Shown piece after piece: positions 1 through 44,665 of a stretch of 44,665 bases of DNA; the first letter of the stretch is position 1; each line of letters begins with the position of its first letter. The DNA comes from Acidobacteriota bacterium (GTDB taxonomy: Bacteria > Acidobacteriota > UBA4820 > DSQY01), in contig JAKAKG010000155.1 in NCBI GenBank assembly GCA_021813555.1, positions 1 through 44,665 on the forward strand, in the 5' to 3' direction. The translations under genes and the position numbers were made by a program. The notes below the pieces were generated by a model, which was not told the origin of the DNA, made no database searches, and worked only from the letters and a program-made list of their open reading frames with translations.

Positions 1-552
1 GAGGAAGTCGCGGGCCCCCTCGGGCGTGGATTTGGTGAGGAAGGGGGTCTCGATCTCGATGAAGCCTTCGCCGCTCAGGAAATTGCGCGTGCGCTGGGCC
101 AGCCGGTGGCGGGCCACGATGCGGGCGTTCTGGAAAGGGCGCCGCAAGTCGAGGTACCGGTATTGGAGGCGCATCTCCTCGCTCACCAGGCTCTCGTCCT
201 CCACGGCGAAGGGAGGCGTCTCGGCCTGGGCCAGAACCTCCAGTTCCGAAACCTCCACCTCCACGGCCCCCGTGGCCATGTGAGGGTTGACGTCCTTCGG
301 CATGCGGTTTTCCACGACACCCTTGACGGCGATGACGAATTCGGGGCGCAGGTCTTTCGCCGCGGCGAAAACCTCCGGGTGCCTGTCTTCGGAGAAGACG
401 AGCTGGACGATGCCCTCCCGGTCCCGCAGGTCCACGAACACGAGGCTGCCCAGGTCGCGCCTGCGGCGCACCCAGCCCTTGAGGAGCACGTCCTGCCCCA
501 GGTCATCCTTGCCGACGGTTCCGGCGTAGTGCGTGCGCTGTCCCAGGCTCAT
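1..552 (-). CDS. aspS: aspartyl-tRNA synthetase, N-terminal part (runs off left edge)
   Basis: Charges tRNA-Asp (or tRNA-Asp/Asn) with aspartate in the cytoplasm. The visible 184 residues hold the N-terminal OB-fold anticodon-binding domain (begins MSLGQRTHYAG, then GWVRRRRDLGSLVFVDLRDR and GIVQLVF) and enter the class II catalytic core with the motif-1 region (YRYLDLRRP, then EGFIEIETPFL and STPEGARDF). The rest of the catalytic domain and the C-terminus lie beyond base 1. The start is the ATG at 552, which overlaps the hisS stop in an ATGA arrangement, so translation is coupled to hisS. Family identity is clear. The catalytic motifs 2 and 3, and the features separating discriminating from non-discriminating enzymes, are not visible. 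Confidence 0.95.
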   Translation of the reverse strand, partial: MSLGQRTHYAGTVGKDDLGQDVLLKGWVRRRRDLGSLVFVDLRDREGIVQLVFSEDRHPEVFAAAKDLRPEFVIAVKGVVENRMPKDVNPHMATGAVEVEVSELEVLAQAETPPFAVEDESLVSEEMRLQYRYLDLRRPFQNARIVARHRLAQRTRNFLSGEGFIEIETPFLTKSTPEGARDFL

Positions 553-1796
553 GGCGTCTTCTCCCGCAGCCGGGCCCCGAGGGAAGCCTCCGAAAGGGCC
601 TCCTGCTCGCCCGTGTCCAGGTCTTTGAGGGTGTAGGTCTGGGAGGCCACTTCCTCCTCCCCCACGATGAGGACCCATTTCACGTTCATGCGGTCGGCGC
701 GCTTGAGGGAGGACTTGAAGGAGCGCGGGGCGTGTTCCATGACCACCACGTGCCCCTCCCGCCGCAGGTGCCGGGCCAGGGCCAGGGTCCGCTCGTAGGC
801 CGCCTCTCCGGCCCACGCCGCGTAGGTCCAGGGCAGGCGCCCGGAGGGGGCCGGGGGCACCACCATGAGGAGGCGCTCCATGCCCAGGGCCCAGCCGAAA
901 CCCGCCATGGCCGGGCCGCCGATCTCTTCCAGGAGCCCGTCGTAGCGCCCCCCGCCCAGGAGGGCGTCCTGGGAGCCCAGGGCGCTGCTCGTCACCTCGA
1001 AAACCGTGCGCGTGTAGTAATCCAGGCCCCGCACGAGGCGGGCCCGCTCCGAAAAGGAGACGGCCATGCCCGCCAGAATCCGCTTCACGCCCGCGTGGTG
1101 CTCGGCGCACGCCTCGCACAGGTGGTCCGCGATGGCGGGGGCGGCGTCCAGGATGGGCTGGCACGAGGGCACCTTGCAGTCCAGGACGCGCAGGGGGTTC
1201 GTCTCCAGGCGCCGCCGGCAGTCGCCGCACAGCTCCCCCGCCCTGGGCGCCAGGGCGTCCTTGAGCAGGGCCACGAACACGGGACGGCAGGCGGGACAGC
1301 CCACCGAGTTGAGGACCACCTCGATGCCCACCACGCCCGCTTTCTGGAGGAACTCCACGAGCATGCCGATGGTTTCGGCGTCCGTACCCGGCGCCGCGTC
1401 GCCCAGCACCTCCGCGCCGATCTGGTGGAACTGGCGAAGGCGGCCCTTCTGGGGCCGCTCGTAGCGGAATTGGGGGCCCATGTAGAAGAGCCGCGAGTGG
1501 AGCGGCGACTCGTGCAGGCGGTGCTCCACGAAGGCGCGCGCCACCCCCGCCGTGTTCTCAGGCCGCATGGTCACGCTGCGGCCCTTTCGGTCCGCGAAGG
1601 TGTACATCTCTTTGTTTACGATGTCCGTCTCGTCCCCGATGCCCCGCACGAAGAGTTCCGTGGGTTCCAGAATGGGCGTACGGATTTCCGTAAAGCCGTA
1701 CCGGTGGAACACCTCTCGCGCCACCGCCTCCACCCGCTGCCACCGCCCGATCTCAGGAAACAGGGTGTCCTGCGTGCCCTTCACCGCCGTGATCAT
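549..1796 (-). CDS. hisS: histidyl-tRNA synthetase
   Basis: A class II synthetase of 415 residues, the usual bacterial length, that charges tRNA-His. Visible signatures are KGTQDTLFPE near the N-terminus, the motif-2 region RYERPQKGRLRQFHQIGAE, the histidine motif LVRGLDYYTRTVFEV and GGRYDGLLEEIGG. The cysteine-containing insertion (VGCPACRP, LCGDCRRRLETNPLRVLDC) is typical of bacterial HisRS. A longer open frame reaches 1991, but the ATG at 1796 is preceded by GGAGGA at good spacing and aligns with the family's start. The extra upstream codons run through a microrepeat tract, so I rejected them. The gene is coupled to aspS by an ATGA overlap. Confidence 0.97.
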   Translation of the reverse strand: MITAVKGTQDTLFPEIGRWQRVEAVAREVFHRYGFTEIRTPILEPTELFVRGIGDETDIVNKEMYTFADRKGRSVTMRPENTAGVARAFVEHRLHESPLHSRLFYMGPQFRYERPQKGRLRQFHQIGAEVLGDAAPGTDAETIGMLVEFLQKAGVVGIEVVLNSVGCPACRPVFVALLKDALAPRAGELCGDCRRRLETNPLRVLDCKVPSCQPILDAAPAIADHLCEACAEHHAGVKRILAGMAVSFSERARLVRGLDYYTRTVFEVTSSALGSQDALLGGGRYDGLLEEIGGPAMAGFGWALGMERLLMVVPPAPSGRLPWTYAAWAGEAAYERTLALARHLRREGHVVVMEHAPRSFKSSLKRADRMNVKWVLIVGEEEVASQTYTLKDLDTGEQEALSEASLGARLREKTP

Positions 1797-1814
1797 GGGT
1801 CCTCCAGAAGATAT

Positions 1815-1843
1815 ATTGTAGCACCTGAGTTCACGGGTGCCGA
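1815..1843 (-). promoter_or_regulatory. predicted sigma70-type promoter of hisS-aspS
   Basis: On the minus strand a TACAAT -10 box (1820-1815) lies 17 bp from TCGGCA (1843-1838), a 4/6 match to the -35 consensus. Transcription would start about 10-14 nt before the hisS ATG, just leaving room for the GGAGGA ribosome binding site. Sequence match only. Confidence 0.45.
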
Positions 1844-1855
1844 TGAGGGAAGGGA

Positions 1856-1885
1856 TGAGTTGAGAGTTGAGAGTTGAGAGGTGAT
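1856..1885. repeat. degenerate GAGTTGA microrepeat array
   Basis: Three tandem copies of a 9-bp unit (GAGTTGAGA) followed by GGTGATGAGATAGAGAA lie between hisS and higA. It resembles the other low-complexity tracts of this window in aroA (4282-4446) and in the rplV-rpsC spacer (25861-25982): short G/A-rich units with no coding or obvious regulatory role. Confidence 0.6.
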
Positions 1886-1967
1886 GAGATAGAGAATTGT
1901 GATTTCCTGGCTTCGAAGGCGGCTTCGCGCCCTGGTCGCCTACTCTATTCTTCACCTGCTCACGGTT

Positions 1968-1988
1968 CCTCGAAGGAGACCTTCGAGG
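1968..1988. terminator. hairpin downstream of higA
   Basis: A perfect 9-bp inverted repeat, CCTCGAAGG-AGA-CCTTCGAGG, starts about 20 nt past the higA stop. No T-tract follows on either strand, so it may be a Rho-independent-like stop of low efficiency, a transcript-stabilising hairpin or a small repeat element. Confidence 0.35.
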
Positions 1989-2006
1989 CACCGGCCGTCA
2001 GCCGGC

Positions 2007-2285
2007 CTATCGGAGCGCCTCGACGGATTTGGCGGGGCGTGCCCGGGCGAGGTCGTAGGCGGACTGGAGGTTGAGCCAGAACTCCGGGGTGGTCGCGAGG
2101 GCCTGTGCAAGCAGCCACGCCGTTTCCGGCGTGACGCCGCGCTTGCCGCGAATCAGTTCGTTCACCCGCTGCACGGGGATGCCAAGATGGCGAGCGAAGG
2201 CAAGCTGGGAGATCCCGAGCACGCCAAGAAACTCTTCGCGCAAGACCTCTCCCGGGTGAGTCGGCACGCGGTGCTGTGGAATCAT
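2007..2285 (-). CDS. higA: HigA-family antitoxin, orphan
   Basis: A 92-residue XRE-type helix-turn-helix protein of the HigA/VapI antitoxin family. The family hallmark HPGEVLREEFL is at residues 10-20, followed by the HTH (SQLAFARHLGIPVQRVNELIRGKRGVTPETAWLLAQAL) and the typical tail TTPEFWLNLQSAYDLA. The start is the ATG at 2285 with GGGAG upstream. A longer frame to 2423 crosses a non-coding, attC-like segment and was rejected. HigA normally represses its operon and neutralises HigB, encoded just upstream. No HigB is present here: only 94 bp separate it from the relE stop. It may be a toxin-less remnant or a stand-alone regulator. Confidence 0.85.
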   Translation of the reverse strand: MIPQHRVPTHPGEVLREEFLGVLGISQLAFARHLGIPVQRVNELIRGKRGVTPETAWLLAQALATTPEFWLNLQSAYDLARARPAKSVEALR

Positions 2286-2366
2286 GGGACAACTCCCTCT
2301 AGTGGAAGTCGGTGAGAGCAACCTGATGGGCATCGCTGCCCTCCCACCGGTCCGCTGCGGCGCGTT

Positions 2367-2378
2367 GTTAGGCGTAAG
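2367..2378. repeat. inverted repeat, left copy (attC-like half-site)
   Basis: GTTAGGCGTAAG matches the inverse of CTTACGCATAAC at 3006-3017 in 11 of 12 positions, so the pair brackets the yefM-relE module. Read on the minus strand it begins 1 nt past the relE stop and continues as CGCCTAACAACGCGCCGCAG then CGGACC. That resembles the left half of an integron attC site (a GCCTAAC R'' box). The complementary right half is not visible nearby, so any attC would be a remnant. Confidence 0.45.
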
Positions 2379-2379
2379 T

Positions 2380-2667
2380 TTATGATGGTTCTTCTGGCAG
2401 TTGGGCAGAATGCCATACCGCAACGACCCAAACTACTGACTCGGAAGGCAGATAGAAGAAGCGATAGGGCGAGACTATGACCTCTCGGTAGGGGAGATCT
2501 GGAAATTCTGGAAGAAGGTGGCCTGAATGAGGGAAAGCCAATAAACGCCTCAATTTTCTCTCGGCCTTCTTGCGAAGAGCTCTCGCCGCATCGGGATTGT
2601 CGCGCCGGATATACGCCAACGCAGCCAGAAACTGCTCGCGCCCGGTTGGGGTAAAGAGGAGCTTCAA
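2380..2667 (-). CDS. RelE/ParE-superfamily toxin
   Basis: A 95-residue protein of the ParE/RelE toxin fold. It has an N-terminal region, MKLLFTPTGREQFLAALAYI, then two helices (DNPDAARALRKKAERKLRRLLAFP) and a C-terminal sheet with SGHLLPEF, YREVIVSPYRFFYL and VVWVVAVWHSAQ. ParE members poison gyrase and RelE members cleave mRNA on the ribosome; the sequence alone does not settle which applies. The start is TTG at 2667, 2 nt after the yefM stop, with only a weak GAGAG-type ribosome binding site, which fits coupling and low toxin yield. It pairs with the Phd/YefM antitoxin just upstream. Confidence 0.85.
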   Translation of the reverse strand: MKLLFTPTGREQFLAALAYIRRDNPDAARALRKKAERKLRRLLAFPHSGHLLPEFPDLPYREVIVSPYRFFYLPSESVVWVVAVWHSAQLPEEPS

Positions 2668-2669
2668 GG

Positions 2670-2945
2670 CTATCTCTCTTTCAATAGCTCATCTGCTTCG
2701 GCCAAGACAGCGGAGAGTTCATGCCCCTTGCCAGCCTTTATCTCCTTCTCGCCCTTGGCCAAGAGATGCAGAATCTCTCGCTCATGCTGCGAATTCTCGT
2801 AGGCCTCTAGGCTAACCAAAACAGCGGATGCGCGGCCTCTTTGCGTGATGATAATAGGCTGCTTACTGATGTGGGCCCGTTTGAGAATGCTTGTAGCATC
2901 TTGGCGGAGATCAGTGACCGGCACGATATCTGGAATCTTACTCAT
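2670..2945 (-). CDS. Phd/YefM-family antitoxin
   Basis: A 91-residue antitoxin with the YefM/Phd DNA-binding N-terminus (IPDIVPVTDLRQDATSILKRA, with QPIIITQRGRASAVLVSLEAYE at 29-50). A C-terminal helical tail (ILHLLAKGEKEIKAG, LAEADELL) would bind and cover the toxin. The ATG at 2945 has GGAGG 8 nt upstream; a longer frame to 2972 lacks a better start. It is first in a two-gene operon and is expected to autorepress it together with the toxin. Confidence 0.88.
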   Translation of the reverse strand: MSKIPDIVPVTDLRQDATSILKRAHISKQPIIITQRGRASAVLVSLEAYENSQHEREILHLLAKGEKEIKAGKGHELSAVLAEADELLKER

Positions 2946-3225
2946 TAGCAATACCTCCAACACTGGCACCAAGAATAGTGCATAAAAGGAGGCCGGTCAA
3001 GGCGTCTTACGCATAACGCTCCGTTAAGCCAGTTCGCTCCATCCATCTGGGGAAAACATCCTCTGCCCGGCCTAATCGCATTTTCCCACAAAATGGGCCC
3101 CATCTTTAACACGGGCTTGCGCCATAGACGGCACCACACGGCGTTTCACCCCCGGCGAACCACCCTCTTGCGAGCCACTTCGCAGATCTGATTCTCTATG
3201 GGAATGGAGAGAGGGCGCGGCACAC
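2946..3225. other. 280-bp gene-free stretch with attC-like right half-site
   Basis: No credible gene. On the minus strand, 3033-3006 reads CTGGCTTAACGGAGCGTTAT then GCGTAAG, similar to the right half of an integron attC (GCTTAAC then GCGTTATGC). Its last 12 bases (3017-3006) form the inverse of 2367-2378. A small hairpin, CATTTT-CCCAC-AAAATG, lies at 3079-3095. The yefM promoter presumably lies here, but I see no convincing boxes. Confidence 0.4.
3006..3017. repeat. inverted repeat, right copy (attC-like half-site)
   Basis: CTTACGCATAAC is the inverse of GTTAGGCGTAAG at 2367-2378 with one mismatch. Together the two copies delimit a segment of about 650 bp that contains only yefM and relE. 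Confidence 0.5.
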
Positions 3226-4656
3226 TTAGGACAGCAACCCCTCCAGAACCTTGAAGAACTCGGGGAAGGACTTGCGGACACAGGACGGCTGCGCGATGCT
3301 CACCCCGGGGATGCGGAGGCCCAAAACGGCGAAGGCCATGGCCATGCGGTGGTCGCCTTGGGGATCGAGTTCGGCGCCGCGGCAGGCCACGGCGGGGACG
3401 ACGGTCATGCGGCCTTCTTGGAGAAGGACCGTGGCGCCCAGGCGGGAGAGGGCGTCGCTCAGGACGGCGAGGCGGTCGCTCTCCTTGAAGCGGAGGTGGG
3501 CGACGCCGCGGAAGGTGCTGGGCTCGGGGGCGAAGGCGGCCACGGCGGCGAGGGCGGGCACTAGGTCGGGGGTGCTGGAGCAATCGGCGTCCAGCCCCCG
3601 GAGGGGATGGCCCGCGACGGTGACTCCCGCCGTGCCCCTCTGAACCCGGCAGCCCATGTGTTCGAGAAGGTCCGGGAACACGGCGTCGCCCTGAAGAGAC
3701 TCGCCCCCGGTGCCTTCCACGAGGACCTCGCCGCCCGTGACGGCGGCGGCGGCCCAGAGGAAGGCCGCGCTGGAGGCATCGGGTTCCACGGCAAACCGGG
3801 CCGGCCGGTAGGACGCGGGCGCAACCTTCCAAAGGGATTCCTCCGGATGGCGCACCTCCACGCCGAAGCGCTCCATGACGGCGGCGGTCATGGCCGCGTA
3901 GGAGGCGGAGACGAGGTGCGGGGCGGCGAAGGCCACGGGGGCCCTTGCGAAAGGGGCGCCCAGGAGGAGGCCGGAGAGGAACTGGCTCGACACGCTTCCG
4001 GGAACGGCCACCTCGCCGCCGGCCCAGCGGTGCCCTTCCACGATGGCCGGCGGGTAGCCCTCCCGCTCGGCGTAGGAGACGCGGGCCCCGAGGGCGCGCA
4101 AGGGGGCTTCCAGGTCGGACACGGGGCGCTTGCGGAGCTGGTCCGCGCCGTCGAGGGTGAAGGCGCCCTCCATGGCGCCGCAGAGGCCCATGAGGAGGCG
4201 CAGGGTCGTGCCCGAGGCGCCGCAGGCCAGGGGCGCGCGCGGCGCGGCGAAGCGGCCGGAGGCGCCGGAAACCACCACCGTCCGGCTCGCCTCCTGTCCT
4301 CCGTCCTCTGCTCCTTGGAGTGAAAAGTGAGAAGTGAAACGTGAAACGGGAGGGACGGATGCAGTTTCGCCGCTCGGCTCCCTGCTCCCCCTTCCCTGCT
4401 CCCCGCTTCCGGCTTGCGGCTCCCCGCTCCCCGCTCCCCACTCCCGGACAACTGCCCCCAGCGCCCGCAAGCACTCCAGCGTGGCGGCCACGTCGTCCCC
4501 GTCTGGGAGGGGACCCACGCGCGAAGTGCCGCTGGCCAGCGCGGCGCAGATCAGGGCGCGATGGGCCAGCGATTTGGAGGGGGGAACTCTGACCTGGCCG
4601 CGCGCCGCGACGCCGGATGGGACGGAATAGGCATCGCGCCAGGCGTCTGTCATCAT
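3226..4656 (-). CDS. aroA: 3-phosphoshikimate 1-carboxyvinyltransferase (EPSP synthase) with internal repeat insertion
   Basis: Sixth step of the shikimate pathway: shikimate-3-phosphate plus PEP gives EPSP. The signatures are complete: PPSKSLAHRALICAALASG (25-43), ACGASGTTLRLLMGL, DGADQLRKRPVSDL, SSQFLSGLLLGAPFA, EPDASSAAFLW, HLRFKESDRLAVL, and DHRMAMAFAVLGLRIPG near the C-terminus. At 476 residues it exceeds the usual 425-440. The excess is residues 71-125, a Gly/Ser/Glu-rich segment (GAGSGEPQAGSGEQGRGSRE ... SRFTSHFSL) encoded by microrepeats in a surface loop between the first strands, with all conserved blocks intact. Two ATGs (4656, 4653) follow GGAGGGGAAGG; I chose the first. It is probably functional. 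Confidence 0.93.
   Translation of the reverse strand: MMTDAWRDAYSVPSGVAARGQVRVPPSKSLAHRALICAALASGTSRVGPLPDGDDVAATLECLRALGAVVREWGAGSGEPQAGSGEQGRGSREPSGETASVPPVSRFTSHFSLQGAEDGGQEASRTVVVSGASGRFAAPRAPLACGASGTTLRLLMGLCGAMEGAFTLDGADQLRKRPVSDLEAPLRALGARVSYAEREGYPPAIVEGHRWAGGEVAVPGSVSSQFLSGLLLGAPFARAPVAFAAPHLVSASYAAMTAAVMERFGVEVRHPEESLWKVAPASYRPARFAVEPDASSAAFLWAAAAVTGGEVLVEGTGGESLQGDAVFPDLLEHMGCRVQRGTAGVTVAGHPLRGLDADCSSTPDLVPALAAVAAFAPEPSTFRGVAHLRFKESDRLAVLSDALSRLGATVLLQEGRMTVVPAVACRGAELDPQGDHRMAMAFAVLGLRIPGVSIAQPSCVRKSFPEFFKVLEGLLS
4282..4446. repeat. microrepeat insertion inside aroA
   Basis: On the plus strand, 4318-4350 has repeated GTGAAA/GTGAGAA units (AGTGAAAAGTGAGAAGTGAA and on). The stretch 4377-4446 is an array of CTCCC(C)GCT-type units, with three near-identical CTCCCCG(C/A) copies at its end. 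The tract stays in frame with aroA. Related AGTGAAAAGTG text recurs in the rplV-rpsC spacer. Confidence 0.75.
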
Positions 4657-4690
4657 CCTTCCCCTCCGAGCAACCCGATGAGGCGGACGG

Positions 4691-4948
4691 CTAGCCCGCC
4701 TTCCGTTTCGTGGAAGACGCCGGCGTTTTGTCCGCCTTGGCTGCGCGTTTGGAGGCAAGCCGCGCGATGATTCGAAGGGCTTCGTTAACGGATTTGGAAT
4801 CGGGGAACATGGCCGCCACGTCGGGATCGAGCACGATCACGTTCGTGCCCTTGGCATAGGCCTCCGCGTACTTGCCCCTGACTCCCTTGCCCAAGTCGTA
4901 TTCGGCCCGCATTTCCGAGGTGCCCTTGCGCACGTCACTCTTCTTCAT
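4691..4948 (-). CDS. BrnA-type antitoxin (partner of BrnT)
   Basis: An 85-residue protein with the motif MRAEYDLGKGVRGKYAEAYAKG (12-33) followed by TNVIVLDPDVAAMFPDSKSV and NEALRIIARLA, then a Lys/Ala-rich tail. The (E/K)YDxxKGxRGK opening and a C-terminal helical DNA-binding segment are characteristic of antitoxins encoded next to BrnT. The start is the ATG at 4948 with AGGAAAGGA upstream; a longer frame to 4978 was not used. The gene overlaps the end of brnT by 14 nt, the usual toxin-first brnTA order. It should bind BrnT and autorepress the operon. Confidence 0.8.
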   Translation of the reverse strand: MKKSDVRKGTSEMRAEYDLGKGVRGKYAEAYAKGTNVIVLDPDVAAMFPDSKSVNEALRIIARLASKRAAKADKTPASSTKRKAG

Positions 4949-5213
4949 ACTGTTTCCTTTCCTGCCGCGTGGCCGCACGGGCGCTGATCAGCCTGATTTC
5001 ACCGCGGCGCTCGGCATGCGATACCACCAAGAGCCTGCCGCGGCTGGACATGCCAAGGAGAATGGTTCGCACTTCGGCCGACGAATGATCGGGGTCTGGG
5101 ACCGTCAGCGACAGAAGGTCGCCGAAGCATGATGCGGCCTCTTCAAATGAGATGCCGTGCTTGCTGAGATTGGCTGCCGCCTTTCGGCGGTCCCACATGA
5201 ACTGAAGCGCCAT
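4935..5213 (-). CDS. brnT: BrnT-family toxin (DUF497)
   Basis: A 92-residue BrnT/DUF497 protein, a RelE-fold ribonuclease toxin that blocks translation. Family landmarks are the N-terminal MWDRRKAAANLSKHGISFEEA (6-26), FGDLLSLTVPDPDHS, RTILLGMSSRGRLLVVSHAERRGEIRLISAR and the closing ATRQERKQYEEE. The ATG at 5213 fits the family start, but no Shine-Dalgarno precedes it and a TATAAT box ends only 5 nt upstream, so the message may be leaderless. It is first in the operon with its antitoxin. Confidence 0.9.
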   Translation of the reverse strand: MALQFMWDRRKAAANLSKHGISFEEAASCFGDLLSLTVPDPDHSSAEVRTILLGMSSRGRLLVVSHAERRGEIRLISARAATRQERKQYEEE

Positions 5214-5218
5214 GATTC

Positions 5219-5235
5219 ATTATAGCGCCCTATAA
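5219..5235 (-). promoter_or_regulatory. brnTA promoter -10 and palindromic operator
   Basis: On the minus strand a consensus TATAAT (5224-5219) lies inside the palindrome TTATAG-CGCC-CTATAA (5220-5235). No good -35 box is visible. Overlap of a palindrome with the -10 box suits autorepression by the BrnT-BrnA complex. Confidence 0.5.
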
Positions 5236-5251
5236 ACGTTATCCGCTGGCG

Positions 5252-5725
5252 TCACCGCTCCCGCATGGCCCGGGCCTGCTCGCGGTCGAGGTCGCGCTCC
5301 TTGAGGGCGTCTTTCTTGTCGTAGAGCTTCTTGCCCTTGCCGAGGCCCAGCTCGCACTTGATCTTGCCCCGGGAGAGGAAGATCTTGAGGGGCACGAGGG
5401 AGAGGCCCTTCTCGTCCACCTTGCCCGTGAGTTTGAGGAGCTCCTTCTTGTGCAGGAGCAGCTTGCGCTTTCGCATGGGGTCGATGGGCATGAGGGCGTC
5501 GTGGGTGTTGTGGTGGTAGGGCGAGACGTGGCACTGGTAGAGCCACGCTTCGCCGCCCTCGATGCGGGCGTAGGCGTCCTTGAGCTGGACCTTGCCCTCG
5601 CGGATGGACTTCACCTCGGGACCCAGGAGGACCATCCCCGCCTCGAAGCGGTCGGAGATCTCGTAGAGGTGGAAGGCCTGGCGGTTTCTGGCCAGGTCCT
5701 TCTGGGCGTCCGTGCGCTCGGTCAC
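5252..5725 (-). CDS. smpB: SsrA-binding protein SmpB
   Basis: The tmRNA partner for trans-translation rescue of stalled ribosomes, 157 residues as usual. Conserved blocks are the N-terminal LARNRQAFHLYEI, the GMVLLGPEVKSIREGKVQLKDAY core, HVSPYHHNTHDALMPIDPMRKRKLLLHKKEL and GLSLVPLKIFLSRGKIKCELGLGKGKKLYDKK. The basic C-terminal tail (KERDLDREQARAMRER) enters the decoding centre. The start is GTG at 5725, coupled by a GTGA overlap to the stop of the anti-sigma gene. No tmRNA gene is visible in the window. Confidence 0.97.
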   Translation of the reverse strand: MTERTDAQKDLARNRQAFHLYEISDRFEAGMVLLGPEVKSIREGKVQLKDAYARIEGGEAWLYQCHVSPYHHNTHDALMPIDPMRKRKLLLHKKELLKLTGKVDEKGLSLVPLKIFLSRGKIKCELGLGKGKKLYDKKDALKERDLDREQARAMRER

Positions 5726-5979
5726 GGCTTGTCCGGCTTGGCGGGCAGGTGCCGCATGACGGCCTCCTTGAAGGAGGCGGGCACGTCAAGGGTGGGGAGG
5801 GTTTCCAGGGTGTCCACGAGGCGCTGCATGGCCTCGTACTCCTGGCGGCACCCCGCGCAGTGGGGCAGGTGCTCCTGCACCTCCGCCCATTCCTCGGGGG
5901 AGAAGTCGTTCTCGATGAACCTCGGGAGGAGGTCGAGGACTTTTCGGCAGGGCTTGCTGTCGCGGTCGGTCACGGGCAT
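5722..5979 (-). CDS. zinc-finger anti-sigma factor (ZAS/zf-HC2)
   Basis: A short soluble protein of 85 residues. The zinc-binding anti-sigma signature HLPHCAGC (H37-x3-C41-x2-C44) follows an upstream Cys at residue 11 and the helix LLPRFIENDFSPEEWAEVQEH. There is no membrane segment, so it would act in the cytoplasm, probably holding the ECF sigma factor encoded 9 nt upstream. The HxxxCxxC motif suggests redox or zinc sensing, as in RsrA/ChrR-type factors, but the signal cannot be read from the sequence. Confidence 0.85.
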   Translation of the reverse strand: MPVTDRDSKPCRKVLDLLPRFIENDFSPEEWAEVQEHLPHCAGCRQEYEAMQRLVDTLETLPTLDVPASFKEAVMRHLPAKPDKP

Positions 5980-5988
5980 CCTCCAGGC

Positions 5989-6579
5989 TCAGCGAAAGTC
6001 CTTCAGCTTCTCCATCAGGATCTGCCGCGCTCTGAAGATCCGGTTCTTCACCGTGCCGAGCGGCAGGCCCGTGATTTTGGCCATTTCCTCGTAGGACCTG
6101 TAGGCGAAGTGCCGCAGGATGACGAGCTCTCTGTACTCGGGCGGCAGGTCGTCCACGGCCTTCTGGACCTCGCCGAGAAGGGCCTTGTTGTGATACGCGT
6201 CCAAGGGGCTCAGGGTTGCGCTCTCCAGGGGCATTTCCATGGGGCTGCCGTCATCGGCCGTCTCGTGGATGGACGTGGTGGCCATGTGCTGGCGCCGGAT
6301 GTGGTCGATGGTGTGGTTGCTGGCGATCTTGTAGAGCCAGGTGGAAAACTTGAACTGGCCGTCGTAGCGTTCGAGGTTCTCGTAGACCTTGATGAAGACC
6401 TCTTGGGTGAGCTCGATGGCTTCGTCGTAGTGGTGGACCATGTGGAAGATGTAGGTGGCCAGCCCCTTTTGATAGCGCTCCACGAGGAGGGAGAAAGCCC
6501 CCTGGTCGCCCGCCAGAACGGCGTTCACGACCTCGGCATCGGTGAAGACCTTCTGTGCTCCTTGTACCGCCACGGTCAC
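5989..6579 (-). CDS. ECF-family RNA polymerase sigma factor (RpoE-like)
   Basis: A 196-residue sigma factor with only regions 2 and 4. Region 2 covers AFSLLVERYQKGLATYIFHM, DEAIELTQEVFIKVYENLERY and FSTWLYKIASNHTIDHIRRQ. Region 4 is the HTH LPPEYRELVILRHFAYRSYE, EMAKITGLPLGTVKNRIFRARQIL. The start is GTG at 6579 after GGGGAGG. It forms an operon with the anti-sigma factor and smpB, so it probably controls its own transcription. Its regulon is unknown. A TATAAA-like -10 lies at 6605-6600. Confidence 0.93.
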   Translation of the reverse strand: MTVAVQGAQKVFTDAEVVNAVLAGDQGAFSLLVERYQKGLATYIFHMVHHYDEAIELTQEVFIKVYENLERYDGQFKFSTWLYKIASNHTIDHIRRQHMATTSIHETADDGSPMEMPLESATLSPLDAYHNKALLGEVQKAVDDLPPEYRELVILRHFAYRSYEEMAKITGLPLGTVKNRIFRARQILMEKLKDFR

Positions 6580-6722
6580 CCCTGGCCTCCCCGCCCGCCT
6601 TTATACCACAGGCAGGGCCTCTCCTTGGAGGGACGAGCCCGCGGGGAGAGGAGGCTCCAGGTGGCGAGGGCCGGGAGTCCCGGGTACAATGGCGCTGAGC
6701 GCCGCCGGCGCAAGGAGCAGCC
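6580..6722. promoter_or_regulatory. divergent promoter region, ECF sigma operon / ubiX
   Basis: This 143-bp divergent spacer has TATAAA (minus, 6605-6600) as a possible -10 for the sigma operon and TACAAT (plus, 6685-6690) as a possible -10 for ubiX. Neither has a convincing -35 box. AAGGAG before 6723 is the ubiX ribosome binding site. Confidence 0.35.
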
Positions 6723-7337
6723 ATGAAGCCTCAGGCCCGCACCGCGAACACCTCAGCCTCCGGCAAAACCCTGGTGGTCGCGGCCACGGGAGCCAGCGGC
6801 GCGCGGCTCGGCCTCCGGTTCCTGGGCCACGTGCTCGGCCACACCGGCGTGGCCAAGGTGCATTTTGTCGCCTCCGAGGCTTACCGCCTCGTCCTTCGCA
6901 GAGAAGAGGGGCTCGACCTGGAGGCGGCGCTCCAGAACCTCCCTCACCGGAAGAAGATGGCGGTGTACGCCGACGCCCAGCTCGACGCGCCCATCGCCTC
7001 GGGGTCCTTCCCCGTGGACGGCACGGTCGTCATCCCCGCGAGCATGTCCACCGTGGGCACGCTGGCCGCGGGAGCGGGGCGCAACCTCTGCCACCGCGCG
7101 GCGGAGGTGGCCCTCAAAGAGGGGCGCACGCTCATCGTGGTGCCCCGCGAAACGCCCCTGTCGCTCATCCACCTTCGGGCCCTCGTCACCCTCAAGGAGG
7201 CGGGAGCCACCGTGGCCCCCTTCATCCCGGCGTTCTACCAGGGGCCCGCCACCATCGAGGACCTCATGGATCACTTCTTCATGCGCCTGCTCGATCACCT
7301 CGGGCTCGATTCTTCGCTCTCCACACGATGGACCTAG
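6723..7337 (+). CDS. ubiX: UbiX-family flavin prenyltransferase
   Basis: Makes prenylated FMN, the cofactor of UbiD-type decarboxylases, from FMN and dimethylallyl phosphate. The length of 204 residues is normal. The FMN-binding start LVVAATGASGARLGLRFL (17-34), the central IPASMSTVGTLAAGAGRNL and the PRETPLSLIHLRALVTLKEAGA loop are all diagnostic. AAGGAG precedes the ATG. It lies directly upstream of a UbiA/MqnP-type prenyltransferase, which suggests a role in quinone (probably menaquinone by the futalosine route) rather than in aromatic acid breakdown. The UbiD partner is not in the window. Confidence 0.95.
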   Translation: MKPQARTANTSASGKTLVVAATGASGARLGLRFLGHVLGHTGVAKVHFVASEAYRLVLRREEGLDLEAALQNLPHRKKMAVYADAQLDAPIASGSFPVDGTVVIPASMSTVGTLAAGAGRNLCHRAAEVALKEGRTLIVVPRETPLSLIHLRALVTLKEAGATVAPFIPAFYQGPATIEDLMDHFFMRLLDHLGLDSSLSTRWT

Positions 7338-7346
7338 AAAAGCATG

Positions 7347-7379
7347 AACCGCCAAGACGCAAAGATCGCCAAGAAGAGA
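7347..7379. repeat. CGCCAAGA microrepeat in the ubiX-ubiA spacer
   Basis: The 50-bp spacer reads AACCGCCAAGACGCAAAGAT then CGCCAAGAAGAG: three degenerate copies of an 8-10 bp (G)CGCCAAGA/CGCAAAGA unit. This unit resembles a widespread spacer repeat that I recall from several phyla. It is a second microrepeat type distinct from the GTGAAA and GAGTTGA types. Confidence 0.5.
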
Positions 7380-7387
7380 AGGGGGTT

Positions 7388-8263
7388 ATGAGGTCTTTTT
7401 TCTCTCGTCTCTTCACCGTGCTGGATATGATCAAGTTCCATCACACGGTCTTCGCCTTGCCCTTCGCGTTCCTGGCCATGGCGTGGGCGGCGGGGGGATG
7501 GCCGGGCTGGAGGATCTGCGCCGGCGTCCTGCTGGCCATGGTGGGAGCTCGGTCCGCGGCCATGACCTTCAACCGCCTCGCGGACCGCAAATTCGACGTC
7601 CTCAACCCGAGGACGTCGAGGTGGCCCCTCTCCACGGGAGCGGTCTCGCTGCCTTTCGCCTGGGGATTTTTCGCCGCCTCCCTGGCCCTTTACTTCGCCG
7701 CGGCGTGGCTCCTCAACCCCCTGTGCTTCGCCCTTTCGCCCCTGGCCTTGGCGGTGGTTCTGGGCTACAGCTACACCAAGCGCTTCACGGTCCTGTGCCA
7801 TCTGGCCCTGGGATTCGCCGACGGCATCTCGGCGCCGGGCGCATGGATCGCGGTGACAGGCACGCTGGCGGGCTCGGCCCCCGCGTGGTGGCTCTGCGCC
7901 GCCCTCACGGCCTGGGTGGGGGGCTTCGATTTCCTTTACGCCCTCCAGGACTGCGACTTCGACCGGCGGCAGGGGTTGTATTCGTGGCCCGCGCGCTTCG
8001 GCGTCCCCTCCACGCTGTGGATGTCCGCGGGGCTGCACGTCCTCACGCTGGGCGCCTTGGCCGTGGCGGCGGGGCTCGCGGGCGCGGGGATGATCGTTTG
8101 GGCGGCGCTGGCCCTCACGGCCCTGGCCCTGATCTACGAGCACCTGATCGTCACGCCCTCGGACCTCAGCCGGCTGGGCGCCGCCTTCTTCAGCGTCAAC
8201 GGCTACATTTCGGTGGGGCTGTTTCTCGCGGGCGTGGCCGACCTCTGGATCAGGTCGCGGTAA
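7388..8263 (+). CDS. mqnP: UbiA-family polyprenyltransferase, MqnP-like
   Basis: An integral membrane prenyltransferase of 291 residues with about eight hydrophobic segments. The two Asp-rich, Mg-diphosphate-binding motifs are N62-RLADRKFD-70 followed by VLNPRTSRWPLSTG, and QDCDFDRRQGLYS at about 187-199. The FHHTVFALPFA start and the first motif match the subgroup once called 'putative 4-hydroxybenzoate polyprenyltransferase', now linked to futalosine-pathway menaquinone synthesis (MqnP). Pairing with ubiX supports this. I set the start at the ATG at 7388 behind GAAGGGGG; an open frame extending far upstream overlaps ubiX and is not coding. Substrate is inferred. Confidence 0.85.
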   Translation: MRSFFSRLFTVLDMIKFHHTVFALPFAFLAMAWAAGGWPGWRICAGVLLAMVGARSAAMTFNRLADRKFDVLNPRTSRWPLSTGAVSLPFAWGFFAASLALYFAAAWLLNPLCFALSPLALAVVLGYSYTKRFTVLCHLALGFADGISAPGAWIAVTGTLAGSAPAWWLCAALTAWVGGFDFLYALQDCDFDRRQGLYSWPARFGVPSTLWMSAGLHVLTLGALAVAAGLAGAGMIVWAALALTALALIYEHLIVTPSDLSRLGAAFFSVNGYISVGLFLAGVADLWIRSR

Positions 8264-8305
8264 GGCTCCCGAAGGTTCGGTTCCAGCCGCCTTGCCGCGA
8301 TCCCT

Positions 8306-9655
8306 TCACCGGCCGAGCTTGGCTTTCAGCACGCCCGCGGCTACGAGCAAGGGGTCCCAGACGGGGGCGAAGGGCGGGGCGTAGGCCATGTCGAGCATGG
8401 CCAGATCCTCCACCTTCATGCCGCCCGTAAGCGCCGCGGCGGCCGTGTCAATGCGCCCTTTCACGCCTTCGGGGCCGCACACCTGGGCACCCAGCAGGCG
8501 CCCTCGCCGGTCCGCCGTGAGGTGGACGAGGGTGCCGCCGCCGCCGGGGTAGTAGCCCGCCCGCGTCCCCGCCTCGATGACGGCCTCCACGGGATCGAAC
8601 CCGGCCTCCCGCGCCTGGTCCGGGCTCAGCCCGGTCACGCCGACCTCCAGGCCGAAGGCCCGCGTGATGGCCGTGCCCACCACTCCGGGAAAGCGCTCCC
8701 GCTCGCCGGCGATGGCGCTTCCCGCCACGCGGCCCATCTTGTTGGCCGTGGTGCCCAGGGGAAGGTAGGCGGGACGCCCCGTGACGAGGTGGCGCACCTG
8801 GCAGCAGTCTCCCGCCGCCCAGATGCCGTGCACCCCCGTGGCGCAGGTCTCGTCCACCTGGATGGCACCCTCGGCCGACCTTGGCACCGGCGAGCCCTCC
8901 AGAAAGTCCGTGGCGGGGCGCACGCCCGTGGCCACGAGGAAGAGGTCGGCGGGCAGGTCGCCCCGGTCCGTCCGCAGGGAGACGATGGAGGCGCCGTCCC
9001 GGACCGCTTCGAGCACCTGGACCTCCAGCAGGACCCTCACGCCGTGGTCCTCAAGTTCTCGCAGGACCCGGTCGCGGACCTCGGGCACGAGGGAGCGCAT
9101 GACCCTCGCCGAACGGTTGATGAGGGTCACGGCCACGCCGCGCGCGGCCAGGTTCTCGGCCATCTCGATGCCGATGTATCCCGTGCCCCAAACCACGGCG
9201 GAGCGCCTCCGGCCCTCGTCAAGAAAACGCTGGAGGCGCCGCCCGTCGCCCAGGTCGTGCATGGTGAAGAGGTTGTCGCCCTCCAGGCCGCGAAGCGCTG
9301 GGAGGAGGGCCCGGCTTCCCGTGGCGATGAGAAGGGCGTCGTAGGGTTCCTCGTAGGTCCCTCCCGAGGGAAGGTCCTCGACGCGAAGGCGCTTTTTCCC
9401 TTCAAGAAGGGCCAGGGCCCGCTGGCGCAGCCGCACGTCGATGCCCCGCGCGCGGACCTCCTCGGCGCTCAGGGCGTAGAGGTCGTCCATCTGAACCACG
9501 GCGCCGCCGATCCAGTAGGGAAGGCCGCACGCCCCATAGGAGGGGTCTTCCCCCGCCTCCAGGACCGTGACCTCCCATTCGGGCCGAAGGCGGCGCACCT
9601 TGCTCGCGGCGCTCATGCCGGCGGCCATGCCGCCGATGACCAGGAGCTTGGGCAT
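8306..9655 (-). CDS. FAD/NAD(P)-dependent CoA-disulfide reductase / NADH oxidase family protein
   Basis: A flavoprotein of 449 residues. The N-terminal FAD motif is VIGGMAAGMSAASKVRR (6-22). The single redox cysteine C43 lies in SYGACGLPYWIGG, the arrangement of CoA-disulfide reductases and Cys-based NADH oxidases. The second dinucleotide motif is VVWGTGYIGIEMAENLA, where the usual first GxG is W-G-T-G. The second FAD motif is GIWAAGDCCQV, and the dimerisation domain ends with YAPPFAPVWDPLLVAA. A role in reducing CoA disulfide, oxygen or persulfide is likely. The gene is monocistronic and divergent from the kinase gene. No fused rhodanese domain is present. Confidence 0.85.
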   Translation of the reverse strand: MPKLLVIGGMAAGMSAASKVRRLRPEWEVTVLEAGEDPSYGACGLPYWIGGAVVQMDDLYALSAEEVRARGIDVRLRQRALALLEGKKRLRVEDLPSGGTYEEPYDALLIATGSRALLPALRGLEGDNLFTMHDLGDGRRLQRFLDEGRRRSAVVWGTGYIGIEMAENLAARGVAVTLINRSARVMRSLVPEVRDRVLRELEDHGVRVLLEVQVLEAVRDGASIVSLRTDRGDLPADLFLVATGVRPATDFLEGSPVPRSAEGAIQVDETCATGVHGIWAAGDCCQVRHLVTGRPAYLPLGTTANKMGRVAGSAIAGERERFPGVVGTAITRAFGLEVGVTGLSPDQAREAGFDPVEAVIEAGTRAGYYPGGGGTLVHLTADRRGRLLGAQVCGPEGVKGRIDTAAAALTGGMKVEDLAMLDMAYAPPFAPVWDPLLVAAGVLKAKLGR

Positions 9656-9749
9656 CCCTAGGTTCCTCCCGGCATCATTCTACCCGCGTGGGGGCAGCGA
9701 GCCAAGAAGCTTCTTGCGTCCCACCGGCGGCGGCGGTTATGGTGGAGGC

Positions 9750-10532
9750 GTGGCCGGAGAACTGATCCTCAACCCCCAACTCGGCACAGCGCTCCAGGAG
9801 ACGATCCTGGCCGACGGACTGGCGCCTCTCTGGGCGGGCGCTCGCCCCCTGCCCGGAGGCCGGGGCACGGCCCGCATCTTGGACCTGGGTGGAGCGTCCT
9901 TCGTGGTGAAGCGCGAAGCCCGAGGCGGGATGGCGCGGGGCGTGCTTCCCGACCGCTACCTGTGGGCGGCGCCCTTTCGCCGCGAATGGTCGGTGGCTCT
10001 GAAGCTTTGGAGTCAAGGCCTGGCGCCGGAGCCTGTTGCCGTAGAGTTTGAAAGGGGCGCGGTGGGATTTGCCGTCTTCTCCCTCAGCCGCGCCCTCCTC
10101 CCCAGCACGTCCATGGCCGAGCTGTGGCGCGGAGATACCCTGGGTGCGGAGGGCCTCGCCCTTGCCGGAGCGGCCGTGGGAGGGCTTCACCGCGCGGGTG
10201 TCATCCACGGCGACCTCAACGCGGGCAACCTCCTGTTCTGCCAAGGCCCCAAGGTCCTCTTTTTGGATCTTCGGCACTCGCGGGTGTTCCCGGCCGCACC
10301 GCCTGCCCCGCTGCGGCGCGCCAACCTGGCGCGCCTGGGCCGCTCCCTGCACAAGCTCCGGGCCGTCCACGGATCGCAGGCGCTGCCAGCGGCGTGGGAC
10401 CCGCTCCTTCAGGGATACGCCGCGGGATGGGGTGAGCGGGAACCTTGGGTGGATGAGCTGGCCGCCGACTTGAAGCGCGGGCATCCCTGGCGGCGAAGGC
10501 TGGTTTGGAGACGGCGCCGGATCTCCTTTTGA
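9750..10532 (+). CDS. Kdo-kinase-like (KdkA/WaaP family) lipopolysaccharide kinase
   Basis: About 260 residues with a reduced protein-kinase-like fold. It has a lysine in the ASFVVKRE strand (K54), a helix-rich middle, the catalytic loop VIHGDLNAGNLLF (151-163) and a metal-binding FLDLRHSRV (171-179) in place of DFG. This set fits 3-deoxy-D-manno-octulosonic acid kinase, which phosphorylates Kdo in the LPS inner core at the inner membrane. The frame is open back to 9567, inside the divergent gene; the GTG at 9750 is the only reasonable start in the spacer, but its GGTGGAGG is close. If correct, the cell makes Kdo-containing LPS. Other WaaP/Rio-type substrates are possible. Confidence 0.75.
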   Translation: MAGELILNPQLGTALQETILADGLAPLWAGARPLPGGRGTARILDLGGASFVVKREARGGMARGVLPDRYLWAAPFRREWSVALKLWSQGLAPEPVAVEFERGAVGFAVFSLSRALLPSTSMAELWRGDTLGAEGLALAGAAVGGLHRAGVIHGDLNAGNLLFCQGPKVLFLDLRHSRVFPAAPPAPLRRANLARLGRSLHKLRAVHGSQALPAAWDPLLQGYAAGWGEREPWVDELAADLKRGHPWRRRLVWRRRRISF

Positions 10533-10576
10533 TCCTCCACCGCACGTCCTGCCCGAATTCAGCAGGCCGATGGCCA

Positions 10577-11824
10577 TTACTCCAGGGATACGATCTCGCC
10601 CAGGGGTCTTCCTTCTAGCGCACCTTTCACTCTGACCCGGGCCCACCGATTGGCGGCCGGGGTCTTGGGCACATCCAGTTGGAGGAAGTTGTCCGTCAGG
10701 ACCTTTCCTCTCCCTCCGCGGGAAGTGAGGGTGAGGGCCTCCAAGATCTTGCCCGCTTGGCCAAGGACGAAGGCGCTCGTCTTGGCCTCTCCCGCGCACC
10801 TGAGATCGGCGGCTCGGGCGGCCACCGTGGCGGCCGGGAGGGGGGTCAGGGAAAAGGAGGCGGTTCCCGGCCGGGGCGAATAGGAAAACGCGTGAATGAA
10901 CGCAAGCGGGAGGCTCTCCAGAAGGCGGAGGGTGGTCTCGTGGTCCTGGCCCGATTCCGTGGGGTATCCCGCCATCACATCGGCCCCCAGGCCGATGCCG
11001 GGAATTTCCTCGGCCAGGCCCATGACGACCTCCCCGTAAATCTCCGCCTTATAGTTGCGGCGCATGGACGCCAGGACGGGGTTCGAGCCGCTCTGGAGGG
11101 GAATCTGCACGTGACGGCACAGGCGCGGTTCGTGCTTGAGGAGGGATACGAGGCCGGGGGTGACGGCCCGGGGCTCCACCGAGTTGAGCCGTATCCTGGC
11201 CGGGCCGGGCAGGGCCAGGAGGCGCTCCAGCAGCGCGGGAAGGCCTCCCCTCAGGCCAAGATCACGGCCATACTCTCCCGTGTTGATCCCCGTGAGGACC
11301 ACCTCCTTATACCCAGCCTCCATCAGCGCGGCGAAGGTTTGGGCCACCTGCTCCGGCGGAACGGAGCGCGAGGGACCGCGTACCGACGGGACGATGCAGT
11401 AGGTGCAGGGGAAGTTGCATCCTTCCTGAATCTTGAGGAAGGCCCGGGTGTGGCCGCCGAAGCAGGGCAGGCCCGTAGGGGCTTGGGCCCCGGACGCGGG
11501 GACATGGGCGGCCAGGAACGCGTCCACGCGGTCCCTTGATTCAAGGACCGCATCCACTTCGGGCATGGCCCGGAACGCGGCGGCGTCCCGCTTGGCGGCG
11601 CACCCCATGACGGCCAGCACGGCTTTTGGATTGGATCGCCTAGCGGCCCGGATGAGGCGGCGCGCCTCGCGGTCGGCCCGGTGGGTGACGGTGCAGGTGT
11701 TCAGGACAATGAGATCAGCGTCCTTGGCCTGCGCCGCCTTGGAGGCACCGCCCAGACGGCCCGCCACCTCGGCCGAATCGGCCTGATTCAGCTTACAGCC
11801 GAGGGTGAGCACCGCGTAGGTCAC
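10577..11824 (-). CDS. mtaB: MtaB-type tRNA methylthiotransferase (radical SAM)
   Basis: Adds the 2-methylthio group to t6A37 of ANN-decoding tRNAs. It has 415 residues. The N-terminal UPF0004 domain has the three cluster cysteines C10 (TLGCKLNQADS), C44 (NTCTVT) and C74 (MGCAAK). The radical SAM motif is CNFPCTYC (C136, C140, C143), followed by IVPSVRGPSRS, TGINTGEYG and IPLQSGSNPVLASMRRNY. The C-terminal stretch is TRAM-like. The CKLNQADS form and the length fit MtaB better than MiaB or RimO. The start is GTG at 11824, coupled by GTGA to the TPR gene stop; a frame extending to 12169 is not coding. Confidence 0.9.
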   Translation of the reverse strand: MTYAVLTLGCKLNQADSAEVAGRLGGASKAAQAKDADLIVLNTCTVTHRADREARRLIRAARRSNPKAVLAVMGCAAKRDAAAFRAMPEVDAVLESRDRVDAFLAAHVPASGAQAPTGLPCFGGHTRAFLKIQEGCNFPCTYCIVPSVRGPSRSVPPEQVAQTFAALMEAGYKEVVLTGINTGEYGRDLGLRGGLPALLERLLALPGPARIRLNSVEPRAVTPGLVSLLKHEPRLCRHVQIPLQSGSNPVLASMRRNYKAEIYGEVVMGLAEEIPGIGLGADVMAGYPTESGQDHETTLRLLESLPLAFIHAFSYSPRPGTASFSLTPLPAATVAARAADLRCAGEAKTSAFVLGQAGKILEALTLTSRGGRGKVLTDNFLQLDVPKTPAANRWARVRVKGALEGRPLGEIVSLE

Positions 11825-12771
11825 TTGAGAGTCCCGGCCCCCTGGATCGTCTGGCGCAGGGCGTCGATGTCCGCCTGATGGGTGCCGAACCGCTCCGCCA
11901 CCACTAGCTCCGTGAGGGCGTCCTTGGTTTTCTTCTGGCGAAGGTACCATCGGGCGAGGCCGATGTGCCCTTCGGCGCTCTCCGCGGCCTTGAGGGAGGC
12001 CAGGAAGAGGCGGTAGGCGTCGGCGAGACGGCCCTGGTCCATGCGGATCTCCGCCAGGGTAAGGAGCCCCAGGTAGGCTTTGGAGTAGGCCTTCTTTTCG
12101 AGCCCATCGAGGATCGTCGTGCATTCCGTGATTCGGCCCGTGGCCCGGAGGGTGAGGGCGAGGTAGCACGCCGCATCATGGTAGTCGGGCTGGATCTCCA
12201 GGGCCTTTCGGAAGTAGACCTCCTGGAGCGTGGAATCGGTGGCGATGCGGCCCCTGATGTAGGACTCGAAGGCCTGAGGACTCACGGCAAGCTGGGGCAC
12301 GGCCGCCCGGCCCAGGGCTTTGAACAGGTCTGCCGAAAGCGTGCCCGTAAGGGCGAGCAGTTCTTGGAGGTTCTGGGACGCCTCCAGCGTTGACAGGCGA
12401 TTGAGATCACCGGCCACGGACAGGACCTGCAGGTGAACCCCCACCGTCTCGCCGCTCACCTCATAGGACCCGGCCACGAGAACCCCCGCCCCGATCTGGC
12501 GCGCCAGCCCCACCTGGGCGGCCAGGGTGAAGGTGGGCGACTCCACGAGTCCCGCTTGCTCGCAGTAGGACCGGAGGTCCTCGAAGGGAACGGTGGGGAC
12601 ACCGCCCTGGGTGAGGGCTTCGTCCAGCGCCACGGCGAGGCCGGTGCCGATCCATCCGGTGGAGGGGGACCCCTGACTTTGGTCGGGCGGCATCACCAGG
12701 ACCCGCTGGGCCCATGAGGGGGCCGCGACAAGGAAGGCCAGGACCATCATCCACCACGCCGAGCGTCTCAC
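11821..12771 (-). CDS. secreted TPR-repeat protein of unknown function
   Basis: 316 residues with a signal peptide (MRRSAWWMMVLAFLVAAPSW, predicted cleavage after PSWA at about 21). A central alpha/beta region follows (RVLVMPPDQSQ, WIGTGLAVALDEALTQGG, GAGVLVAGSYEVSGETVGVH), which resembles the periplasmic domain of CsgG/FlgO/TolB-like lipoprotein partners. From about residue 185 there are several TPR-like helix pairs (YIRGRIATDSTLQEVYFRKA, DYHDAACYLALTLRATGRI, YLGLLTLAEIRMDQGRLADA). It probably acts as a periplasmic scaffold. The start is GTG at 12771, coupled by GTGA overlap to rarA; GTGA also links it to mtaB. No specific function can be assigned. Confidence 0.75.
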   Translation of the reverse strand: MRRSAWWMMVLAFLVAAPSWAQRVLVMPPDQSQGSPSTGWIGTGLAVALDEALTQGGVPTVPFEDLRSYCEQAGLVESPTFTLAAQVGLARQIGAGVLVAGSYEVSGETVGVHLQVLSVAGDLNRLSTLEASQNLQELLALTGTLSADLFKALGRAAVPQLAVSPQAFESYIRGRIATDSTLQEVYFRKALEIQPDYHDAACYLALTLRATGRITECTTILDGLEKKAYSKAYLGLLTLAEIRMDQGRLADAYRLFLASLKAAESAEGHIGLARWYLRQKKTKDALTELVVAERFGTHQADIDALRQTIQGAGTLK

Positions 12772-14099
12772 GTTGCCTTTCCTTTCCCGCGCCGGGCCGC
12801 CCGCCCGCGCCGTTCCTTCCACACGTCCATCCACTCCTTGATCCGGGCCTCGAACCCTGAGGCCTTGGGCGAGTAGTATACCCGACCGGCGAGCTGGGAA
12901 GGCAGACAGGCGAGGTCCGCCACCCCTTCCTCCTCGTCGTGAGCGTAGCGGTAGCCCTCGCCGTACCCCTGCTCCTTCATGAGGCGCGTGGGGGCGTTGC
13001 GCAGGGCCACGGGGACGGGGTAGCGATGTCCCTTGCGCAGGTCCGATTGGACCGCCTGCTGGGCCAGGTAGATCCTGTTGGACTTGGGCGCGGCGGCGAT
13101 GTAGGCCGTGGCTTGGGCCAGGGCAAGGGCTCCCTCGGGCATGCCGAGGAAATCGATGGCGTCCTTGGCATCCAGGGCGCGGCGGAGGGCCTGGGGGTCC
13201 GCGTTGCCCACGTCCTCGGAGGCGGCCCTCACGAGGCGGCGCGCCACGTAGAGAGGCTCCTCGCCTCCCTCCAGCATTCGGTAGAGCCAGTAGAGCGCCG
13301 CGTCCACGTCGCTGTTCCGGATGGATTTGTGGTAGGCGCTGATGAGGTTGTAGTGCTCCTCTCCTCCCCAGTCGTAGACCACGCGCCCGCTGGAGAGCCA
13401 GTCCCGCGCCGCCGCCGGCGTGAGGTCCTGCTCCGCCGGAAAGTGGAGGGCCAGGGCCTCGAGGGCGTTGAGGGCGAAGCGGGCGTCCCCCGCGGCAAGG
13501 CGCGCCAGCTCCGCGAGCACGTCGCCAGAGATGGGCCGCCCCTTCTCCCGCATCAGGGCGTCACCCTCCATGGCCCGGGTCAGAATGGCCGCGATCTCCC
13601 CCTCCTCCAGAGGCTTGAAGACCGCCACCCTGCACCGGGAGAGGAGGGCAGGTGTGAGGTGGAACGAGGGGTTCTCGGTGGTCGTGCCCAAGAGCACGAC
13701 GGACCCCTCCTCGAGGTAGGGGAGAAAGGCATCTTGCTGGGCCTTGTTGAACCGGTGGATTTCGTCGATGAAGAGCACGGTGGGCGTGCCGTCTGAGGCC
13801 CACCGGACGCGAGCCCGTTCCATGACCTCCCGCACGTCCTTCAAGGTGGATAAAACGGCCGAAAGGCCCACGAAGGGCCTTCCGGTGTGCAATTGAACCA
13901 GTTTGGCGAAGGTCGTCTTGCCGCTCCCCGGTGGCCCCCAGAGCAGCGTGCTCGTCAGGGTGTCCGATTCGAGCTGCCGACCCACGGGCGTCTCGGCGCC
14001 AATAACGGGGGCAAGACCCTCAAGGTCTTCCCACCGCCTGGGCCTTGACCGCTCGGCGAGGGGCGAGGCATCCCCGGGAGCTTGGAACAGGGAGGTCAT
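12768..14099 (-). CDS. rarA: replication-associated recombination protein RarA (MgsA)
   Basis: An AAA+ ATPase of 443 residues related to clamp-loader subunits, which acts at stalled replication forks. Walker A is GPPGSGKTTFAKL (55-67) and Walker B is VLFIDEIHRFNKAQQDAFLP. Sensor 1 is LLGTTTENPSFHLTPALLSRCRV. The RarA/WRNIP1-specific tetramerisation region follows, with WGGEEHYNLISAYHKSIRNSDVDAALYWL, RRLVRAASEDVGNADP and QAVQSDLRKGHRYPVPVALR. The Lys/Arg-rich C-terminal tail looks family-specific. GGGAG precedes the ATG. It begins 34 nt past rplQ, so it may be transcribed from the ribosomal operon. Confidence 0.95.
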   Translation of the reverse strand: MTSLFQAPGDASPLAERSRPRRWEDLEGLAPVIGAETPVGRQLESDTLTSTLLWGPPGSGKTTFAKLVQLHTGRPFVGLSAVLSTLKDVREVMERARVRWASDGTPTVLFIDEIHRFNKAQQDAFLPYLEEGSVVLLGTTTENPSFHLTPALLSRCRVAVFKPLEEGEIAAILTRAMEGDALMREKGRPISGDVLAELARLAAGDARFALNALEALALHFPAEQDLTPAAARDWLSSGRVVYDWGGEEHYNLISAYHKSIRNSDVDAALYWLYRMLEGGEEPLYVARRLVRAASEDVGNADPQALRRALDAKDAIDFLGMPEGALALAQATAYIAAAPKSNRIYLAQQAVQSDLRKGHRYPVPVALRNAPTRLMKEQGYGEGYRYAHDEEEGVADLACLPSQLAGRVYYSPKASGFEARIKEWMDVWKERRGRAARRGKGKAT

Positions 14100-14133
14100 G
14101 GCTCAGCTCCCTACCATCCGGGGCCGTGAGGCC

Positions 14134-14694
14134 TCATTCCTCCGTCGTCTTCTCCGGCGCGGCCGCGGGCTCGGCCTTGGCCTTCTTGGCGGGAGCCTTG
14201 GCGGTCTTTTCAGCGGCGGCCTTCTTCTTGGGTGCTGCCTTCTTGGCCGCCACCTTCTTCTTGGGCTCCTCCGCCGCCGTCTCCGAAGTCTCGGCCTTCT
14301 TGGCCTTGCCCTTGACGGGCTTCTCTTCGATCTTGGGTTCGCGGCCCACCAGCTCCAGGAACGCAAGCTGGGCGCCGTCGCCCTTGCGCCAGCCCAGCTT
14401 CACGATGCGGGTGTACCCGCCGGGGCGGGTGGCGTAGAGGGGCCCAAGGGTGGCGAAGAGCTTTCGGAGCACCTCGGGGTCATGGACGTCCCGTGCGGCG
14501 ATGCGGCGCGCGTGGAGCGTATCTTTTTTGGCCAGGGTGATGAGCTTCTCGGCGAAGCGCCGCAGCTCCTTGGCCTTCTCCAGGGTGGTCTTGACCCGGT
14601 CGTGCTTGAAGAGACTCACGGCTTGGTTCCGCAACATGGCGATGCGGTGCTCCGTCGTCCGTCCTAATTTTCGATGATCGATCTGATGGTGCAT
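14134..14694 (-). CDS. rplQ: 50S ribosomal protein L17 with long basic tail
   Basis: The core (residues 1-120) is L17: HRKLGRTTEHRIAMLRNQAV, LFKHDRVKTTLEKAKELRRFAEKLITLAK and GGYTRIVKLGWRKGDGAQLAFLELV. The start MHHQIDHRKLG replaces the usual MRHRxxxRKLG. About 65 further residues form a Lys/Ala/Pro-rich tail with repeated AKKA/PKKK units and glutamates at the end, like histone-H1-type tails. L17 lines the exit tunnel region, so the tail probably extends to the ribosome surface. Total 186 residues against about 120-130 in most bacteria. It is last in the alpha operon, 7 nt after rpoA. Confidence 0.95.
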   Translation of the reverse strand: MHHQIDHRKLGRTTEHRIAMLRNQAVSLFKHDRVKTTLEKAKELRRFAEKLITLAKKDTLHARRIAARDVHDPEVLRKLFATLGPLYATRPGGYTRIVKLGWRKGDGAQLAFLELVGREPKIEEKPVKGKAKKAETSETAAEEPKKKVAAKKAAPKKKAAAEKTAKAPAKKAKAEPAAAPEKTTEE

Positions 14695-14701
14695 GGGGGC
14701 C

Positions 14702-15649
14702 TCACACGTTCATGCCGAGGGTCAAGTTCTTGGATTCCAGGAGAGCGGTCACCTCTTTGAGGGACTTCTGCCCGAAGCTCTTAATGGCCTGGAGGTCCTT
14801 CTCCGTCAGTCGGACCAAATCGCGCAGCGTCATCACGTTGTTCTCGTGGAGAAGTTTGACCACGCTGGACTTCAGCTCCAAGTCGTCAATGGAGGAGGAC
14901 AGGAGGCGTTCAAGGTCCACGCTCACCGCCACCTTGGTGCCCTGCGGAATGACCGCAGCGTCCGGGCCCGTGAGGCCTCGGAAGAGGTCCAGGTGCTTCG
15001 TCAGGAGGGTCGCGGCGTGGTTGATGGCCTGCTGGGGCGTGATGGCGCCGTTGGTCCACAGCTCGAGCTTGAGGCGCTCGTAGTCGGTGGCCTCGCCCAC
15101 GCGGGTTTCGCCCACCTCGTAGTTGACCTTCTGGACCGGTGAATGGATGGAATCGATGGGAATGAAGGCCGGATCCGGCACCTTGTTGGCTTCCGCCGGC
15201 ACGTAGCCGCGGCCCTTCTGGAGGATGAGCTCCAGCTCCAGCGTGCCCTCCTCGTTGAGGGTCGCGATGGGGGCCTCGGGATTCAGGATGCGGACCGTGC
15301 CATCGTGCTGGATGTCCCGGGCCTTCACCTCGGCCGGCCCCTTGATGGAGAGGCGGAGGGTCTTGGGCTCGTCCGAGTGGCAGATGAACTGGATGGCCTT
15401 GAGGTTCAGGATGATGTCGGTGACGTCCTCGAGCACGCCGGGGATAGAGGTGAACTCGTGCAGCACACCTTCTACCCGGACCGCCGTGATGGCGGCGCCC
15501 TCGATGGAGGAGAGCAGGATCCGCCTGAGGGCGTTCCCCAGGGTGATCCCCCACCCCCGCTCCAGCGGCTGGGCCACGAACTCGCCGAAGCGGTCCGTCA
15601 GGGTCTCGATATTGCACTCGATGAGCGTGGGCATCTGAAAGGCTTGCAT
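14702..15649 (-). CDS. rpoA: RNA polymerase alpha subunit
   Basis: 315 residues. The N-terminal dimerisation domain has RFGEFVAQPLERGWGITLGN, ALRRILLSSIEGAAITAV, and TDIILNLKAI. After a flexible linker, the C-terminal domain (LERLLSSSIDDLELKSSVVK, LHENNVMTLRDLVRLTEKDL, IKSFGQKSLKEVTALL) binds UP elements and activators. The length and the order between rpsD and rplQ are as in the usual alpha operon. The start is the ATG at 15649; an alternative ATG five codons further in cannot be excluded. Confidence 0.97.
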   Translation of the reverse strand: MQAFQMPTLIECNIETLTDRFGEFVAQPLERGWGITLGNALRRILLSSIEGAAITAVRVEGVLHEFTSIPGVLEDVTDIILNLKAIQFICHSDEPKTLRLSIKGPAEVKARDIQHDGTVRILNPEAPIATLNEEGTLELELILQKGRGYVPAEANKVPDPAFIPIDSIHSPVQKVNYEVGETRVGEATDYERLKLELWTNGAITPQQAINHAATLLTKHLDLFRGLTGPDAAVIPQGTKVAVSVDLERLLSSSIDDLELKSSVVKLLHENNVMTLRDLVRLTEKDLQAIKSFGQKSLKEVTALLESKNLTLGMNV

Positions 15650-15672
15650 GGGCTTTCCCGCTCCTTAGGACC

Positions 15673-16299
15673 TTACTTGGAATACAGCTCGACGATCAGC
15701 TGCTCCTCGATGGGGTAGGTGACGTCGCCCCTCTGGGGCTCGCGGACCACGCGGCCCTTCAGGTTCTCGCTGTCAAGCTCCAGCCACTCCGGGACGCCCC
15801 GGCCCTTAACGGACTCGACCGAGGCCTGCAGGAAGGGGTTCTTGGCCGTGTGGGCAGCCACGCCGATCTCGTCGCCCACCTTGACTTGGTAGTTGGCCAC
15901 GTCCACCCGGTGGCCGTTCACGAGCACGTGCCCGTGGGAGACCCACTGCCGCGCCTGGGGGCGCGAGGAGGCGAAGCCGAGCCGGAAGATGACGTTGTCG
16001 AGGCGCTTCTCGAGCATGCAGAGAAGGTTCTCGCCCGTGACGCCCTTGGCCCGATCGGCCCTAGCGAAGTAGTTTCGGAACTGGGTTTCGAGTACGCCGT
16101 AGATGCGCTTCACCTTCTGTTTCTCGCGCAGCTGGAGGCCGTAACCCTGGATCTTGCCGCGCCGGCGCCCGTGCTGCCCGGGGGGAGTGTTGCGCTTTTC
16201 GATGGCGCACTTCTCCTTGAAGCAGCGGTCGCCCTTCAGGAAGAGCTTCATGCCCTCCCGGCGGCAGAGTCGGCAAACGGATGCATGATACCGTGCCAA
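15673..16299 (-). CDS. rpsD: 30S ribosomal protein S4
   Basis: 208 residues. It has the S4 N-terminus with four zinc-type cysteines (C9 and C12 in CRLCRREG; C26 and C31 in RCFKEKC), the [13 protein letters not shown] loop and the S4 RNA-binding domain ([37 protein letters not shown]). It nucleates 16S assembly and commonly represses the alpha operon. The start codon is TTG at 16299, directly after AAGGAGGAACACC, where the family starts; TTG may temper its yield. Confidence 0.96.
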
Positions 16300-16317
16300 G
16301 GTGTTCCTCCTTCTTTC

Positions 16318-16713
16318 TTACACGCGCCGGCGCTTGGGCGGCCGGCATCCATTGTGCGGAATGGGGGTGACGTCGCGGATGGAGCGGATCTTCAGGCCCG
16401 AGGCCTGGAGCGCCCGGATGGCCGACTCGCGGCCGCCGCCGGGGCCCTTGACCCGAACGTCCACCTCGCGCATACCGTGCTCCGTGACCTTGTCGGCCGC
16501 CGTCTTGGCGGCCACCTGCGCGGCGAAGGGCGTACCCTTCCGGGTCCCCTTGAAGCCCGACCCGCCCGAAGTAGCCCAGACCACGGTGTTCCCTTCGAGG
16601 TCCGTGATGGTGATCTGGGTGTTGTTGAACGAGGCGTTGATGTGGACGATGCCCACGGGGATGTTCTTCTTCTCCCGCCGGGGCGTCCGTTTTCCTGCGT
16701 TTGTCTTCGCCAT
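16318..16713 (-). CDS. rpsK: 30S ribosomal protein S11
   Basis: 131 residues. The S11 core is visible: [60 protein letters not shown], and the C-terminal [20 protein letters not shown]. It binds the 30S platform beside S7 and the anti-Shine-Dalgarno end of 16S rRNA. It lies between rpsM and rpsD with short spacers (24 and 18 nt), as in most alpha operons. Confidence 0.97.
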
Positions 16714-16737
16714 TGCAGTTCTCCTTGAAGGGCCGCC

Positions 16738-17118
16738 TTACTTCTTGGCGGCCTTCTTCTTCCCGGCGATGGCCCGGCGGGGGCCCTTGTGGGTCCGGGC
16801 GTTGGTGTGCGTCCTCTGGCCGCGGCAGGGCAGCCCCGTGCGGTGGCGGATCCCCCGGTACGTCCCGATGTCGATGAGCCGGCGGATATCCATCTGTATC
16901 TTCTTGCGGAGGTCGCCCTCTACGTTGCCTTCGTCCTGGATGGCCGTTCGGATGCGGGAGACCTCATCCTCGGTCAGGTCCTTCACCCGGATGTCCGGGC
17001 TTACGCCGGCCCGGCCCAGCAAGACCTTGGAGCGCGACTGGCCTATGCCGTAAATGTACGTGAGAGCCACCTCGACCCTCTTGTTGAGCGGAAGATCCAC
17101 ACCAGAGATACGTGCCAC
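16738..17118 (-). CDS. rpsM: 30S ribosomal protein S13
   Basis: 126 residues. Starts at GTG 17118 with [34 protein letters not shown], then [38 protein letters not shown] and a Lys-rich tail (AGKKKAAKK). It sits in the 30S head, bridges to the 50S subunit and contacts P-site tRNA. It is the first typical alpha-operon gene after rpmJ. Confidence 0.97.
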
Positions 17119-17128
17119 GGCCTGCCTC

Positions 17129-17242
17129 CTAACCTTGCCTTTGCTTGTGCTTCGGGTTCTCGCAGATCACCCGGATAACGCCCTTGCGCTTGATGATCTT
17201 GCACTTGGGACAAATTTTCTTCACGGACGCTCTGACTTTCAT
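17129..17242 (-). CDS. rpmJ: 50S ribosomal protein L36
   Basis: A 37-residue protein, [20 protein letters not shown] then [17 protein letters not shown], with zinc ligands C11, C14, C27 and H32: the zinc-binding (C+) form. The ATG at 17242 and TAG at 17129-17131 give the standard length. It lies between infA and rpsM, its canonical position. Confidence 0.97.
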
Positions 17243-17253
17243 CGCCTTCTCTC

Positions 17254-17475
17254 CTAGGTCTTGAACCGATATACGATGCGGCCCCGGTTCAGGTCGTAGG
17301 GCGACAGCTCGACCAGGATCTGGTCACCGGGGAGGATGCGGATGAAGTGCTTCCGCATCTTGCCTGAAATGTGCGCCAGAACCCGGTGGCCGTTCTCCAA
17401 CTCCACGCGGAACATGGCGTTGGGAAGGGCCTCCTGGACGGTGGCTTTCATCTGGATGACGTCGTCCTTGCTCAT
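17254..17475 (-). CDS. infA: translation initiation factor IF-1
   Basis: 73 residues forming a single S1/OB-fold: [73 protein letters not shown]. It occupies the 30S A site and helps IF-2 and IF-3 at initiation. Its ATG overlaps the map stop as ATGA, so the two are translationally coupled. Confidence 0.97.
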
Positions 17476-18224
17476 GGCCCGTCCACCCCCAAGACCCTCG
17501 GACCGCTGGCGGTGAGGGCCACGCTGTACTCGAAATGGGCCGACCTCTTGTGGTCCCGCGTCCTGACGGTCCAGCCGTCCGGGTCCACGGTGACTTCGGG
17601 CCCGCCCTCGTTGATCATGGGCTCGATGGCCAGAACCATCCCCTCCTGGAGCTTGGGGCCGAGGCCCGGAGCGCCGAAGTTGGGGACCTGGGGCTCCTCG
17701 TGGAGGGCGCGGCCGATCCCGTGCCCCACGTAATCCCTCACCACCGAAAACCCGTGGCCCTCGGCCCAGACCTGGACCGCGTGGGATACGTCGGAGACCC
17801 GGTTGCCGATCCTGGCCTGCTCGATGCCTTTGAGCAGGGACTGCCGGGTCACCTCCATGAGCGTACTCGCCGCCTCGTCCGCGCTCCCTACCGGGACCGT
17901 ACACGCGGCGTCGCCGTAGTATCCGCTGAGAATCACGCCGAAGTCCAGCGACACGATGTCGCCCGCCTTAAGCGTCCTCCCGCCGGGGATGCCGTGGACC
18001 ACCTCGTCGTTCACCGAGATGCAGATGGATGCCGGGTACCCGTGGTATCCCTTGAAGGCGGGCTTTCCGCCCATGGCTTTGGTCATGGATTCGGCCATGG
18101 TGTCCAGCTCCTTGAGGGTCATACCCGGGGCCATCTCCGAGGAGACATGCCGCAGCACGCTGTGCACCACGCGGTTGGCCCGGTCCATGATGTCCACTTC
18201 CTCGGGGGTCTTCAGGTGAATCAT
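17472..18224 (-). CDS. map: methionine aminopeptidase, type I
   Basis: Removes the initiator methionine from new proteins. 250 residues with no N-terminal zinc-finger extension (type Ia-like). The metal ligands are in place: Asp in VSLDFGV, Asp in [12 protein letters not shown], His in [15 protein letters not shown], Glu in [12 protein letters not shown] and Glu in [10 protein letters not shown]. The last motif usually reads FEHT, so FEYS is a mild variant. It overlaps adk and infA by 4 nt each (ATGA). Confidence 0.96.
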
Positions 18225-18868
18225 CCGATAGCTCGCTCCACGGCCGAGAGCACCTCGGCGGGGCTTCGGTCACCGGGGACCGTCAGGAGGCTTCCCCGCT
18301 GCCGGAAACGGTCGGACAGGGGGGCCGTCTTCTCGTGATACACGCGCAGCCGCTCGCGGATCACGCTCTCCTTGTCGTCGTCCCGCTGAACCAGGCCGGC
18401 GCCACATTTATCGCAAACCCCCGGGCTCTTCGGGGGCGTAGACACGAGGTTGTACACGGCGCCGCAGGAGGGGCACGACCGCCGGCTGCCCAGGCGCGAC
18501 ACGATCACGTCGTCGGCCACGTCAAGCTCCACGGCGCGCACGCCGTCCCTGCCGATATCCCGCAGGATGCCGTCCAGGATGTCCGCCTGGGAGAGGTTGC
18601 GCGGATACCCGTCCAGGAGAAAGCCGGGGGCGCAGTCCGCCTTGGCGAGGCGCTCCTTGACGATGCCCGTGAGAAGCTCGTCGGACACCAGGCCGCCGCT
18701 GTCCATGACGGCCTTGGCCTTGAGGCCCAGGGGCGTCCCTTCACGCACGGCTTCGCGCAGCATGTCCCCGGTGGAGATATGGGGAACGGCCAGGCGGGCC
18801 GAGAGCTCCTTGGCGACGGTCCCCTTGCCGGCGCCGGGAGGTCCGAGCAGAACGATGTTGCTGGGCAT
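18221..18868 (-). CDS. adk: adenylate kinase
   Basis: Converts ATP and AMP to two ADP. 215 residues: P-loop LLGPPGAGKGTVAKEL (7-22), AMP-binding ISTGDMLREAV and GFLLDGYPRNLSQA, and the LID domain with a four-cysteine zinc site (CPSCG and CDKCG), then VIRERLRVYHEKTAPL. I chose the ATG at 18868 behind GGAGGA; a frame starting six codons upstream is less likely. Located between secY and map, its usual spc-operon place. Confidence 0.96.
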   Translation of the reverse strand: MPSNIVLLGPPGAGKGTVAKELSARLAVPHISTGDMLREAVREGTPLGLKAKAVMDSGGLVSDELLTGIVKERLAKADCAPGFLLDGYPRNLSQADILDGILRDIGRDGVRAVELDVADDVIVSRLGSRRSCPSCGAVYNLVSTPPKSPGVCDKCGAGLVQRDDDKESVIRERLRVYHEKTAPLSDRFRQRGSLLTVPGDRSPAEVLSAVERAIG

Positions 18869-18869
18869 G

Positions 18870-20276
18870 TTAGGTCCTCCTCCCACGCATGCGGGTATGC
18901 TTGGAGAATCCTTCGTAGTGGCGCATGACGAGCTGGGATTCCACCTGTTGGAGGAAGTCCATGGCCACGCCCACGACGATCAGCAGCGAGGTACCTCCGA
19001 AGTAGAAGTTGAGGTTGAAGCCCCGGAGGATCCAGTCCAGGTGCACGGTCTTGAACGCGTTTTCCAGGCTCGGCCCGATGCCCCACAGGTGCTGCAGCGG
19101 CAGGCCGCTGATGAGGGCCATGGGCAGCAGGGCCACCACGATGAGGTAGATGGACCCCGCGAAGAGCAGGCGGTTGAGGGACCGGTAGAGGAAGTCGCTG
19201 GTGCTCTTCCCGGGGCGGATGCCCGGAATGAAGCCGCCGAACTTCTTAAGGTTGTCCGCCAGGTCTTCAGGATTGAAGACGATGCTCGTGTAGAAGAAGG
19301 TGAAGAGCACGATCAGCAGCGCGTACAGGACCAGGTAGGTCAAGGTGCCGTACCCCACGTACGCCTCGATGGAACGGGCCCACTGGAATTTGGACAGGAC
19401 GGGGAGCTGAAGGATCGTCTGGGGCACGGCCAGCAAAGAGACGGCGAAAATGATGGGCATGACGCCGCCGGGGTTGAGCTTGAGGGGGAAGTACACGGCC
19501 TGGCCGCCCATCATCTTTCGCCCCACCATGCGCTTAGCGTACTGGATGGGGATCTTCCTCTGGGCCCGCTCGAAGTACACGATGAAGGCCACCACGGCGA
19601 GCATGAAGGCCGCCAGAATGAGGACCACGAAGACCGAGAGGTTGCCCTGCTGGACCTGTTCGAAGGTCTTGACGATGGCGGGGACGAGGCCCACCACGAT
19701 GCCCGCGTAGATCATCAGCGAGATGCCGTTGCCGATGCCCCGGGCGGTGATCTGCTCGCCCAGCCACATGATGAACGTCGATCCCGCCGTGAGCACGATC
19801 ACCGTCAGGATGTGGTAGGCGATGCTCGGGTTCTCCACGATGCGCTTGCCCGAGGGGCTGATGAGGTTCTTCAGCCAGAAGGAGATGCCCAGCGACTGCA
19901 CCGCGCAGATAAAGATGGTGAGGTAGCGGGTGTACTGGACGATCTTCTTGCGCCCTTCGGCGCCGCCCTCTTTCTGCAGCTTCTCGATGTACGGCCACAC
20001 CACGCCCAGGAGCTGGAAGACGATGGAGGCCGTGATGTAGGGCATGATCCCCAGGGCGAAGATGGTGCACTTGGAGAGGGCACCGCCCGAGAAGAGGTTC
20101 ACGAAACCCAGCACGCCCGACTGGTACTGCTTGAAGAACTCCTGCAGGGCCATGGCGTCGATGCCGGGCGTGGGAATCTGCGCGCCCACCCGGTACACCG
20201 CCAGCAGCGCGAAGGTGAAGAAGAGGCGCTTGCGCAGGTCCGGGATGCGGAAGAGGTTTTGGAAGGCTTCGATCAC
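18870..20276 (-). CDS. secY: protein translocase subunit SecY
   Basis: The channel of the Sec translocon, 468 residues with ten membrane segments. Hallmarks are the N-terminal FRIPDLRKRLFFTFALLAVY, plug-region GGALSKCTIFALGIMPYITA, IVQYTRYLTIFICAVQSLGI, TARGIGNGISLMIYAGIV, YFPLKLNPGGVMPIIFAVSL and the cytoplasmic loop NLKKFGGFIPGIRPGKSTSD. The start is GTG at 20276, coupled by GTGA to the rplO stop. It is about 30 residues longer than many homologues, spread over loops. Confidence 0.96.
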   Translation of the reverse strand: MIEAFQNLFRIPDLRKRLFFTFALLAVYRVGAQIPTPGIDAMALQEFFKQYQSGVLGFVNLFSGGALSKCTIFALGIMPYITASIVFQLLGVVWPYIEKLQKEGGAEGRKKIVQYTRYLTIFICAVQSLGISFWLKNLISPSGKRIVENPSIAYHILTVIVLTAGSTFIMWLGEQITARGIGNGISLMIYAGIVVGLVPAIVKTFEQVQQGNLSVFVVLILAAFMLAVVAFIVYFERAQRKIPIQYAKRMVGRKMMGGQAVYFPLKLNPGGVMPIIFAVSLLAVPQTILQLPVLSKFQWARSIEAYVGYGTLTYLVLYALLIVLFTFFYTSIVFNPEDLADNLKKFGGFIPGIRPGKSTSDFLYRSLNRLLFAGSIYLIVVALLPMALISGLPLQHLWGIGPSLENAFKTVHLDWILRGFNLNFYFGGTSLLIVVGVAMDFLQQVESQLVMRHYEGFSKHTRMRGRRT

Positions 20277-20719
20277 GGCTTGCGAACCTCCGCGCGGCCG
20301 CCCGCGGCCTCGATGATCTGGCGCGCCTTCTCGGAGAAGGCGTCGGCCACCACCGTGATGGCGCGGTCCAGGGTGCCCTCGCCCAAGATCTTGACGCGGA
20401 TCTCGTCGGACTTGATGATCCCGGCGCGCTTGAGGGCCTTGGCGTTCACCTCGGAGCCGCCTTCGAAGATGGCAAGGCGGCCCACGTTCACGGCCTGGAC
20501 CTCCACGGCGAAGATGTTGGTGAATCCTCGCTTGGGGATGCGGCGGTGCAGGGGCATCTGGCCGCCCTCGAAGCCGGGGGCCTGGTGGAAGCCGGAGCGC
20601 GATTTGGCGCCCTTGTGGCCCTTGCATGCGGTCTTGCCGTGGCCCGAACCGGGGCCCCGGCCCACCCGCTTGCGCATCTTCTTGGCGCCCTTGGAGGGCC
20701 TCAATTCTGAGAGGAACAT
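20273..20719 (-). CDS. rplO: 50S ribosomal protein L15
   Basis: 148 residues. The glycine-rich N-terminal extension RKRVGRGPGSGHGKTACKGH, KGAKSRSGFHQAPGFEGGQM, PLHRRIPKRGFTN threads into 23S rRNA; a globular C-terminal domain follows (VNVGRLAIFEGGSEVNAKAL, KILGEGTLDRAITVVADAFS). The stop overlaps the secY GTG start. It lies 10 nt after rpmD. Confidence 0.97.
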   Translation of the reverse strand: MFLSELRPSKGAKKMRKRVGRGPGSGHGKTACKGHKGAKSRSGFHQAPGFEGGQMPLHRRIPKRGFTNIFAVEVQAVNVGRLAIFEGGSEVNAKALKRAGIIKSDEIRVKILGEGTLDRAITVVADAFSEKARQIIEAAGGRAEVRKP

Positions 20720-20729
20720 GTTCGCCCCC

Positions 20730-20933
20730 TTATGCTCGCTCGGTGACCTTGACCAAGTCCTTGATCGCGAAGACCATGCCGCGGATCTCGGGACGGTCGG
20801 GGTAGCACCGTGTCCGGTTGAGTTTTCGAAGCCCCATGCTCCAGGCCACGACGCGCAGCTTCTCCGTGGGAGGCTTGCGGACGAGGGTTACTTCGATCTG
20901 GCCTTCGGAGGCCGCCTTCTTTTTTCCCGTCAT
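20730..20933 (-). CDS. rpmD: 50S ribosomal protein L30
   Basis: 67 residues: a ferredoxin-like fold with GQIEVTLVRKPPTEKLRVVA, GLRKLNRTRCYPDRPEIRGM and VFAIKDLVKVTERA. A short Lys-rich start (MTGKKKAAS) precedes the domain. Between rpsE and rplO in the spc operon, 3 nt after rpsE. Confidence 0.95.
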   Translation of the reverse strand: MTGKKKAASEGQIEVTLVRKPPTEKLRVVAWSMGLRKLNRTRCYPDRPEIRGMVFAIKDLVKVTERA

Positions 20934-20936
20934 GGC

Positions 20937-21440
20937 TTACCCCAGGATCTCTTCGATGGTTTTGCCGCGCTTGCGGGCCACGGCCTCGGGGCTGCTCAAG
21001 CTCTTGAGCCCTTCGAAGGTGGCCTTGACCACGTTCTGCGGGTTGTTGGTCCCCAGGCACTTGGTGAGCACGTCCTGAACACCCACGGCCTCCATGACGG
21101 CGCGGATGGCGCCGCCGGCGATGACGCCGGTTCCCTTGGAGGCGGGGCGGAGCATGACGTGGCCCGCGCCGAACTTGCCCTGCACGTAGTGCGGGATGGT
21201 GGAGCCCTGAAGGGACACGCGCACCATGTTCCGCTTGGCCTGCTCGATGCCCTTGGAGATGGCCAGGGGAACCTCGCGGGCCTTGCCCAGGCCGAAGCCC
21301 ACGCGCCCGGCTCCGTCGCCCACCACCACCAGGGCGGAGAAGGAGAAGTTCTTGCCGCCCTTCACGACTTTCGTGACGCGGCGGATGGAGACCACGTGCT
21401 CCCGCAGCTCCAGCTCGCTCGATGATCTGTCGTCCATCAT
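20937..21440 (-). CDS. rpsE: 30S ribosomal protein S5
   Basis: 167 residues. The double-stranded RNA-binding N-domain holds [40 protein letters not shown] and [20 protein letters not shown]; the C-domain has [20 protein letters not shown] and [20 protein letters not shown]. It supports decoding accuracy and mRNA unwinding at the entry site. Two adjacent ATGs (21440, 21437) are possible starts. Confidence 0.97.
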
Positions 21441-21450
21441 CCTTGACTCC

Positions 21451-21828
21451 CTAGAACTGCAGGCCGCCCTTGCGGGCGCCTTCAGCGACGGCTTTGATGC
21501 GGCCGTGATACTGGTAGCCGCCCCGGTCGAAGACCACCTTCTCGATGCCCTTGGCCTTGAGGCGCTCGGAGACCAGCTCGCCCACCTTCTCGGCCGCGGC
21601 CACGTGCTTGCCCGAGGTCTTGAGCTGGGACTTGATGGCGGGCTCGAGGGACGACGCGGCGGCGATCGTCACGCCTTTCGTATCGTCCACGGCCTGCACG
21701 TAGATGTACTGCGTGCTGCGATAGACGCACAGGCGAGGCTCTTCGGCGGTGCCGGAGAGGCGCTTGCGGATGCGGATCTTCCGCCATTGCCTCTTCTGGT
21801 TGCGATCCAAATGAACGTGCTTGGCCAT
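21451..21828 (-). CDS. rplR: 50S ribosomal protein L18
   Basis: 125 residues. [60 protein letters not shown], and [32 protein letters not shown] are the standard L18 blocks that bind 5S rRNA. Located between rplF and rpsE with spacers of 10-12 nt. Confidence 0.97.
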
Positions 21829-21840
21829 CGTCTTACCCCT

Positions 21841-22377
21841 TTACTTGGCAGCCTTGCCGGCCTTGCGCACGACGGCTTCGCCGGTGTACTGAACGCCCTT
21901 GCCCTTGTAGGGCTCGCACTTGCGGTAGGCACGGATCTGGGCGGCCACCTGGCCCACCTGCTGCCGGTCGTGGCCCGTGACCGTGACGTGGGTTCCCTTG
22001 TCCACGGTGATGGTGATGGCCGGAGGGATGGGGAACGCCACGGGATGGGAGAACCCGAGGCTCAGGTTGAGGGTGGCGCCCTCGACGGCGGCCTTGTAGC
22101 CCACGCCCACGATGTCCAGCTCCCGCTTGTACCCTTCCGTCACTCCCCGGACGGCGTTGGCGAGGAGGGCCCGCGTCAGGCCGTGAAATGACCGGCCCTG
22201 CTTGGTGTCCTCCTGGCGGCTCACCACCAGGATTCCGCCGTCCACGGCGCAGGAAATGCCCGCGGGGACGGGGGTGACGGTCTTGCCCTTGGGGCCCTGG
22301 ACCTCCACGAAACCCTCTTGGATGCTCACCTTCACGGCGCTCGGGAGGGGGATGGGTTGTTTACCGATTCGCGACAT
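21841..22377 (-). CDS. rplF: 50S ribosomal protein L6
   Basis: 178 residues in two tandem L6 repeats: [38 protein letters not shown] in the first; [60 protein letters not shown] and [10 protein letters not shown] in the second. It sits near the factor-binding site, beside the sarcin-ricin loop. Confidence 0.97.
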
Positions 22378-22392
22378 GCTCTCCTCCTCCGC

Positions 22393-22791
22393 CTACCAGA
22401 CGCGGCACAGGATCTCGCCGCCCACGCCTTCGCGGCGGGCCACCTTATCGGTCATGAGGCCCCTGCTCGTGCTCAGGATGGCGATGCCCAGGCCGGCCAG
22501 GACGGGCTTGATGTCTTCCTTGCCCCAATAGATCCGGCGGCCAGGGCGCGAGGCGCGCTGGATGCCGTCGATGGCGGGCCTGCCGTCGGCTTGGTACTTG
22601 AGGTCCACCTTGAGCGTGCCCTGCACGTTGTCTTCGGTGACCTTGAAATTCAGGATGTAGCCCTCTTCCTTGAGGATCTTGGCGATCTCCACTTTGAGCT
22701 TGGAGGAGGGCACGTCCACCGTGGGTTTCTTGCTCGAAAGACCGTTGCGAATGCGCGTCAACAGGTCGGCGACGGGGTCTGTCATGCTCAT
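22393..22791 (-). CDS. rpsH: 30S ribosomal protein S8
   Basis: 132 residues. DPVADLLTRIRNGLSSKKPT, VDVPSSKLKVEIAKILKEEG, RPAIDGIQRASRPGRRIYWG and the C-terminal GLGIAILSTSRGLMTDKVAR, REGVGGEILCRVW are typical. It is a primary 16S binder and in many bacteria the repressor of the spc operon. ATGs at 22791 and 22785 are both possible; the first has GGTGAG upstream. Confidence 0.97.
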   Translation of the reverse strand: MSMTDPVADLLTRIRNGLSSKKPTVDVPSSKLKVEIAKILKEEGYILNFKVTEDNVQGTLKVDLKYQADGRPAIDGIQRASRPGRRIYWGKEDIKPVLAGLGIAILSTSRGLMTDKVARREGVGGEILCRVW

Positions 22792-22800
22792 TTTCTCACC

Positions 22801-22986
22801 TCACCACGACGCCTTGATCACGCCCGGGAGCTGGCCCTGGAGGGCGAGCTGGCGCAGGCACAAGCGGCAGAGGGCGAACTTCCGGTAGTACCCCCGGGGG
22901 CGCCCGCAGCGCTTGCAGCGGTTCCGGTAGCGAACGGCGAATTTGGGCTTCTTCTCCATTTTGGCAAAGGCTCGGATACTGGCCAT
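22801..22986 (-). CDS. rpsN: 30S ribosomal protein S14, zinc-binding type (S14Z)
   Basis: 61 residues, the short zinc-binding form: CKRCG and CRLC provide four cysteines ([41 protein letters not shown]). This is the C+ paralogue rather than the ~100-residue zinc-independent form. It lies between rplE and rpsH as usual. Confidence 0.97.
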
Positions 22987-22997
22987 CCCTGACTCTC

Positions 22998-23546
22998 CTA
23001 CTTCCGGAAGGGGAACCCGAAGGACGCGAGGAGCGCCTTGGCTTCGGGGTCCCGCTTGGCCGTGGTGCCGATGGTGATGTTCATCCCCATGGCCCGCGTG
23101 ATCTTGTTGTAGTCCACCTCGGGGAAGATGAGCTGGTCCTTCACGCCGAGCGTGTAGTTGCCGTGGCCGTCGAAGGACCGGTCGGACAGGCCCTTGAAGT
23201 CCCTCATTCGGGGGATGGCCAGGCTGATGAGCCGGTCCAGGAACTCGTACATCCTGTCCCCGCGCAGCGTCACCATGGCCCCGATGGGCTGGGCCTGCCT
23301 CAGCTTGAAGTTGGAGATGGACTTGCGGGCCCGGCGCATGGCGGACTTCTGGCCCGCCAGCATGGTGAGGGTCACCATGGCCTCGTCCAGCAGCTTGATC
23401 TCGCTCTTGGCCTCGCCGACGCCGACGTTGATGGTGATCTTGGTCAGCTTGGGGACGGCCATCACGTTGTCAATCTTGAAGTCCTCCTTGAGCTTCGGGA
23501 GGATCTCCTTCACATAGCGCTCTCTTAAACGCGGAACCGTTTTCAT
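22998..23546 (-). CDS. rplE: 50S ribosomal protein L5
   Basis: 182 residues. [99 protein letters not shown] and the C-terminal [20 protein letters not shown] are the L5 blocks. It binds 5S rRNA and contacts P-site tRNA. The start is the ATG at 23546; a frame to 23579 runs into rplX and lacks the family start. Confidence 0.97.
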
Positions 23547-23557
23547 GGGTCTGCCCC

Positions 23558-23878
23558 TTACTCCTGCACCGCGCCGCATTTTTTGCAGGCGCGCACCTTC
23601 CTACCGCCCTCGAGCGTCTTGGACCCCAAGCGGGTAGGCTCCTTGCACTCCTTGCAGACCACCATGAGCACCGAGAGCGTCAGGGGCGCTTCGCGCTCCA
23701 GGATGCCGCCCTTGATGTTCTTCTGTGGGTTCGCCTTGGTGTGCTTCTTCACGAAATTCACGTTCTCGACCAGGGCGCGCTCCTTGCCGAGGTCCACGTT
23801 GATCACGCGGCCCCGCTTGCCCTTTTCCCGTCCCGAGAGGACGAACACCTGGTCGTTTTTACGGATGCGGTTGCGCAC
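23558..23878 (-). CDS. rplX: 50S ribosomal protein L24
   Basis: 106 residues with a KOW motif (DQVFVLSGREKGKRGRVINV) and family blocks RALVENVNFVKKHTKANPQK and GGILEREAPLTLSVLMVVCK, followed by a C-terminal CKECKEPTR ... CKKCG pair that may bind zinc. The start is GTG at 23878 behind GGAGGG. It initiates 50S assembly at the tunnel exit. Confidence 0.96.
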   Translation of the reverse strand: MRNRIRKNDQVFVLSGREKGKRGRVINVDLGKERALVENVNFVKKHTKANPQKNIKGGILEREAPLTLSVLMVVCKECKEPTRLGSKTLEGGRKVRACKKCGAVQE

Positions 23879-23889
23879 GGCGGCCCTCC

Positions 23890-24261
23890 TCAGATCACTT
23901 CGGGCGCCAGGGAGACGATCTTCATGAACTTCTTCTCCCTCAGCTCCCTGGCCACGGGCCCGAAGACGCGGGTGCCCACGGGCTCGCCCTTGTCGTCCAC
24001 CAGGACCGCTGCGTTATTGTCGAAGCGGATGTACGAGCCGTCGCGGCGGCGCGTCTCCTTGACGGTGCGCACGATGACCGCCTTAACGACCTTGCCCTTC
24101 TTCACGTTGCCCTGCGGCGCCGCCTCTTTGACGGAGCAGGTGATCACGTCGCCCAGGCCCGCGTACCTGCCAGCGGTGGAGCCGCCGCGCATGCGGATGC
24201 AGGCGATCTTTTTGGCGCCCGAATTGTCCGCGACCTGAAGTATGGTTCCCATCTGGATCAT
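23890..24261 (-). CDS. rplN: 50S ribosomal protein L14
   Basis: 123 residues, as in almost all bacteria: [108 protein letters not shown]. It forms an intersubunit bridge with 16S helix 14. Confidence 0.98.
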
Positions 24262-24280
24262 GGCTGGCTCCTGTCGCTCC

Positions 24281-24556
24281 TCAGCGGGCCTTCTCGATAA
24301 CCTTCTTCACGGCCCAGTTCTTGCTCCGGCTCAGGGGGCGGGTCTCGATGATGAGGACCTTGTCCCCCACGCCGCACTGGTTGCTCTCGTCGTGGGCCTT
24401 GAAGCGCGAAGTCCGCTTGATGACCTTCCCGTAGGTGTCGTGGAATATGCGGCGTTCCACCCTCACCACGACGGTCTTGTCCATCTTGTCGGAGACCACG
24501 ACACCGACCTTGGTGGCCCGCTTCGGGCGGGTGGTCTGATTCTCTTTCCCTGCCAT
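24281..24556 (-). CDS. rpsQ: 30S ribosomal protein S17
   Basis: 91 residues. [60 protein letters not shown] and [17 protein letters not shown] form the OB-fold. I chose the ATG at 24556 with GGGAG upstream rather than the TTG two codons earlier. It begins 2 nt after the rpmC stop. Confidence 0.97.
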
Positions 24557-24558
24557 CG

Positions 24559-24783
24559 TCAACTCCCTTGCGGCGCCCGCTGCTTCTCGGCGAGGATGGT
24601 CTTGATCCTGGCCAGGCCGCGGCGGTAGACGCGGATGACCGAGGGGTTCTCAATCTGCCCCGAGGCGAGCTGGAACCGGAGCTTCATGAGGTGCTCCGTG
24701 ATTTCCCGGCTTTCGCCCTTCAGCTCTTCCATCGTGAGATCCCGCACTTTGGCGGACTTCTTGAGCTCGGCTGGCTTTATCAT
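24559..24783 (-). CDS. rpmC: 50S ribosomal protein L29
   Basis: 74 residues, mostly two helices: [58 protein letters not shown]. It sits at the tunnel exit beside L23, where SRP and trigger factor dock. Its ATG overlaps the rplP stop (ATGA). Confidence 0.96.
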
Positions 24784-25205
24784 CGCGAGAACTCCTGATC
24801 CTTGCGGCTCACGAACCGCGTCTTCATGGGCAGCTTGTGGGAGGCCAGGCGGAAGGCGGCCTGGGCCTCTTCCACGCTGACGCCCTCGAGCTCGAAGAGG
24901 ACGCGCCCGGGCTTCACCACGGCCACCCAGCCCTCTAGGTTGCCCTTGCCTTTGCCCATACGGGTTTCCAGCGGCTTCTTGGTGTAGGGCTTGTCCGGGA
25001 AAACCCGGATCCAGAGCTTACCTCCGCGCTTGATGTAGCGGTTGATGGCCACGCGGCTCGCCTCGATCTGGCGGTTGGTGACCCAGCACGCTTCAAGCGC
25101 CATGAGGCCGAAGTCACCGAAGTCCACGTGCGCTCCGCCCTTGGCGGGACCGCTCCGGCGCCCCCTCTGCTGCTTCCTGAATTTGACCTTCTTCGGCATT
25201 AACAT
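24780..25205 (-). CDS. rplP: 50S ribosomal protein L16
   Basis: 141 residues. [80 protein letters not shown] and [20 protein letters not shown] are typical. It organises the A site of the 50S subunit. The ATG at 25205 has GGGAGAG 8 nt upstream and gives the family start MLMPKK; a longer frame to 25307 overlaps rpsC and was rejected. Confidence 0.97.
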
Positions 25206-25230
25206 GGCGAAAACTCTCCCGCTGAGAGGG

Positions 25231-25860
25231 CTACTTGCCCACTTTCTGGCCCTTGTAGATCCAGACTTTGATGCCGATGACGCCGTAGGTGGTGTGGGCC
25301 TCGGCAAAGCCGTAGTCGATGTCGCTGCGCAGGGTCTGCAGCGGCAGGCGGCCCTCCAGGTACCATTCGGAGCGCGCGATCTCGGCCCCGTTCAGGCGGC
25401 CCGCCACGCGGATGCGGATGCCCAGGGCGCCGAACTTGGTGGCCATCTCGATGGCCCGCTTCATGGCACGGCGGAAGGCCACGCGCTTGGTGAGCTGGAG
25501 GCCGATGGACTCGGCCACGATCTGAGCCTCGATCTCGGGCCGGTGGATCTCGTCGATCTTGATGTAGACCTCGCGGCCCATACGGCGCTGGATTTCCTCC
25601 TTGAGCCGGTCCACCTCGGCGCCCTTCTTGCCGATGATGATCCCGGGACGGCTCGTGGAGACGGTGATGGTGAGCTTCTTGCCCGCCCTCTCCAGGTCGA
25701 TACGGGACACCCCCGCGTGCTTGAGGCGGGCCTTGAGCTCCGTGCGGAGCTTCAGGTCCTCATGGAGGAGCTGCTTGTAGTCCTTCTTGGCGAACCAGCG
25801 GGACTCCCAGTCCTTGTTAAAGCCTACCCGGAAACCCACGGGATGAACTTTCTGACCCAA
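25231..25860 (-). CDS. rpsC: 30S ribosomal protein S3
   Basis: 209 residues. It begins [20 protein letters not shown], contains the KH domain ([20 protein letters not shown]) and the C-domain ([60 protein letters not shown]). It forms the mRNA entry channel with S4 and S5. The start codon is TTG at 25860, preceded by a strong GGAGGTGA. Unlike its neighbours it lies 122 bp from the gene before it, rplV, because of a repeat-filled spacer. Confidence 0.97.
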
Positions 25861-25982
25861 CGCTCACCTCCCTAAATGAAAGTGAAAAGTGCGACGTGAG
25901 GAGTGAGGAGTCTGAGAAGCGCAAGATCCAACTCTGGTCTGCTCATCCTCGCCTCGGCACTCGGCACTTTCAACTCAGCACC
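25861..25982. repeat. 122-bp microrepeat spacer between rplV and rpsC
   Basis: Genes on either side in this operon are separated by 0-25 nt, but here 122 bp intervene. The plus strand reads AAAGTGAAAAGTGCGACGTG then AGGAGTGAGGAGTCTGAGAA, and later GGCACTCGGCACTTTCAACT. These are degenerate GTGAAAA/GAGTGAG units akin to the aroA insertion. Only the final rpsC ribosome binding site has a clear role. Confidence 0.7.
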
Positions 25983-26327
25983 CTACTTCTCGTTCAGGCC
26001 AATGGTCACGTGGCACTGCCGGCGCACGAACCGGTACGCGCGGCCCATGGGGGCAGGCAACGTGCGCCTGCGAAACTTCACGGACGCCCCGTCCACGAAG
26101 ATGGTGGCGACAAAGAGCTTGTCCACGTCCACCTGCGTTCCGGGCATGCTCTCGGCGTTGGCCACGGCCGTCTTGAGGAGCTTCTGGAGGTCCCGCGCCA
26201 CGCGCTTCTTGGTGAAGCGGAGAATGGCCAGCGCGTCCCCCACGGAGCGGCCTCGGATGGCGTCGGCCACGAGCCTCGCCTTCTGGGGGGAAGAGTCCAC
26301 GTACTTCGCGATCGCTTTAACCATCAT
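25983..26327 (-). CDS. rplV: 50S ribosomal protein L22
   Basis: 114 residues: KAIAKYVDSSPQKARLVADA IRGRSVGDALAILRFTKKRV ARDLQKLLKTAVANAESMPG, VDKLFVATIFVDGASVKFRR then LPAPMGRAYRFVRRQCHVTI. The extended hairpin (residues ~80-100) reaches the tunnel wall, the site of macrolide-resistance changes. Two ATGs (26327, 26324) are possible. The stop abuts the repeat spacer. Confidence 0.97.
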   Translation of the reverse strand: MMVKAIAKYVDSSPQKARLVADAIRGRSVGDALAILRFTKKRVARDLQKLLKTAVANAESMPGTQVDVDKLFVATIFVDGASVKFRRRTLPAPMGRAYRFVRRQCHVTIGLNEK

Positions 26328-26335
26328 GGCCTCAC

Positions 26336-26620
26336 CTACTTCTTGACCTCGGCCTTCTTCTTCTCGCCGGAATGGCCCCTGAAGGTGCGCGTGGGGGCAA
26401 ACTCGCCGAGCCGGTGGCCGATCATGTTTTCCGTCACGTACACGGGAACGAACTTTCTCCCGTTGTGCACGGCGATGGTGTGGTTGAGCATGGACGGGAC
26501 GACCATGGAGCGGCGGCTCCACGTTTTGATGACGGCCTTCTTCCCGGCCTCGTTCATGGCGTCCACCTTCTTCTCAAGGTGCTTGTCGAGGAACGGGCCC
26601 TTCTTCAGCGAGCGGGTCAT
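26336..26620 (-). CDS. rpsS: 30S ribosomal protein S19
   Basis: 94 residues: [79 protein letters not shown]. It sits in the 30S head with S13 near the A site. Its start directly abuts the rplB stop (26621). Confidence 0.98.
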
Positions 26621-27442
26621 CTAGGCTCTCCTCTTCACGATGAAGCGGGCGGTCCGCTTGTTCTTGCGGGTCTTGAATCCCTTGGTGGGCACGCCCCATG
26701 GAGTGACCGGATGGCGGCCGCATTTGGTCTTGCCTTCGCCGCCGCCGTGGGGATGGTCCACGGGGTTCATGGCCGTGCCGCGGACCTTGGGCCTGCGTCC
26801 CAGCCAGCGGCTCCGTCCCGCCTTACCCAGGGCAACGTTCTGGTGGTCCAGGTTGCCCACGAGGCCCACCGTGGCGTAGCAGTCGGAGTGCACGTGGCGC
26901 ATTTCGCCCGAGGGCATGCGGAGGGTGGCCATGAGGCCCTCCTTCGCCATGAGCTGGGCGGCCGCGCCCGCGGCGCGAGCCATCTTGCCGCCGCCGCCGA
27001 TCTGGAGTTCGATGTTGTGCACCATGGTCCCCACGGGGATCTTCTTCAGGGGAAGGGAATTCCCCATGGTCACCTCGGCCTCGGGGCCGGACATGACCTT
27101 CTGCCCCACCTTCAGGCCGTCGGGAGCGATGATGTACCGCTTCTCGCCGTCCGCGTAGTTGAGCAGGGCGATGTTGCAGGTGCGGTTGGGGTCGTACTCG
27201 ATGGCCGCCACGGTGGCCGGGATGCCGTATTTGTCCCGCTTGAAGTCGATGATGCGGTAACGGCGTTTGTGGCCGCCGCCCCGCCGCCGGACGGTGACGT
27301 GCCCGTGGGCGTTGCGCCCGCTCAGCCGCCTCTTGGAGCCGAGGAGGCGCTTTTCGGGCGCCTTCGACGACACATCCTCGAAGGTGAGGGTGGTCATGTA
27401 ACGGCGGCTGGGCGTGACGGGCTTATAGGTCTTGATTGGCAT
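26621..27442 (-). CDS. rplB: 50S ribosomal protein L2
   Basis: 273 residues. [80 protein letters not shown] and the signature [23 protein letters not shown] near the C-terminus. It is needed for subunit association and lies close to the peptidyl transferase centre. The ATG at 27442 lies 4 nt from the rplW stop. Confidence 0.98.
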
Positions 27443-27446
27443 GGCC

Positions 27447-27740
27447 CTACACTCCCTCGAAGTACTCGATGGGCTTGGCGCCCTTGGCCAGTTTCACGTA
27501 GGCCTTCTTCCAGTCGGGGCGCTTGCCCTCGCTGCGGCCCACCCGCTTGTTCTTGCCCAGCACGTTCACCACGCGGACGTCCTCGACCTTCGTGCTGAAG
27601 ACCTTCTCCACCGCGTAGGCGATCTCGATCTTGTTGGCCCGCTTGTCCACCTTGAAGGCCAGCGTGTTGGTGCGGTCCTTCGCGATGAGGTTCTTCTCCG
27701 TCAGGAGGGGCCGGATGATGATGGTGTACGGGTCTCTCAT
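27447..27740 (-). CDS. rplW: 50S ribosomal protein L23
   Basis: 97 residues: [80 protein letters not shown]. It is the docking point of trigger factor and SRP at the tunnel exit. The ATG overlaps the rplD stop (ATGA). A longer frame reading into rplD is not coding. Confidence 0.97.
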
Positions 27741-28366
27741 GGCTTGAGAACCTCCGCGAGCCTCAAGAGAGCGGGCTCGGTGAACACGACCATTTCGTAC
27801 CGCGCCATGTCGTAGACGTTGATCTCCGACAGGCCCGTCACTTTCACCCCGGGAATGTTCCGGCTGGCCAGCACCAGGGCGGAGGGCACTTTCTCGTCCA
27901 CGAAAAGGACGGTCTTGTGAGCCTCCACGATGGGGCCGAACTTGGCCAGGAAGGCCTTGGTCTTGTTGCCCTCCAGGGCGAAGCCGTCGATGACCGTCAG
28001 CAGGCCGCGGCGGACGCGCTCCGCCAGGAGCGAGCGCATGGCGCCCCTGCGCACCTTCTTGGGTACGGCGTAGGAGTAGTCCCGAGGCTTGGGCCCGAAG
28101 GCGATGCCGCCGTGGTACCAAAGGGGCGACCGGATTTCGCCCATGCGGGCCCGGCCCGTGTGCTTCTGCTTCCAGAGTTTCTTGCCCGAACCGGACACCT
28201 CGTCGCGCCGCTTCGTCGAGTGGGTGCCCAGGCGCTGGTTCGCGGCGTAGCAGCGGACCGCCTCGTGGATCAGATCCTGGCGGTAGGGAACGCCGAAGAT
28301 CTCCTCGGGGAGCTGGATCTCCCGCTGCGTTTCGAGCGATGGGTTGATGACTGCAATGTTTGCCAT
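27737..28366 (-). CDS. rplD: 50S ribosomal protein L4
   Basis: 209 residues. EEIFGVPYRQDLIHEAVRCY, the tunnel loop QRLGTHSTKRRDEVSGSGKK LWKQKHTGRARMGEIRSPLW, HGGIAFGPKPRDYSYAVPKK VRRGAMRSLLAERV are typical. L4 lines the tunnel constriction with L22 and in some bacteria regulates the S10 operon. It begins 10 nt after rplC. Confidence 0.97.
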   Translation of the reverse strand: MANIAVINPSLETQREIQLPEEIFGVPYRQDLIHEAVRCYAANQRLGTHSTKRRDEVSGSGKKLWKQKHTGRARMGEIRSPLWYHGGIAFGPKPRDYSYAVPKKVRRGAMRSLLAERVRRGLLTVIDGFALEGNKTKAFLAKFGPIVEAHKTVLFVDEKVPSALVLASRNIPGVKVTGLSEINVYDMARYEMVVFTEPALLRLAEVLKP

Positions 28367-28376
28367 GGCGCGCCCC

Positions 28377-29000
28377 TTACCGGATACCGTGGATCAGCAG
28401 GAGCCCGCCCGCTGGGCCGGGGACGGCGCCGCGGACGAGGATGACGCCGCTGGCGGCATCCACCTGGACCACTTTCAAGTTTTTCACGGTGATACGGCCG
28501 CCGCCCATCTGGCCGCCCATCTTCATCCCTTTGAACACGCGGGACGGATAGGAGGAGGAGCCGATGGAACCCGGCGCCCGGTGAAACATGGAGCCGTGAG
28601 TGGCGCGGCCGCCCCCGAAGTGGTGCCGCCTCACGACGCCCTGAAATCCCTTGCCCTTGCTCGTGCCCACCACGTCCACCGCCTGGATCTCCTTGAAGAG
28701 GTCCAGGGTGATGGAGGCCCCGGTGGAGAGGTCGGGGAATTCTCCGCGGAGCTCCCGAACCTGCTTCACCGACCCCGTGCCGGTCTTTTTCAAGTGCCCG
28801 GCGAGGGGCTTGTTGATGGCGTGGCGGCCGAGCTTCTCTACCAGGCCGATTTGAATGGCGTGGTAGCCGTCGGATTCTGGCGTCTTCTTCTGGAGCACGA
28901 CGCAAGGGCCCGCGGCGATGACCGTGACGGGCACTGCGGCCCGGGTCTCGTCGAAGATTTGCGTCATGCCCAATTTGCGTCCCAGTATGCCGATCTTCAT
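28377..29000 (-). CDS. rplC: 50S ribosomal protein L3
   Basis: 207 residues. KIGILGRKLGMTQIFDETRA AVPVTVIAAGPCVVLQ, GTSKGKGFQGVVRRHHFGGG, HGSMFHRAPGSIGSSSYPSR VFKGMKMGGQMGGGRITVKN. One of the earliest assembly proteins, reaching the peptidyl transferase centre. The ATG at 29000 is 6 nt after GGAG; upstream in-frame ATGs at 29006 and 29012 fit the ribosome binding site less well. An 87-bp G+C-rich spacer separates it from rpsJ. Confidence 0.97.
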   Translation of the reverse strand: MKIGILGRKLGMTQIFDETRAAVPVTVIAAGPCVVLQKKTPESDGYHAIQIGLVEKLGRHAINKPLAGHLKKTGTGSVKQVRELRGEFPDLSTGASITLDLFKEIQAVDVVGTSKGKGFQGVVRRHHFGGGRATHGSMFHRAPGSIGSSSYPSRVFKGMKMGGQMGGGRITVKNLKVVQVDAASGVILVRGAVPGPAGGLLLIHGIR

Positions 29001-29087
29001 GCGCATCTCCATCAGGCAGAGGTCGCCCGCCGGCGACGTACCCGGGTTTCTCCGAACCGGCGCGCCGCCGGCCCGGCCCCGTGTCCC

Positions 29088-29405
29088 TTACTTCGTGAAG
29101 GCCTTGATCTCCACGTCCACGCCGGGTGGCAGGTTCAGTTTCATGAGCGCGTCCACCGTCTGCGGCGTGGGGTCGTAGATGTCCAGCAGGCGTTTGTGGG
29201 TGCGCATCTCGAACTGCTCCCGCGACTTCTTGTCAACGTGGGGGGAGCGGTTCACCGTCCAGATCTGCCTCTCGGTGGGCAGGGGAATCGGCCCCTTGAC
29301 CCTCGCACCGGTCCGCTTGGCCGTCTCCACGATTTCCTTCGTGGAACGGTCCAGGATCCAGTAGTCGTAAGCCAAGAGGCGTATTCGGATCTTCTCGTTC
29401 AGCAT
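29088..29405 (-). CDS. rpsJ: 30S ribosomal protein S10 (NusE)
   Basis: 105 residues. [80 protein letters not shown]. It serves the 30S head and, as NusE, transcription antitermination. It follows tuf by 6 nt, so the str and S10 operons are continuous here. Confidence 0.98.
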
Positions 29406-29411
29406 GAGTTC

Positions 29412-30620
29412 CTACTCCACGATCTCCGTGATGGTGCCCGCGCCCACGGTGCGGCCACCCTCGCGGATGGCAAACCGGAGTCCCTTCTCCATGGCGATGG
29501 GGTTGATGAGGCTCACCTCCATGCTGATGTTGTCGCCGGGCATGACCATTTCGCGGTCCGCCGGCAGCGTCACGTCACCGGTTACGTCCGTCGTACGGAA
29601 GTAGAACTGCGGACGGTATCCCTTGAAGAACGGCGTGTGGCGGCCGCCCTCCTCCTTGGTCAGGATGTAAGCCTCGGCCTTGAACTTCTTGTGGGGGGTG
29701 ATGGAACCGGGCTTGGCCACAACCTGGCCGCGCTCCACTTCTTCCTTCTTGGTGCCGCGGAGCAGGAGCCCCACGTTGTCGCCCGCCTGGCCCTGATCGA
29801 GCAGTTTGCGGAACATCTCGACACCGGTGATGACGGTCTTGAAGGTGGGCTTGAGGCCCACGATCTCCATTTCCTCCTGCACCTTCACGATGCCGCGCTC
29901 CACACGGCCCGTGACCACGGTGCCGCGGCCCGAGATGGAGAAGATGTCCTCGATGGGCATGAGGAAGGGCTTGTCGATGTCGCGGACGGGCTCGGGGATC
30001 CAGCTGTCGCAGGCGTCGAGCAGGTCCTGAATGCACTTGGCGTCGGGGCTGTTCGGATCCTCCGCCTGGGCGGCTTTGAGGGCGGAGCCGCGGATGACCG
30101 GGCCGTCGTCGCCGGGGAACTTGTACTGGTTGAGGAGATCGCGGACCTCCATCTCCACCAGGTCGAGGAGCTCGGGGTCATCCACCTTGTCGCACTTGTT
30201 CAGGAACACCACGATGTAGGGCACGCCCACCTGCCGGGCGAGGAGGATATGCTCGCGGGTCTGGGGCATGGGGCCGTCTTCCGCGGAGACCACGAGGATG
30301 GCGCCGTCCATCTGGGCCGCGCCCGTGATCATGTTCTTGATGTAATCGGCGTGTCCGGGGCAGTCCACGTGCGCGTAGTGCCGCTTGTCGGACTGGTATT
30401 CCACGTGGGACGTGGCGATCGTGAGCACCTTGGTGGGATCGCGCCGGCCCTGGGATTCGGAGGCCTTGGCCACTTCGTCATAGCTGATGTACTTCGCCAG
30501 GCCCTTGGCCGCCTGAACCTTGGTGATGGCCGCCGTGAGGGTGGTCTTCCCGTGGTCCACGTGACCGATGGTGCCAACGTTGACGTGTGGCTTATTTCGG
30601 TTGAATTTCTCCTTCGACAT
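29412..30620 (-). CDS. tuf: elongation factor Tu with atypical switch I
   Basis: Delivers aminoacyl-tRNA to the ribosome. 402 residues against about 394 in E. coli. G1 [20 protein letters not shown]3 [21 protein letters not shown]4 [13 protein letters not shown] and G5 GSALK are canonical, as are domains 2 and 3 ([40 protein letters not shown]). The effector loop differs: the near-invariant ARGITI is replaced by [18 protein letters not shown] (58-75), keeping the Mg-binding Thr67 but losing the RG pair. I recall this form in acidobacterial EF-Tus but cannot check it here. It is the only tuf copy in the window and follows fusA by 15 nt. Confidence 0.96.
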
Positions 30621-30635
30621 CCTCAGCCTCCTTGA

Positions 30636-32717
30636 CTAGCGGCCCTGAACGCGGGCGACGATCTCTTCGGACACTTGCCTCGGAACGGTCTCATAACGGT
30701 CGAACTGCATGACGTAGTTCCCGCGCCCCTGGGTGAGCGATCGCAGGGACGTGGCGTAGCCAAACATTTCAGCCATGGGGACCATGGCCGTAATCACCTG
30801 GAGGTTCAGGCGCGACTCCATGCCGTGGATCTTGCCGCGGCGCGAGTTCAGGTCGCCGATGACGTCGCCCATGTAGTTCTCGGGCACCGTCACCTCCACC
30901 TTCATGACGGGCTCCAGAAGGGCCGGCGCGGCCTTGGCGGCTGCCGCCTTGAAGGCCATGGACCCGGCGATCTTGAAGGCCATCTCGCTGCTGTCCACCT
31001 CGTGGAAGGACCCGTCGTACAGGGTGATCTTCACGTCCTTGATGGGGAACCCCGCCAGGACGCCGAGCTCGGTGGCTTCGCGGATGCCCTTCTCCACGGC
31101 GGGGATGTACTCCCTGGGGATGACGCCGCCGGTGATCTCGTTCTCGAAGACGATGTTGTCGCCTTCGCCCAAGGGCTCCAGCCTGATCTTGACGTGGCCG
31201 TACTGGCCGTGGCCGCCCGTCTGCTTGATGTACTTGCCCTCGGCCTGGGCCTCCTTGGTGATGGTCTCGCGGTAGGCCACCTGGGGTTTGCCCACGCTGG
31301 CCTGCACCCCGAACTCGCGGGTGAGCCGGTCCACGATGATCTCAAGGTGCAGCTCGCCCATGCCGGAGATGAGGGTCTGGCCCGTGTCCTCGTCCACGTG
31401 CATGCGGAAGGTCGGGTCTTCCTTGGCGAGCTTCACGAGGGAGGCGGAGAGCTTTTCCTGGTCGGCCTTGGTCTTGGGCTCGATGGCCACGGAAATGACG
31501 GGCTCGGGGAAGTCCATGGACTCCAGGATGATGGGGTGCTCCTTGGTGGCCAGGGTTCCTCCCGTGGTCACGTCCTTCAACCCCACGATGGCCGCGATGT
31601 CCCCGGACCGGACCTCGTCGATCTCTTCGCGCTGGTTGGCGTGCATTTTGAGCAGCCGTCCCACGCGCTCCTGGCGGCGCTTGGTCACGTTCCACACGTA
31701 GGAGCCCGCCTTGAGCGTGCCCGAGTAGACGCGGGCGAAGGCGAGCTGGCCCACGAAGGGGTCCGTCATGATCTTGAACACGAGGGCCGCGAAGGGGCCG
31801 TCGTCGCTGTGCTGGCGCTCCTCGGGCTGGTCCGTCTCGGGGTTGATGCCGTGGATGGCGGGGATGTCCACCGGCGAGGGCAAGTAGTCCACGGCCGCGT
31901 CCAGAAGAGGCTGAACGCCCTTGTTCTTGAAGGCGGACCCGCAGAGCACGGGGGTGAAGTGCATGAGGATGGTGCCTTTGCGCAGGGCGGCCTTGACGGC
32001 GTCGTGGTCGAGGGGCTTGCCGTCCAGATAGGCCTGCATGAGCACGTCGTCCTCCTCGCAGGCCATCTCCAGGAGCTTCTCGCGGTACTCCGCGGCCTTG
32101 GCCGCGTAGTCGGCGGGGATCTCCTCCACCTCGAACTTGGCGCCGAGGGTGTCGTCGGTCCAGCGCAGGGCCTTCATCTCCAGGAGGTCGATGACCCCCA
32201 CGAAGGTGTCTTCCTGGCCCAGGGGCAGGTGAAGCGCCACGGGGCGAGCATGGAGCCTGTCCTCCATCATCTTGAGGACCCGCTCGTAGTCGGCGCCCTG
32301 CCGGTCCATCTTGTTCACGAAGGCGATGCGCGGCACGCGGTACTTGTCGGCCTGGCGCCACACCGTTTCGGATTGCGGCTCCACGCCGCCCACGGCGCAG
32401 AAGACGCCCACGGCGCCGTCCAGGACCCGCAGGGAGCGCTCCACTTCCGCGGTGAAGTCCACGTGGCCGGGGGTGTCGATGATGTTGACGCGGCAGTCTT
32501 TCCAGGTGCAGGTGGTGGCGGCGGAGGTGATGGTGATGCCGCGCTCCTGCTCCTGGATCATCCAGTCCATGGTGGCGGTGCCGTCATGGACCTCGCCCAT
32601 TTTATAGTTGACGCCCGTATAGAAGAGAATCCTCTCCGTCGTGGTCGTCTTGCCGGCATCGATGTGGGCCATGATGCCGATGTTGCGCTGATTCTCGTAA
32701 GGGACGGTACGGGGCAC
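30636..32717 (-). CDS. fusA: elongation factor G
   Basis: The translocation GTPase, 693 residues. G1 [20 protein letters not shown], the normal switch I sequence [17 protein letters not shown]3 [21 protein letters not shown]4 [13 protein letters not shown]; domain [22 protein letters not shown] and [20 protein letters not shown]; the domain V region [14 protein letters not shown]. The start is GTG at 32717. The intact RGITI here shows that the altered tuf motif is not a general sequencing fault. Confidence 0.98.
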
Positions 32718-32733
32718 GGGCGTCCTTCCTTGC

Positions 32734-33216
<483 letters not shown>

Positions 33217-33268
33217 TTACCCTCTTTTCAAAGAGCGACGGCCCTGATGGGCCCGGGTGATGATGCGC

Positions 33269-33643
33269 CTACGATTTCGGCCGCTTGGCTCCGTACTTCG
33301 AACGAGCCTGGCGCCGCGCTTCGACGCCGGTCGTGTCCAGTTTGCCTCGAATGATGTGGTAGCGAACGCCAGGAAGGTCCTTCACGCGGCCCCCGCGGAT
33401 CAGAACCACGGAGTGCTCCTGGAGGTTGTGGCCGACGCCCGGAATGTACGTGGTCACTTCCATGCCGTTGGTGAGACGGACGCGGGCCACCTTGCGCAGC
33501 GCCGAGTTCGGCTTCTTGGGGGTCGTGGTGTACACGCGGGTGCATACGCCGCGCTTCTGGGGATTGTTCTTCAGGGCAGGGCTCTTGGTCTTGTACTGGA
33601 CGACCTGGCGCCCCTGTCGCACAAGCTGGTTAATGGTCGGCAC
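33269..33643 (-). CDS. rpsL: 30S ribosomal protein S12
   Basis: 124 residues: [99 protein letters not shown]. It controls decoding accuracy. The residues changed in streptomycin resistance are wild type (Lys in TTTPKKPNS and in GGRVKDLPG). The start is GTG at 33643 behind AGGAGG; the open frame to 33754 covers the leader and promoter. First gene of the 35-gene supercluster. Confidence 0.98.
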
Positions 33644-33725
33644 AACGTCCTCCTTGCCTTTCGCGCCACACAGACTTTCTCCCGCTGGGCACCGCCCGTG
33701 CGGGTGGAGAGCCTGAAGCCGACCT

Positions 33726-33754
33726 AGGCTACCATCTATCCCCCGTGCTGTCAA
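33726..33754 (-). promoter_or_regulatory. predicted sigma70-type promoter of the str-S10-spc-alpha supercluster
   Basis: On the minus strand TTGACA (33754-33749), a perfect -35 box, is followed after 17 bp by TAGCCT (33731-33726). The expected start near 33719 would leave a leader of about 75 nt before the rpsL GTG. It is the best promoter match in the window and lies exactly where the ribosomal transcription unit must start. Confidence 0.65.
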
Positions 33755-33792
33755 GCCCTAAGAGCCGCGCAGCAGGCAGTGCGCCGAGGAGT

Positions 33793-33807
33793 ACCACATG
33801 TTGTGGT
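33793..33807. promoter_or_regulatory. palindrome upstream of tadA
   Basis: ACCACA-TGT-TGTGGT, perfect 6-bp arms, lies between the rpsL promoter and tadA. It could be an operator for either direction. I do not recognise the binding protein. Confidence 0.3.
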
Positions 33808-33903
33808 CTTCAACGTCCTCCTCCCTAGCGGAGGCCTGGGCCCCGCCTCGGGCTTGCCAAATTCATGGCCCGCCGGGTACCGTGGATCCTGTCCGGAGAT
33901 GCC

Positions 33904-34383
33904 ATGGCGACCCGCCCGACCCCAGAACACTTCATGGACTTGGCTCTCGTTTTGGCCCGCGAAGCGGCGGCGGCGGGCGAGGTGCCCGTGGGCGCCGTGC
34001 TGGCCTCCAGCGCCGGGGATGTGATCGCCCGCGGGCGAAACCGGTCCGTGGAGATCTCGCCCCTCCGCCACGCCGAGGTGGAGGCGCTGGAGGCGGCCCT
34101 GGCCCGGGAGGACAGGTGGACCCTGGGCGGCGCCACCCTGTACGTCACCGCGGAGCCCTGCCTCATGTGCCTGGGCGCCATGGTTCAGGCCCGGATCGGC
34201 GGACTGGTTTTCGGCTGTCCCGAGCCGCGCTTCGGCGGCGTGGCCTTGTTGCAGGGCCTGTGGAAGGAGGGCCGCTATCCCCACAGGTTTCCCGTGGCCG
34301 GCGGCCTGCGAGACGCCGAAGCGCGAGACCTCCTCCAGGGGTTCTTCAGGGAGAGACGTGCCGCCCTGCCCGGCACCGCCTAG
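33904..34383 (+). CDS. tadA: tRNA-specific adenosine deaminase TadA
   Basis: Converts adenosine 34 of tRNA-Arg(ACG) to inosine. About 159 residues of cytidine-deaminase fold: zinc ligands H and the catalytic Glu in SPLRHAEVEALEAALA, and the two Cys in VTAEPCLMCLGAMVQARIGG, plus GEVPVGAVLASSAGDVIARG RN before. The ATG at 33904 has GGAG 5 nt upstream and suits the family; an in-frame ATG at 33865 lacks a ribosome binding site. Divergent from the rpsL operon. Confidence 0.93.
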   Translation: MATRPTPEHFMDLALVLAREAAAAGEVPVGAVLASSAGDVIARGRNRSVEISPLRHAEVEALEAALAREDRWTLGGATLYVTAEPCLMCLGAMVQARIGGLVFGCPEPRFGGVALLQGLWKEGRYPHRFPVAGGLRDAEARDLLQGFFRERRAALPGTA

Positions 34384-34386
34384 GCT

Positions 34387-34419
34387 GCCGGTCACAGCAC
34401 GATCCCGCGGGGGACCGGC
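34387..34419. terminator. hairpin between convergent tadA and TPR gene
   Basis: A perfect 7-bp inverted repeat, GCCGGTC (34387-34393) and GACCGGC (34413-34419), with a 19-nt loop, lies in the 47-bp convergent spacer. No T-tract follows, so its role as a bidirectional terminator is tentative. Confidence 0.3.
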
Positions 34420-34430
34420 GAGCGGTATCT

Positions 34431-34958
34431 TCAGTTGGGCCGTACTCCGAGGTACGAGCCCGCCGCATCGAGCGCCTTCCAGACATTGTCCGGTTTGCGC
34501 GAAAATCCGGCCCGGAAGAGTTCCTCCGCCTTCGCGCGATCGCCTTTGAGGTTATAGAAGGCGCCCACGTAAACCTGTTCAGAATCATCCTCGGGGTCCT
34601 TGGCGAGGACCGACTGGAAAAGAGGCGCGGCTTTATCCCAGTCGCCCGCTTCGGCATAGACCCGGGCGATGCGATCCAGGTCGTCCTTTCCGTGCTTGTC
34701 CTGAAGAACCCGGTCGAAGAACGCCTGCCCCCGCGTTTTATCTCCCGACAGATAATAGACGCGGCCCACCCCGATGAGCTCCCACGTGCCGCGGCCGGCT
34801 TGGCGCTCGGCCACCTCCAGGAGCGCCTTGGCGGCCTCGCTGGGGGCCTTGCCCTCATAAAGGGCCGGCTGCACGGGGACGCCTTTTGCCAGCACCAACC
34901 CCGCCAACATGCCCGCCGAAAACACCGCCGCCCAGCACCCCCATCGTGCGATCCCCAT
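34431..34958 (-). CDS. small membrane-anchored or secreted TPR protein
   Basis: 175 residues with an N-terminal hydrophobic segment (residues 7-24, WGCWAAVFSAGMLAGLVLA) that is a signal anchor or signal peptide. It is followed by about three TPR units (TWELIGVGRVYYLSGDKTRG, LDRIARVYAEAGDWDKAAPL, SEQVYVGAFYNLKGDRAKAE). GGAGG precedes the ATG at 34958. TPR proteins scaffold complexes; partner and function are unknown. A frame extending further upstream was not used. Confidence 0.75.
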   Translation of the reverse strand: MGIARWGCWAAVFSAGMLAGLVLAKGVPVQPALYEGKAPSEAAKALLEVAERQAGRGTWELIGVGRVYYLSGDKTRGQAFFDRVLQDKHGKDDLDRIARVYAEAGDWDKAAPLFQSVLAKDPEDDSEQVYVGAFYNLKGDRAKAEELFRAGFSRKPDNVWKALDAAGSYLGVRPN

Positions 34959-35118
34959 GTCGTCCTCCTTGTCAGACGGTCAGTGTATCTCATCCTTCCC
35001 CTCGCCGCACGGCGGCCGGGCGATGGTCCTGGCCTAGCTCCGATCGGTCTCTCCCTCTCCGCATCCCGCCTTACCGAGCCTTGCGAGGCAGGTGAAAGTA
35101 GGATATCGTTCCTGGCGC

Positions 35119-35206
35119 GGAGAGATGGCCGAGTGGTCGAAGGCGGCGGTCTCGAAAACCGTTAACCCGCAAGGGTTCGGGGGTTCGAATCCCTCTCTCT
35201 CCGCCA
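35119..35206 (+). tRNA. tRNA-Ser (anticodon CGA)
   Basis: An 88-nt class II tRNA with CCA encoded. The acceptor GGAGAGA pairs with TCTCTCC, followed by G73 and CCA. The anticodon loop CTCGAAA gives anticodon CGA (serine, UCG). The variable arm AACCCGCAAGGGTT is long, as expected for tRNA-Ser, and the T arm has GGTTCGAAT. The island integrase starts its 3' end 7 bp downstream, so the tRNA 3' end is very likely the attachment site. Confidence 0.95.
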
Positions 35207-35213
35207 AGAAAAA
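35179..35213. other. probable island attachment site (att) at the tRNA-Ser 3' end
   Basis: Inferred from the tRNA-integrase junction: integrase genes of this type lie next to their attB, usually the T-arm and acceptor part of a tRNA. The matching direct repeat at the other island end was not found in the window, so it must lie beyond the right edge and the core limits are unknown. Confidence 0.5.
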
Positions 35214-36326
35214 TCAACTACTTACGGCTGGTGAAGTGGACTGAGCCCCGACCGGGGCTTGGGCGGGATTGCAAGTAAATTGCAAGTCCGAATCGAGAAG
35301 GGCCACCGCTTGGTTCAAATGGGACTTGGCGAGGTGGGCATACCTGAGCACCATGGCGAGCGTGGTATGTCCGAGGAGCTCCTGGATCGTCACGAGGTCC
35401 GCTCCCGCCATGACCAGCCGGCTAGCGAACGTGTGCCGCAGGCTGTGCCACACCACGCCCGACAACTTCGCATCCTTGAGCGCCTTGTCCCAAAGGCGGC
35501 GAAATGGGCCATTGAAGCCGCCGCGAAAGTGAGGGAAGACCAGGACTTCCGGGTCAATCGCCTGAGGCAGGCTATCCAGGGCTGCCTTCGCCTTGTGATT
35601 CAGAGGTACACGCCGGGAGCGTTTCCCTTTGGCCTTCGCTGCCGTGACGGTCACCTCACCGCGGCGCCGGTCCACCTGGCCCCAGGTAAGGGACAGCATT
35701 TCTCCCAGCCGCAGCCCCGTATTCAGGGAAAAAGCGATGGCTGGTTTCAGTTGCGGCGCCGCCTTGTCCAGAAGCACGGCCTCCTCGTCAAGGGTGAGAA
35801 TCCGGTCCCGACGCGATTCGGGTTTGAAGAACTTGACGGCCAGGACGGGATTCTTCTCGCAGAGGCTCCATGAGGTGCTCAGTGAAAAGAGCCGCTTGAG
35901 CCGGGCGAGATCGTTGTCCACCGTCTTCTTGCTGGTCGTCTGCTCGCCCCGTTTTTCCGTGACCCTCGCCACCTTGTAGGCCTCTACATCGGCCGTGGAG
36001 ATTTGGCCAAGCGTCTTTCCCTTGAACCGAGGAAACGTCTTCCAGCGGTCCGCAAAGTAGGTGTCGTTGCGGTACGTGTTTGGGCGGGTGTTGATTTCCG
36101 ACCACTCCAGGAAGCGCTTCACCGCGTCTTCAAACTTGGTCCTCACCTCCTTCTTCCGATCCATATACCGTCCTTCCCGGATCTGGGTATGGATCTTCTC
36201 CAGGTAGGCCCTGGCTTCTCCTTTGAAGTTGGCGATGCGTCGGTGGTACCTACCGTCGACGTACCAAGAGAACTGCCAGCGACCATCTGGAAGCTGCTTC
36301 AACCCGCGCTCCTTGCGCTTCTCCAC
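35214..36326 (-). CDS. int: tyrosine recombinase/phage-type integrase
   Basis: Drives integration and excision of the island. 370 residues. An N-terminal arm-binding segment (RGLKQLPDGRWQFSWYVDGR) is followed by a SAM-like core-binding domain (about 65-165) and the catalytic domain with R206 (NTGLRLGEML), Lys at about 231-235, H294 and R297 (WHSLRHTFASRL), H320 (LLGHTTLAMV) and nucleophile Y329 (LRYAHL). All catalytic residues are present. The frame is open to 36494, but the GTG at 36326 has an excellent AAGGAGG 5 nt upstream. Its C-terminus faces the tRNA. Confidence 0.93.
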   Translation of the reverse strand: MEKRKERGLKQLPDGRWQFSWYVDGRYHRRIANFKGEARAYLEKIHTQIREGRYMDRKKEVRTKFEDAVKRFLEWSEINTRPNTYRNDTYFADRWKTFPRFKGKTLGQISTADVEAYKVARVTEKRGEQTTSKKTVDNDLARLKRLFSLSTSWSLCEKNPVLAVKFFKPESRRDRILTLDEEAVLLDKAAPQLKPAIAFSLNTGLRLGEMLSLTWGQVDRRRGEVTVTAAKAKGKRSRRVPLNHKAKAALDSLPQAIDPEVLVFPHFRGGFNGPFRRLWDKALKDAKLSGVVWHSLRHTFASRLVMAGADLVTIQELLGHTTLAMVLRYAHLAKSHLNQAVALLDSDLQFTCNPAQAPVGAQSTSPAVSS

Positions 36327-36396
36327 CGTTGCCTCCTTTCTTCTGTGGGAACCGATTCGCTCCATTAGGCGCCAGTTCCGGCCCAATTTCCAGGCC

Positions 36397-37710
36397 TCAC
36401 CAGCGCTCGTGGCCATCGCCGTATTCGTGAGGGTGCCGAGGGCGTTCTGCCCGGCGATCCTCTCGCTTCGGGAGGTCACGCCCACCGTGTCCACGGTGCG
36501 GTTCGCGCGTGGCGGCCTCCACCTGGCGCATTAGGGAAGTAACAAGCCCGCGGGCTTCGCCTCCGACGGCCCGCGTCAGGTCCCCCGAAGCGGCCCGGTC
36601 GGTCATGTCGCCTCGCAGGGAGTTTTCCTGCAAGCGGGCGCCAATTCGTACCGTGCCGCCTCGGCTGAGCCGGTCGGCCGACACGTCGCTGTGACTCAGG
36701 CCGTGGCTGTCCTTGAAGCTGAAATGATAGCGGCCCCGCTCATCCTGGCGGGCGGCCACACCCAGCTTGGACAAGCTCTCCTTGAACCCTTGGAGGTCTT
36801 TAGAGGTCCTCAGCGCTTCGGTGATTCGGCCGCGCAGGTCCCTCTGCCAGGCGTAGGGCCGGTTCTGTTCCGCCAAGAGCCGCCTTCGATAGCCCTCCGG
36901 GTCCTGCCGGAGCTGCTCTTTTTGACGGGCGAATTTTTCGACCAAGGCGTCCCGTTGGTAGCTCTCCCCGAGGCGGCCTTCTCGGGCAATCCGATTCTTT
37001 CCGTGAGCATCCTTCATGCTGTAGCTGAACTTCTCGCCCCGGACCCGCAGCTCCACTCCCTTCTCCTTGAGGCGAGCCTTGAATTCTTCTTCCGAGAAGG
37101 CTCGACGGCCTGCCTCCCGAATCCGGTTCTGCAGGTCAAGCTTCCAGGAATAGCGCTCGCCGCCTCGTTGGGCCTGGCGGATGAACTTGTCGGAGGGGCG
37201 ATGGGGATCCCGCACCCGGTCCAGCTCGCGCTGAATGCCATGGCTCCTCGCGAGCCTGTCGTTAATATCCCGAAGGCGTCCCAGGTTTTGCTTGTCATCG
37301 TGGTACTTCCGCCCGTCCAGGCCCGTGGCGTTCCAGACCACGTGCGCGTGCGGGTGCTCTTTCTCTCCGTGAACGACCACCAGGTACTCGTACTTGTCGG
37401 ATATGCCCACTGCCTTCGCCCACTCCTCCCCGTAGTCCCGGATTCGCCCGAAGTCCGGACCGCCTTCTTTCGTAACCATGTCCCCGAGGTCATTTCGTTC
37501 GAAGCTGATGGCCGCGTGGTAGTACTGGCGCCCGCCTTCTTGTCCGTAGTGGGCTCGCGTGCCCCGGAACTCTCGTTCGACCGACTCGCTGTCCCGGCCG
37601 GCCACGTTACCGCCAAGTTCGCGGACGCGGCTTTCGTCTCCCTTCTTGTCCAGGAGGTAGCCGATCATGCTGGCGCTCTGCGCCCCGTGCGAGATCTTCA
37701 GGACGGGCAT
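36397..37710 (-). CDS. MOBP-type relaxase (plasmid mobilisation)
   Basis: Nicks oriT and pilots the strand in conjugative transfer. 437 residues. The N-terminal relaxase domain has a candidate catalytic Tyr18 (SMIGYLLDK), then YYHAAISFERNDLG, and the metal-binding histidines in VVVHGEKEHPHAHVVWNATG (H114, H119, H121, H123). The C-terminal half is charged and helical, with two similar segments (YSWKLDLQNRIREAGRRAFS and YAWQRDLRGRITEALRTSKD), probably a duplicated domain. It follows mobC by 3 nt. No coupling protein or mating-pair genes are visible, so it would use a helper's transfer apparatus. Confidence 0.85.
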   Translation of the reverse strand: MPVLKISHGAQSASMIGYLLDKKGDESRVRELGGNVAGRDSESVEREFRGTRAHYGQEGGRQYYHAAISFERNDLGDMVTKEGGPDFGRIRDYGEEWAKAVGISDKYEYLVVVHGEKEHPHAHVVWNATGLDGRKYHDDKQNLGRLRDINDRLARSHGIQRELDRVRDPHRPSDKFIRQAQRGGERYSWKLDLQNRIREAGRRAFSEEEFKARLKEKGVELRVRGEKFSYSMKDAHGKNRIAREGRLGESYQRDALVEKFARQKEQLRQDPEGYRRRLLAEQNRPYAWQRDLRGRITEALRTSKDLQGFKESLSKLGVAARQDERGRYHFSFKDSHGLSHSDVSADRLSRGGTVRIGARLQENSLRGDMTDRAASGDLTRAVGGEARGLVTSLMRQVEAATREPHRGHGGRDLPKREDRRAERPRHPHEYGDGHERW

Positions 37711-37713
37711 GGC

Positions 37714-38043
37714 TCAGTTCAGGATGGCTTTCAGAAGTTCGCTGAGTTCGACCCGCAGGGCCTCAACCGCTCTGGGGTCGGCGTGCCCCAGGTTGGCCTG
37801 ATGGGCGAGCTGGTTGAGATTGCCCGCAAGGCTCCGGACGGCACGGTACACATCTTCTGGGAGCCGAGGGACCGCCTTGAATCGCTCTTCCAGGGCCAGC
37901 CCGCGGAGCAGGCTCGCTGGCTTCTTGTTGACGATCTGGGCCTGCTTCTGCAGTCGCCCATACTCCTCAGGCGTAAATCGGACGTGGACCCGATTGGGAC
38001 GCTTCCTCTGGTTCTGACACTCAGCGCTCGTCGTCTCGGTCAT
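37714..38043 (-). CDS. mobC: MobC-family mobilisation accessory protein
   Basis: 109 residues. An N-terminal ribbon-helix-helix-like segment (RPNRVHVRFTPEEYGRLQKQ AQIVNKKPASLLRGLAL) and the MobC motif LAGNLNQLAHQANLG with a helical C-terminus (DPRAVEALRVELSELLKAIL). MobC helps the relaxase melt oriT and often represses the mob operon. I chose the ATG at 38043 behind GAGGAGAGG. It lies right beside the proposed oriT. Confidence 0.85.
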   Translation of the reverse strand: MTETTSAECQNQRKRPNRVHVRFTPEEYGRLQKQAQIVNKKPASLLRGLALEERFKAVPRLPEDVYRAVRSLAGNLNQLAHQANLGHADPRAVEALRVELSELLKAILN

Positions 38044-38060
38044 GCCACCTCTCCTCGTGT

Positions 38061-38160
38061 CGTTAGGGTGTCGGGGCGAAGCCCTGACATTCACCCGAAA
38101 GAGCGGGGCCAACCCCCGCGAACCGGGTGGCAACGGCGCGCCCCCGGGCGCCCGTTGCGG
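38061..38160. other. oriT: candidate origin of transfer (oriT/bom)
   Basis: Directly upstream of mobC lie three nested or adjacent hairpins: TGTCGGGGC-GAA-GCCCTGACA (38069-38089, one mismatch); CACCCG...CGGGTG (38092-38129) enclosing GCGGGG...CCCCGC (38103-38119); and CAACGGCGCGCCC...GGGCGCCCGTTG (38131-38157, one bulge). The segment GGGTGTCGGGGCGAAGCCCT then GACA closely resembles the bom element of pBR322/ColE1 as I remember it (GGGTGTCGGGGCGCAGCCAT then GACC). Location, structure and similarity all point to the relaxase target. Confidence 0.65.
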
Positions 38161-38251
38161 TGCTTGCGATACCTACTTCGGCGGTCTCCCCGCCGATTTT
38201 CGGGCTGCTTTTGATTCCCTGTCGGGGAGGCATTCGGGCGGTGGCGCTCAT
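38063..38251 (-). CDS. possible small protein overlapping the oriT region (uncertain)
   Basis: A frame of 62 codons starts at the ATG at 38251 (or GTG 38257, overlapping the helicase-gene stop as GTGA), with GGGAGAG upstream. It reads MSATARMPPRQGIKSSPKIG and ends GECQGFAPTP. No known domain. It runs through all the oriT hairpins, which could by itself explain its composition, so it may not be a gene. Confidence 0.25.
   Translation of the reverse strand: MSATARMPPRQGIKSSPKIGGETAEVGIASTATGARGRAVATRFAGVGPALSGECQGFAPTP
38178..38200 (+). terminator. Rho-independent-like terminator reading rightward
   Basis: TCGGCGG-TCTCC-CCGCCGA, a perfect 7-bp stem and 5-nt loop, is followed by TTTT on the plus strand. 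No plus-strand gene precedes it within the island, so it may block antisense transcription or be part of the structured transfer region. Confidence 0.4.
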
Positions 38252-38253
38252 GG

Positions 38254-39798
38254 TCACTCTCCCTTAGGCCCCCCTTCCCGGGCCGCCACCGCCGCCACCG
38301 CCAAGAGTTTGTTGGGCTTACAGGCGCCACCAGCCGCCACCGCTCCCCTTTCGGTGGCGCCTCGGGTGGCGGCACAAGTGCTTTGGAATGAGGCCGGTGG
38401 CGGCGGTGGCGGCTCAGGCGGGAGATACCTGGAGAAGGCATCCCCGAAGTCGCTCTGCTGGTAACCCCGGCATGTAACACCTTCCTGCTTCCACTTCACG
38501 GGTGAGATGCCGAAGGGATGGAGGAGGCCCGCCATTTGTTGGGCGCTGATCGGTCCTCTGCTCTTCCAGTCGGGCCACAGGCGTTCCTCCATCGTGTGGA
38601 GGTGGTGGAGGATTTCGTCGGACCCGAGCTTGTTCCTTCCGCTGGCGCTGAATAGGCCTCTCAGGTCCTGCAGAAGCGCGATGCCCACGGAGATCTCCTG
38701 GGCAGCCTGTTCAGACAAGCGGCAGGCGCTCTCCCGCGCCCGCCGGGGCCATTCCTGCCCTGCAAGGTCGGCGATGGCGAGGAGGGGTCTCCAGTTGTCC
38801 CGTGTCCGGTCCCGGGTGATTCCCTCGGGGATCTCTGGTTCGGAAAACCTGAGGGCTTCCAGGTGGTCCAGGGCCCACCTCGCCGCCATGCTCGTCAGGT
38901 CCTCCATCTCGGTGAGCCGGTGGAGTTGAAGGCGCTCGATGCGCTCGCTGTGGGCCCTGCGTCGCATTCGGATGGTGATGGCTCGGTCCGCCAGTGTCCC
39001 TGGCATTTCTCCGATGAGGGCCACCGCCTTGGGCGTCCACGTACTGAACATGCAGACCTGGAACTCGTCGCCCACCACGCGGGTCACATAGGCCTGGCTT
39101 CTCATGTGGCCGCTGTTGAGGATGCCCCGGAGTCCCTCGGAGTCGCCGAGAAATGTGTCGGCTTCGTCCAGGAGGAGGGTCGGCTTGAAGTAGTCCGTCA
39201 CACGGAAGACCGCGGACGGCGTGATATTGGCCGAAGTTAGAGGCTTGGGGACCAAGGCACTGAGCAGCGCAAGAGCCGTGCTCTTGCCGCAGCCTTTGTC
39301 GGGGCTCGTGAGGGCCAGGATGGGGGAGATCTCGAAGGCGTCGTGAGCGTGGGCGAAGAGACTCCACAGGCAGAGGGCCACCACTTGGTCGGTCTCGATG
39401 GCGAGGTAGCGCTTGACCGTCTGTTCGAGGCGAGTCAGCAAGGCAGCACCGTCCACAGACTCTGGCCAGGGCTCCGGATCCTTGAAGCCCACGGCGCTGC
39501 CCGCCTTGGGGTCGGTCGCCGGCCGCAACGCGGGGGGCATGACCGAATCCACGATCCGGCCCGGGCTCGCGAACCCCAGCGCGCGGAGGCGCTTCACCGC
39601 CCCCTCGCGCGCCAACTCGCGAGAGGTGTCGCTCATCCCACTAAGCGCCTCCTTGAAGTGGTCCAGGGCCGAGAGCATCTGCGCCGAGCCGGAGCTCTCG
39701 GTAAGGTGCTCCAGCTGCGACATGGCCTCCTCCGGTGTGGACGCCACCTTGTTCTCCATCGAAGCCAGCGCCTCGATGTTGCTCGGCGGGGCACTCAT
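38254..39798 (-). CDS. DUF3631-type P-loop ATPase/helicase (probable replication protein)
   Basis: 514 residues. A P-loop NTPase core has Walker A SPDKGCGKSTALALLSAL (165-182) and Walker B PTLLLDEADTFLGDSEGL (206-223), then ILNSGHMRSQAYVTRVV, an arginine-containing GTLADRAITIRMRRR and the DUF3631 region (WRPLLAIADLAGQEWPRRAR, LGSDEILHHLHTMEERLWPD W). Such proteins are found in plasmids and islands, often as primase-helicase parts; no primase active site is visible here. The Pro/Ala/Gly-rich C-terminus (from about 455) is encoded by nested inverted repeats. The ATG at 39798 has GGGGAG 5 nt upstream. A 10-bp-phased array overlaps the start. Confidence 0.75.
   Translation of the reverse strand: MSAPPSNIEALASMENKVASTPEEAMSQLEHLTESSGSAQMLSALDHFKEALSGMSDTSRELAREGAVKRLRALGFASPGRIVDSVMPPALRPATDPKAGSAVGFKDPEPWPESVDGAALLTRLEQTVKRYLAIETDQVVALCLWSLFAHAHDAFEISPILALTSPDKGCGKSTALALLSALVPKPLTSANITPSAVFRVTDYFKPTLLLDEADTFLGDSEGLRGILNSGHMRSQAYVTRVVGDEFQVCMFSTWTPKAVALIGEMPGTLADRAITIRMRRRAHSERIERLQLHRLTEMEDLTSMAARWALDHLEALRFSEPEIPEGITRDRTRDNWRPLLAIADLAGQEWPRRARESACRLSEQAAQEISVGIALLQDLRGLFSASGRNKLGSDEILHHLHTMEERLWPDWKSRGPISAQQMAGLLHPFGISPVKWKQEGVTCRGYQQSDFGDAFSRYLPPEPPPPPPASFQSTCAATRGATERGAVAAGGACKPNKLLAVAAVAAREGGPKGE
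38282..38413. repeat. nested long inverted repeats at the 3' end of the helicase gene
   Basis: Outer arms 38282-38300 (GCCGCCACCGCCGCCACCG) and 38395-38413 are perfect 19-bp inverted repeats with 94 bp between. Inside, GGCGCCACC (38323-38331) pairs with GGTGGCGCC (38353-38361). The DNA or RNA could fold into a large branched hairpin. Confidence 0.75.
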
Positions 39799-39910
39799 GG
39801 GCACTCCCCGGCCCCAATGAGCACTTCTGAGGAGAAGAGGAGACTCCCGTAAACTCCCGTAAAGTAGATGGCACTAGATAGCACTCCCGGGCACTCTTGG
39901 GCAGTAGAAT
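39791..39910. repeat. 10-bp-phased GCACTCCCGG-like array (candidate iterons)
   Basis: Units recur in exact 10-bp register: GCACTCATGG (39791), GCACTCCCCG (39801), GCACTTCTGA (39821), AGACTCCCGT (39841), AAACTCCCGT (39851), GCACTAGATA (39871), GCACTCCCGG (39881), GCACTCTTGG (39891), GCAGTAGAAT (39901). The units at 39811, 39831 and 39861 are degenerate. The array overlaps the first codons of the helicase gene and abuts an AT-rich patch at 39907-39936. Confidence 0.7.
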
Positions 39911-39990
39911 TAACTATATTAAACATAGCTGTTATCTCCTATCATCGCGGGCGAATATACACTCCTGGACGCCCGTTGTCCAGCGGTTTT
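39907..39990. promoter_or_regulatory. AT-rich patch and hairpin upstream of the helicase gene
   Basis: AGAATTAACTATATTAAACA with flanks (39907-39936) is strikingly AT-rich for this genome. It contains TATAGT (minus, 39918-39913), a possible -10 for the helicase gene, and could serve as an unwinding element. A hairpin, CTGGAC-N7-GTCCAG (39965-39983) with T5 at 39987-39991 on the plus strand, follows. The rest of the 271-bp spacer to 40069 shows nothing else. Confidence 0.4.
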
Positions 39991-40069
39991 TCCTCCGCAT
40001 TCTTGAGAAGGGGCAAGAAACGGAAAGTCGGTACCAAGAAACTGCCGGAACTTTGGTCCCGGGCCTGCC

Positions 40070-41059
40070 CTAGCTACCCACCGAACCCGACCAGTACGTC
40101 ACCCGTGCATCGCCCAGCGCCATGTTGGCGCCTGTGTCCAGATTCCAATTGAAGAGAACACCTGGGAGCTCTGCACTCTGGGTCTTGTCCATGATCGCCT
40201 TAGCGTCTCGGACATCATGGTCCATGGATCGCCACGCCTGGAGAACGTTCTCGACGGCTCGGGCGAAACCGATTTCAGCAAAAGGAGGTCGGAGGTCATG
40301 GTTCATCGGGTCCGGCACTGCATCAAAGAAGTCACGAACCTCTTCCGGCTGATTTCTCCTAAGTCGGTCTGGAGATGAGTAGGTCAAGCTGGAGAGCCCT
40401 GGAATCTGGCGCGAGAGTGCGAACGCCAGCTTGCTGTCCGAAGAAACGTCGAGCAGGGCTGCGTAGGTCCCGCGCCACTGTGCGGGGTCTGGATTGGGAT
40501 CTAGCTCCCCATAGACCTCCTTCAGGAGTCCGAACCAGAACCCTAGGACCCAGGGGAAAGCATGCTGTTCAGGCAAGGCTGATAGCTTGAGCTGGTGGAC
40601 GAAGTGGGTACCTTGAAGGTCGCAGCCTCGCGTCTCTGAAAACAGCAAGGCATCCTGCACCATTTCGCACACGCGATGACGGACTGGAGCCGTGTGATAC
40701 GGCCCCACAATGGCCTGAACAATGGGATGTATCGTCGCGTCTGTCACGCAGTGGGCCACATAGCCTGCCAACCAAGCCAGGCGAGCGTTTCCTTCAGGTC
40801 TGCCCACGAGATTGCTCACGCCCAATTCGAGGGACCCCTGAAGACCCATGCCATTGGTCTTCAAGTAGTGCATCCGATCGGCCCACTGTTTGTCGGGACC
40901 AATAGCCATCGCGTAGGGCAGGTCGGGACTCACCGAACCGAGCAAGAGAAAAGGTGTCGCCGATTGCAGGAACTTGGCCAGACTTGATAAGCCGGGATCC
41001 GAGTGTGCCCTCTCCAGAGCAGCATCCACGACGAGCAGATGGGTAATTGCGCCGGCCAT
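40070..41059 (-). CDS. zinc-dependent phospholipase C family protein (possible effector)
   Basis: 329 residues. The fold of the Zn_dep_PLPC family is suggested by the N-terminal MAGAITHLLVVDAAL (H7), LLGSVSPDLPYAMAIGPDKQ (D46), MHYLKTNG (H64) and the central ARLAWLAGYVAHCVTDATIH PIVQ (H103, D107, H111), then GPYHTAPVRHRVCEMVQDAL. These are the His/Asp positions expected to hold zinc. Family members cleave phospholipid head groups, or are uncharacterised relatives. No signal peptide is evident, so it would act from the cytoplasm. GGAGGAAGG precedes the ATG. It follows the cyclase-like gene by 28 bp, a probable operon. Base composition is less G+C-rich than the core genome. Confidence 0.7.
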   Translation of the reverse strand: MAGAITHLLVVDAALERAHSDPGLSSLAKFLQSATPFLLLGSVSPDLPYAMAIGPDKQWADRMHYLKTNGMGLQGSLELGVSNLVGRPEGNARLAWLAGYVAHCVTDATIHPIVQAIVGPYHTAPVRHRVCEMVQDALLFSETRGCDLQGTHFVHQLKLSALPEQHAFPWVLGFWFGLLKEVYGELDPNPDPAQWRGTYAALLDVSSDSKLAFALSRQIPGLSSLTYSSPDRLRRNQPEEVRDFFDAVPDPMNHDLRPPFAEIGFARAVENVLQAWRSMDHDVRDAKAIMDKTQSAELPGVLFNWNLDTGANMALGDARVTYWSGSVGS

Positions 41060-41087
41060 ATTTCCTTCCTCCGCCCCCTCAACGAAT

Positions 41088-41840
41088 CTAGTGCGACTCC
41101 TCAGGGGGTTCCTTTCGCCTAGCCTTCACAAGTTCGAAATACATCCTTGTGTTATCTACTTTCTCTTGGGCTGATGGGGCAATCGGCCACCGGGCGAGAA
41201 ACCTAAGAAAGTCCTCTTCTCGAACGTGAAGCGGCCATGGGAGGGCATAGCTGGGGAGAACCTTGTGCTCGGCCAACGGCACGTCGTAACGAAGGAAAAA
41301 CTGCTCCTGGAAATCTAGGTCTGGTCCGTCAGTTTGATCCAGAAGACTGGTCGAGGTAGGAGTCGTACACACCCCGATCCACTTAGGCTTCTCATACCAT
41401 GCCTTGGCTTCCAGGAATGCGTCTCCCAGGACCATGACGTCGGAGTACCAATATGAGCCGTGGCCAAGCACGCCCCTGAAGGCTATGGGAAGGACAGGAT
41501 CCGAAATCCAATCGCTGGTGTTCCTGATGATCAGGTCAGCCAAGCGAATCAACGCACGCCTCGGATCGCACTGCAGCTCTACGGTCGAGAACAGAACGAC
41601 TGTGTCTTGAAAAAGCCTGGCCTTGAGTCCCAATGCCGGCGTATCGACCCCAATCTGCGCCATGAGTCCCTGGTGAAACTCGTCGGACCTACAAGATCCT
41701 TCCATATCCAGCAAGATCTTGGACCAGAAGTCCACAAATAGTCTCGGATTGCTCTCCCTAGTGGCTTTCCAGGCATTAGATGTGCCCATGCCATCCATCA
41801 GCGCGATCACGCCGCTCTGGACCAAACGAGCCTCATTCAC
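41088..41840 (-). CDS. class III nucleotidyl-cyclase-like protein (Pycsar-cyclase-like)
   Basis: About 250 residues. The pattern is that of stand-alone cyclase-fold proteins: first strand GVIALMDGMGTSNAW with metal-type D16; the hairpin LFQDTVVLFSTVE with D79; then PIAFRGVLGHGSYWYSDVMV LGDAFLEAKAWYEKPKWIGV (119-157), which resembles the RGxxxxGEFY...GPAxxEAxxWYE block of uncharacterised bacterial cyclase relatives; and FFLRYDVPLA, YALPWP near the C-terminus. Both metal Asp are kept, so activity is possible; product is unknown. GTG 41840 is the preferred start (GGGAGAG upstream); TTG 41879 is an alternative. The assignment rests on motif memory, not a search. Visibly lower G+C than the core genome supports transfer. 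Confidence 0.55.
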   Translation of the reverse strand: MNEARLVQSGVIALMDGMGTSNAWKATRESNPRLFVDFWSKILLDMEGSCRSDEFHQGLMAQIGVDTPALGLKARLFQDTVVLFSTVELQCDPRRALIRLADLIIRNTSDWISDPVLPIAFRGVLGHGSYWYSDVMVLGDAFLEAKAWYEKPKWIGVCTTPTSTSLLDQTDGPDLDFQEQFFLRYDVPLAEHKVLPSYALPWPLHVREEDFLRFLARWPIAPSAQEKVDNTRMYFELVKARRKEPPEESH

Positions 41841-41939
41841 TCTCTTCGCTCTCCCATTTGCTGCGGCACGATCTCGCAAGCTGGTCCATTGTCGGGAGTG
41901 ACATTCTGGCTGCGCCTCTTGATTCAGTGCTGATTCTCT

Positions 41940-44665
41940 CTAGCGTTCTGAACTCGGCCGGGGTTCAACGGCACCCGGTTCGTAGGTCAGCCCGAAAATC
42001 TTATCCTTGAGCCACCGGCGGAAGGACTCATTGTCGCTGAACTGCTTGAATAGTTCAGTCTGGTCGGAAAGCAGGTCCGTCATAACCCGCCCGAGGGCCT
42101 TGTCGTGCTCGATGCGGGCGTTCTGGCGGTCCGAGTTCGCCTTGGCGTTCTGGTAGGCTCGGTCCGCGGCCACCTTGGCGGGAATCTCCTCCGTGATGAC
42201 CTTACGGATCTTGTCAGCGTCCTTCCATTGGATGTTCCCGAAGTGGTCGTTGAACTCCCGCAAAATGTTGCTCAGGCGGTCCAGCTCTGGCTCTGGTCTG
42301 TGGCCGCCCTCGCCGATGGGGACGGGGCCAATCTCCCCGTCTTGGTCAACCAGGGCAATGGACAGAGCGGCCTTGACCTCGACCCGATAGCTATCCATGT
42401 CGATAGTCTTCAGGATGCCCTTCGCCAAGTCGCCGTCATCGGGTGACGGCAGCTTGGGAATGAGGAAGTGGAGGAACAGAGACAGCTTCTCCCAGGAAGC
42501 ATTGGTGAAGGGCAGGATGGAGGCGAGGAACCCGTAAGTTCTCTCGAAGGATTTTGCCCTCCCCTTGAATTCCACCTGCCCGTCCACATCCAGCGCATGG
42601 GAGTAGACGGCAGCGCACGAGTCGAGGATGGGGTCGAGCTTCTCACGCGCAGCGCCGGTCAGGTAGAGGGCGACGAACTGCTCCACCTGGTCCCAGGCAT
42701 AAACCTGTGCTCCGTCCAGGTCCGCCTTCAGGTTGTGCAGCTTGTTGGGATCGGTCTCCTCACCGAGGACAGTTGTGCGGTAGAAGGGCTCGAAGGCCCT
42801 TTGGATCGTATCGGCATCATTCACGAAATCGAGGATGAATGTGTCGCGCTTTCGGGGATGGGCGCGGTTGAGCCGGGATAGGGTCTGGACCGCCTTCACC
42901 CCCGACAGGACCTTGTCGACATACATCGTGTGCAGGAGGGGCTCGTCATAGCCCGTTTGAAACTTGTCCGCCACGATCAGGAACCGGTAGGGATCCTCCT
43001 GGATGCGGTCGGGGATCTCGGAGCTCGGGAACCCATTGAGGGACGCCTCGGTCACCTGAACCCCGCCCCATTCATGCTCACCGGAGAAAGCAACGATGGC
43101 CTTGTAGGGGCTCTTGCGCTCCTCCAGATAAGCCACAACTGCATGGTAGTACCGGATGGCCTTCTCGATGCCACCCGTGACCACCATGGCCCTCGCCTGC
43201 CCGCCCAACTTCTGTCTGGCGATCACCTGCTCGTGGAAATGGTCCACCATGATCTCGGCCTTGAGCCGAATAGCGTGGTCGTGGGACTCGACGAAACGGC
43301 GGAGCTTTTTCTGAGCCTTCTTCGTGTCGAACTGGGGGTCGTCCCCCACGGTCTTGATAAGGCGGTAATAGCTCGCCACCGGCGTGTAGCTGCGAAGCAC
43401 ATCGAGGATGAACCCTTCCTCGATGGCCTGCTTCATGGTGTAGCTGTGGAAGGGGCGGTGCTTCACCTTGTCGCCGACCTGGCAAGGGTCGCCGAAGAGC
43501 TCCAAGGTCTTGTTCTTTGGGGTGGCTGTGAAAGCAAAGTAGCTCGCGTTTGAGAGCATCTTCCGGGACTCCATCAGGCGGTTGATGGTGTCCTCCACGT
43601 CCTCCTCTTCCTCGGCTCCGCCATGGGTAGCCAGGGCGATGTTCATTTGCGCTGCCGCGCGCCCCCCCTGGCTGGAGTGCGCCTCGTCGATGACGATGGC
43701 GAAGGCTCTGCCCCTATGCTCGTTGCCGATCTCGTCGAGGACATACGGAAACTTTTGCACCGTCGTGATGATGATCTTCTTGCCCGACCGGATGAAATCC
43801 CGGAGCTGGCCTGAGCCCTCCGTGACGGCCCCCACCACGGCGCTTACCTGGGCGAACTGCTTGATAGTGTCTCGGATCTGCTTGTCGAGGACCTTGCGGT
43901 CCGTGACGACGATGATGGAGTCGAAGGTCTCCTTCCCGGCAGCCTTTAGCCCTACGAGCTGGTGGACAAGCCAGGCGATGGAGTTGCTCTTACCGCTCCC
44001 GGCGGAGTGCTGGATGAGATACCGGTGCCCCGCACCTCTCTGGCCGGCGTCCGCCAACAGCGCCCTCACAACCCCGAGTTGGTGGTAGCGGGGGAAGATC
44101 TGGTCCTTCTTTCTTCGCCCGGTCCTTTCGTCCCTGCGTTCAACAAGTTGGGCGTAGTTCTCCAAAATATCGGTCAGGCCACGAGGGGTGAGGACTTCTT
44201 TCCAGAGGTAATCGGTCTTGAGGCCGTCGGGATTGGGTGGATTGCCCGCGCCGTCGTTGTCGCCCTTGTTGAAGGGGAGAAACCAGGAATCTTTCCCCTG
44301 AAGGCGCGTGCACATCCAGACTTCCTGGTCGTCCACGGCGAAGTGTACGGCGCAGCGGCCGAACTGAAAGAGCAGCTCCCGCGGATCGCGGTCCCGTTTG
44401 TACTGCGTGATGGCATCGTCCACGCGCTGTTTGGTCAGGAGATTCTTGAGCTCGAAGGTGGCTACGGGCAGGCCGTTGATGAAGAGGGCCATGTCCAGGG
44501 CAAGCTGGGTCTCGTCTTTGCTGTACCTGAGTTGGCGGGTCACGCTGAAGAGGTTTGCCCGGAATAGCTCCTCAGCCCTCTTGTTGCCTGGCGTGGGCGT
44601 CCCGTAAAACAGGGTCACCGAGGCGGGCCCGTGTTGGATGCCCTTCCTCAGAACGCGGATGATCC
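41940..44665 (-). CDS. hsdR: type I restriction endonuclease subunit R, HsdR (5' end off right edge)
   Basis: At least 908 residues visible; the frame stays open to the window end. The nuclease domain has Asp/Glu-Leu-Lys chemistry: DMALFINGLPVATFELKN. The translocase motor has Walker A IQHSAGSGKSNSIAWLVHQL, motif II IVIDEAHSSQGG, motif III FTATPKNKTLELFG, and VADKFQTGYDEPLLHTMYVD with LSRLNRAHPRKRDTFILDFV. The C-terminal helical region would bind the methylase core. It cuts DNA far from the recognition site in complex with HsdM and HsdS, neither of which lies in the window; they are probably upstream. The frame reads RKGIQHGPASVTLFYG before the GTG at 44618, showing that this GTG is internal. 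Confidence 0.95.
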   Translation of the reverse strand, partial: IIRVLRKGIQHGPASVTLFYGTPTPGNKRAEELFRANLFSVTRQLRYSKDETQLALDMALFINGLPVATFELKNLLTKQRVDDAITQYKRDRDPRELLFQFGRCAVHFAVDDQEVWMCTRLQGKDSWFLPFNKGDNDGAGNPPNPDGLKTDYLWKEVLTPRGLTDILENYAQLVERRDERTGRRKKDQIFPRYHQLGVVRALLADAGQRGAGHRYLIQHSAGSGKSNSIAWLVHQLVGLKAAGKETFDSIIVVTDRKVLDKQIRDTIKQFAQVSAVVGAVTEGSGQLRDFIRSGKKIIITTVQKFPYVLDEIGNEHRGRAFAIVIDEAHSSQGGRAAAQMNIALATHGGAEEEEDVEDTINRLMESRKMLSNASYFAFTATPKNKTLELFGDPCQVGDKVKHRPFHSYTMKQAIEEGFILDVLRSYTPVASYYRLIKTVGDDPQFDTKKAQKKLRRFVESHDHAIRLKAEIMVDHFHEQVIARQKLGGQARAMVVTGGIEKAIRYYHAVVAYLEERKSPYKAIVAFSGEHEWGGVQVTEASLNGFPSSEIPDRIQEDPYRFLIVADKFQTGYDEPLLHTMYVDKVLSGVKAVQTLSRLNRAHPRKRDTFILDFVNDADTIQRAFEPFYRTTVLGEETDPNKLHNLKADLDGAQVYAWDQVEQFVALYLTGAAREKLDPILDSCAAVYSHALDVDGQVEFKGRAKSFERTYGFLASILPFTNASWEKLSLFLHFLIPKLPSPDDGDLAKGILKTIDMDSYRVEVKAALSIALVDQDGEIGPVPIGEGGHRPEPELDRLSNILREFNDHFGNIQWKDADKIRKVITEEIPAKVAADRAYQNAKANSDRQNARIEHDKALGRVMTDLLSDQTELFKQFSDNESFRRWLKDKIFGLTYEPGAVEPRPSSER

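Follow-up and report, generated by a model that had tools for sequence, protein, structure and literature searches.

A 10-bp-phased repeat array ahead of a DUF3631 gene, proposed as an RDF-type operator in a mobilizable island of an Acidobacteriota bacterium

The sites of RDF (excisionase-type) proteins are direct repeats one helix turn apart that are bound cooperatively and head to tail, and some of these proteins regulate promoters too (PMC7498355, PMC11963761). For Apl of phage 186 there are five such sites at att and another seven in the pR-pL interval, and the Cox sites of P2-like phages are likewise direct repeats at att and between promoters (PMC7498355). RdfS of ICEMlSym binds attP and promoters, coordinating excision with the expression of rdf and int (PMC11963761). 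DUF3631 proteins are known from RepAM, reported to be responsible for the autonomous replication of actinobacterial pMEA300; RepAM ICEs such as pMEA300 are tRNA-targeted and carry int and a DUF3631 gene, sometimes beside a Prim-Pol (PMC3218068).

We analysed a stretch of 44,665 nucleotides (the window) that holds part of an island; the nearest named relatives are Acidobacteria metagenome bins. From a tRNA-Ser(CGA) gene (35119-35206) onwards, the minus strand carries genes for an integrase, a MobA/VirD2 relaxase, a NikA/MobC-like protein and a DUF3631 protein, followed by the repeat array studied here and, beyond it, also on the minus strand, by a Zn-dependent phospholipase-C-like gene, a family-less ORF and an hsdR cut by the contig end (Table 1). 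The island resembles the RepAM ICEs in its tRNA target and in its int and DUF3631 genes. It differs from them in bearing a MOB relaxase and a NikA-like protein where those elements have FtsK-type transfer, and in having neither a primase nor a recognised excisionase gene beside the helicase.

Table 1. Features of the window discussed in the text (positions are those of the window unless stated otherwise)
Feature	Position	Strand	Remarks
attL core, 3' part of tRNA-Ser(CGA) + AGAA	35150..35210	+	61-bp identity to attR C116:6101-6161 (L023)
Tyrosine integrase	35214..36494	-	actual start is probably closer to 36360
Left integrase arm-type site TTGCAAGTAAATTGCAAGT	35269..35287	.	two 8-mers 11 bp apart; differs from array motif
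MobA/VirD2-type relaxase	36397..37710	-	
NikA-like / MobC relaxosome protein	37714..38133	-	ATG start probably near 38044
DUF3631 (RepAM-type) ATPase gene	38254..39798	-	Pfam E 4e-43 and homologues; heads the proposed array-controlled operon
10-bp-phased array, units GGCACTNNNN	39791..39920	.	11/13 slots match; proposed RDF-type operator
AT-rich patch	39900..39949	.	36% GC; promoter-side edge of array
Promoter-like site TGGACA-17-TATATT	39954..39982	-	5' of array, facing helicase operon; consensus match only
Weak terminator-like hairpin	40045..40062	-	would part preceding gene from operon; consensus match only
hsdR	41940..44618	-	cut by contig end

Autocorrelation of the segment 39791-39936, a check proposed in the sequence-only reading of this DNA, reaches 0.49, 0.37, 0.43 and 0.45 at lags 10, 20, 30 and 40, with other lags at about 0.25. 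This is the strongest 10-bp period of the whole window by autocorrelation, and none of 5000 dinucleotide shuffles matched the summed autocorrelation score of the array, either at period 10 or at any period of 5-21. When slots at 39791, 39801 and so on to 39911 were compared with the unit pattern [GAT][CAG]A[CG]T, 11 of the 13 were found to fit (the exceptions are 39811 and 39831), versus at most 3 of 13 anywhere in the rest of the 44.6-kb window on both strands. The units in 10-bp register that had been claimed are therefore real, and two further claims hold as well, namely that the array adjoins an AT-rich spot (39900-39949 is the lowest-GC 50-bp stretch in the island part of the window) and that it overlaps the helicase start, as its first two units overlap the RBS and the ATG (39798, minus strand) with which the DUF3631 gene starts. 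As to unit and location, the repeats were rightly recognised, but GGCACTNNNN is a better unit than the GCACTCCCGG first given (ACT is the most constant part), and the motif is not confined to a single place.

The promoter-like site (39982-39954) has 10 of 12 consensus matches, with 0.1 such sites expected. Together with the terminator-like hairpin, it suggests that the DUF3631, nikA, relaxase and integrase genes make up one operon that begins at the array. Between DUF3631 and nikA, 38045-38253 is non-coding and holds GC-rich inverted repeats, making it a candidate oriT.

A search pattern of three units (GCACTNNNNNGCACTNNNNNGCACT), derived from the array alone and allowing one mismatch, matched the 3.3-Mb genome at the array and at C116:6053 only, on another contig than the window; the reversed control gave no match. 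C116:6053 adjoins a second copy of the 3' half of tRNA-Ser, with 61 bp identical to the attL core and no full tRNA there, and we therefore read the site on C116 as the attR of the island at tRNA-Ser. Five units at this attR lie in 10-bp phase at 6043, 6053, 6063, 6073 and 6083 (6043-6092), stopping 9 bp short of the att core, and two more are found at 5979 and 5989 (5979-5998). A weight matrix built from the array units alone scores 23.7 in the attR arm versus a maximum of 17.2 among 1000 shuffles, and in the other scanned loci nothing outside the array scores as high as the two attR clusters. The pattern CACTNNNGGGCACTC, composed after attR was known, has exactly four occurrences genome-wide, all in one orientation (39792, 39882, C116:5980 and C116:6064). 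By these searches the motif is found at only two places in the genome: at the head of the operon, with promoter-like DNA on one side and the DUF3631 start codon on the other, and in the attR arm. Here the units lie on the arm away from int, at L023 5979-6092, between the distal integrase arm-type site (L023 ~5951-5969) and the core at 6101. In lambda, the Xis sites of attR occupy the corresponding position.

Beside attR, the minus strand of C116 bears hsdM, a GmrSD-like gene and hsdS, which complement the hsdR of the window; hsdM, with its start at L023 5744, is the first gene left of attR. From the att identity, the gene order and the complementary hsd genes, contigs C230 and C116 are most likely opposite ends of a single island. 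We found no contig bridging C230 and C116 with the N-terminus of hsdR, so that a gap between hsdS and hsdR remains. No clean empty site was found either: in G007, of the same genus, the left flank is 96% identical up to the tRNA anticodon stem, where other DNA follows, and this is therefore not a clean empty site. In this genome (G007:C72, L109, ~4056-4260) tRNA-Ser is broken after CTCGAAAACC, and the DNA that follows contains an arm-type repeat, GTTGCACGAAAAGTTGCAC, which indicates that another element used the site and that the tRNA gene is not intact there.

The integrase itself appears to have sites of another kind. In four islands that have related integrases and are known at both ends (L057 at tRNA-Cys, L059 at tRNA-Phe, L060 at tRNA-Ser and L061 at tRNA-Pro), a pair of 8-mers 11 bp apart is found on both arms, with a sequence that differs among the four, and such direct-repeat pairs fit as integrase arm-type sites. 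The island studied here has a pair of this kind on its left arm (Table 1) and a weaker counterpart on its right arm (CTGCAAGAAAACTGTTAGT, L023 ~5951-5969), at the same distance from the core as in the sisters. These proposed integrase sites are of the TTGCAAGT type, distinct from the array. The left arm is without array-type units (best matrix scores 5.3 and 8.1), and the N-terminus of the integrase contains an arm-binding-like segment, KERGLKQLPDGRWQFSW, as read by eye. Since a distinct 11-bp repeat pair is present on both arms of the four sisters, we regard the integrase sites as separate from the array motif. When the right-arm DNA of the four sister islands was compared with the regions upstream of their island operons, no match was found, the only motifs common to att and promoter being the integrase arm repeats; in the island studied here, the right arm matches the array best. 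A second island sharing the array motif between att and promoter was found neither among the four sisters nor by a pattern search of 396 genomes, so that conservation between islands gives the reading no support. The four islands are compact (~6.3-6.8 kb), and at least some of them bear DNA-replication-type genes, e.g. the Toprim/AAA protein of L057.

On balance, we consider the array probably to be an operator for a small cooperative protein of the RDF/excisionase type that acts both at attR and at the operon promoter. The arrangement is that of an RDF operator in that the direct repeats are about one helix turn apart, one set of sites lies in an att arm, flanked by the distal integrase arm site and the core, and a second set lies at the promoter of the element (a consensus match only). 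Each 10-bp unit would take one protomer, and the protomers would line up head to tail along one face of the helix. At attR the bound protein would bend the P arm and thereby let the integrase excise the island, and at the array it would repress or tune transcription of the replication, mobilisation and integrase genes, perhaps affecting translation also through the units over the RBS. The level of one protein could thus set both excision and operon expression. The repeats, their two locations and their distinctness from the integrase sites are observed; we infer that the same protein occupies both locations, and likewise its role in excision and the direction of regulation.

Most likely this is a known kind of circuit, a dual-target excisionase operator, appearing here as a variant in an uncharacterised mobilizable island. 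A close likeness in site arrangement, as distinct from protein sequence, is to the operators of 186 Apl, which share helix-turn repeats (10-11 bp) with an att set and a longer promoter set (five and seven there, 5+2 and 11 here; PMC7498355). Apl serves a lysis-lysogeny switch, whereas the array stands before an operon that comprises the helicase, mobilisation and integrase genes of a mobilizable island. ICEMlSym RdfS shares the combination of attP and promoters under one RDF, but its sites lack a consensus (PMC11963761), whereas here a clear repeated GGCACTNNNN unit lies ahead of a replication-type gene. P2-type Cox sites are alike in layout, but their units have another sequence and belong to another type of element in another host phylum; no homologue of Cox was observed in the island. 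If the reading is right, it offers a sequence-level view of the way in which a mobilizable defence island of uncultured Acidobacteria may couple its exit from the chromosome to the expression of its helicase, relaxase and integrase, and carries over to an integrative mobilizable element the dual-purpose excisionase logic known from phages 186 and P2. Searching islands for helix-phased repeats that a promoter has in common with an att arm would then be a simple way to find such circuits.

No cognate RDF gene was recognised in the assembled island, none of whose 94 small ORFs has a Pfam match; the contig gap inside the island could hide the gene. It is conceivable, though rather improbable, that the array-binding protein lies outside the known RDF families, e.g. 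that NikA/MobC serves as excisionase and operon regulator and ties together excision, mobilisation and replication. Four sister Acidobacteria islands (L083, L080, L085 and L072) share the order DUF3631, nikA, relaxase and, where seen, a related integrase beside a tRNA, but their operons, read to the head at these four loci, start with a small HTH gene and then a presumed primase gene before DUF3631, and have no 10-bp array. The HTH protein of L083, the one tested, matches the NCBIfam 'excisionase family'. The presumed primase gene has no NCBIfam match and was read by eye from a C-terminal motif and by analogy to the Prim-Pol beside RepAM. The island in the window has neither gene at its operon head, and no homologue of the HTH_17 protein of the sisters was found in its genome. 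HTH_17 genes elsewhere in the genome were considered as candidates and set aside, as they sit in ordinary chromosomal loci.

The sequence-only reading had suggested a search for the array upstream of DUF3631 homologues. None of nine homologues has it next to the DUF3631 gene (all belong to the same bacterial family, with identities of 62-69% for most and 43% for one; none closer than 69% is available), and it is also absent upstream of the HTH gene of the sisters wherever that gene was found. Across 396 genomes of the phylum, the three-unit pattern was seen only in this array and in one simple tandem repeat of another genome. No attR was found within ~55 kb for G002:C40, the island whose integrase is the closest (69%). 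Among genome contigs, DUF3631 homologues are limited to the same Acidobacteria group; viral contigs have none, a plasmid collection has distant ones in three records, and a PDB sequence search with the DUF3631 alignment returned nothing.

The main rival, which we hold to be unlikely, is a transcription regulator other than an excisionase that controls both operons of the island, with the array serving DUF3631-nikA-relaxase-integrase and the attR copies serving hsdM-GmrSD-hsdS-hsdR. The attR is indeed the DNA upstream of hsdM, so that such a regulator would produce an identical distribution of units, and the units are oriented alike relative to transcription at both places. However, those at attR lie ~235-350 bp upstream of the hsdM start, inside the arm-to-core interval and ending 9 bp from the att core, with no promoter-like site found at them. 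Binding of the array by the integrase itself, which would then repress its own operon, would account for units at attR and for int being in the operon, and lambda has contiguous arm-type sites about 10 bp apart. We regard it as very unlikely, given that the other 11-bp repeat pair, which is on both arms and varies from one integrase to the next, suits the role of arm-type site here and in the sisters, and that the array motif is missing from the left arm, where the matrix reaches no more than the two low scores given above.

That the array is an iteron-type replication origin, where the excised island would have its AT-rich patch opened by array-bound DUF3631 protein or a partner, agrees with tandem repeats adjoining a RepAM/DUF3631 replication gene, with the patch beside them and with the precedent of autonomous replication in pMEA300 (PMC3218068). 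Yet such an origin does not predict the motif at attR in the position of an excisionase, and on this ground it is not favoured; moreover, the repeats are not kept beside homologous initiator genes (9/9 DUF3631 homologues lack the array) and no DnaA-box-like match was found near the array. Iterons are typically about 17-22 bp, and contiguous 10-bp units are short for them. We judge an origin quite unlikely, and of the two possibilities raised from the sequence alone, an origin used after excision or a cooperative operator, it is the operator that finds support in the same motif and phase at attR, a site outside the stretch which that reading covered. An RNA-level element, i.e. a riboswitch-like or attenuator structure in the mRNA 5' leader, would suit the position of the array between promoter-like site and start codon, but is highly improbable: the RNA folds no better than shuffles (z = +1.58), belongs to no Rfam family and has no inverted repeats, and RNA structure at the array was rejected on these grounds; the 10-bp helical phasing and the attR copies are, besides, signals of a DNA type.

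The island bears what its genes indicate to be defence cargo. Type I restriction-modification genes occupy L023 1294-5744 and the hsdR of the window, and the GmrSD-like gene between hsdM and hsdS has 'Orf5' as its best PADLOC model. Within this restriction island, a 263-aa ORF (41088-41879, minus strand) adjoins the Zn-dependent phospholipase-C-like gene (40070-41059). It has no match in Pfam, PHROGs, NCBIfam, PADLOC or PDB, and its predicted structure is of low confidence (pLDDT 38); by eye, segments such as VIALMDGMGTSNAW, FQDTVVLFS and RGVLGHGSYWYSD are reminiscent of class III nucleotide cyclases (Pycsar-like), and the two genes could form a defence pair. Elsewhere in the window, 4319-4447 contains heptamer (7-bp) and other short-period tandem repeats (e.g. 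GCTCCCC x 10), and similar short periods occur in the loci of several relatives and in sister genomes.

Follow-up and report, generated by a model that had tools for sequence, protein, structure and literature searches.

Two adjacent genes located behind hsdR on a mobilisable island, one encoding a protein with a predicted class III nucleotidyl-cyclase fold (the cyclase-like protein) and the other a zinc-dependent phospholipase C-family protein (the PLPC protein), are interpreted with moderate confidence as cargo at the distal end of a type I restriction-modification operon that is mobile, in which the PLPC protein would be a dormant effector and the cyclase-like protein a sensor or regulator. 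Both genes look like defence add-ons rather than the components of a proven two-part system. The confidences attached to the rival readings discussed below overlap, and these readings are not mutually exclusive.

The window, which is the whole stretch of 44,665 nucleotides that was analysed (contig C230), contains the features listed in Table 1. The two open reading frames, their strand, their shared direction and the gap of 28 bp between them (41060-41087) were found as described in the initial annotation. GTG at 41840 is the likely start of the cyclase-like gene, with TTG at 41879 as a possible alternative, and hsdR is located directly upstream of the pair on the same strand. The tRNA-Ser gene is accompanied by integrase, relaxase and NikA/MobC-like genes, and the region is therefore regarded as a mobilisable island that was probably inserted at the tRNA gene and that carries the cyclase-like and PLPC genes. 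Together with the DUF3631 gene, these features confirm the mobile island next to hsdR that had been proposed earlier. The right side of the island is lost at the contig edge, since C230 ends at 44665. Outside the island, an ORF at 33865-34383 resembles a tRNA adenosine deaminase (TadA) gene by eye.

Table 1. Features of the island and its cargo in the window.
Position	Strand	Feature	Basis
35119..35206	+	tRNA-Ser(CGA) beside the integrase; probably where the island integrated and where its left end lies	
35214..36494	-	Integrase of the island, phage integrase family	
36397..37710	-	MobA/VirD2-like relaxase	
37714..38133	-	NikA-like/MobC mobilisation protein	
38254..39804	-	DUF3631 protein, island gene	
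40070..41059	-	PLPC gene: Zn-dependent phospholipase C-family protein, 329 aa	PF00882
41088..41840	-	Cyclase-like gene: class III nucleotidyl-cyclase-fold protein, 250 aa from GTG	Model fold, aligned residues
41940..44663	-	hsdR, type I restriction subunit; truncated at its 5' end by the contig edge	

A hsdM - GmrSD - hsdS set was found on another contig of the same genome, C116 (L130:1-5801), where it runs off the contig start. The HsdR of the window is 44.6% identical over 910 aa to the HsdR of genome G263, and the HsdM of C116 is 39.9% identical over 804 aa to the HsdM of G263, in which the gene order is hsdM - AbiEii - hsdS - hsdR - cyclase-like gene, with no PLPC gene. The simplest reading is that the hsdR of the window and the set on C116 are one operon split by assembly, and the order would then probably be hsdM - GmrSD - hsdS - hsdR - cyclase-like gene - PLPC gene, the first three being on the other contig. 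Because the ends of C230 and C116 show no exact overlap, the full hsd operon is one that we infer. Two further N6-methylase matches were obtained in this genome, on C155 and C197 (C116 and C155 were inspected). The gene between hsdM and hsdS on C116 is of the GmrSD-DUF5655 type. A precedent for GmrSD-type genes within a type I cluster is V. cholerae VPI-2 (PMC11411939).

For the cyclase-like protein, no Pfam, NCBIfam, PADLOC or PHROGs family was matched at E up to 1, and the Pfam model Guanylate_cyc (PF00211) was likewise unmatched at this threshold. With its AlphaFold model (built from six sequences; pLDDT 75.8, pTM 0.77), all 50 of the PDB rows listed by Foldseek, out of 663 with E up to 10, were class III adenylyl/guanylyl cyclases, with a best E of 5.4e-8, and the best Z in VIA-align was obtained with Rv1625c (Z 14.0, 3.1 A over 164 residues). 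In BFVD, two proteins were matched at E up to 0.001, both from giant viruses and one of them annotated as guanylate cyclase. A class III nucleotidyl-cyclase fold, first called from motifs in the initial annotation, is supported by this structure model.

The cyclase-like family comprises 14 loci (the window and 13 others), and 12 members were aligned residue by residue. The metal-type Asp, Asn and Arg columns were assigned by motif and not by residue-by-residue superposition, following the class III motif spacing. Asp16 and Asp79, which had been picked out as metal-type residues in the window protein, proved to be invariant in all 12 aligned members, as is Arg122, while Gly123 is present in 11 of the 12. 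At the column of the canonical class III transition-state Asn, Asn was observed in none of the 12 members, and at that of the transition-state Arg, Arg was observed in four, the window protein having Ala. Because the Asp pair is kept and the canonical Asn is missing, the aligned residues suggest that canonical cyclase chemistry is doubtful for this family and that metal/nucleotide binding is likely; the cyclase-like protein is probably a nucleotide-handling regulator or sensor. Since the canonical Asn is lacking throughout the alignment, how nucleotides are handled by this family is a clear biochemical question.

A tentative but serious possibility is that the cyclase-like protein has lost catalysis and serves as a nucleotide-binding partner, in the manner of the inactive cyclase domains described for other conflict systems. 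This reading is consistent with the loss of Asn in 12 of 12 members and the retention of Arg in four, and also with PMC7159879, according to which several cNMP cyclase domains fused to a vWA component are inactive and may only bind nucleotide. However, the Asp pair and Arg122, invariant throughout the alignment, argue for retained metal/nucleotide chemistry.

Relatives of the cyclase-like protein were obtained by profile searches. Within a same-phylum draw, 8 of 396 genomes (the window's own included) matched a six-sequence profile at E up to 0.01, five of these eight having themselves supplied rows of the profile, and in a second phylum 1 of 349 genomes matched a two-sequence profile. Further members were found in plasmid and phage records. 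The window protein used as a query gave nothing in plasmids, phages or viral contigs, and single relatives used as queries gave 2, 1, 1 and 1 records, one of them common to two queries, and otherwise none. Two matches were rejected: the one in G177 arose by chance where a TetR-like regulator gene was read out of frame, and the one in G391 (E 0.04) was a shadow frame of a larger ORF.

The gene order in G441 (L098) was PLD-SNF2 helicase - Eco57I methylase - cyclase-like gene - DUF3800. In G075 (L109), a SIR2 protein is followed by a cyclase domain inside an 839-residue protein, a type IIG enzyme is encoded on the opposite strand, and a second cyclase-like gene lies about 8 kb from the first. The cyclase-like gene of G258 (L125) adjoins a protein that matches the PADLOC TIR effector model (E 2.6e-9) and gave no Pfam match at E up to 0.01. 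Integrases with phage-integrase domains (Pfam), read as integron integrases, were found at the loci of G005 and G074, and two further loci (L120 and L133) are on plasmids. On the contig of L126, a phage-collection record, TniB is matched and TniQ is matched below its cut-off, so that this record is not counted as evidence of phage carriage. Several other neighbours were recorded as side observations: a JAB-ThiF protein near the cyclase-like gene of G258 (L125:718-5251), together with a GGDEF-domain protein whose N-terminal part matched nothing, a BrnT-like toxin gene (by eye) behind the cyclase-like gene of L003, and nuoB-like and biosynthetic genes (by eye) around those of L104 and L121, the L104 gene being beside the nuoB-like one.

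Restriction homologues were observed in 4 of the 14 cyclase-like loci vs 1 of 80 PLPC control loci (Fisher p 0.0015), and in 3 of 13 vs 1 of 80 when the window was left out (p 0.008), each locus being probed solely with queries from other loci (leave-one-out); the queries were picked from these very loci, so that the enrichment is biased upwards despite the leave-one-out design, the other loci are shorter than the window, and G075 supplies two loci. The enrichment near cyclase-like genes is indicative only. Ten of the 14 loci, including L104, L121 and L133, had no restriction neighbour in the stretch covered, and no restriction gene was found in the stretch covered of L003.

Among the loci searched, the cyclase-like and PLPC genes were found together in the window only. 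The PLPC loci outside the window numbered 86: 80 loci on GTDB contigs (the best 80 of 100 confirmed, with 27-41% identity in the best segment), three plasmid loci, the locus of G127 and two same-phylum loci that matched weakly and had short flanks; a fourth plasmid match, which was partial, was left out. None of these 86 contained a cyclase-like gene (12-sequence profile, E up to 1), and none of the 13 cyclase-like loci outside the window contained a PLPC gene. A two-row cyclase-like profile also gave 0 matches in 20 PLPC-locus genomes or records, a count that says nothing since no positive genome was included. The closest PLPC gene, 44% identical and from the congener G127, starts 3 bases behind the hsdS stop and has no cyclase-like gene there, and no cyclase-like match was obtained in a scan of the G127 genome (67% complete). 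Conversely, the hsdR operon of G263 carries the cyclase-like gene without a PLPC gene. Among the matches listed from open-licence PMC papers, no PLPC effector paired with a cyclase was found, and the cyclase-like family was not described.

The initial annotation had proposed a two-gene antiphage system and a neighbourhood survey for the recurrence of the pair in other islands. Both folds, the intact zinc site and the defence/mobile setting are supported, whereas the part that described one dedicated pair is so far not borne out by the 0 of 86 and 0 of 13 loci; this non-recurrence counts partly against the pairing, in a limited search that covered one close PLPC relative, some loci cut by contig ends and one genome-wide scan. 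We regard it as somewhat unlikely that the cyclase-like protein senses infection and emits a nucleotide signal that switches on the PLPC protein, with destruction of the membrane, as in Pycsar or CBASS. The class III fold, the Asp pair in all 12 members, the co-directional spacing of 28 bp and the intact zinc-ligand positions are consistent with such signalling, as are the candidate effectors (SIR2 and TIR-like) that adjoin other cyclase-like relatives and the PLPC gene found elsewhere in an operon with a PADLOC E1-E2 protein and a JAB protein. Against it stand the restriction of the pair to the window among the loci searched, the canonical Asn missing in 12 of 12 members and the Arg missing in the window protein, and a PLPC protein without a cyclic-nucleotide-binding domain by Pfam.

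The second gene had been assigned to the Zn-dependent PLPC family with its His/Asp set, and this assignment holds. The protein matches Pfam Zn_dep_PLPC (PF00882) with E 6.2e-15 and 56 bits vs a cut-off of 26.8, which is the sole Pfam model above its cut-off, and all eight zinc-ligand positions are kept. No PADLOC match was obtained at E up to 1, and no cyclic-nucleotide-binding or receptor domain was recognised by Pfam. In VIA-align, the structure model (18 sequences; pLDDT 84.4, pTM 0.89) was aligned with B. cereus PC-PLC over 166 residues (Z 10.2, 3.3 A), PC-PLC-type structures as a group gave Z 8.5-10.2, S1/P1-type nucleases came next with Z 6.4-7.2, and all others were at or below 3.8. The PC-PLC match comes from VIA-align, as Foldseek alone gave no significant PDB match (best E 0.15).

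The residues H7, D46, H64, H103, D107, H111, H128 and E132, which we take to be the PC-PLC zinc-ligand pattern, are conserved wherever a row has the residue, seven of them in 18 of 18 rows and H7 in 17 of 17 (one row is truncated). At residue 2, each of the 17 rows that have it carries Ala, Pro or Ser, which suits Met removal, and in the structural alignment residue 2 of the model meets residue 1 of mature B. cereus PC-PLC. The amino group of that first residue is a zinc ligand in the mature enzyme. The highest 19-residue hydropathy is only 1.13, so that a membrane segment or signal peptide is not indicated. The C-terminal extension contains a conserved W-N-L-D-x-G stretch. The PLPC-fold protein is probably a cytosolic, self-damaging zinc hydrolase.

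It is unlikely that this protein is instead an S1/P1-type nuclease or phosphodiesterase acting on nucleic acid or nucleotides rather than on lipids. Zinc-dependent PLC and S1-P1 nuclease are treated as one fold group in PMC3482391, the S1/P1-type nucleases are the next structural group with nothing else above Z 3.8, and the protein has no membrane segment, but the PC-PLC-type structures score higher and PLPC is the only Pfam model past its cut-off.

Most relatives of the PLPC protein look like ordinary chromosomal genes. A restriction homologue was present near one of 80 relatives, no PLPC gene was found in viral contigs, and a small gene of one family was located directly downstream of the PLPC gene in 55 of the 80 loci (L008-L087); in L005, the small downstream gene resembles a lipoprotein gene by eye. 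A four-gene block common to L031, L036, L045, L053, L054, L068, L074 and L079 lies directly upstream of the PLPC gene, and these eight loci are mostly from Geobacteraceae/Desulfuromonadales. An operon of DUF1508 - E1-E2 (PADLOC model) - JAB - PLPC is shared by an Aliarcobacter plasmid (L005:2333-6335) and a Fusobacteriaceae MAG (L080:1225-4552), in both of which a divergent gene resembles WYL-type regulators by eye and no CD-NTase was seen. The PLPC protein would thus be a candidate for the effector role in what looks like a CBASS-like conjugation operon at these two loci.

For the window, the reading as operon cargo draws on computed evidence, namely the predicted folds, the residues, the gene order and the recurring restriction neighbours; from there we infer the joining of the contigs, the toxicity, the trigger and the control of one protein by the other. 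Restriction would be the first line of defence, and the PLPC protein would stay silent as a cytosolic zinc hydrolase until restriction fails, after which it would damage the membrane lipids of its own cell (abortive infection). The cyclase-like protein would be a regulator or sensor that binds or processes nucleotides and that has been recruited to restriction loci and to other defence loci independently, and it may control the PLPC protein in this island. A broader form of this proposal, which we consider distinctly improbable, is that a non-canonical cyclase-like family, undescribed among the literature matches listed, serves as an exchangeable signal module on restriction systems, so that failed restriction leads to nucleotide-signalled suicide, with effectors that would differ by host (PLPC in the window, and SIR2, TIR-like or DUF3800 proteins in other genomes). 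It is also improbable that the two are chance neighbours, unrelated island genes without a defence role. In favour of this, the pair was not seen in the other loci searched, and members of both families are found as well where no defence locus is recognisable. Against it, each gene type independently follows hsd genes directly in one further genome, and defence or mobile genes adjoin several of the cyclase-like relatives.

If either gene is defensive, restriction-linked back-up immunity would gain an effector of the zinc phospholipase type and a family of non-canonical class III cyclases, and a testable link from restriction failure to nucleotide signalling would be provided. In Pycsar, a pyrimidine cyclase, in which two Asp residues coordinate metal, is combined with a receptor for cyclic pyrimidines (PMC11224242). 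The window pair resembles Pycsar (PycC with PycTM or PycTIR) in the class III fold, the two metal-type Asp residues and the adjoining candidate membrane-attacking gene, but the window protein lacks the canonical Asn and Arg, its PLPC neighbour lacks a cNMP-binding receptor domain, and neither protein matches PADLOC at E up to 1. The pair is not assigned to Pycsar because there is no receptor domain and no canonical Asn.

With CBASS systems that carry CapV, the pair shares the idea of a signal-driven phospholipase, and a PLPC relative is located in the E1-E2/JAB operon of L005 and L080. CapV is of the patatin type, and its fold is unrelated to that of PLPC. Neither window protein matches PADLOC or a CD-NTase Pfam model, in a view that ends at the contig edge, and the pair is not assigned to CBASS because there is no CD-NTase match. 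A validated three-gene CBASS combines a phospholipase with two cyclases, a cGAS-like enzyme and a diadenylate cyclase (PMC13092281). Compared with B. cereus PC-PLC and the S1-P1 superfold, the PLPC protein has the helical fold, the zinc-ligand positions and an alignment from the mature N-terminal residue in common, and differs in having no indicated membrane segment or signal peptide and in its C-terminal W-N-L-D-x-G extension.

TgvAB of V. cholerae VPI-2 is similar in that a GmrSD-type enzyme is encoded inside a type I hsd cluster, as on C116; it is a two-protein GmrSD system, and the available part of PMC11411939 mentions neither a cyclase-like nor a PLPC gene. The vWA-MoxR and caspase conflict systems likewise use cNMP cyclase domains, some of them inactive, as modules, but these domains are fused to or encoded with the core proteins (PMC7159879 and PMC8195603), whereas the cyclase-like protein of the window is a stand-alone protein encoded behind hsdR.
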